33,930 nucleotides of DNA from Pseudomonadota bacterium (GTDB lineage Bacteria > Myxococcota_A > Bradymonadia > UBA4248), in assembly GCA_017421975.1 (NCBI GenBank), contig JAFOHE010000317.1, positions 1 to 33,930 on the forward strand, given 5' to 3'. The notes under the pieces are model-generated. The model did no database searches, was not told the origin of the DNA, and saw only the letters and a program-made list of their open reading frames with translations. The translations under genes were made by a program, and so were the position numbers. Below, in pieces: positions 1-33,930 of this stretch (its first letter is position 1; the number at the start of each line of letters is the position of its first letter).

Positions 1-138
1 AATCGGTTTTTGACTGAGTATGGATGAAAGTGTGTTATCTGATGTTTTGTGCTGTGTATCTTCTGGGTCACGTTTACAACCTGCTAACGTCAGGATAGTC
101 ATAAAAATATAGAGAAAGAGAATATGAATTTTCGTCAT
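1..138 (-). CDS. Lipoprotein, N-terminal part only (gene runs off the left edge)
   Basis: The reading frame opens with ATG at 138 on the minus strand and stays open to base 1, giving 46 residues. A short basic start (MTKIH) is followed by a hydrophobic stretch and the lipobox LTLAGC, with the lipid-modified Cys at residue 21. The mature part seen is polar (KRDPEDTQHKTSDN), as is usual for a linker after the lipid anchor. An AGGAAA ribosome site lies 6-7 nt upstream of the ATG. Nothing of the functional domain is in the window, so only the class (secreted, lipid-anchored) can be given. The frame is too short to be listed by size, but the signal peptide and ribosome site together make it convincing. 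Confidence 0.75.
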   Translation of the reverse strand, partial: MTKIHILFLYIFMTILTLAGCKRDPEDTQHKTSDNTLSSILSQKPI

Positions 139-160
139 GGGTATTTTCCTGTTATGCGTA

Positions 161-181
161 TTAGAAATATATATTTTCTAA
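161..181. repeat. Short inverted repeat upstream of lipoprotein gene
   Basis: TTAGAAA and TTTCTAA flank a 7-nt TATATAT spacer, 22 nt upstream of the lipoprotein start codon. The position fits an operator or an AT-rich RNA hairpin in the 5' leader. No known regulator motif is recognised. Confidence 0.4.
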
Positions 182-302
182 TAAATAGAATGATTAGAAG
201 GATTTGCTTGAGGTTTGTTATTATTTTAGATAACTAGCTACCTAGCCCTAATGGTGTTACATATTTATGTGTCACAATGACAAACACAATGTAACGAAAA
301 CG

Positions 303-331
303 AGTAAACACTTTTGTGACATGTTTGTCAA
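303..331 (-). promoter_or_regulatory. Candidate sigma-70 promoter for the lipoprotein gene
   Basis: On the minus strand a perfect TTGACA (-35, 331 to 326) is followed after 17 nt by TTTACT (-10, 308 to 303). Transcription would start near 296 and leave a leader of about 160 nt. The -10 matches only four of six consensus bases, so this is a candidate only. Confidence 0.35.
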
Positions 332-519
332 TAACGTGATGCATTTTGATGCGTATTAGGCATGCGTTGCTGTGGTGCTAGGTGTTTGTTAATTCCCCCA
401 CTTAGAATAATGCTATTCAAAATACCATTGTTACAAAAAATTTATAATGTTCAGTAAAGATAATGCATTATTCTATCAATGTTCATATAAATAGGAAGAT
501 TCCCCTTGTGCATATATTT

Positions 520-630
520 GGGGGCGTTGCGGGGGTGTCCCCCGCATTGGGGGTAGCGGCGTATGTTGACATATAGAGACGCTTTGAGCGTCTCTATATG
601 TCAACATAGGCGCGTAGGGGGCATCCCCCT
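520..630 (-). repeat. Long hairpin element, copy A (variable 22-bp stem, conserved flanks)
   Basis: Central hairpin 562-608: 22 perfectly paired bases and a 3-nt loop, beginning TAT and ending ATA. On the minus strand the ATA is followed by an unpaired C and then GCCGC, the base stem. Outside lie two small GC-rich hairpins: TGCGGGGG/CCCCCGCA near 528-546 and GGGGG/CCCCC near 617-629. The flanks match copies at 13731-13846 and 17482-17600 almost base for base, while the 22-bp stem shares no sequence with theirs beyond its ends. It lies 13 nt beyond the folP stop codon and could act as its terminator, although no T-run follows. Confidence 0.8.
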
Positions 631-643
631 CCCTCAAAAGGTG

Positions 644-1732
644 CTATATGGACGGAATGAGTTTCATCGCGTCAAGCAAGTTTTTTGCATCAAAAGATCC
701 CTCAGGGTGATGAACGCGGACGAGTTTGGCGCCAGAGCGGAAAGCCATCGCGGAAGCAATCGCTGTCGCATAATCGCGTTCATGAACTTGTCGATCGGTT
801 GCAAGGCCGAGGCAACGTTTTCGGCTATGTCCGATGAGAACGGGACGGCCAGTGCCCATGAGATTGGGCGCACCTTCATGAATTAGGCTGAGGTCATTTT
901 GAATACCATTGCCAAAACCGATGCCAGGATCAACGACAATAGAGTCCATATCGACGCCACATTCGAAGGCGACGCTCAGCTTACTATCAAGTTGCAGACG
1001 TATGTTATCGATACATTCTTCAAAGGAGTAGAAGGCGTGCGCATGGTCATGCCAAGCCATGAGGATGCATCCCAGCTGATGTTCGCGGATGATTTTAAAG
1101 AGAGCTTCATAGCGATCGACGGATTGTTCTGGACCGCCGATGTCATTAACAATGTCGATATAATGTGCCTGAGCAGCCCATTCGATGGTATCTAGACGAA
1201 ACGAGTCGAGGGAAATGGGTATATTTTGTGGTACGAGCCAACGGAGGGCGGGTTCGAGGCGCTCGCGTTCGGTCGTGGGAGAAATTGGCGTGGCCGCAGG
1301 ATTTGTGGCTTCAGCGCCAATATCTATGACGGCAGCGCCACTTGCCAATAGATGACTCGCATGTGCAAAAGTAGAAGCACCATCTGTATCTGCGATCGAT
1401 GAGAAGGAATCTTCAGAGAGATTCCATATTGCCATGATGGCAGGGAAGTCAATGGTGTGTCCGCGACGCGGCAGTGTCCAAGATTTGAGAGAAGCAGTAT
1501 AGCGTTTTAAGGCGCGGATGTAACTATGATCTTCTGCAAGGGCGTACCAAGCGCGTGGATGCGTTGGTTGTGCCAGCCAAGCCTCCTCGGGAAGAGGATG
1601 TGTTTTGTTTAAATAATGGTCTCGGATGGCAGCAGGGCACTCTGGATCACTTACGTTGAATGGAAACACCTCGAAGCCATCCACATGCGGCAGGGCTCGC
1701 TTCGAGACGACAAACGGACGCCATGACAGCAA
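644..1732 (-). CDS. folP: Dihydropteroate synthase (divergent, long N-terminal extension)
   Basis: Folate synthesis enzyme that joins p-aminobenzoate to the pterin pyrophosphate; cytoplasmic. The family motifs can be followed in order: AIWNLSEDSFS (usual form NxTPDSFS) near residues 101-111, VIDIGAEATNP near 135-145, ISLDSF near 173, DIVNDIGG near 193, DPGIGFG near 268 and LIGHSRKR near 299. About 95 residues precede the first motif, far more than in E. coli FolP. The nearest standard start is TTG at 1732, with no ribosome site. The frame stays open upstream to an ATA at 1798 that overlaps the ftsH stop, and a strong GAGGAG (1801-1806) sits just before it, so the true start may be non-standard and the protein about 22 residues longer. 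It follows ftsH directly, an arrangement known from E. coli (ftsH-folP). Several motif residues deviate from consensus, so activity is likely but not certain. Confidence 0.82.
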   Translation of the reverse strand: MLSWRPFVVSKRALPHVDGFEVFPFNVSDPECPAAIRDHYLNKTHPLPEEAWLAQPTHPRAWYALAEDHSYIRALKRYTASLKSWTLPRRGHTIDFPAIMAIWNLSEDSFSSIADTDGASTFAHASHLLASGAAVIDIGAEATNPAATPISPTTERERLEPALRWLVPQNIPISLDSFRLDTIEWAAQAHYIDIVNDIGGPEQSVDRYEALFKIIREHQLGCILMAWHDHAHAFYSFEECIDNIRLQLDSKLSVAFECGVDMDSIVVDPGIGFGNGIQNDLSLIHEGAPNLMGTGRPVLIGHSRKRCLGLATDRQVHERDYATAIASAMAFRSGAKLVRVHHPEGSFDAKNLLDAMKLIPSI

Positions 1733-1794
1733 CCGCTCTTCGATGTCGTTTCTGACGAAACAACCGATATGATTTATGGTTGTGACAAACGTTT

Positions 1795-3882
1795 TTATTT
1801 CTCCTCATCATGATTTGGGGAAGAATCTTGTCCGAGTTCGATTGGCGGCAGTTCCTTCGGATCCAAAGGGCGTTTTGAAAGATCAACAGTCTTTTCAGAG
1901 GAGGCTTTCAGAGTATCGAGAGGATCTGTGGATTCAGAACTGGCATTCTCCTCAGAGGATGACTGATGGGCGATGCGTGCAATTTTGGATGTGAAGGCAA
2001 CCTTTGCGACGCGTTCTTTTGCTTCTGCTTTTTGTTTTTTAAACGATTCACGCACGGCATTTAATCCGTCTCGAAGCAAAAGTTCGATATCTGGAGCATC
2101 GAGTGTTTCAAATTCGATGAGTGCTTCAGCAAGCAGTTTAAGATCATCAAGGTTCTCAGTCATTAGATCGTGGCATTTTTGATGTGCTTCAGCCAGAATG
2201 CGACGGACTTCTTCGTCAATGATCTGAGCGGTTTTTTCGGAGTAATTTTTGGAATGAGAGAGTTCCATGCCGAGGAAGGGCTGTTCGTTGTCATCGGCAA
2301 AGGCGAGCGGACCAAGGACATCGCTCATACCCCATTTGGCGACCATATTGTGTGCCAGTTGTGTAGCGCGTTCGAGGTCATTTCCGGCACCTGTCGTCAG
2401 ATGATGAAAGACGATTTCTTCAGCAACGCGTCCGCCCATCATAATGATGATCTGGGATTTGAGGAATTGCTGTGAATAGCTCAGATGATCTTCGCTTGGC
2501 ACAGAATAGGTGATGCCAAGGGCACGTCCGCGGGGTACGATGGTAACTTTGGAGAGAGGATCGACTTTTGTGGTGCGCCCCAGAACGATGGTCGCAATGG
2601 CATGTCCAGCTTCGTGATAAGCGGTCGTTTTCTTTTCTTCATCCGAAATGACCATGCTTTTGCGCTCGCGTCCCATATTAATTTTGTCGCGTGCTTCGAC
2701 GAAATCTCTGTTTTCAATAACATCGGCGTTTCTGGATGCGGCGATGAGGGCAGCTTCGTTTGCGAGGTTTGCGAGATCGGCACCCGATGATCCAGGCGTC
2801 ATTTTGGCAATTTTTTCGAGATCGACGTCGGAGGCAAGGGGTTTACCTTTGGTATGGACTTCGAGAATAGATTTACGTCCGCGGACATCTGGTGTTGGAA
2901 CGACGACGCGTCGGTCAAAACGACCTGGACGGAGTAAAGCAGGATCAAGGACATCGGGGCGATTCGTCGCAGCCATGACGATGATACCTGTATTGGCTTC
3001 AAAGCCATCCATTTCAACCAAAAGTTGATTTAAGGTCTGTTCGCGTTCATCGTGACCGCCACCTAATCCAGCACCGCGATGGCGACCGACAGCGTCGATT
3101 TCATCGATAAAAATGATGCAACGTCCACTCTTTTTGGCTTGTTCAAAGAGATCGCGTACGCGGCTTGCACCGACGCCGACGAACATTTCCACAAAATCAG
3201 AACCGGAGATCGTGTAGAAGGGAACGCCGGCTTCACCCGCAACACCTTTTGCGAGGAGCGTTTTTCCTGTTCCTGGCGAACCCATGAGGAGTACGCCCTT
3301 GGGAATGCGACCGCCGAGACGCTGGTATTTCGTCGGATTTTTTAGGAAATCGACGATTTCGTACAATTCTTCCTTGGCTTCATCGATACCAGCAATGTCT
3401 GCAAATGTCACCTTATGCTGGTCGGGGGAGAGCATACGCGCTTTGGATTTTCCAAAGCTCATGGCACCGGCACCGCCAACAGAACTTCGGCTGAAGAAAA
3501 AGAAAAACACGCCGAGCAATAAAAGTGTCGGGAGCATGTAGATGATGAGCAGCCGCCACCAGTCGTTGTCTTCTTCTTCGAGATATTCAAAGGCAATGTT
3601 TTTCTCGTCCAAAAGATCCTGCATATCAGCATTGAGTATACCAACCACTTCGAATTTTTGGTGGTTCTCAAATGACTCAGTGCCTTCTTTCGTGAACTCG
3701 CCTCGGATTTTGTTGCCCTGGACTTCCACGGATTGGATCTGGTCATTGCGGACAGCCTGTGTAAACTCACTGAATTTTAAGGGGGCTGTTGTCTCATGAC
3801 CTCCCGAGACTTTCATGAAAAGCATCGAAAAAAGAATGAGAAGACATACTATAAACAGCGTACGCTGGAAATCGACTTTCAC
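1795..3882 (-). CDS. ftsH: ATP-dependent zinc metalloprotease FtsH
   Basis: Membrane-anchored AAA+ protease that degrades misfolded and short-lived membrane and cytosolic proteins. The 695 residues show the full family plan. There are two membrane helices (about 7-24 and 111-130) around a periplasmic segment. The AAA+ domain has Walker A GSPGTGKT (201-208), Walker [10 protein letters not shown] (255-263) and the second region of homology [20 protein letters not shown]. The peptidase domain has the zinc site HEAGH (423-427) and the downstream [12 protein letters not shown] with the third zinc ligand. A low-complexity Ser/Glu/Lys tail of about 60 residues follows the protease domain. The start is GTG at 3882, with no clear ribosome site. 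folP follows with little or no gap, so the two probably share a transcript. Confidence 0.97.
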
Positions 3883-3993
3883 TGAAAACTGTTATCCGTC
3901 TGGTGCGGCGCGAACCGCAAGCTTAATAAATCTGGGATACGCGTATGTATCTTAACATCGGTTTGATGAAGTCGCTCATTCAAACCACTGTTG

Positions 3994-4010
3994 AGTATAA
4001 CACAGAGACG
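3994..4010 (-). promoter_or_regulatory. Candidate extended -10 promoter for ftsH
   Basis: On the minus strand TG-T-TATACT (hexamer 3999 to 3994) has the form of an extended -10 box, about 110 nt upstream of the ftsH start. No convincing -35 at normal spacing was found, as expected for this promoter type. The 302-nt gap 3883-4184 holds this, the hairpin at 4084-4101 and no gene. Confidence 0.35.
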
Positions 4011-4083
4011 CATCAACTTATGTCTCAAAGTTAATTTTTTAGTCATGATTCAGCGCTTTGGCTGATGATAACGGGATTTTAGC

Positions 4084-4101
4084 CCTGCCTTTATGGGCAG
4101 G
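4084..4101. terminator. Hairpin in the gap between the His/Cys-rich gene and ftsH
   Basis: CCTGCC and GGCAGG pair around a 6-nt loop. Read leftward, from the upstream His/Cys-rich gene, the stem is followed by GCTAAAAT rather than a T-run, so it is at best a weak terminator. It lacks the TAT/ATA signature of the hairpin family seen elsewhere in the window. Confidence 0.35.
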
Positions 4102-4184
4102 TTCCTTTTGGGGAATTCATTTTACACCATCATCATGACCGTGGCGTGTGTGGGGGGGAACCTGGTAAAGGCTGAATAACGTGG

Positions 4185-4889
4185 TTATTCTTGAGGTGTT
4201 TCGTTCCATCTGTCTTCGTCACATTCCGCCGCTTCTTCAGGCAAAAGTCCGCCTTCTGTAAAGCCATGGGCAAGAAGAAAAGCGCTTGCTTCATCGTCAA
4301 GTGCCGGATTCGAATGTTCAAGGCGGATATAGGCTGTGTGACCGTCGAGTTCGTAACTTTGCCATATCGGAAGAAAATGCGCGATACGATCGCTATCAAA
4401 AAACTCTAGGATGATCGTGTCAAGACCATCCAGGGCAGCCTGATAAGCATCCATGGGATTGTCGATTTCGTTCGGCTCACATTCGATGCAGACTTCGAAA
4501 TCCACGCACGTCGTCCTTTCTGGATTTGAGAGGTGGGCTCGCACCAGACCAAACTGATGGCAGACTTCCGTGGCGACGGTAAAGGATTCCGTTTTCGATA
4601 AAAAGCGTTGATAGCGCTTTTTCATCACTTGCGCGATATCTTGTTCCACGTCTTTGCCGAGGCTGACACCATGGTCTTTTTCAAGGCCGTTGCCAAAGAA
4701 AGGCGCCTTTGTATTCGCTGAAACCGGTCTGGGGGCGTGAGCATCGGCACACGTACAGACGTGGTCATGGCAACAACACGTTTCCTGATGATTAGCATGA
4801 TCATGTTCGTGACAACAACACGTTTCCTTATGATCGGCATGATCGTGGTCATGTCCGCAACAATGCGCATGGGTGGGATGATCTGACAT
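4185..4889 (-). CDS. Unknown protein with His/Cys-rich metal-binding N-terminus
   Basis: 234 residues, family not recognised. The first 50 residues are dense in His and Cys: a near-repeat of about 13 residues, roughly HDHxxHxETCCCH, occurs twice, followed by HVCTC. This composition is typical of metal-binding or metal-storage tails, as in the unrelated SlyD and HypB, but no known fold is evident. The remaining 180 residues are acidic and look globular, with four more Cys (VCHQ, TTCVDFEVCIEC). There is no signal peptide, so it is probably cytoplasmic. A good AAGGAT ribosome site precedes the ATG. It lies upstream of ftsH on the same strand; FtsH is a zinc enzyme, but a link is speculation. Zn, Ni, Cu or Co could be bound. 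Confidence 0.75.
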   Translation of the reverse strand: MSDHPTHAHCCGHDHDHADHKETCCCHEHDHANHQETCCCHDHVCTCADAHAPRPVSANTKAPFFGNGLEKDHGVSLGKDVEQDIAQVMKKRYQRFLSKTESFTVATEVCHQFGLVRAHLSNPERTTCVDFEVCIECEPNEIDNPMDAYQAALDGLDTIILEFFDSDRIAHFLPIWQSYELDGHTAYIRLEHSNPALDDEASAFLLAHGFTEGGLLPEEAAECDEDRWNETPQE

Positions 4890-4954
4890 TTTGTATCCTT
4901 ATCGGTATGAGGTTGGGCTTGGCGAGTTTCGAGCGTGAAAAATGGTATTTCGAT

Positions 4955-7159
4955 CTATGGCCCGCTATCCACGTTTGTGACACCAGATCGGAAATTGGAG
5001 ACACGATCAATAGCAGGGTCACATGCGCGCTCCTGTGGCGTAGGCGGATGTAACATATTTTTGATGATTCGATAAACGTCTGCAAGAAAATAGGGTTTAC
5101 CTTCGTCATCGACCGTGACGGTATGATATTCGATAAACACATCGATGGGTTGGAGAAGATCAACGGCATGTTCGCCTTTTTCGACAAAATAACGCTCGAC
5201 TTTATCTTCATCCCATTGCCCATCGACTGTCAGAACGCTCTTCGCGAAACCCATGGCGTCTTGTACGCGCATACAGCCGTGTGAAAAGGCTCTGACGGTG
5301 TAGGAAAACATGGATTGCTTGGGCGTGTCATGGAGATAAATGTTGTAACGATTGGGAAAAATGAGCTTAACTTTACCTAAAGCATTGTTCGGCCCTGGTT
5401 TTTGTCGAAGCACGCGTCCTCCGCCCTTCGGCGTGTAGTACTCAAAATCGGATTCTTCAAGCCATTTGGGATTTTCAGCCATTTTTTTTCCATATTCATC
5501 GACTTCAATGCGCGGTGGTACATTCCAATATGGATTAAAGACGATATAAGTCATACGGGAATGAAGCAGGTGCGTTGCATTCATGAGTTCCCACTCGCGC
5601 GTTCGGGCGTTACAAATTTTGGTTGAATTGCCCACGATGACGTTGTGTGTTGCGACGCGTTTACCCGCATCCCAAAGTTCTACGGTAAATGAGGGAATGT
5701 TAATGTAAATATACCTGTCTTTGGGCACATACATGGTGCGGTGCCAACGTCGGATGTTCGCCTCAATTTCCAATAGGCGTTGTTCGGCACGCACGTTGAT
5801 GCTTTTCCAAAAGGTTCGGTCGATTTCGTCCGTCACGTCGAGCTGATGATGAACCTGATAAGAGGCAATGCCTTTTTTAAGGGCATCATCGTAGAGATCG
5901 TCAAACGCTCCCTCGTAATACCCTTCGGCAGCGAGGCGTTTTTTGAGGGCAGTGACAAGGGGGGCACGTCCGCCAAAATGCATGTTGTCGGGTTTGAGTT
6001 CGCTCCAACCACCTTGTGCGACGATTTCACGATAGCGTTCGCGAACCTTTTGAAGCCGTTGGTACTGTGGATGCGCAGGAAGAAGCGCATCAAGCTGTGC
6101 AGTGAGCGTTTCAGCATCACTCGGCTTGCCACCTTGAATCATGGTTTCGTAAAATGCGCGAAGCCGATCTTCGATGATGGCATCATAGTGGCGCGGATGA
6201 ATGTCGTTTGGCGCGTCTGCCGTTGTATATTGCGCATATTCTTCTTTTGAGAATTTTTCCACATCTCCAAAGCGAATGACTTCCGCCCAATCGAGGAGCA
6301 AGCCTGCCAACGCATATTCCAGACGCTCAAGATACGACGTCAGATACTGTTTTCGTGCATACCATGTGCGATAAGTCGCTGCAATGCGCGGTATGGGGGA
6401 GTGTTCCATATCAATGAGGGCGTTGAGTAGCTTGTCAAAGGCTTGTGCTTCCCCCAACGATCTAAATGCGTCGAACGTGAGAGTTTCTGTACCTGAAACG
6501 ACGCCCGTATCGCTTAAAATACGCTCCAATACGGCACATTCACGCGGTTCTAGCCGTATGCCCACATCCAGACGTGCGAGTTTTTGGTATCGGGACGCTG
6601 CTTCCTTGATGGCATCGAGGCCGAACGATGAAGCATCAAGCGCGTGATCGTCTGCCGTTTGAACGGTATCCAAAACGACTTGGCCAAGCGGCGAGAGTGT
6701 GCCATCCGGACGTATAAACAAATAAGACTTTTCATCGGATTGTGGATACAGTTCGGCAATCAGTTGGTCGTGGCGAAGCGCGGGAAAAAGCGATTCTATT
6801 TCTTCAGGAACGTCGATTTTGGGACGCTCGGGGGGGCGCACTCTTTCGCCACGGGCACGCGCTTCTTCATAACGTGCCTGTGCCTGGGCTTGTGCCTGGC
6901 GTCGCGTTTCGTGCTGCGCTTGCCGTTCTGTTTCGATGGCAACGCGGATGCGCTGTGACGTGAGTTTTGAAAGCTGTTCGGCAAAGGCCTTTAGACGCTT
7001 GTCATGGACAGTGTGTGTTGTTTCATGACTATCCACGGCAACGCCTGATGCGGCTTCCGAGGGTAGGGAAGACTGAGAAATGCCATGCTCCTCACAACTC
7101 GTAAGCATTAAAATACATGGCAACAAAAACAGCTGTTTGAGTGCGTATCCGTTAATCAT
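4955..7159 (-). CDS. L,D-transpeptidase lipoprotein (LdtD/YcbB-like)
   Basis: Envelope enzyme expected to form 3-3 cross-links in peptidoglycan or to attach proteins to it. The N-terminus has a lipoprotein signal with lipobox MLTSC. A long alpha-helical, Arg/Gln/Ala-rich section follows, then a peptidoglycan-binding-like repeat (ALKKRLAAEGYYEGAFDD and following), then the YkuD catalytic domain from about residue 500. The catalytic motif HDTP ... SHGCMRVQ has its nucleophile Cys at about residue 629. At 734 residues it is long for the simple Ldt enzymes but normal for the YcbB group, which carries an extra N-terminal domain and a PG-binding module. The start has no strong ribosome site. A paralogue with the same order of domains is encoded at 24182-26134. 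The partner substrate cannot be told from sequence. Confidence 0.9.
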   Translation of the reverse strand: MINGYALKQLFLLPCILMLTSCEEHGISQSSLPSEAASGVAVDSHETTHTVHDKRLKAFAEQLSKLTSQRIRVAIETERQAQHETRRQAQAQAQARYEEARARGERVRPPERPKIDVPEEIESLFPALRHDQLIAELYPQSDEKSYLFIRPDGTLSPLGQVVLDTVQTADDHALDASSFGLDAIKEAASRYQKLARLDVGIRLEPRECAVLERILSDTGVVSGTETLTFDAFRSLGEAQAFDKLLNALIDMEHSPIPRIAATYRTWYARKQYLTSYLERLEYALAGLLLDWAEVIRFGDVEKFSKEEYAQYTTADAPNDIHPRHYDAIIEDRLRAFYETMIQGGKPSDAETLTAQLDALLPAHPQYQRLQKVRERYREIVAQGGWSELKPDNMHFGGRAPLVTALKKRLAAEGYYEGAFDDLYDDALKKGIASYQVHHQLDVTDEIDRTFWKSINVRAEQRLLEIEANIRRWHRTMYVPKDRYIYINIPSFTVELWDAGKRVATHNVIVGNSTKICNARTREWELMNATHLLHSRMTYIVFNPYWNVPPRIEVDEYGKKMAENPKWLEESDFEYYTPKGGGRVLRQKPGPNNALGKVKLIFPNRYNIYLHDTPKQSMFSYTVRAFSHGCMRVQDAMGFAKSVLTVDGQWDEDKVERYFVEKGEHAVDLLQPIDVFIEYHTVTVDDEGKPYFLADVYRIIKNMLHPPTPQERACDPAIDRVSNFRSGVTNVDSGP

Positions 7160-7174
7160 CCGCGTTATGATACG

Positions 7175-7198
7175 AAAAAAGCACCGCCATTGCGGTGC
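7175..7198 (-). terminator. Rho-independent terminator of rpmB
   Basis: GCACCGC/GCGGTGC with a 4-nt loop; read leftward it is followed by six T residues (A-run 7175-7180 on the plus strand). It sits about 30 nt past the rpmB stop and separates it from the L,D-transpeptidase gene. Confidence 0.88.
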
Positions 7199-7226
7199 TT
7201 CTTATGAGAAAACTAGCGATGTGCGA

Positions 7227-7469
7227 TTAGACTTCGATGTCCTTGAGCTGAAGATTGCAGGCTTTCATGTACTGCATCAGACCAAGCTTCGTAACGGTAC
7301 GAAGGGCACGGGCTGAAAGACGAACGCGGACATAGCGGTTAAGTTCGCTGACATAGATGCGCTTCGATTGCATATTGGGAAGCTGAACCATGTTCGTTTT
7401 GTTGTGTGCATGGGATACTGTATGCCCAACGAGAGGGGCCTTACCGGTGAACTTACATTTGCGGGCCAT
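7227..7469 (-). CDS. rpmB: 50S ribosomal protein L28
   Basis: An 80-residue basic protein of the large ribosomal subunit. Family features are CKFTGKAPLVGHTVSHAHNK at the start, the LPNMQSKRIYV segment and RVRLSARALRTVTKLG. The first three follow the E. coli order VTGKRP...SHALN...LPNLHSHRFWV. Only one Cys is present, so this is a form without a zinc ribbon. The ATG at 7469 is chosen over upstream codons because AGGAG lies exactly 7 nt before it and because homology begins there. It is a single-gene transcription unit: a good promoter upstream and a strong terminator downstream. Confidence 0.95.
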   Translation of the reverse strand: MARKCKFTGKAPLVGHTVSHAHNKTNMVQLPNMQSKRIYVSELNRYVRVRLSARALRTVTKLGLMQYMKACNLQLKDIEV

Positions 7470-7567
7470 TTGGGTGCTCCTGAAATTAAGCAACGTATAC
7501 ATTAACGTCGCGGAAAATAAATCATGACATACGCAGTCGTTCAAACACACTGCGAAAAACCGGAACA

Positions 7568-7595
7568 ATTCTACGCGTTTTCCTGACCTTTGCAA
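7568..7595 (-). promoter_or_regulatory. Sigma-70 type promoter of rpmB
   Basis: On the minus strand TTGCAA (7595 to 7590), 16-nt spacer, TAGAAT (7573 to 7568). Each box deviates from consensus by one base, and the site lies about 100 nt upstream of the start codon. Confidence 0.6.
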
Positions 7596-7647
7596 GTTTT
7601 TTATTGCTTTTCTTTGCCATTCAAACGCCATTTCTCTTTATTTTGGC

Positions 7648-7741
7648 CAGGCTATGGGCAGTATGCCCATACGCCTGTCCTGTCATCCTATGGCTTTCGC
7701 CATACGGATGACTTGACCTGTGACTGAAGGTGCGTCACAGG
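7648..7741 (+). repeat. Tandem hairpin units (locus E) downstream of the symporter gene
   Basis: Unit E1, 7648-7677: CAGGC, TATGGGCA, loop, TGCCCATA, unpaired C, GCCTG. Unit E2, 7682-7712: GTCATCC, TATGGC, TTTC loop, GCCATA, unpaired C, GGATGAC. A third hairpin at 7717-7741 (CCTGTGAC/GTCACAGG, 9-nt loop) lacks the TAT/ATA part. E1 and E2 share the junction and bulge of the other loci but not their stem sequences. The array ends 20 nt from the symporter stop codon, on the antisense orientation to that gene. Confidence 0.75.
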
Positions 7742-7760
7742 ATGATAAGCGCCATAGGCG

Positions 7761-9416
7761 TTATTCTTCATCCCATGTTTTCATATCGATGAGATTTTCT
7801 GATTTCGCAGCGATCGTCGTACATACGGCCGTTCCGGTGACGTTGAGAACCGTCTGTATCATCGAATCGAGAGCATAGATACCCATGATGATACTAATCG
7901 CATTGGCCGAAATACCCATCATCGGAAGAATCATGGCGATGCAGATTAAAAGTGAACCCGGAATGGCTGGTGCTGCAATGGAGAGAATATAATTCATGAC
8001 CGCCAGACTGACCAACATGCCTGTATCAACCGGCGTACCAAAGATTTGTGCCATAAACAGGGTGCTGATCATCAGAACGATGCAGCCACCGTTTTTGTTC
8101 AAGACTGTTCCAAAGGGAATGGCAAAAGAATACGCCTTTGGCGAAATGCCCAGTTTTGTTCGGCAGATTTCCATATTAAATGGCATGACTGCGTTGCCCG
8201 AACAAATGACGAATGCATTGAGCATCACTGGGGCATATTTTTTATAAAATGTGATGGGGGAAAGGCGGGCAAAAAGCGGCAGCATGACGGCATAGATGAC
8301 GAGCATAAACGCATAGCATAGCATCGTCGCGAGCATCCATTGGCCAACGGAGATGAGCGATGATGTCTCTGTTTTGATCACCATGTTGGCCATCGCGCAA
8401 AAAATGGACAACGGCATAAACTTAATGACGAGTTTTGTGATTTTGAGGAACAACTCGTTCAAAAGATCCAGGCCGTGATTCACCGGTACGCCGGAAGGCC
8501 CCAGTTTCGTCACACCAATACCAGCCAGAACGGCCAAAAACATGACCTGAAGCATGTCGGACTTCAAAAATGGGCTAAGCATATCCGTGGGGATGATATT
8601 GATGATCATATTTTTGATCGAAATCGTCGTCGTTGCCGCTGTACCCGTAATGGCATTCGCCGAATCCGAAACCATACTGGAAAGCGTTGGATCGCCAATG
8701 GGATGAATGTAAAAGGCGACGGTGGCAACGACGATGGCAATGAAGGATGTCAGCATAAAGAAGCCCATCATCTTCAGACTGAATTTGCCCATGCTCCGTA
8801 TATCGTGATTGCTCGCAAAGGCCGCTGCAATCGAAAAGAAGACGAGGGGGGCGGCCAGCATCTTGATGGCATCAAGGAACATGGTATAGACGGGCGTACA
8901 GAAGTTCTCTGCAAAAAATAAGGCACCCGTGGCGTGGAACGAGCGAATCAGAAGGCCGCATAAAACGCCGCCAATCAGGGCGACGAGCGTCCGGCGAAGG
9001 GCGCGTTGTTTGCTCGTCTCCACCAAAAGAGACGCGACGTTGAGGCCCTTTTTGTTATGAAATGAAACTTTGCGGCCATAGGACTTTATAATAATGCCGC
9101 GAATGATGGATTCCTGTTCCGAGTCAACTTCGGAGAGTTCAGGCATAATAATGCCCGTCGGGATATCTTCGTCTTTGAGCGGCGTACCTCGTCCGGATAT
9201 CCGAATGACGCAATCGCCAAAGAGCTTGTGGACTTCTACTTTGAGATGGTCTTCTGTCGAGACTTCAATCAGCTTTGTCAGCAGTTGGTTGAGCGCGTGA
9301 TCCGCTTGCTCAATGTCGTTTTCACGAATTTTCCAAAGTTCAAGGAGAAGCTTTATTTTTTCACGGACACGCGTGATTTCTTCCTGTTTTGAATCGATAT
9401 ATAAGACATACTTCAT
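7761..9416 (-). CDS. Dicarboxylate/amino acid:cation symporter family protein with extra N-terminal domain
   Basis: Inner-membrane secondary transporter of the DAACS (Glt) family, about 551 residues. Residues from about 145 on show the family's helices and two re-entrant regions: CSGNAVMPFNME where HP1 has its Ser-rich tip, FGTVLNKNGG in place of the usual NMDGT-type segment, and NVTGTAV in place of NVTGD. By eye the Arg that binds the substrate carboxylate in Glt-Ph and the Asp of NVTGD are not conserved, so the substrate may not be an acidic amino acid. The first 140 residues are soluble and resemble a degenerate GHKL/RsbW-type ATPase (ADHALNQLLTKLIE as N-box, ISGRGTPL as a glycine box); this is tentative. 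The ATG at 9416 is preferred to a TTG at 9452 because GAGG precedes it. Hairpin arrays lie on both sides. Confidence 0.85.
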   Translation of the reverse strand: MKYVLYIDSKQEEITRVREKIKLLLELWKIRENDIEQADHALNQLLTKLIEVSTEDHLKVEVHKLFGDCVIRISGRGTPLKDEDIPTGIIMPELSEVDSEQESIIRGIIIKSYGRKVSFHNKKGLNVASLLVETSKQRALRRTLVALIGGVLCGLLIRSFHATGALFFAENFCTPVYTMFLDAIKMLAAPLVFFSIAAAFASNHDIRSMGKFSLKMMGFFMLTSFIAIVVATVAFYIHPIGDPTLSSMVSDSANAITGTAATTTISIKNMIINIIPTDMLSPFLKSDMLQVMFLAVLAGIGVTKLGPSGVPVNHGLDLLNELFLKITKLVIKFMPLSIFCAMANMVIKTETSSLISVGQWMLATMLCYAFMLVIYAVMLPLFARLSPITFYKKYAPVMLNAFVICSGNAVMPFNMEICRTKLGISPKAYSFAIPFGTVLNKNGGCIVLMISTLFMAQIFGTPVDTGMLVSLAVMNYILSIAAPAIPGSLLICIAMILPMMGISANAISIIMGIYALDSMIQTVLNVTGTAVCTTIAAKSENLIDMKTWDEE

Positions 9417-9478
9417 TTCGGAATACCTCAAAGCTGCGTGCTTCTCTACCAAGTTGATTGCTTTCGAAAAGCAGGCGC

Positions 9479-9506
9479 CATATATATGAATTCACGTTTT
9501 TTTCAA
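9479..9506 (-). promoter_or_regulatory. Candidate promoter of the symporter gene
   Basis: On the minus strand TTGAAA (9506 to 9501), 16-nt spacer, TATATG (9484 to 9479), about 60 nt upstream of the chosen ATG. Confidence 0.45.
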
Positions 9507-9540
9507 GCCTTTAGAAACAAAATGCATTTTTTCGTACAAT

Positions 9541-9650
9541 GTGGGCGTATTGAGTCCGCAGAGCCGAGGCTTGACGCGGCTTTGCGGCGAAATAGCCCGC
9601 ACCATGGGCGTATTGAGCTTGACACGGCATTGCGGCGAAATAGCCCGTGC
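9541..9650 (-). repeat. Two direct hairpin units (locus F) after an unknown gene
   Basis: Read on the minus strand each unit is GGGC, TATTTCGCCGCAA ..., CTCAATA, unpaired C, GCCC. The units lie at about 9541-9600 and 9604-9650. Their ends are identical. The interior of the first is about 43 nt and still folds (CCGCA-AGCCG with CGGCT-TGCGG); that of the second is about 28 nt and lacks a block of about 15 nt that formed one arm. The array begins about 8-11 nt after the stop of the gene at 9658. Confidence 0.75.
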
Positions 9651-9657
9651 CAAAAAA

Positions 9658-10311
9658 TCAGAGCGTTCGTAGGGCAATCGATGAAGTATGATTGGAGAAT
9701 GACAAAAAGCAGATTTCAAAGCCAAATGGTGCAAGCCTGGCATTGAAGGCATCGTAAAATTCAGGGCCTGGTGTATCAATATTTGTTTCAAGTTTTGTCT
9801 GTGCCCAGGCAAGTGCAAGGAGATTGTAGACGGGACGTTCCGTAGCCAAGCTGATTTTTTGAAGGGTGACGAGCATGTTTGTTGCGGTTTCGTCGGAATT
9901 TTCAGCGATGATGCCTTCTTGCAGGAGCATGTCATACAGTTCGCCATCGGGATCGGTACAGGCTTCGGCGAAGGTTTGTAGCGGCTGACTACGGGAGACA
10001 TTGTCTTTGTGTGACAACGTTTGTATAAATCCGTGTCTGTCTTCGAGCCAGTGGTTGCAGCGTTCCATGACTTTTTGATTGTTGCCACAGAGGCTTTCGA
10101 TGCGAGCTTTTAGCTTAGGACGTGCCGCGACAGGCACGGGTTGATAGGTTCGAACGGGGGCTTCTTCCGGTTTTGTCGATATGAATTCCTGGACAAAGTC
10201 GATCAGATAAGGCGCATCTTCGTCTGGCACAAGATCACGCATGCCAATTTTGTCGAGTTGCGTCCTGGCGAGTTTGCGCATACTGCGGTTCAGATTTTTT
10301 ATGAGATCCAT
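9658..10311 (-). CDS. Unknown protein, cotranscribed with rsmD
   Basis: 217 residues, family not recognised. No signal peptide or membrane helix is seen. The sequence is mostly helical in character with a Pro/Val-rich linker (TYQPVPVAARPK near residues 79-90) between a short N-terminal part and a longer C-terminal domain (LYDMLLQEGIIAENSDET and following). The ATG at 10311 is only 4 nt after the rsmD stop, so translation is probably coupled; the ribosome site is weak. Codon use looks like that of its neighbours. An accessory role beside rsmD or the ricT-like gene cannot be inferred from sequence. Confidence 0.7.
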   Translation of the reverse strand: MDLIKNLNRSMRKLARTQLDKIGMRDLVPDEDAPYLIDFVQEFISTKPEEAPVRTYQPVPVAARPKLKARIESLCGNNQKVMERCNHWLEDRHGFIQTLSHKDNVSRSQPLQTFAEACTDPDGELYDMLLQEGIIAENSDETATNMLVTLQKISLATERPVYNLLALAWAQTKLETNIDTPGPEFYDAFNARLAPFGFEICFLSFSNHTSSIALRTL

Positions 10312-10315
10312 TGTA

Positions 10316-10873
10316 TTATCCGGGAAATCTGAGAAGCATGATGAGACATTGCGCGTATTGGCGTGTTTTTAAACATTCGAGCGGCTTTGGAATATCGACA
10401 ACTGTATTTGGGTCAAGTTCGAGCGAGAGAATGGCACCTGGCGCGAGGCGATTTTGGGAGAGGAGCGCTTCAAGCGTTTGCGGCAGCAAGTCGGCTGCAT
10501 AAGGTGGATCGCATAAGACGAGGTCGTAAGGTTCGTTGCCAAGCCGATGCCATGCGCCTGGTGTGTACCCCAAAACGGTATGACAGGCAGCGTGGGCATC
10601 GAGTTTTTCGATGTTTTTGAGAAGGAGTGCGTAATGATTCCGGTTGGCTTCAACGAAATCAATGTGTGCGGCGCCGCGGCTATAGGCTTCTAAGCCCAAG
10701 GCACCTGAGCCGGCAAAGGGGTCGAGGACGCGGCAGTCGGTGAAAGTACCGATCTGGCTTGTGATCATAGAAAAAAGCGCCTCGCGCACGCGCGCAAGTG
10801 TAGGACGCACCCCTTTTCCATCGGGCACGAGGAGTTTTGTGCCGCGCCTGCGGCCGCCAAGAATAACCGGCAT
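10316..10873 (-). CDS. rsmD: 16S rRNA (guanine966-N2)-methyltransferase RsmD
   Basis: Methylates G966 of 16S rRNA using S-adenosylmethionine. The 185 residues have the family order: VILGGRRRGTKLLVP at the start, the RsmD signature RPTLARVREALFSM (23-36), the SAM-binding loop VLDPFAGSGALGLEA (49-63), the acidic residue ending motif II (DFVEANR) and the catalytic motif IV CDPPYA (121-126). The length is typical. It lies 30 nt downstream of the RicT-like gene and 4 nt upstream of an unknown gene, all on the same strand. Confidence 0.95.
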   Translation of the reverse strand: MPVILGGRRRGTKLLVPDGKGVRPTLARVREALFSMITSQIGTFTDCRVLDPFAGSGALGLEAYSRGAAHIDFVEANRNHYALLLKNIEKLDAHAACHTVLGYTPGAWHRLGNEPYDLVLCDPPYAADLLPQTLEALLSQNRLAPGAILSLELDPNTVVDIPKPLECLKTRQYAQCLIMLLRFPG

Positions 10874-10903
10874 AATGGAACCTGTTGACTGTGATAAGGC
10901 GTT

Positions 10904-12667
10904 TTACGAATGATTGTCGGGGGGATTCGGTTGGCGTGCATGTGGTCGCCGACGACGTGGATTCCCGGGATGAGCGGCGTTTTGTGGAAGTGGACGCGGA
11001 GAACTGGTACGGGGGGGCTGAAAGATCATGGGATCCATGATGGCCTGACGGGCCTGTTCTTCGATGTTTCTTGCTTCGAAAGCTTCTTCTTCCGAGCGAC
11101 GAGGGCGTGCTTTTCGTATGGTGCGCGTTTCGTTGCCTGCGATGAGTGCGGCAGCTGGGGCAGACGAGGGTTCTGCCGGCTTCTCCGGTGGGGTCGGTGG
11201 TTCTGAACGTTGTTTGATAACGACGAGACCTTCGGCATTCGTCGTGTATTCTGCCGGAAGAACAGCTTTGGCACGGCTGCGCTTAACAGGCCGCTGCTGA
11301 ACAGACTTTTCGGTATGCACAGGCGCAGCCGGTTTGACGGCAACTGTACCCACGGGTTTGTGGCGCTCCAACATCGATTTTTTGGATATCGATGTGACGG
11401 CAGATGCGGGGGAGACGATATGCCGTGCATGTGGCTTGGCCGGAAGTTGCTCAGGAGCTTTGGTATGAAGCGTGTTTACAACGGCATGTTCGGGGTCATG
11501 GTTCAGATAGAATCGGATGGGTTCGAGGGGAAATACGATTTCTTCCGCCTCAACGCGTGCGATGATCTCGTCGGTTGCGGGTACAAAATCGGTGTGTGTC
11601 AGACGTTGGAATTCACCATTGTCATACGTGATGACGACTTCCTCGCGAAGCGGATCGGTGTCGGTGATACGTCCCAGACCCCAGCGCGTCATGACGCGTT
11701 TGCCTTTTTTGGGCATGGCGCGTTTTTCTTTGAGATAATCGCAGTATTCGTAGCTCAGGCAACAATAGAGGCGACCGCACACACCACTGATGCGTTTTGG
11801 GTTTGTGGCCAAACCTTGTGCCCGCAGCAGTTTGATGGCGACGGGGTCGAATTGCCCCAAAAATCGTCCGCAGCAAAGGCGTTCACCACAGGAACCCAAG
11901 GCACAGATGAGGCCTGTGCCATTGCGAAGGCCAAGCTGGTACATTTCCACGCGAAGTTTGAGCTGTCCCGCAAGAAAAGCGACCATTTCACGAAAATCTA
12001 CGCGAACATCTGATGCAAAATTAATCGTGATATTTTTGTGGTCGTGGCTCAGATCGGCAGAGAGTACTTTCATCTGCAGATTATTGTCGATTGCGAATTT
12101 AGTGGCGAGTTCCTGCGCACGTTTTTCGACGGCGATATTTTCATTATCGAGGCGAATATCTTCATCTGTCGCTTCACGCAGGATATACGGCAGAGAATTG
12201 ATCTCTGCGACGCGTCGATAACGATAACCGACGGTTGTGGCGAGGAGCACGTTTCGATGAATTCTGACGAGGACACGCGTATTGGGGTCAAACGGTTTTT
12301 CGTTCGTGTTGACTTCGATGAGGCGCTGGGAGCGTGCGAGGCGCACTTTTACGATTTCATACAGATGTTCGTTGCCATCGAAAGGCTGTCGTCCTTTCTT
12401 TTTTTGTTGTCGTTCGTCGTTATGCGTCTGAGGTTTGCGTCCGAGTGGCGGACGCGGGGCATAGCGATTAACGGGATGCGCCGACCGCTCAGGACGTTCA
12501 TACGTCATTGCGAGCAGCTCCTCGTCATCCGTGGTGTCTTTTCCTGTATGATAATGGTGATTTCGCGGTTGTCGATTTTGCTGTGGATGGGGACGGCGCG
12601 GCGGTTGCTTTGCCTCCCCACCTTGATTGGTCGAAACCGGTATTTGATCCTTTTGATCTGTTATCAT
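10904..12667 (-). CDS. RicT/YaaT-like PSP1 domain protein with long disordered tails
   Basis: 587 residues. The centre (about residues 125-360) is a PSP1/RicT domain with the diagnostic Cys clusters CALGSCGERLCCGRFL and KRISGVCGRLYCCLSYEYC. In Bacillus subtilis RicT (YaaT) acts with RicA and RicF, binds iron-sulfur clusters and affects RNase Y-dependent RNA maturation; that role is established there, not shown here. About 100 residues rich in Pro, Arg, Gln and His precede the domain and about 200 Pro/Ala/Lys/Arg-rich residues follow; both look disordered and may bind nucleic acid. No RicA or RicF partner is in the window. The ATG at 12667 overlaps the stop of the ROK kinase gene as ATGA, which implies coupled translation; a GTG at 12682 is an alternative start. 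Confidence 0.85.
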   Translation of the reverse strand: MITDQKDQIPVSTNQGGEAKQPPRRPHPQQNRQPRNHHYHTGKDTTDDEELLAMTYERPERSAHPVNRYAPRPPLGRKPQTHNDERQQKKKGRQPFDGNEHLYEIVKVRLARSQRLIEVNTNEKPFDPNTRVLVRIHRNVLLATTVGYRYRRVAEINSLPYILREATDEDIRLDNENIAVEKRAQELATKFAIDNNLQMKVLSADLSHDHKNITINFASDVRVDFREMVAFLAGQLKLRVEMYQLGLRNGTGLICALGSCGERLCCGRFLGQFDPVAIKLLRAQGLATNPKRISGVCGRLYCCLSYEYCDYLKEKRAMPKKGKRVMTRWGLGRITDTDPLREEVVITYDNGEFQRLTHTDFVPATDEIIARVEAEEIVFPLEPIRFYLNHDPEHAVVNTLHTKAPEQLPAKPHARHIVSPASAVTSISKKSMLERHKPVGTVAVKPAAPVHTEKSVQQRPVKRSRAKAVLPAEYTTNAEGLVVIKQRSEPPTPPEKPAEPSSAPAAALIAGNETRTIRKARPRRSEEEAFEARNIEEQARQAIMDPMIFQPPRTSSPRPLPQNAAHPGNPRRRRPHARQPNPPDNHS

Positions 12668-13644
12668 GATTGTTTGAGGCACAGAAGTGCGGCACCAAGC
12701 GTACCTGCATCGTCGTGAAGCGTCGGCTTGATGAGTTGGAGATTCGTCGTTGCGGTGCGTGGAGCCATTTCCATGATATTTTCAACGACGTGTTTGAGAA
12801 GTTCAGGGCATCCCTGGAGCACACCGCCGCCGAGCAGGAGGGCGTGTGGATTGAGAATGGCGATAGCATTGGCAATCAAGGCGCCGAGAACGACAGCCGT
12901 GTCTTTCCAAAAATCGACGGCATAGGGAAGACCGTTTCGATAACCTTTTTCGATTGCTCGCGCCGTTGGGTGTTCTTCGGGACCGAGTTCGAGGGCTTCG
13001 CGGCTGACGACGCCTGTCTGAATGTCGTGCAGGATGCGGTATTCGATGGCCTTTCCGCCGGCATAAGCTTCGACGCAACCGCGTTGTCCACAGCCACAGA
13101 GGGCATCTGGTGCACCAGGGAATTTGCAATGACCGATTTCCCCGCAGACGTTGTCTGCGCCGAGAACGAGGCGACCGTCCAGAATGAGTCCGGCACCGAT
13201 ACCTGTACCGACATAGACGGCGAGCAGGCTTGAAGCCTGACGTGCCGCACCGAAGTTGTACTCGCCCCATGCGATGGCATTGAGGTCGTTTGCGATGCGG
13301 ATGTCGATGTCAGGCGCGACGTCATTGAGTTCCCGACGGATGAGTTCATAAAAATTCACGTGATGCCAGTCGAGGTTCGGGGCATTGATGATCGTATGTT
13401 CGTCGATGTCGATCTGACCGGCAATGGCAATGCCGATACCGGAAATTTGTGCCGGTGTCACGCCGGCATCGTTGCCGATCGTCGTCACGACATGGCGTAT
13501 CAGAAGCGCAAGATCATGGGGAGATTGAGCCGTGCGGATCGCGTGTTTCTGAGAGACGAGAATCTTAAACTGATCGGTACATTGGATCAGCGCACAGCGT
13601 GCGTTTGTGCCACCAATATCAAAGCCAAGAAGGTACTGTGTCAT
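12664..13644 (-). CDS. ROK family sugar kinase (glucokinase-like)
   Basis: Cytoplasmic ATP-dependent sugar kinase or related ROK protein, 326 residues. Seen: phosphate-binding FDIGGTNARCALI at the start, NDLNAIAWGE with the likely catalytic Asp, GTGIGAGLILDGRLVLG, and the ROK zinc motif HCKF ... LCGCGQRGCVEAYAGG. A C-terminal LLLGGGV loop is also present. There is no N-terminal winged-helix domain, so this is an enzyme rather than a ROK repressor. The ATG at 13644 (GGAG 9 nt upstream) is preferred over an upstream codon that would add 22 unrelated residues. Glucose is the likeliest substrate, but mannose, fructose or an amino sugar cannot be excluded. Confidence 0.9.
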   Translation of the reverse strand: MTQYLLGFDIGGTNARCALIQCTDQFKILVSQKHAIRTAQSPHDLALLIRHVVTTIGNDAGVTPAQISGIGIAIAGQIDIDEHTIINAPNLDWHHVNFYELIRRELNDVAPDIDIRIANDLNAIAWGEYNFGAARQASSLLAVYVGTGIGAGLILDGRLVLGADNVCGEIGHCKFPGAPDALCGCGQRGCVEAYAGGKAIEYRILHDIQTGVVSREALELGPEEHPTARAIEKGYRNGLPYAVDFWKDTAVVLGALIANAIAILNPHALLLGGGVLQGCPELLKHVVENIMEMAPRTATTNLQLIKPTLHDDAGTLGAALLCLKQS

Positions 13645-13730
13645 GATGAATCGCTCCGAAAGAGATAGCCAGTAAAAACGGAAAAAGCGGCAAGGCTGTG
13701 AACCGTACAAACTTAAAGAATTTGGCGTGT

Positions 13731-13846
13731 GGGGGAAGTGTCCCTCTGCGCGGCTATTTTCCGAAAGTAGAGACGTGTCGTGACACGTATCTACTTTCGG
13801 AAAATACGCCGCTACCCCCTCTGCGGGGACACCCCGCAGCGCCCCG
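13731..13846 (+). repeat. Long hairpin element, copy C (25-bp variable stem)
   Basis: Central hairpin 13755-13806: two 25-nt arms with a single mismatch, beginning TAT and ending ATA, then an unpaired C and GCCGC pairing with GCGGC before it. The flank GCTACCCCCTCTGCGGGG and the outer block beginning GGGGGAAGT match the reverse complements of the copies at 520-630 and 17482-17600. The stem sequence is its own. It ends 22 nt from the stop of the zinc-ribbon gene, antisense to it. Confidence 0.8.
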
Positions 13847-13868
13847 AAGCAGGACGTGTGGGAAGCGT

Positions 13869-15599
13869 TTAATGCAGTGGGACGGTATCAAGAAGCAGTT
13901 TCTGGACATTCGGGTTTTCGCGATCCCCCTGGATGTGAAGAACAATATTGATAAACTGCTCCACTTTGACGTTTCCGTCTGTGGTAATGCGGATAGACTG
14001 TTGTTTTGCGGATTTGAGTCCACTCAAGGCAGGCTGGATATTTGTGTAGATGACTTTTCCGCCGAGGAATTCGTCGCGGAGCTCAAAGATGGGTTCATTT
14101 GCCTCATTGAGCATGAGCGGTTCACCTTTATCGTTCGAGCGTCTGAGGACGAGATCGGAACGCGTAATTTTGAGCTGTGTATTTGGCGCCATTTCGTAGC
14201 TATAAATATAGGTTTCGTGATCCGGCCAGTCGAGGGGTTCAATCGAAACAGCGGAAACGCCGGTCGAAGTTGAACCGCCGATGAGGATTTGACGCCGCGT
14301 CGGTCCGAGTGTGTACATCAGTCGATAGATGGTACTCATGGGCAGAGAACCGTCGACGAGGAGGATGATTGGTATTTGTGATGGCGTGTCACGGTCTGCA
14401 TGGGCATACGTGTAAAGTTTTTGGTTGAAGGCGTCGGAGTCTTTGAACTCGTCGAGGGACATGACTTTGTTATTATTGTAGAGAATGCCCGCGCTCTCTG
14501 AAACGCCGATAAGGATGCCTTCTTTGATGTCATCGGTACTAAGCGGAATGGAATTGGGGATATTTGCCTTTGTCTGAGCCGCGATTTCTTTGAATGTCAG
14601 CGGTTTTGCGGGCGTGCCTTTGACGACGATTTCGCCATCTGAAGTGATTTCATGTTCAACTTTTTCGGGCTGATTGACGATGATTGCCGTGACGATGATA
14701 CCGATCAGCGCCAGTCCGATCAGCGCCCCCGAAATGATGAATGCAAGTTTTGGCAAAGAGCGGTAAAACATGACGATCGGATTGCCGCTTTTTGTACCGT
14801 ACATTTTCTCGACGTCGCGCAAGTCGATCTGATGCGTCATCTGGTCGTTTCCTTTGTTAGGCAGGGCTTGACCGATGATGATTTGTCCCGCAGCGGCTGC
14901 TTGCGGCGACGGACTGGAAGGTGTGGGTAAATTCGAAAAGTCTGGTGCATCGAGAGCGACGGTGGCGGCGCCCCCACGATTTGACTCGTTCCATTCGCCG
15001 CCACTGTTTCCCCAGTCGTTGGCATCTGCAGAACTGGTATCGACATCACTGAGATCAAGTGCGACGGTACGTTCGCTGCCTTCGTATTTGGGTGGTGCGG
15101 ACGGAGCACCACCACCGGTGAAATGCTCAATATCATCGATATCAAGGCCGACGGTCTTCATGTTGACTTGTTCTGCAGGTGTACCGGCATTGTACTGCGG
15201 CTGGTTACCCCATTGTGCGTCATTGCCGTACTGCGGCTGGTTACCCCATTGTGCGTCATTGCCGTACTGCGGCTGGTTTCCCCACTGTGCGTCATTGCCG
15301 TACTGCGGCTGGTTACCCCACTGTGCGTCATTGCCGTACTGCGGCTGGTTACCCCACTGTGCGTCATTGCCGTACTGCGGCTGGTTACCCCACTGTGCGT
15401 CATTGCCGTACTGTGGCTGGTTACCCCACTGAGCGCCATTACCGTACTGTGGCTGATTTCCCCACTGGGCGTCATTGCCGTAGCCATTCTGTGCTGGTAC
15501 GAGCGGTTCCATACAGTTCTGGCAGACAGCGCCCTGTTGGGCATACATTTGATCATCAATAGTATATGTACTCTGACAACGCGGACAGATTAACAGCAT
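13869..15599 (-). CDS. Zinc-ribbon, Gln/Asn-repeat membrane protein (MJ0042-type finger)
   Basis: 576 residues. It opens with a zinc ribbon CPRC ... CQNC (Cys 5, 8, 26, 29) of the MJ0042 type found at the start of many myxobacterial proteins. Next are eight near-perfect 12-residue repeats of GNDAQWGNQPQY (about residues 41-136), an acidic linker with two VALD(L/A)-type motifs, one membrane helix (about 281-304), and an outer domain of about 270 residues. The stretch IPIILLVDGSLPMSTIYRLM faintly recalls ExbD/TolR periplasmic domains; this is only a suggestion. The ATG at 15599 has GAGG 7 nt upstream. Topology would put the zinc finger and repeats inside the cytoplasm. Function unknown; a signalling or scaffold role is plausible. 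Confidence 0.8.
   Translation of the reverse strand: MLLICPRCQSTYTIDDQMYAQQGAVCQNCMEPLVPAQNGYGNDAQWGNQPQYGNGAQWGNQPQYGNDAQWGNQPQYGNDAQWGNQPQYGNDAQWGNQPQYGNDAQWGNQPQYGNDAQWGNQPQYGNDAQWGNQPQYNAGTPAEQVNMKTVGLDIDDIEHFTGGGAPSAPPKYEGSERTVALDLSDVDTSSADANDWGNSGGEWNESNRGGAATVALDAPDFSNLPTPSSPSPQAAAAGQIIIGQALPNKGNDQMTHQIDLRDVEKMYGTKSGNPIVMFYRSLPKLAFIISGALIGLALIGIIVTAIIVNQPEKVEHEITSDGEIVVKGTPAKPLTFKEIAAQTKANIPNSIPLSTDDIKEGILIGVSESAGILYNNNKVMSLDEFKDSDAFNQKLYTYAHADRDTPSQIPIILLVDGSLPMSTIYRLMYTLGPTRRQILIGGSTSTGVSAVSIEPLDWPDHETYIYSYEMAPNTQLKITRSDLVLRRSNDKGEPLMLNEANEPIFELRDEFLGGKVIYTNIQPALSGLKSAKQQSIRITTDGNVKVEQFINIVLHIQGDRENPNVQKLLLDTVPLH
15192..15479. repeat. Eight 36-bp tandem repeats inside a gene
   Basis: Eight in-frame copies of a 36-bp unit (TACTGCGGCTGGTTACCCCA and continuing on the plus strand) encode the 12-residue Gln/Asn/Trp repeats of the zinc-ribbon protein. 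The central copies are almost identical in DNA, with only third-position and single-base differences; the outer ones vary more. This suggests recent expansion and possible length variation between strains. Confidence 0.95.
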
Positions 15600-15904
15600 G
15601 AACAAACCTCGGCGTCAAATAATTACGCGCTGAAATTAGCGCAAACTTATTATAATGAGTTATCTCAATTTTCAAAACCACAAATATGCGCCACCTTTAA
15701 GGATTTTTTTTGCCTGACCTTATCATGGCCTAAAACTGGAAATTCTGTCTAAAGTGTGGTAAAAGCATCAAGCTAATTTTGTTCTCTTTGTATGGAGACA
15801 AAAGAGCCTCTGCCTGAGTGCAGATAACGCAGTTTTGACTGCTCCAAAATAGAGTTATGGATCTGTTGGATCCTGTGATGCGCGTGCGATAAGGAGATGC
15901 CGTA
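15600..15904. other. Divergent intergenic region between zinc-ribbon and barrel genes
   Basis: 305 nt with no gene. On the minus strand TTGAAA (15675 to 15670) and a perfect TATAAT (15654 to 15649) are 15 nt apart and can serve the zinc-ribbon gene; the TATAAT overlaps another on the plus strand at 15651-15656. Toward the barrel gene there are two small hairpins (CTCTTTGT/ACAAAAGAG near 15784-15807 and TCTGC/GCAGA near 15809-15824) and a TTGACT at 15835-15840 without a good -10. Confidence 0.45.
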
Positions 15905-17362
15905 ATGGTGCGCAATAATCTGAAACAATGGGCCTTGGCAGCCGCTGCGCTTGCTGCCGTCGTCGCTGCCGAAACAATCGAACCAAAGCATGCATCTGCG
16001 GCGGATATCACGGATGTTCTTGATGCTGCGGACGAGGTTTATCTCGAAGATGAACTTGTGGGTGATTCGTTTGATATTTCGCTCAAACCGACGTTTAAGC
16101 AACGCCGTGAGTGGGCAAAACTCAAACGGGAATACGCCAGTTCGGATGATAAGAAGGTTCACCTTTACAATGAGCTTGAGTATGAGCGTGTCATTAATGA
16201 GTTTGATATCGATCTCGAAGTCGGCCTTTTCCACGATCTGTCGTTCCGTATGTCTTTGCCGATCGTGATTTCCGATCAACAGTCCTATCGGTTTGATACA
16301 TCAAGTGACAATCCTGAGCATCATATTTCCAAACAAAATTCGTGGTTCAGCCCCAGTCATACTTCGGAAATGTACCCGTACACTTTCTTTGATCTTAATG
16401 ACAATGAGACACTGAATGGTACGAAGCGATCCGGATTGGGCGACATGAGTTTTGGCATTGCCTGGTCGCCGTACAACACAGAGCGTCATTATATTCCGGA
16501 GCGTCCCTGGAAGGACGAGACGGGGCGTTCAACGATCACACTTGCCTTCGATTACTTTGCGCCGACCGGCAAAGCGCGTGCGATTGACAATTCCTCTGTT
16601 GGTCGTGGCATCCACGAATTTGTTTTTTCGGTCGCGGCGTCTCATCGCTTTTCCTTTGTCGATCCCTACATTGGCTTGAAATTTGGTGTTCCCGTTGGCA
16701 CAAGTGCCTTTAAGGATTACGGTTACAATCAGAAACGCAAGGATCCTGGCCTTTGGGGCAAGATCGATATGGGCATTGAGTTTGTGCCTTATGAGAGTCT
16801 GCGCAAAGATTTCCAGCGCTATGTCAAAATCGATCTTCGCGGTTATTTCAAGTACACCGGTGAAGGCAGGAACTTTAGTGAACTCATGGATGCCTTCGGT
16901 CAGGGGCAGTATTTTGCCGAAGATTCAAATGCGCTTGCCGATGGTTATGGCTGGCTGGCTGAAAAATGGTCGAACGCGGGTTCGAATTACACCGATCTCG
17001 CTGCGGGTAGAAGCGTTGCCCTCAAGGAAGACGGTATCTTTGACTATGAGGGTTATGCGACGCTCGGTGGTGCCCTCAATCTGACGATTCAGCCTGTCCA
17101 GTATGTTCAGATTCGTGCCGGCGTCGCCGTCGATTATACGCAGAACCACTTTATCACGTTTACGAGCGTCGGACGTGACCGCGTCACGTTCGATAAAGAT
17201 GGCAATGTGACGGAAAACAGAGGCGATGGTACGGTCACGACGAACAATATTGAGGAACGTAATCCGGCGTACAGCACGGCGATGGATAAATCGGGTAGCC
17301 GCATTAAACGCACGGAATCGCTCAATCTCGAGTGGTTTGTGGGCCTGAATCTTCAGTATTAA
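15905..17362 (+). CDS. Predicted outer-membrane beta-barrel protein
   Basis: 485 residues. An Ala-rich signal peptide of about 34 residues ends near HASA/AD. The mature protein is rich in aromatic and charged residues alternating in short strands (for example FDISLKPTFKQRREW, STITLAFDYFAPTGKAR, YVKIDLRGYFKYTGEGRNF). It ends with ...VGLNLQY; a terminal aromatic residue is the usual signal for barrel assembly in the outer membrane. The family is not recognised. The ribosome site AAGGAG lies 8 nt before the ATG. The gene stands alone: a divergent region on the left and a strong terminator on the right. A channel or structural role is possible; transport substrate unknown. Confidence 0.8.
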   Translation: MVRNNLKQWALAAAALAAVVAAETIEPKHASAADITDVLDAADEVYLEDELVGDSFDISLKPTFKQRREWAKLKREYASSDDKKVHLYNELEYERVINEFDIDLEVGLFHDLSFRMSLPIVISDQQSYRFDTSSDNPEHHISKQNSWFSPSHTSEMYPYTFFDLNDNETLNGTKRSGLGDMSFGIAWSPYNTERHYIPERPWKDETGRSTITLAFDYFAPTGKARAIDNSSVGRGIHEFVFSVAASHRFSFVDPYIGLKFGVPVGTSAFKDYGYNQKRKDPGLWGKIDMGIEFVPYESLRKDFQRYVKIDLRGYFKYTGEGRNFSELMDAFGQGQYFAEDSNALADGYGWLAEKWSNAGSNYTDLAAGRSVALKEDGIFDYEGYATLGGALNLTIQPVQYVQIRAGVAVDYTQNHFITFTSVGRDRVTFDKDGNVTENRGDGTVTTNNIEERNPAYSTAMDKSGSRIKRTESLNLEWFVGLNLQY

Positions 17363-17383
17363 ACCGAGAGAACATACGAAAAG

Positions 17384-17409
17384 AAAAAGCGCCGCAAGGC
17401 GCTTTTTTT
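17384..17409 (+). terminator. Rho-independent terminator of the barrel gene
   Basis: AAAAAGCGCC / GGCGCTTTTT with a GCAA loop and a run of seven T, starting 22 nt after the stop codon. The A/T tails allow use in both directions. Confidence 0.93.
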
Positions 17410-17481
17410 ATGATAATCATTTTCGGATGATGCCATATCCGTGTATGTAGTTAAGGTGTCTGTTGGCGTCATGCCTGGTTT

Positions 17482-17600
17482 GGGGGCGTTGCGGGGGCAG
17501 GCGCCCACGCAGAGGGGGTAGCGGCGTATGTTCAAAACATGGCTGCCGTTTCACGGCAGCCATGTTTTGAACATAGCTGCGTAGGGGGAGACTTCCCCCG
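17482..17600 (-). repeat. Long hairpin element, copy B (23-bp variable stem)
   Basis: Central hairpin 17527-17575: 23 perfectly paired bases around a TTC loop, TAT at one end and ATA at the other. The flank AGGGGGTAGCGGCG before it and TAGCTGCGTAGGGGG after it match copies A and C. The small outer hairpin (TGCG...GGGC with GCCC...CGCA) differs in sequence from the equivalent hairpin of copy A but still pairs. Unlike most other copies it lies about 120 nt from the preceding stop, beyond that gene's own terminator. Confidence 0.8.
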
Positions 17601-17644
17601 CCACATAAAAAAGTAATGATGAACCATCTTTCGGGAGGTTTGAA

Positions 17645-19090
17645 GTGAATCGAAATTGCTTGGCATGCCTTTTGTCCATCCTTTTATGTCTGTTTTGTTT
17701 TTCGGTTTATGCCGATACGCCAAAGAGCGGTTCAGGCCCTGTCGCAGCAGGCGGGATCGAGGGAAAAGCGGATAAGGCGGCGATGATAGAGGCGTTTAAG
17801 GCGCAAGATTGGCAAAAGGCGATTCAGATTGGTGAAATCTTGACGGTCAGCACCAAAGATGATGCCAGTATCTGGTCGATTTTAGGCGTATCGTATTTTT
17901 CGCTCGCGCAATACGAGAAGGCACTCCACGCGTTTGAGCAGGAAGCGCTTCAAGGAAAGGCGGATAAAAATAACCTTCGCAACATTGCATATTCGAGCAT
18001 TCGTCTGAATAAGCGAAATGGTTGTGATTTGGGTCATCAGGCGCTCGAAGTATTTCCGGAAGATGGGATGCTTCACAACGAGACGGGCAAGATATGTCTG
18101 AGCCAGAAGCAGGTGGAACGCGGTCTGGAACATCTTCAAAAGGCGATCGAGCTTGATAAGAAGAACCCAATTTATGTCACGGATCTGACATCGTATTATT
18201 TTAGGAAAAAAGACAATGCGAATGCGGAAAAGTGGACGGCGAAGGCAATCGCAAACGGCCTCGATATGTCAACGCTTTATACGAACCTCGTGATTGCGTG
18301 TCATCGGCAGGGCAAATATGAAGATGCCGTGCGTTGGGCGGATGAAGGGTATGGCAAAAGGCGCGATCCGCTTTTGCTTTATCATAAGGGAAGCGCGCTC
18401 GTGGCGCTCGGCAAGATGTCGGAAGCGGAGGAAACGCTTGATCAGGCGTTGAAGTCGGGTTTTGGTTTTGTCAAATTCCTGCTTGCGCGCGTCAAGATGT
18501 GTCTGGGCTGTTCTGTCGAAGCTTATGCGACGTGTGCGACGGCGACGCCTGACCCGTGTTGTGAGAAAGAAAAGACGGCATTGTCATATTTTGCGGATGC
18601 CGAAAGCGACCAGATGGAAAACGATACGTACGATGCGTTTGCTGCGCATTACGGCATGGCGCTTATTTTGAATGGGCGTTTTGAGCAGGCGGAACCGCTG
18701 ATCCGCAGTGTTGCCAAGAATGAGAAGAATTATAACCAGGCGCTATTGTCGGCGTCACTGGCGGTTGCCGCATGGAATGCAGAACCGCGGGATGATGCAA
18801 TGGCGCGTCGTTATTACGATGAAGCCATGGAAACGTATGCGGGGTTTAAGTCGCCCGATACATTGTCGCCGGAGCACACGCTTGCGCCACGAGCCATAGC
18901 GATTTTGGGTGCCATTGCTGATTCCCAGAAAGTCGTGGTGCCTGAGGCGTCCAAGCCCCAAAAAGCCAAGGGGTGTGGCTGTGACATGCGTGGCCAGGCG
19001 GATCCTTCGCTTCCGGGTGCCATGGCGATTTTGATGATAGTGGGGGCTGCGTTGTCGCTCAGACGCAGGAAAAATTCCGTTAACCGATAA
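17645..19090 (+). CDS. Secreted TPR-repeat protein with MYXO-CTERM-like tail
   Basis: 481 residues. The signal peptide (MNRNCLACLLSILLCLF...) is cut near VYA/DTP. Several tetratricopeptide-like helical pairs follow (residues about 40-290, for example SIWSILGVSYFSLAQYEKAL and ALVALGKMSEAEETLDQAL), which usually bind other proteins. A Cys-rich patch (MCLGCSVEAYATC ... PCCEKEK) lies near 290-305. The C-terminus has GCGCDMRG, a hydrophobic helix (GAMAILMIVGAALSL) and RRRK, the arrangement of MYXO-CTERM sorting tails, in which Cys is the presumed processing or lipid site. The start is GTG at 17645, fixed by GGGAGG 5-6 nt upstream. polA follows after 11 nt, so the two may be cotranscribed. Confidence 0.85.
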   Translation: MNRNCLACLLSILLCLFCFSVYADTPKSGSGPVAAGGIEGKADKAAMIEAFKAQDWQKAIQIGEILTVSTKDDASIWSILGVSYFSLAQYEKALHAFEQEALQGKADKNNLRNIAYSSIRLNKRNGCDLGHQALEVFPEDGMLHNETGKICLSQKQVERGLEHLQKAIELDKKNPIYVTDLTSYYFRKKDNANAEKWTAKAIANGLDMSTLYTNLVIACHRQGKYEDAVRWADEGYGKRRDPLLLYHKGSALVALGKMSEAEETLDQALKSGFGFVKFLLARVKMCLGCSVEAYATCATATPDPCCEKEKTALSYFADAESDQMENDTYDAFAAHYGMALILNGRFEQAEPLIRSVAKNEKNYNQALLSASLAVAAWNAEPRDDAMARRYYDEAMETYAGFKSPDTLSPEHTLAPRAIAILGAIADSQKVVVPEASKPQKAKGCGCDMRGQADPSLPGAMAILMIVGAALSLRRRKNSVNR

Positions 19091-19101
19091 ATATCTATGA
19101 T

Positions 19102-21954
19102 ATGAAACTGCTCATTTTTGACGCTTCCAACTATATGTTTCGGGCCTATTTTGCGTCCGTCCGCCGTCTTGCGGACGGCACGATGGTGCCTATTGCGACG
19201 ACGAAGGCGGGTGAACCGACGAATGCCATGTTCTTTTTTACGAACATGGTGCTTGCGACAGTCAACCAGGTCAAACCGGATGTCGTTGCTTTTGCTTATG
19301 ACTGCCGTCGCACGGAGTCGTTTCGTTTTACGGAGCTTCTGCCGACGTACAAGGCACAGCGTCCGCCGCTTCCCGATGCCTTTTGCCAGCAGATTCCCGT
19401 CTGTCGTGAAATTGTCGATGCCATGGGTTATCGGAGCTATGCTGCTGACACGTTTGAAGCGGATGATGTCATTGCCACATTGACGCGTCAGGCGCATGAA
19501 GCGGGTTGCCAGGTCGTGATTGCCTCGCCGGATAAGGATTTGTGGCAGTTGATCCATGAAGATGGGTCGGTGGTGCTCGTCTGTGATTCGGCATCAGCGA
19601 AGCAGAAAACCATGAAATGGATCATGTATGCGGATGTGCTTGAGCGGTTTAGAGTGCCACCGGAAAAGGTGGCGGATGTCCTCGCACTTTCGGGGGACAC
19701 GAGCGACAATATTCCCGGATGCAAGGGAATTGGTGAAGTGACGGCAGGGAAGCTCATCGCCGAATTTGGCGATCTCGAAACCCTCATGTCGCGCCTCAGT
19801 GAGATTAAGAAACCGGCACAGCTCAAGAATTTGACGGAATTTGCGCCACAGGCAGCACTTTCCAAAAAACTCGTGTCGTTGCGTTACGATGTGCCTGTCA
19901 CGCTTGCATTGTCGGATCGTCCGCGTGACGATGAAAGGCTTCGTGCGATCTTTGTGCGATATGAACTTCGTAAACTTCTTCGGGATGTTTTGGGGGAATC
20001 GGAGCGCCTGGAAGAGGAAGCTGCCCGTATGGCTGCGACGGCTGATCCACTCATGGTTGAACCTGCTCGAGTGCCTGCGGCGAGAACTATACCAGAAGCG
20101 GTTTTACGGCCTACGCTTGAAGCGCCGAAGCTCGCCTGGCCCATGTTGAAGACAGAGGTGTGTCAAACGGTCGAGAGCCTGGACTCATTTTTCAGAAGTG
20201 CGAAAAAAACGGGCCTCGTAGGCGTATGGCCGATATGGGCGGAAGCGACGCCATACAGTTTGGCGGGACTGGCTTTGGCGACGCGGGAAACGGCAGTATA
20301 TGTGCATGGTAAATCCATTCAGGCGTCGCTTTTTGAATCCATGGATCATGCATCATCCGTTCTTGTCGGCGCGCTCGATCGTCTTTTGAATTTGAACGTC
20401 CGAAAAGTCGTTTTTGGCGTCAAACCGTTTGTCAAATGGCATCTTTATAAGGGGCGAGCCTTTGATATCGCACTATGGCAGGATGTAGAGATTCAGGCGT
20501 ACCTCGTCCATCCCGAACAGGCACCATTGGATTTTGCGTCTGTCGTGCGCATGTATTTGGGATATGACCTTGTGGAGACGCCGGAGACGTGGCTTGGCAC
20601 GGGGAAGAAACGATGCTTGCCCGAGTCACAGACGTCGAGCCTGGCAGCAAGCTGTGCCGGTCAATGGGCGCAGCTTGTTTTGCAGCTTGCGTTGTGTCTT
20701 GACCGCGAACTTGAAGCCCATGACCTTCGCCGCGTCTATGAGACGCTTGATCTTCCGTTGGCCCCCATTCTTGCGCGCATGGAGTACGAAGGTGTCCGCC
20801 TTGATCTGGATGCGCTCAGCGCTCTGTCAACAGATTATGGTGAGCGTCTCAAATCCATTGAAAGCAAAGCCGCATCTTATGTGGGCAGTGATTTCAACAT
20901 TAACAGTCCGAAACAGGTGGCTGAATTTCTTTATAAAAAACTTGGGCTTGTGCCTGCCCGCAAAAAGAAGACGTCGAGCGGTGTCTATTCGACGGATGAA
21001 GAGACGCTCGAATCGCTTTCGGAAGAGCACCCTTTGCCACGGCTGATATTGGATTATCGGGCGCTTGCGAAACTCAAATCGACGTATGCGGATGCGTTGC
21101 TCTCGCAAGTGGATTCGACGGATCAGCGCATCCACGGACGTTTTAATGCTTGTGTGACGGCGACGACGCGCCTTTCGAGTTCTGATCCCAATCTTCAAAA
21201 CATTCCTTCGCGCGATGAAGAGGGAAGAAAAATCAAGCGAGCCTTTGTGGCGAGGCCCGGGTGGTCTTTTGTCGGGGCAGATTACAGTCAGATTGAACTT
21301 CGCCTGATGGCGGCATTTTCGGGGGAAAAAGTTCTGTGTGATGCCTATTGTGCCAATGAGGATGTCCACAAAAAGACGGCGGCAGCCGTATTCGATATCG
21401 ACGTGGATGCCGTGACGAAGTCGCAGCGACAGGTCGGTAAAACGATCAATTTTGCGCTTTTATATGGCATGGGTGCGCAAAAACTCGCCCGAGAAACGGG
21501 GTATTCGACGAAGGAAGCGAAGGTGTTTCTCGATAAATTCAAGGCGCAGTTTCCGACGTTGACGGCGTGGTTTGCCAAGACCCTTGATGCGGCGAGGCAA
21601 TCGGGAGAGACGCGCACGTTGTTTGGACATCGACGTGTGATGCCAGAGCTTTTTAGCACACAGCCGGTCGTTCAGGCTGCGGGCGAGCGCATCGCACAAA
21701 ATGCCCCTGTGCAGGGCGGCGCAAGCGATGTCGTGAAAATGGCGATGATTCGTCTTGATCGCGCCATGGCAGAAAATGGGTTGCAGGCAAAGCTCCTCAT
21801 TCAAGTGCATGATGAACTCCTCGTCGAATGTCCCGATGACGAAGTCCGGCGTGTCAGTGCGCTTCTTCGCGAAGCCATGGAGGGAGCGGCAGCACTTGCG
21901 GTACCACTCGTCGTCGCGCTCAAAGTTGGCAAATCGTGGGCGGATATGGCGTAA
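19102..21954 (+). CDS. polA: DNA polymerase I
   Basis: Repair and Okazaki-fragment-processing polymerase, 950 residues. The 5' nuclease domain (1-300) has FDASNYMFRAYF, FEADDVIA, SPDKDL and GDTSDNIPG. The middle section (about 350-560) occupies the place of the 3'-5' exonuclease but lacks the acidic DxE-type motif: LVGVWPIWAEATPYSL stands where the first motif is expected, so proofreading is probably absent. The polymerase domain is complete: motif A DYSQIELR (D727), motif B RQVGKTINFALLYG (K780, F784) and motif C QVHDE (901-905). Motif B has Ala after NF where Gly is usual. The ATG is 11 nt after the TPR gene and has a poor ribosome site, so coupling is likely. A terminator follows. Confidence 0.96.
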   Translation: MKLLIFDASNYMFRAYFASVRRLADGTMVPIATTKAGEPTNAMFFFTNMVLATVNQVKPDVVAFAYDCRRTESFRFTELLPTYKAQRPPLPDAFCQQIPVCREIVDAMGYRSYAADTFEADDVIATLTRQAHEAGCQVVIASPDKDLWQLIHEDGSVVLVCDSASAKQKTMKWIMYADVLERFRVPPEKVADVLALSGDTSDNIPGCKGIGEVTAGKLIAEFGDLETLMSRLSEIKKPAQLKNLTEFAPQAALSKKLVSLRYDVPVTLALSDRPRDDERLRAIFVRYELRKLLRDVLGESERLEEEAARMAATADPLMVEPARVPAARTIPEAVLRPTLEAPKLAWPMLKTEVCQTVESLDSFFRSAKKTGLVGVWPIWAEATPYSLAGLALATRETAVYVHGKSIQASLFESMDHASSVLVGALDRLLNLNVRKVVFGVKPFVKWHLYKGRAFDIALWQDVEIQAYLVHPEQAPLDFASVVRMYLGYDLVETPETWLGTGKKRCLPESQTSSLAASCAGQWAQLVLQLALCLDRELEAHDLRRVYETLDLPLAPILARMEYEGVRLDLDALSALSTDYGERLKSIESKAASYVGSDFNINSPKQVAEFLYKKLGLVPARKKKTSSGVYSTDEETLESLSEEHPLPRLILDYRALAKLKSTYADALLSQVDSTDQRIHGRFNACVTATTRLSSSDPNLQNIPSRDEEGRKIKRAFVARPGWSFVGADYSQIELRLMAAFSGEKVLCDAYCANEDVHKKTAAAVFDIDVDAVTKSQRQVGKTINFALLYGMGAQKLARETGYSTKEAKVFLDKFKAQFPTLTAWFAKTLDAARQSGETRTLFGHRRVMPELFSTQPVVQAAGERIAQNAPVQGGASDVVKMAMIRLDRAMAENGLQAKLLIQVHDELLVECPDDEVRRVSALLREAMEGAAALAVPLVVALKVGKSWADMA

Positions 21955-21964
21955 TATCAGGCGT

Positions 21965-22020
21965 GCCATTTGTGGGGAAGTCCACAAAAAGTCCCCACAA
22001 ACAAATGGAATGGCTTTTTT
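21965..22020 (+). terminator. Terminator of polA
   Basis: GCCATT (21965-21970) pairs with AATGGC (22009-22014), closing an inner stem TGTGGGGA/TCCCCACA, and a run of six T (22015-22020) follows directly. A second small hairpin TGGGGA/TCCCCA spans 22020-22049. The TAT/ATA signature of the intergenic hairpin family is absent. Confidence 0.65.
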
Positions 22021-22118
22021 GGGGAAGTTTCAACTTGCGTTTGTCCCCATGATACGCCATAAAACGTCATCCAAGGCTTAGTGCGGTTGAAGACACTTTT
22101 GGGCGCTGTTTTCGATTC

Positions 22119-22988
22119 ATGTTTGAGCAATTTTTTTCGAATTTTTACGATTATTCCGTGATGGATGTCCTGCTTGCATTGTTGGACATCCTCATCGTCT
22201 GGTATTTGCTTTATCAGATCCTCATGCTCATCCGTGGCACGAAGGCGATGCAGATTCTCGTGGGTCTGTTTATCTTTGCGTTGCTCTATTTTTTGTCCCA
22301 GCCGAGTATTTTGGATCTTGCGACGTTAAACTGGGTGTTTGACAAGTTTATCTCGTCGATTGTTGTGATCCTGGTCATCATTTTCCAGGAAGATATTCGT
22401 CGCGGTCTGAGTCAGTTTGGTAAATCTGGTTCGCTCGTGGCGAGTGCGAGCAATATCACCCTAGGCGCATCGCCGATTGAAGAGATCGTCAAGGCAGCGA
22501 GCATATTGAGCGAGCGAAAGATTGGTGCGCTGATTGCCATTGAAATGGATGCGTCGCTCGATCAGTACATGGTTGAAGGTGTACGCGTCGATGCTTCGAT
22601 TTCGAAGGAACTTCTCGTCGCGCTTTTTATTCCATACAAAGCGAATCCGACACATGACGGTGCTGTGATTATTCGCAACCATCGCATCGACAGAGCTGCG
22701 TGTTTTCTGCCGCTTTCGGCGAACGACCAGATCGACAAAGCTCTCGGCACGCGCCATCGTGCGGCGATTGGATTGAGCGAATCAACCGATGCCGTTATTG
22801 TCGTCGTATCTGAAGAAACCGGCGCAATTTCGATTGCCCACAATGAACAGCTTTTACGCAAGCTGACGCCGGAAGCCCTTCGTGATGAGCTTCATAAGCT
22901 CTTTGTTTCTAATGAAGATGCCAATTCCAAGAATAATAACGGACTGTCGCTTTTCCAGCGTCTTAAAAAGCTTCTTCACATATCCTGA
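22119..22988 (+). CDS. cdaA: Diadenylate cyclase CdaA
   Basis: Makes the second messenger c-di-AMP from two ATP at the inner membrane. The 289 residues begin with three membrane helices (about 16-36, 43-60, 76-90), the CdaA (YbbP) topology. The DAC catalytic domain follows with DGAVII (180-185), GTRHRAAIG (210-218) and SEETGAIS (231-238), all diagnostic. The length matches the family. There is no strong ribosome site at the ATG. The next gene encodes a YbbR-domain protein 21 nt downstream; cdaA-cdaR is a widespread pair in which CdaR modulates the cyclase. In many bacteria glmM follows; here it does not. Confidence 0.96.
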   Translation: MFEQFFSNFYDYSVMDVLLALLDILIVWYLLYQILMLIRGTKAMQILVGLFIFALLYFLSQPSILDLATLNWVFDKFISSIVVILVIIFQEDIRRGLSQFGKSGSLVASASNITLGASPIEEIVKAASILSERKIGALIAIEMDASLDQYMVEGVRVDASISKELLVALFIPYKANPTHDGAVIIRNHRIDRAACFLPLSANDQIDKALGTRHRAAIGLSESTDAVIVVVSEETGAISIAHNEQLLRKLTPEALRDELHKLFVSNEDANSKNNNGLSLFQRLKKLLHIS

Positions 22989-23009
22989 TGCGCATGGGAG
23001 AGACGAACG

Positions 23010-24104
23010 ATGCCCGTAAAAAATCCAGTCATAACCCAAACGCAGGAGCTGAGACGCAAGAAAAAACGGACGCTTGCGGACAGATTGAAATCGAATCGTC
23101 CGCAGAAGCTGCTTGCGCTTGCCTGTACACTGATGCTTTTTGTCCTCGTCCTGAGTGACCGCAATATGACCATGACGTTTGACGAGATTCCCGTCATTAT
23201 ACGTGTGCCCGACGGCTATGCTCAGCTTGGTGGTGATACGTCGCCAATGGTCAATGTGAAGATTTATGGCCGTGCATCTAAGCTTCGTCAGGTGACGCGC
23301 GATGATTTGGGTACGCTTTCGATTAACCCACCGGCGCGCGAAGGTAACGTTCAGATCACGCTTCATGCCGATATGATGTCAATGCCCGACGGCGTCAAGG
23401 TCGAGAAATTCCAGCCGGAGTTTATTGGGTTAAACCTCGAACAAATTGCTCGTCGATCAATTCCATTGACGACGGATCATGCCTTTACGGGAGAGCTTGC
23501 GCCCGGATATCAGTTGGGAGAGATCAAGCTCAATCCTTCGGAAATCGAGATCACAGGCGCCAAATCGCTCGTTGATGAGACGACACAGCTCTATATTGAG
23601 CCGATTGATCTGACCGGAAAGGCAGCGTCTTTTACGGCTTCTCGATGGGCGATTCTGAACCGGGCAGGGGTTAAGGCGACGACGACAACGCGCGTTGAAG
23701 TGTCTGTCAATATTGTTTCAAAAGCGAAGCAGCACGTCGTCCTCGGTGTGCCCATTGAGCCGATTAATCTCTCGAAAGCGCACGAATTTGTGCCTCCGAC
23801 GATCGATCTGACCCTCGTCGGAGATGAGGAAGCTCTGTCGAAAGTGGATACGACACACCTCTTTGTGACGATTGATGCCGCAGCCGATAATACACAACCG
23901 ACCCATTCGCGCCTCATTGAACAGCGCGAAATCATGGTTCCCAATCTTCCGACAGGCGTCGGGTTCGACGAATCAAAGATTCCATCGATTTTGCTTAAAG
24001 TGACTGATGATGTGCCAATTCAGCCACCGGTTGAACAGGCGCATGGCATGCAGAACGCACCTGCAGATGTGCCGCCAGGTGTGGTGAATGTACCGGCAGA
24101 ATAA
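23010..24104 (+). CDS. cdaR: YbbR-domain protein (CdaR-like regulator of CdaA)
   Basis: 364 residues. A basic cytoplasmic start (ELRRKKKRTLADRLKSN) leads into one membrane helix (about 32-50, LLALACTLMLFVLVLS). The rest would lie in the periplasm as three or four YbbR-like repeats, with recurring patterns such as IPVIIRVPDGYA, SIPLTTDHAFTGELAPGY and VVLGVPIEPINL, each followed by a VxI/TG element. In Firmicutes CdaR binds CdaA and tunes c-di-AMP output; the same is inferred here from synteny. The C-terminus is Pro-rich. GGGAGAG precedes the ATG by 7 nt. Hairpin locus G begins 6 nt after the stop. Confidence 0.9.
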   Translation: MPVKNPVITQTQELRRKKKRTLADRLKSNRPQKLLALACTLMLFVLVLSDRNMTMTFDEIPVIIRVPDGYAQLGGDTSPMVNVKIYGRASKLRQVTRDDLGTLSINPPAREGNVQITLHADMMSMPDGVKVEKFQPEFIGLNLEQIARRSIPLTTDHAFTGELAPGYQLGEIKLNPSEIEITGAKSLVDETTQLYIEPIDLTGKAASFTASRWAILNRAGVKATTTTRVEVSVNIVSKAKQHVVLGVPIEPINLSKAHEFVPPTIDLTLVGDEEALSKVDTTHLFVTIDAAADNTQPTHSRLIEQREIMVPNLPTGVGFDESKIPSILLKVTDDVPIQPPVEQAHGMQNAPADVPPGVVNVPAE

Positions 24105-24110
24105 ACGTGA

Positions 24111-24182
24111 GCGCCAGCTATGGTCCGTTGGCCCATACGCTGGCGCGTCGTGGCTTCTCGCGTTCGCTCAATACGCCACGAC
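24111..24182 (+). repeat. Hairpin units (locus G) between convergent genes
   Basis: Unit G1, 24111-24146: GCGCCAGC, TATGG..., ...CCATA, unpaired C, GCTGGCGC; an 8-bp base stem with the family junction. Unit G2, 24147-24182: GTCGTGGC and GCCACGAC pair (8 bp) around an interior ending AATA then unpaired C, but the left TAT is missing. G2 abuts the stop codon of the L,D-transpeptidase on the other strand. The pair fills the whole gap between two convergent genes and may terminate both. Confidence 0.72.
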
Positions 24183-26134
24183 TAACGTTTTGGCTTAGGC
24201 GGTTTCCAGTCCTTCGGTTTAGGGAGTTTTTGAAGGACAACTTTGCCCATTCGGACAGCATCATATTGATAGACGTCGCTCAGGAAGCCGACGGGACCGG
24301 CATCATCGACGCGCGTATTAAAATAGACGACATCCACATCCACTGGATGATTGAGCATGATGCTCGTTTCAACAGGAGGATCCGCTTTGAGGATATCGTT
24401 GACTTTGCGTTCATTCCATTGACCGTCGTTTTCGAGAAGGAGTTTGGCGAGATCAAGTGGATTTTGGACGCGCATGCACCCATGTGAAAAGGCACGCGTG
24501 GGATTGTTGAAAGCCGCTTTTGCCGGTGTATCATGAAGATATGTATTGTGCGGATTGGGGAACATCAGCTTCACTTTGCCCAGGCTGTTCTTAGGGTTGG
24601 GAAGTTCTCTGACGTAGTATAACACAGGGTCACCGACGTTGACTTCTTCATAGTTATTTTCGATGTAGTAGTTCGGATTTTCCGCGAGTTTGGGTTCGAG
24701 TTCCTGCTGACGGATGCGTGCAGGTACGTTCCAGTATGGCAGATAGATGATCTCGTTGATTTTGGAAGTCTGAAGCGGCGTTCTGTTTGGGTGTAGTGGA
24801 TAGAGCGTCTCGGGATCAGGAACGGGCTTCTTTGTTTCGGGATCTTTTTCGACGTTGTTGTTTCCGACGACGATTTTATGGCGTGCAATGCGTTCACCAT
24901 CTTTCCAGACTTCGACGTAAAAATCGGGAACGTTGACTTTGACGTAATAGGGCAGTGAACCGACAGCAGCTTCGCGATAACGTTGAAGCGTCATATCGAT
25001 CGAATCGAGGCGTGCATCGGGAGGCACAGCCATATTTTTGACGAGTGTCGGATCGACGAGTTTTTTCATGTTGAGCTGATGAAGGTCACGATAAAGCTCG
25101 ACAGCGGCTCTTAGCTCCTCTGTAAATATGTCCGAATCGAGATCGGTAACTGCATAGCCCTCGGCTGCAAGGCGTTTTCGAAGGCCAGGCACCCATGTAT
25201 AGGATTTATCGAGTTTTACCTCGAGGTTCTTGGGCACATTCTCGACCTTTGGCCAACCACCGGCATCCATTGCATCGAGGTAAACTTTTCGGGCTTCGAT
25301 GAGCTTTTTGTATTGCGGATCGGGCGGTTCGATGCGTTCTATGGCATGTTTGGGGCCGTTTTTGGCCATGTCTGACACAAATCCTTTGACGCGCAGGGAA
25401 ACGATGGGAGCATCGCGCATAAATTGGCGGAAGCGATCATAAGCATAGTCATTTTGCGGATAATTGAGACGCAGTTCCCTTGCCCACGCAGTCACATCGC
25501 AAGCCAGTAAGGTGTTGAGTTCGCTTTTTTTGGCAATCTCTTCGGCATGGCGTTCAAGTTGATTCTTTGTCCAAGAACAATAACGCGATAACGTGGATTC
25601 GCATGCAGAACCTCGGAGACGCTCAAGAATATCTGCCTTGGCTTTTTCTGAATCGTGCATGTCGAGCGTTGTCGCACGCAAATTATGTGTGAGCTGCGCA
25701 ATGTCGTCATCGGTTAGCGTAAAGCGTGCATCGGCATCGTCATTGTCTTTTGTCTGGAGTTCAGCGTGAAGTGCTTCGATGCGTTCAAGATGGGGAGGAA
25801 CGAATTTGCTTCCAGTATCAGAGATTCCGTGGAGAATGTCGAGGCCGTCGCGCACGCGTTCTGGCGTGTTAAAAATATCATGCTGGCTTAGCGTGTGCCA
25901 AGCTGCGGTCAGATCGTCATCCTGACAGGATTCAATGGTGACGCTGGATGCCGAATCCGAAGGTGGCGTTATCGTATTGAGAGACTTTAGAAAGGCTTCA
26001 TCCGATTGCAAAGCGCGGACAAACATCGCCATGGTATCCGGTTTTTCTTGTTTGACTGGTGTTTCTGTCGCATTTTCTGGATGCGTGGAGCATCCGGCTA
26101 ATAATAACGCCAATATAAGGCAGGCTCGTTTCAT
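24182..26134 (-). CDS. L,D-transpeptidase lipoprotein, second copy (LdtD/YcbB-like)
   Basis: 650 residues. The lipoprotein signal MKRACLILALLLAGC has a perfect lipobox. A long helical domain (to about 360) is followed by a peptidoglycan-binding-like repeat (PGLRKRLAAEGYAVTDLDSD) and the YkuD domain. The catalytic motif HDTP ... SHGCMRVQ has Cys at about residue 553. Order and motifs parallel the gene at 4955-7159, so the two are paralogues; the helical domains have diverged strongly. The ATG at 26134 is chosen because AGGAG lies 9 nt upstream; ATG 26143 abuts that ribosome site and is unlikely. A Lys/Pro-rich tail (KPKDWKPPKPKR) ends the protein. Confidence 0.92.
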   Translation of the reverse strand: MKRACLILALLLAGCSTHPENATETPVKQEKPDTMAMFVRALQSDEAFLKSLNTITPPSDSASSVTIESCQDDDLTAAWHTLSQHDIFNTPERVRDGLDILHGISDTGSKFVPPHLERIEALHAELQTKDNDDADARFTLTDDDIAQLTHNLRATTLDMHDSEKAKADILERLRGSACESTLSRYCSWTKNQLERHAEEIAKKSELNTLLACDVTAWARELRLNYPQNDYAYDRFRQFMRDAPIVSLRVKGFVSDMAKNGPKHAIERIEPPDPQYKKLIEARKVYLDAMDAGGWPKVENVPKNLEVKLDKSYTWVPGLRKRLAAEGYAVTDLDSDIFTEELRAAVELYRDLHQLNMKKLVDPTLVKNMAVPPDARLDSIDMTLQRYREAAVGSLPYYVKVNVPDFYVEVWKDGERIARHKIVVGNNNVEKDPETKKPVPDPETLYPLHPNRTPLQTSKINEIIYLPYWNVPARIRQQELEPKLAENPNYYIENNYEEVNVGDPVLYYVRELPNPKNSLGKVKLMFPNPHNTYLHDTPAKAAFNNPTRAFSHGCMRVQNPLDLAKLLLENDGQWNERKVNDILKADPPVETSIMLNHPVDVDVVYFNTRVDDAGPVGFLSDVYQYDAVRMGKVVLQKLPKPKDWKPPKPKR

Positions 26135-26162
26135 CTGATTCATCTCCTCATCGTCTCCGCAT

Positions 26163-26181
26163 CGTCTCAGATCGTGAGACG
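26163..26181. promoter_or_regulatory. Inverted repeat upstream of the second L,D-transpeptidase gene
   Basis: CGTCTCA-GATCG-TGAGACG, perfect 7-bp arms, 29 nt upstream of the start codon at 26134. This could be an operator or a leader hairpin. The GAGACG hexamer also occurs at the tips of three of the long intergenic hairpins. Confidence 0.45.
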
Positions 26182-26236
26182 TACACCAGACAACCATAAC
26201 GTTAACTTTACGTGAAAGATGCCCAATAAGCGAATT

Positions 26237-26265
26237 TTGCAGGGAAAGGCCATCTGCAATAAAAT
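26237..26265 (+). promoter_or_regulatory. Promoter of ftsY
   Basis: TTGCAG (26237-26242), 17-nt spacer, TAAAAT (26260-26265). An exact inverted repeat, TTGCAG ... CTGCAA (26254-26259), lies within it, so the -35 box and the end of the spacer could be bound by a repressor. The ribosome site AAGGAG and the ATG at 26343 follow about 70 nt on. Confidence 0.55.
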
Positions 26266-26342
26266 AACCTCGTTCCTTGCCATAAATGGCTTTGGTGGTG
26301 TAGAAGACTAAATGGCAATTGTTCGCCATGAAGGAGAATGTC

Positions 26343-28377
26343 ATGAATACAATTTTAGAAGCAACGACCATGCTGGCTCAGGCAGTGGCAAGCGAGCCAA
26401 ATTGGGGCTTAATCGGCGTGATCGTCGCCGTACTTCTGATTGTTATCGTCGCATTGGTTTTCCCGAAGAAAAAAGCCATTGACGAAGATAAATCAGATAA
26501 GAAGCTGCCGGAAGAACATACGAAAAAAGATGCTTCAGATGTGAATCTGGAGAATTATGAAGAAAAGAAAGAGAAGCTTTCGTTAGCGGAAATCAAAGTT
26601 GCGAAGCGTCAGACTGCCGAAGATATGTCGAAGGAAGAATTCGTGAGCTTCGTAAGGAACGCCGAGCTGCCACGCAGACAGAAAAAGCTGTCCGCGAACA
26701 CGAAGAAGGCAAGGACACAGCAGAGGAGAGCGAAACCAAATCCACAGAGCATGTGTCAAATACGGAAAATAAGGCTGTCGGTGCTTCAGAAGAAATTGAA
26801 TCTTCAAAAAGTGAAGCGGCTTCCGAAGCCAAATCGACCGATGCATCTGTCGAAACGACGCATGAAACATCGGATGCATCTGCGGCAAAAAGCGATGTCT
26901 CTGCTGACAAAGATGAAGCGGCTGTTGCTGCGGACAATCAGGCGGAGAATAGCGAAATCACGATTGATGATGAAAACGTTGTCATTAAGTCCGATGTGGA
27001 TACGAAGGATGTTTTTGAATCCCTGTTTGGAGATACACCCGCTTCCTTTGATGATCCGTTTGCCGGTTTCAGTGATCCGTTTGCAGATACGTCCGATGCC
27101 TCTGGTGATGATTCGGCCCCCGTTTTTCAGCAGACACTCGGCTCACAGCTGATTTCGCTTGACGAATTGACGAAAGCTGCTGCTGAAGCGGATGTGAAGC
27201 AGAAGGAAGATTGGGAAGAATTGACAAAACGACTCGTCGAAAAGTCGGAAAAAAAAACTCTGAATTAAGTGAAAATTCATCAAACCCTTTGTTTGGTGAT
27301 GTGTTTGGTTTTGCGGAGACAGACAGTGATCTGCCTTCCGCATCCGCGAAAGATGACGAGAATATAAAAGCTCAAAAGGCACGAGAAGCTGAAGAACGCG
27401 CATCACGGGAAGCTGAAGAACGCGCATCACGGGAAGCTGAAGCAGCTAAAAAGACGTCTGAAAATAGGTCAGATAATGCCCGTAAGCTCGCAGCAGGACT
27501 TGAAACGACGCGTTCAGAAGGTTTTATTGCGCAGATTGGTCGATTGTTTAAGGGCAAACTCAAGCCGGATGTTGCGGATGAGCTTGAAGAAATTTTGATG
27601 ACAGCCGATATTGGTGTCAGCACAGGTGAACGTCTTCTTGACCGCGTGACAGCGAACCTTCGTGACAAGGGTGATGGCGTTTCAGCGATGAAACTTTTGA
27701 AGGAGGATGTACGCGAGATTTTGCAGGCTTGTGAAGCGCCGTTTGAGGTTGGTCATGAGCAGCCGCATGTGATTCTCGTCGTTGGCGTGAATGGTGCTGG
27801 CAAAACGACGACACTCGGCAAACTGGCAGCGAAACTCGTGAGCGAGGGCAAAAAAGTTCTTTTGATCGCAGGGGACACGTTCCGTGCGGCAGCCATTGAG
27901 CAACTTGAAGAATGGCAGAAGCGCTGTGGATGTGAAATTTTCCGCCGCAATCAGGGATCTGATCCGTCCGGAACGATTTTTGACGGCATCAAATATGCGC
28001 AGACGCATGGTTTTGATGTGGCGTTGGCAGATACGGCAGGCCGTCTGCATAACAATCGAGATCTGACGGAAGAATTGAAAAAGATTTACAAAGTTGCTGG
28101 CAAAGCGCTTGATGGGGCACCCCACCAGGTGTTGCTTGTTCTTGATGCGACGAATGGTCAGAATGCGATCATTCAGGCAAGAGAATTTGGTAAAGCGATT
28201 CCGTTTACGGGCATTTGTCTGACAAAACTCGACGGCACAGCAAAAGGGGGGGTGATTATTGGGATTTGTGAAGAATTCAAGAAACCGATATACTATATTG
28301 GAATCGGAGAGATGATTGATGATCTTCGCAGGTTTGATGCAGACGAATTTTTGGAAGCATTATTTTTAGAGAGTTAA
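26343..28377 (+). CDS. ftsY: Signal recognition particle receptor FtsY, reading frame interrupted twice
   Basis: SRP receptor GTPase for cotranslational membrane targeting. The ATG at 26343 has AAGGAG 6 nt upstream. Frame 1 encodes a membrane helix (WGLIGVIVAVLLIVIVALVF) and a charged A domain up to MSKEE. The logical continuation (RELRKERRAATQTEKAV) is in the -1 frame from about 26640; that frame runs through a long Ser/Glu/Ala-rich acidic region. At a run of nine A (27249-27257) followed by C, the next continuation (NSELSENSSNPLFGD) is again in the -1 frame, and the old frame stops at 27266. The last segment holds the intact NG domain: GVNGAGKTTTLGKLA, DTFRAAA, DTAGRLHNN and TKLDGTAKGG. No in-frame start with a ribosome site is seen just before the NG domain. 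Programmed slippage at the A-run, sequence errors, or a broken gene are all possible; an essential gene makes true loss unlikely. Confidence 0.88.
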
Positions 28378-28544
28378 ATTTGAACCGTGACAGTTGCATA
28401 ACCTTACAGAAGTGTGGTATAGGCATAAACGAGCTTTATGTTTGTCACATAGAGTGTAGCCCACAGGCTCGGAATGTGGCGATGTGTGCAGCTGTTAGTC
28501 AACTTGGACCATTTAGCAGGAATGGTACGATGAGGAGCTTTTTG

Positions 28545-29345
28545 ATGCGCCGTGTCCTCAATGTAGTTTTATTGGCATTGGTAATGATGGTGATGCCCGG
28601 AATGGCACTGGGTCAGGAAGAGACTGATCCTATGTCCGATATTGGATCTGGGGAAGTCTCGGACGAAACGGCATCGGGAGAAGAAGGTGGCGATATTTTT
28701 CAGAGCCGCATTGTCGTCAAGAGTCAGAAAAAGAAGAAAGAGTTCAACGATAAAATTGTCGTTGTTCAGCGCAAGCCGTTTATGCGTCGTAACCGCGTGG
28801 AACTCGCGCCGATGTTTTATGGCGGCGTCAATGACAGCCTTCTTTTTCAGGTTGGTGTCGGTGGCCAGATAAATTATCACATCTTAGAGTGGCTTTATGT
28901 CGGCGTCTATGGCGGTTGGCAGGATTGGCGATTTGTTGATCGTAAATCGAATAGTCTCTCTGAAGCTTATGACGATGTCATTGATGCAGCAGATGCGATT
29001 CCCTCGACGTCTATTGTCGATGGCTATCTAGGCGGTATCGTCGGATTTGTGCCAATCTATGGTAAGTTCTCCATTTTTAACACCTCGGTTGTGCACTGGG
29101 ATTTGTCGATAGGCATCGGCGGTGGAACAGTGTATACTCGGGCAAATGGATTTGTCGGTGGCGGTTTGATCTCGGTGGATCACCGTTGGTATCTTCTTAA
29201 ATGGCTGAGCCTTAACATCGGCGTTAAGGGTTGGATTTATTATGAAGACACAGGCAGTAACAAAGGTGTGTTTACGCACTGGCAGGCGGGTGTAGGAATC
29301 GGATTCTGGCTTCCGGCCTCGTGGACATATAAGTCCGAATGGTAG
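28545..29345 (+). CDS. Predicted outer-membrane beta-barrel protein
   Basis: 266 residues. Signal peptide MRRVLNVVLLALVMMVMPGMALG, then an acidic linker, then a barrel-like domain from about residue 85 (RNRVELAPMFYGGVNDSLLFQ, INYHILEWLYVGVYGGWQDW, and so on), ending in an aromatic-rich strand and a terminal Trp. The layout resembles the small outer-membrane barrel domains common in myxobacterial genomes. The ATG at 28545 has GAGGAG 7 nt upstream, stronger than the sites of the ATG at 28530 or of an upstream TTG. It is similar in plan to the next gene: both have (R/F)xxELAP or FEIAP early in the barrel and a YYxPLYGKF or FVPIYGKF strand, so they are probably paralogues. Confidence 0.8.
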   Translation: MRRVLNVVLLALVMMVMPGMALGQEETDPMSDIGSGEVSDETASGEEGGDIFQSRIVVKSQKKKKEFNDKIVVVQRKPFMRRNRVELAPMFYGGVNDSLLFQVGVGGQINYHILEWLYVGVYGGWQDWRFVDRKSNSLSEAYDDVIDAADAIPSTSIVDGYLGGIVGFVPIYGKFSIFNTSVVHWDLSIGIGGGTVYTRANGFVGGGLISVDHRWYLLKWLSLNIGVKGWIYYEDTGSNKGVFTHWQAGVGIGFWLPASWTYKSEW

Positions 29346-29428
29346 TCACATCAGGTTGGTTTTAAGTACTTCTGGTTTCAACCACGAGCAGTTATCATAA
29401 CGCTCGATACAAGAGGATGGAATTACGC

Positions 29429-30181
29429 ATGAAGCGGTTTATTAGCCTTCTGGCGTTGATCATATTATTTGGATTTGGTCTGCCTCAAACTTCTTTCGCA
29501 GCGGACGAGGATGAAGGCGTTTCCAGCCTTGAAAAAGGCGATCCGATTCGACACCTGATGTTGCTTCGCTCCGGACGATTCGAAATCGCTCCCGGCGCGC
29601 AGTTCGGTATCAATGAAACATTCAGTCATACAATCGGGTTTGGTGCTCAGCTTTCTTACTATTTCACCAATTACCTCGGCCTCGGCGCTTCGTTCTACTA
29701 CAATCCACTCCACCTTAATAGTGACGAAACAGATGCCATTTCTGCTGACGATTACGATGCAGGCATTCAGTCTACACTCGCAATTGCTCAGCCAACAATG
29801 AACTTCGATGTTGGTCTCTATTACGCACCTCTCTATGGTAAATTCGCGATCGATAAATGGATCCTGAACTACGATGTCCATCTCTTCGCTGGCTTCGGTG
29901 CGCTTGTTATGGATTCCGTATGCGGTGCAGGTGGCTCCATCTGTGAAGATGCTAAAAATAATTCCCTCGAAGGGCCTAAATTCGCCGGCGTTATCGGTAT
30001 CGGCGTGCGCATCTTCTTCAATAACTTCATCGCACTCAACTTAGATGTGAAAAATTATCTCACAAGTTATGCGGATTTCTCGCGTGGGCCTACGGATGAT
30101 CGATCGAGATTCAAAGATTTCGTGACAGGTACTGTCGGTGTTTCCTTCTTCTTCCCTGTTACCGTCTATATGTCTCGTTAA
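29429..30181 (+). CDS. Predicted outer-membrane beta-barrel protein, paralogue of the preceding gene
   Basis: 250 residues. Signal peptide MKRFISLLALIILFGFGLPQTSFA, a short acidic linker, then a barrel domain (RFEIAPGAQFGINETFSHT, LSYYFTNYLGLGASFYY, YYAPLYGKFAIDKWILNYDV). It shares the PLYGKF strand and overall order with the upstream protein. The ATG at 29429 gives a canonical signal peptide; ATG 29417 directly abuts AAGAGG and is less likely. C-rich codons (TTC, ATC) are more frequent here than in neighbours, suggesting high expression. A strong terminator follows. Function beyond a membrane barrel is unknown. Confidence 0.8.
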   Translation: MKRFISLLALIILFGFGLPQTSFAADEDEGVSSLEKGDPIRHLMLLRSGRFEIAPGAQFGINETFSHTIGFGAQLSYYFTNYLGLGASFYYNPLHLNSDETDAISADDYDAGIQSTLAIAQPTMNFDVGLYYAPLYGKFAIDKWILNYDVHLFAGFGALVMDSVCGAGGSICEDAKNNSLEGPKFAGVIGIGVRIFFNNFIALNLDVKNYLTSYADFSRGPTDDRSRFKDFVTGTVGVSFFFPVTVYMSR

Positions 30182-30205
30182 TCTTTCTTCCGGTTGCATT
30201 GCTTC

Positions 30206-30240
30206 AAATCGCAGATTCTTTGAATCTGCGATTTTTTTTT
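30206..30240 (+). terminator. Strong rho-independent terminator
   Basis: AAATCGCAGATTC / GAATCTGCGATTT, 13 perfect pairs with a 3-nt loop, running into nine T. It starts 24 nt after the stop of the second barrel gene. Confidence 0.95.
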
Positions 30241-30281
30241 ACCCATAGATATTGGACATACACTTCTGTTTTCTGTCGTTC

Positions 30282-30310
30282 TTGCCTGATTTATACGTGC
30301 CATCTAAATA
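30282..30310 (+). promoter_or_regulatory. Candidate promoter of the lipoprotein gene
   Basis: TTGCCT (30282-30287), 17-nt spacer, TAAATA (30305-30310), 45 nt before the start codon and just after a strong terminator. Confidence 0.45.
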
Positions 30311-30355
30311 GCAAAATGATATGAAGCGACGCGGTTTTGACCCGTTTGGTAGCTC

Positions 30356-31633
30356 ATGGAGTTGATGGTGTTTGGCAAAAATAGACGCTGTCCACACTGG
30401 ATGGCATGGTGTGTGTTTCTTTGGGGGTGCGCTTCCCAACAACAGTCAGTTGTTACCCCTGCCGAGGTTGTTTCGGAGCCCTTGCCAAAACGGCAGATCT
30501 CCAGTGTGATGACTCAACCTGTGTCGTCCGACGACAATACCCATCTATCGGATGCACAAAACACGAATGGGCATCATACATCGATGATCCCTGCGGAAGT
30601 AAGCGTAGAAACAAAGGTGACGCATCCCTCAGAGCTGATCATGCGCGATGATCCAAAGATCGATTCTGCTTTTGAAACCGTGACATCCATGGATTTGCCC
30701 GATGTTGTGATCAGTTCTGCCAAAAAAATGGATGATCATAGTCTGTCACTCAATACCGTCAATGGCGGAAGTTCGATCATTCAAGTCACTTCTTCGGATG
30801 CACCTGGCGTCTTTTCGGTTGCTTCGAACGCACAAATCGCATGTACTTCAAAGTCGGATGACGGTTATCATCTTGCACTCATTGAACGTGATGCGGCAAA
30901 TGCCGGCTTTCGATTGAAGGTCTTGACAACGCAAAATCTCGATGATCTTAATTCGGCAGATGTGTGGAACGTTAAAACACGCGGTTTTCAGCCGAATCCA
31001 GGCAGTGGATGCGCCTTTTTGGACGCACGTACTCTCGTTGTCGAAGGCACGCGCCTGCGCGATGGCAAAGTGCCGTATCACGGGATATTTACGGTGACAC
31101 CGCATAAACTCGAACTATGGCCGGATTTCGGGATTCATGTACCACATATCGTTGCTGCGCATAAGATGCATACGACGCATCTGGTTATGTTACGTGGCGT
31201 CGTCGTCGATGAAAACGGAAAAAATGATAACCGCGATCGCCTCTACGCAATAAAAACAAATGCAGGTGAGGCTGTTACGGGCGTTTTGCGACAAACGGCA
31301 AAGAATATGACTTGGGTAGGAGAGAATGTCATTGAACTCCAAAATGAAGGCGTCTGCTTCCTGAAGAATGAACAAAAATATTGTATCGACGAAAATGAAG
31401 TCGTCGAAAGCGTCAGGTGGCTTCCGCCAGCCTCTGCTGTGGTGCGCTTGGTTTCTGGCAAACAATGGCTCATCGAACGTATCGACGAGAATCCCTTGAA
31501 ACATGATTTGGGGCGTCATGATGCTGTTTTGGCGGATTTGGGGAACGGTTATTACCTCGTCTCAACGTGTTCTGATCTACGTCAGGATGTCGGTAGTGAC
31601 CTTCGCATTGCCAAAATGCGCCAATCGCCATGA
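30356..31633 (+). CDS. Predicted lipoprotein of unknown function
   Basis: 425 residues. The N-terminus is basic (KNRRCPHW), followed by a short hydrophobic stretch and FLWGCASQQ, with Cys 25 as likely lipid site; the hydrophobic part is short, so the signal is plausible rather than perfect. Residues 28-150 are Ser/Thr/Asp-rich and look like a linker. The rest is beta-rich with repeated patterns (SVASNAQIACTSKSDDGYHL, GSGCAFLDARTLVVEGTRL, NVIELQNEGVCFLKNEQ) like a propeller or WD-style fold, but no family is recognised. Start codons at 30356 and 30365 are both possible; neither has a good ribosome site. Confidence 0.7.
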   Translation: MELMVFGKNRRCPHWMAWCVFLWGCASQQQSVVTPAEVVSEPLPKRQISSVMTQPVSSDDNTHLSDAQNTNGHHTSMIPAEVSVETKVTHPSELIMRDDPKIDSAFETVTSMDLPDVVISSAKKMDDHSLSLNTVNGGSSIIQVTSSDAPGVFSVASNAQIACTSKSDDGYHLALIERDAANAGFRLKVLTTQNLDDLNSADVWNVKTRGFQPNPGSGCAFLDARTLVVEGTRLRDGKVPYHGIFTVTPHKLELWPDFGIHVPHIVAAHKMHTTHLVMLRGVVVDENGKNDNRDRLYAIKTNAGEAVTGVLRQTAKNMTWVGENVIELQNEGVCFLKNEQKYCIDENEVVESVRWLPPASAVVRLVSGKQWLIERIDENPLKHDLGRHDAVLADLGNGYYLVSTCSDLRQDVGSDLRIAKMRQSP

Positions 31634-31651
31634 TGTGACAGAAATGTCACA
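31634..31651 (+). terminator. Small hairpin after the lipoprotein gene
   Basis: TGTGACA-GAAA-TGTCACA, 7 perfect pairs with a GAAA tetraloop, overlapping the stop region. It is followed by GTTTTGG, so termination would be weak. A TTGACG at 31694-31699 further on may be the -35 of the next gene, but no clear -10 was found. Confidence 0.4.
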
Positions 31652-31756
31652 GTTTTGGAGGTAAAAAACTGGGGTCGATAGACCTCATTTGTTTTGACGA
31701 ATGACCTGGAATGTGAGATTTTATCCGCCGAAAAATGATTTGCATGAGGAGGCATT

Positions 31757-33256
31757 ATGGCGAATCAGGGGCGTTTTCCAGACTATATCAGTCCGATGAA
31801 AATCTCATATTTTGACGGCAAACCGACGACGATTCATCTTCGCAAATGCCGTATTGTGACGCTAGAAATAGCGAACCGTCGTGAATGGACGTTTGAACAC
31901 GGTCTGATTACAGTGGGTTCTCATGACGACAACAACCTTGTCGTCCACGGTGAGACGATTTCTCCCCATCATGCGCAGATTATTCAGGAAGATGATGCTT
32001 ATGTCATCCGCGATCTCGATTCGGTGACGGGGACGTATGTCAATCAGGTGCGCATTAAGGAAGCCTATCTCTCGCCGGGTTGCCAGATGCGTTTTGGGTC
32101 GGAAGAATTCATCTTTCAGCCGCTCGATGAAGATGTGGCTGTCGTGCCCTCCAATGAAGAAAAATTCGGTGATATCATTGGTGGTAACGTTAAAATGCGA
32201 GAAATTTACGGTATTCTCGAAAAAATTGCGCCGACGAATGCCACTGTCGTCATCGAAGGTGAAACTGGAACTGGCAAAGAAGTTGTGGCGCATACGCTCC
32301 ATAAAATGAGCCTCCGTGCCAAAAAGCCTTTTGTCGTTTTTGATTGTGGTGCCGTGCCTGAATCTCTCATCGAAAGCGAGTTGTTCGGCCACGAAAAAGG
32401 ATCGTTCACAGGTGCGATTATGACGCGTCAGGGCTTGTTTGAACTCGCGCAGGGCGGGACGATCTTTCTCGACGAACTTGGAGAGCTTAACCTGGAACTT
32501 CAGCCCAAGCTCCTTCGCGTCCTCGAGAATAGAGAAGTGCGGCGCGTCGGCGCGGCGAAAGCTATTCCTGTTGATGTGCGCGTGATTGCTGCGACGAACC
32601 GCAAACTTGAAGAGGAAGTGAAGAATAATCATTTCCGCGAAGACCTTTTTTACCGGCTTTCGGTCGTGCGCATTTTCTTACCGCCGCTTCGCGACCGCAT
32701 CGACGATTTGCCGCTCCTCGTCAAACACTTTCTCAAGAACTCCTCGTTCAATCGCGATCGCAATTCAAACCTCAAGTTGCGTTCGATTTCGTGTCAGGCT
32801 TTGAAGGCGATGCAAAATTACCGCTGGCCTGGGAACGTCCGCGAACTTCTCAACGTCGTCGAACGCGCCTGCTCACTTGCGGATGGGGATTGCATTGAGA
32901 TTGGCGATCTTCCCGAATACGTGGCGCGTTGTGCGGGCGTCGAAGAGCCAAAACCCGCGCCTGCGCCGTTGCCTGTCCCTGATCCCGCGCCCGTCGTTGA
33001 AACGCCTGCGCCAGCTGGGAATGAGTCGTCAATCAAAATGTCCGCTTTTACGAACAAAACGTTTAAGGATGCCAAAGAAGCCTGGCTCAGTGCGTTTGAA
33101 GGCGATTACCTGAAGGCTGTTCTCGAACGCAATAATTATAATATTTCGCGTGCCGCGCGTGAGTCCGAAATCGATCGCAAGTACTTGCGAAAATTGATGA
33201 AAAAATATGATATTGTAGCACCTGATTCTTCGGACAACGGAAACGATGAGGATTAG
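31757..33256 (+). CDS. Sigma-54-dependent activator with N-terminal FHA domain
   Basis: 499 residues; activates transcription by RNA polymerase-sigma-54. An FHA domain (about 35-120: TVGSHDDNN, ISPHHAQII, DLDSVTGTYVN) replaces the usual receiver domain, so input is probably through Ser/Thr phosphorylation; the Arg normally following the first Gly is Ser here. The AAA+ domain has Walker A GETGTGKE (168-175), the sigma-54 contact loop GSFTGA (215-220, usual GAFTGA), Walker B GGTIFLDE and WPGNVREL. A Pro/Ala linker (about 393-420) leads to a Fis-type helix-turn-helix (NYNISRAARESEIDRKYLRKL). GAGGAGG precedes the ATG. FHA-type activators are frequent in myxobacteria. No cognate kinase gene is in view. 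Confidence 0.94.
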   Translation: MANQGRFPDYISPMKISYFDGKPTTIHLRKCRIVTLEIANRREWTFEHGLITVGSHDDNNLVVHGETISPHHAQIIQEDDAYVIRDLDSVTGTYVNQVRIKEAYLSPGCQMRFGSEEFIFQPLDEDVAVVPSNEEKFGDIIGGNVKMREIYGILEKIAPTNATVVIEGETGTGKEVVAHTLHKMSLRAKKPFVVFDCGAVPESLIESELFGHEKGSFTGAIMTRQGLFELAQGGTIFLDELGELNLELQPKLLRVLENREVRRVGAAKAIPVDVRVIAATNRKLEEEVKNNHFREDLFYRLSVVRIFLPPLRDRIDDLPLLVKHFLKNSSFNRDRNSNLKLRSISCQALKAMQNYRWPGNVRELLNVVERACSLADGDCIEIGDLPEYVARCAGVEEPKPAPAPLPVPDPAPVVETPAPAGNESSIKMSAFTNKTFKDAKEAWLSAFEGDYLKAVLERNNYNISRAARESEIDRKYLRKLMKKYDIVAPDSSDNGNDED

Positions 33257-33257
33257 T

Positions 33258-33379
33258 GGGGCAAGCTATATCGGCATTGAGACGCGTCTCAATGCCGATA
33301 TACGCTGTGCCCAGCGGCGCTATTTGCTTCGCAAATACGCGCGCTTTGCCTGTGCCTATCGCTCGCGATATGGCACAGG
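33258..33379 (+). repeat. Three tandem hairpin units (locus D) after the activator gene
   Basis: D1: base stem GGGCA-AGC, an exact 36-bp palindrome (33267-33302) that begins TATATCGG and ends CCGATATA, unpaired C, then GCTGTGCCC. D2 (33317-33342): GCGC, TATTTGC, TTC loop, GCAAATA, unpaired C, GCGC. D3 (33349-33379): CCTGTGCC, TATCGC, GCGATA, unpaired T, GGCACAGG. All three keep the TAT/ATA junction and one extra base on the 3' side while their stems are unrelated. The array starts within a few bases of the stop codon. Confidence 0.78.
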
Positions 33380-33648
33380 TGATATTTTATAAAAGAACAG
33401 CATGGCGATTCGCTTCGTAAACCAGTTCTTTGATGGCTGTTACATTAGCCTGTTTTGGTTTCATGGCTGGCGTAACGACGAGAAGCACAGAAAATGTCGT
33501 CGTCTTCCACGCACTTGAGCTTGGAACTTTGCGTGTGCTAAAGCCCCATCGTCGCTTTTTGCGAAAGGGGATAGTGGGGATGGGCACTAAACAGTGAATG
33601 TATCGTAACAGATGGTGTCAAAAAGTTTCCTGTTTTCGCAAAATGTAC
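33380..33648. other. Intergenic stretch without a convincing gene
   Basis: Short reading frames exist on both strands (about 66 codons leftward from a GTG near 33587; about 38 codons rightward from an ATG near 33402), but neither has a ribosome site or a recognisable product. The region may hold a decayed gene. Confidence 0.4.
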
Positions 33649-33795
33649 TATACTGAGAACGTAGGGGTTCTCTTTAGAACAGTGCTATCTGCATTCTTTT
33701 AGTAGGGCCGATTACTGAGTAATAAGTAACCCCACTGCTGTCCCGCAACTTTTCAGAACAGCGCAAGCTGATGATTCACAATGGGTTCCGTCATC
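33649..33795 (+). ncRNA. Possible structured RNA or riboswitch-like leader
   Basis: A -10-like TATACT at 33649-33654 would start transcription near 33661. The RNA can form several helices: GTTCT/AGAAC (33667-33680), GGGGTT/AACCCC (33664-33669 with 33728-33733, an alternative), ATTAC/GTAAT (33711-33723), CAGC-GCAA-GCTG with a GNRA tetraloop (33759-33770), and GATGA/TCATC (33770-33795). The string GCTGTCCCGCAACT (33737-33750) resembles the conserved core of cobalamin riboswitches, but the rest of that consensus was not found. The gene it would control lies outside the window. Confidence 0.25.
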
Positions 33796-33930
33796 TTAGG
33801 TACGAGATAATCATTGAGAATTTCGTTTTAGAACAAATTAATACGTATCCAATTCAAAATTTCACGCATTGAATGAACGGTTTTGGATATGAATCGAATG
33901 AAGGCTAGAATGAGATATAAACAAAGCGCT

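Follow-up and report, generated by a model that had tools for sequence, protein, structure and literature searches.

The three tandem hairpins D1, D2 and D3 at positions 33259-33379 of the window, i.e. of the whole stretch of 33,930 nucleotides analysed here, are ordinary members of a dispersed repeat class. Nearly all of its units share a bulged joint, and both stems vary in sequence yet stay largely paired. With a probability of roughly 0.53, we take D1-D3 to be a REP-like dispersed repeat that is read as a folded strand at this joint and whose stems are rewritten. The class is filed here as REP-like and set apart from the GTAG REPs. The array starts 2 bp past the stop codon of a sigma-54 activator gene and comprises the following features:

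31757-33256, plus strand: transcription activator gene with FHA domain, sigma-54 interaction domain and HTH_8 (Pfam PF00498, PF00158, PF02954; ORF)
33259-33312, plus strand: unit D1, outer stem GGGCA+AGC / GCT+TGCCC, bulged C33303, G33307 unpaired
33267-33302, no strand: exact 36-bp palindrome without loop, the interior of D1 (rechecked in the sequence)
33313-33345, plus strand: unit D2, inner hairpin TATTTGC-ttc-GCAAATA (33321-33337), bulged C33338, G33317 unpaired in the fold
33349-33379, plus strand: unit D3, outer stem CCTGTGCC/GGCACAGG, inner stem TATCGC-tc-GCGATA (33357-33370), bulged T33371

Each unit runs from the outer stem through TAT, the inner stem, ATA and one unpaired base to the return of the outer stem, the unpaired base being C in D1 and D2 and T in D3. 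Folding of 33255-33385 as single-stranded DNA yields three hairpins with the joint base unpaired in each. Hereby, the fold reaches -48.6 kcal/mol, whereas 200 shuffled sequences average -23.74 (sd 2.75), and none of them is as stable (z = -9.04). The initial annotation had claimed three different hairpins in tandem and an exact loop-less 36-bp palindrome, and both stand, the former on the sequence as well as on the fold; the unpaired G33307 (D1) and G33317 (D2) are additions to it. Its argument that the tandem diversity speaks against duplication of a single unit is likewise upheld, D1-D3 being different members of one family. The inner hairpin of D3 is also present at L015:3807 of the same genome, inside another outer stem. 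That of D2 recurs in the window's genome (G000:C252:8555) and, again inside another outer stem, in a second family genome (G006:C97:38774). The sole match of D1 in its own genome is D1 itself. What does not hold is its conclusion, drawn from the missing loop, that the 36-bp palindrome has to be of recent origin or protected. The same genome contains a longer palindrome, likewise without a loop and with 26-bp arms (L059:15269-15320), and the stability argument also fails because the repeat class is present in all 8 family genomes examined. Palindromes become hard to maintain from roughly 100 bp upward, and the D1 palindrome needs no special protection. Within the window, no Rfam family matched at gathering score and no tRNA or tmRNA was found; the phage and plasmid collections searched with 33200-33420 gave no match.

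Sequence scans located further units and unit-like hairpins in the window:

7653-7672, plus strand: class unit, inner hairpin and bulged C
7689-7705, plus strand: class unit in tandem with the unit at 7653-7672
24119-24138, plus strand: class unit, outer stem GCGCCAGC/GCTGGCGC, inner stem with one mismatch
13755-13807, plus strand: class unit of the frame type CCCC...CTACCCC with a long inner stem
562-608, minus strand: unit-like hairpin, GGGGGTAGCGGCG frame, 22-bp inner stem, mismatch in the outer stem
17527-17575, minus strand: unit-like hairpin, GGGGGTAGCGGCG frame, 23-bp inner stem, G-T in the outer stem

Long inner stems in the window's genome (window positions 562, 13755 and 33267; L059) have a GAGACG motif close to their tips in common, which suggests, from the sequence, that a second palindrome family may have been inserted into hairpin tips. 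A separate observation concerns positions 15120-15551, where a 36-bp tandem repeat is present in nine overlapping register copies. It lies inside a long minus-strand ORF (13869-15605) and is possibly a coding repeat.

Over the whole class, the consensus consists of an outer stem ending in C, TAT, the inner stem, ATA, one unpaired base, G and the outer stem. Among 319 non-redundant units closing with C-G (copies with identical 25-nt flanks were dropped), which contain 235 different inner sequences, the unpaired base is C in 317, T in 2 and never A or G. The T annotated in D3, as opposed to C in D1 and D2, is thus both correct and rare. While the first unit counts admitted C or T bulges only, a recount with all letters again gave 317 and 2, and addition of the later loci L218-L257 resulted in C 448 and T 2 of 450 units; the T-run, CTAC and gene-context counts given below were made without these loci. 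Units without the closing C-G pair were left out; these were 11 of 146 in the density scan, while the recount had 91 among 410. A closing G-C pair together with a bulged G is found in 82 of the 91. In 81 of the 82, the G-bulge reading represents the same hairpin on the opposite strand in a shifted register, and in 79 the outer stem is longer when the hairpin is read with the C bulge. Given these 82 alternative readings, the strand assignment of the units is a soft spot.

The joint also emerges from a scan that is neutral as to motif. It covered 292 kb of the window's genome, and one hairpin may count at several depths. Of 45 nested hairpins with a one-base bulge, 19 have TAT and the bulge on the 3' side, compared to 3 for the next triplet, which exceeds chance; TAT is found in 6 of 210 cases without a bulge and in 0 of 20 with a two-base bulge. 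For the inner stem TATTTGC, the pattern CTATTTGC-loop-GCAAATA-N-G has 272 matches in 8 whole genomes, whereas the same pattern minus the extra base has none, and neither has the reversed control. The bulge base is C in 149 and T in 1 of the 150 listed among these 272 matches. As judged by this one inner stem, the bulge is hence conserved (272 with versus 0 without); E. coli-type REPs require an unpaired bulge inside the stem, which may or may not apply to the activity of the present units.

Pairing in the stems can be assessed in copies that share a common frame. With interiors of up to 30 nt, the frame CCCTRCGCGGC[...]GCCGCTACCCC is present in 111 copies and the frame CCCTRCGGCGC[...]GCGCCTACCCC in 76, each in 7 of the 8 family genomes, while reversed controls of the frame patterns gave 0 matches. 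The window's genome contains 31 copies of CCCTRCGCGGC with 31 different interiors, 29 of which are hairpins of the TAT/ATAC type, i.e. they end in ATAC, and 27 of those 29 begin with TAT. These copies were selected by the frame alone, pairing being no criterion. In the arms of the 29 interiors, counted beyond TAT/ATA and minus the two innermost positions, 115 of 129 positions are paired, and the arm identity between different copies amounts to 0.303, compared to 0.26 by chance. Covariation is 0.704 versus 0.137 after shuffling, in 22 units chosen as paired, so that the paired share is biased upward. Interiors may contain further units or palindromes (L029:4394, L054, L003). Both frame patterns allowed an interior length of 0 and no such empty frame was found; insertion of an interior into a finished outer palindrome is thus not demonstrated. 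A second hairpin family with GCTCGC repeats around GGCGCGTGTCACGACACGCGCCTAC-like hairpins is found in the same arrays (L063, L201, L033).

Strict units, i.e. those closing with C-G, were counted in samples of several genomes: 38 in the window's genome (G000; 292 kb), 66 in G005 (344 kb, in stretches chosen around earlier matches), 26 in G004 (122 kb) and 5 in G002 (32 kb), while the 63 kb sampled from outside the family contain none. Hereby, the bulge base is C in 134 cases and T in 1. The resulting density of 1.3-2.1 strict units per 10 kb corresponds, by extrapolation from samples of 32-344 kb, to several hundred units per genome. With genes called by a simple longest-first ORF script, which removed ORFs over arrays only below 200 aa, 242 of 311 units are located between called genes, 28 inside ORFs of at least 200 aa and 41 at edges. 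By density and location, the units are therefore what the term REP denotes: short, high-copy, mainly intergenic palindromes. A covariance model built from 22 units has at least 111 to at least 179 matches in each of 8 family genomes, among them that of the window. In 11 genomes from the same order or class it has none, scoring being limited in both cases to at most 150 first-look candidates per genome. When 188 genomes drawn from the phylum were scored under stricter filters with 38 first-look candidates per genome, 6 matched, all of them in the family. A pattern scan of genome contigs from 84,980 species returned the commonest form in 63 stretches from five metagenome bins, which are labelled Myxococcales or Proteobacteria; two of the bins stem from goat and roe deer omasum and one is UBA4248. 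The D2-type core had 0 matches in viral contigs.

Homologous loci of different genomes show how the units change. At L047/L114 (G005 versus G007; flanks 96% identical over 3.3 kb) the inner stem TATCGC/GCGATA is replaced by TATTTGC/GCAAATA while frame and loop are identical, and the next hairpin differs on both arms as well. One conversion from another copy could explain the changes in both hairpins. At L212/L203 (G006 versus G007; flank 87% identical over 751 bp) a 9-nt interior corresponds to a 38-nt near-palindrome, with the outer stem and the TAT/ATA-C boundaries unchanged. Two units at L202/L208 look as if they had been fused through loss of the stretch between similar stems, and at L200/L209 the homologous gene ends carry unrelated arrays. 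At the same time, interiors are identical at L194/L114 (two units), L168/L186, L202/L208 (one) and L103/L134, the difference at L195/L033 is confined to the loop, and one unit at L200/L209 differs on one side only. Rewriting is thus not constant. Among 186 homologous alignment ends, units are present in both genomes at 16, in one at 46 and in neither at 124; these ends are not independent, since one locus may be counted against more than one genome, and the set includes 14 ends beyond which another alignment follows. Units coincide above chance at less than 80% identity (p = 0.006) and not significantly so above 80% (p = 0.18), indicating that unit placement is somewhat hotspot-like and mostly not conserved. 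The arrays turn over between species.

Two blocks that include arrays are recorded here in their own right. A 1.9-kb segment (L063:5073-6942 versus L201:636-2511) is 93% identical across genera (G000, G001) and ends inside hairpin arrays, which represents either a recent transfer or a binning error. A block of about 1.1 kb (L194:2833-4026 versus L047:1881-1895) with ORFs and two units near its end resembles a gene-plus-array cassette; it is present in G001 and G007 and absent from G005.

The gene context of the units bears on a reading which we regard as doubtful, namely that of an RNA element. Here, a transcribed 3'-end hairpin, acting as terminator or protein-binding stem, would have its bulged C read in RNA, and its stems would evolve by compensatory changes. 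The counts of placed units, T-runs and neighbour orientation that follow took in units with a C or T bulge only. Among 242 placed units, 74 occupy convergent and 30 divergent sites. In G005, 26 convergent units contrast with 9.2 expected by length and 2 divergent units with 15.8, as would suit such an element; the convergent excess is, however, missing in the small samples of G000 (1 versus 3.2 expected) and G004 (3 versus 2.7). A T-run within 12 nt 3' of the outer stem accompanies 48 of the 225 non-frame units, compared to an A-run in 3 (and an A-run before the outer stem in 4), but T-runs are also found 5' of it, in 30 of the 225. T-run units tend to be oriented as a terminator would be, 26 of 37 being entered from their upstream gene (p = 0.02); the corresponding counts are 41 of 66 for frame units (p = 0.06) and 75 of 139 for the remaining ones (p = 0.40). 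Against this, units between co-directional genes do not prefer the gene strand (68 of 138), and neither do the T-run units among them (12 of 20). Non-standard stem pairs comprise 11 GT/TG, 22 AC/CA and 43 others, so that the unit strand shows no G-U excess, i.e. no G-U signature of RNA, and at near-identical loci both arms have changed. An intrinsic terminator is a GC-rich hairpin with a T-run behind it, oriented with the upstream gene, which does not describe the class as a whole. Part of the units may nevertheless have a role as RNA.

Neighbouring units at most 150 bp apart mostly have the same orientation. This holds for 34 of 35 pairs in stretches chosen by position and for 16 of 17 in the named loci, which partly repeat the same DNA. 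As judged by GC skew, there is no clear replication-strand bias; the small G004 sample leans negative (9 of 26 positive). Strand neutrality, the lack of a G-U excess and the shared orientation of neighbours together favour, for the class, recognition of a folded, directional DNA strand.

This is the core of the reading that we prefer, the REP-like repeat read at its bulged joint. The conserved part is the joint C-TAT / ATA-(C)-G, at which two helices meet across one unpaired base, rather than any long sequence. The folded single strand, or a cruciform, is envisaged to be read at this joint by a protein, be it the cell's own or that of a mobile element, by analogy to TnpAREP, which reads the mismatch bulge of the E. 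coli REP. The stems would then need only to be stems and would be free for rewriting as whole palindromes. Such rewriting may proceed by intrastrand template switching, by conversion between copies with a common frame, or by a palindrome being inserted at the tip of a second one, and D1-D3 would represent an array that arose from several rewriting events at the 3' end of a gene. Among the proteins searched, no candidate joint-binding protein common to the family genomes was found; Y1_Tnp is without hit in G003 and G004, both of which hold many units nonetheless. That template switching can create perfect stems and also repair them is documented in PMC8794818. Decidedly less probable is a variant in which a dedicated enzyme reads the bulged joint, cuts the hairpin and re-synthesises its interior in each round, thereby giving every copy a new palindrome. 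If true, hundreds of individually different hairpins per genome would derive from one machine, and the class would be defined by structure. Since identical frames enclose unrelated self-complementary interiors, the origin of the palindromes is directly testable here, along with the upkeep of their pairing, be it by template switching, conversion or a joint-reading enzyme.

We consider it unlikely that the units are GTAG-type REPs of a RAYT/TnpAREP system, in which a Y1 transposase would have moved the frame copies and the other units would be their decayed relatives. It is true that TnpAREP, as far as the text of PMC8266576 at hand goes, needs a bulge, takes C or T there and ignores the sequence of the upper stem. 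CTAC, i.e. GTAG on the other strand, stands beside the outer stem in 72 of 94 frame units, but the tetranucleotide is found at the hairpin foot in only 6 of the 225 non-frame units. Y1_Tnp is present in 6 of 8 family genomes, the window's own included, and among the six Y1 loci of the family that were scanned, two (L160, L163) have units no more than about 300 bp from the gene. G003 (99% complete) and G004, however, contain units and frames without a Y1_Tnp hit. A cognate Y1 gene flanked by the repeat, as in a REPtron, was not found at these loci; instead, the Y1 genes of L158 (G007) and L160 (G005) have a different GTAG repeat, GTAGCCCCCGGTT...ACCGGG, on both sides. Together with L204 (G007:C271, 11480-12420), L158 and L160 show Y1 (IS200/IS605-like) genes between GTAGCCCCCGGTT...ACCGGG repeats, a classical REP arrangement that is separate from the bulged-joint units.

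An attC-like site would be a variable palindrome on which an integron integrase acts in single-stranded form, with one site per gene cassette. Integron attC sites have a variable palindromic interior and a conserved unpaired base and are read as a folded strand, and their boxes are RYYYAAC/GTTRRRY. The variable palindromic interiors, the unpaired base, the tandem units in one orientation and the ORF-plus-array block that G001 and G007 have and G005 lacks would fit this reading. It is largely refuted and very improbable to us: the integrase model TIGR02249 exceeded its cut-off in 0 of 10 genomes, matches below the cut-off also occur in all 14 control genomes, and the joint CTAT/ATA-C-G is without the attC boxes. 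That the palindromes are an assembly or binning artefact of chimeric reads is barely conceivable because the class occurs in all 8 family genomes examined and in 0 of 11 relatives, with a conserved bulge and reversed-pattern controls of 0, even though the five named sources are metagenome bins and several contigs start or end at these repeats.

Compared to known systems, the units come closest to the E. coli-type REP (group 2 TnpAREP/REP, 'REPtron Ec'), which in the accessible descriptions is likewise extragenic, present in many copies and built of lower stem, bulge and upper stem. According to the portion of PMC8266576 available, TnpAREP of E. coli requires an unpaired bulge and cuts with C or T there, while the upper stem-loop plays a non-specific structural role, its sequence not being read. 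In contrast to this type, the GTAG tag is absent from 219 of the 225 non-frame units, the search for a cognate transposase found none, and the bulge consists of one base on one side rather than of an AA-GC mismatch. Moreover, the stems are nearly free here, whereas those of REPs are, in the descriptions at hand, conserved within a type. The GTAG- and CGTC-tagged superfamilies, as portrayed in the available sections of PMC3733652, are small clustered palindromes between co-directional and convergent genes with complementary stem changes and, in part, self-complementary loops of up to 27 bp (Bradyrhizobium GTAG-14); 1-bp bulges occur in GTAG-24, and the CGTC repeats lack a dedicated transposase. 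In many of these families, however, close units have opposite orientations according to the same sections, unlike the 34 of 35 alike here, and their conserved part is a terminal tag instead of an internal joint. The palindromes of Volvox carteri organelles, which in the available text of PMC2670323 are inserted into one another in intergenic DNA, resemble the nested interior palindromes of the present units. Their loops are often TAAA/TTTA and the repeats more than half alike as described there, while here the joint is conserved and the stems are not. Titles and abstracts of the literature, in which subscription papers were few, contained no such repeat class. REPs are usually found and classified by their sequence; here, the sequence is nearly free and the bulged joint is kept, and the class thus escapes similarity searches.
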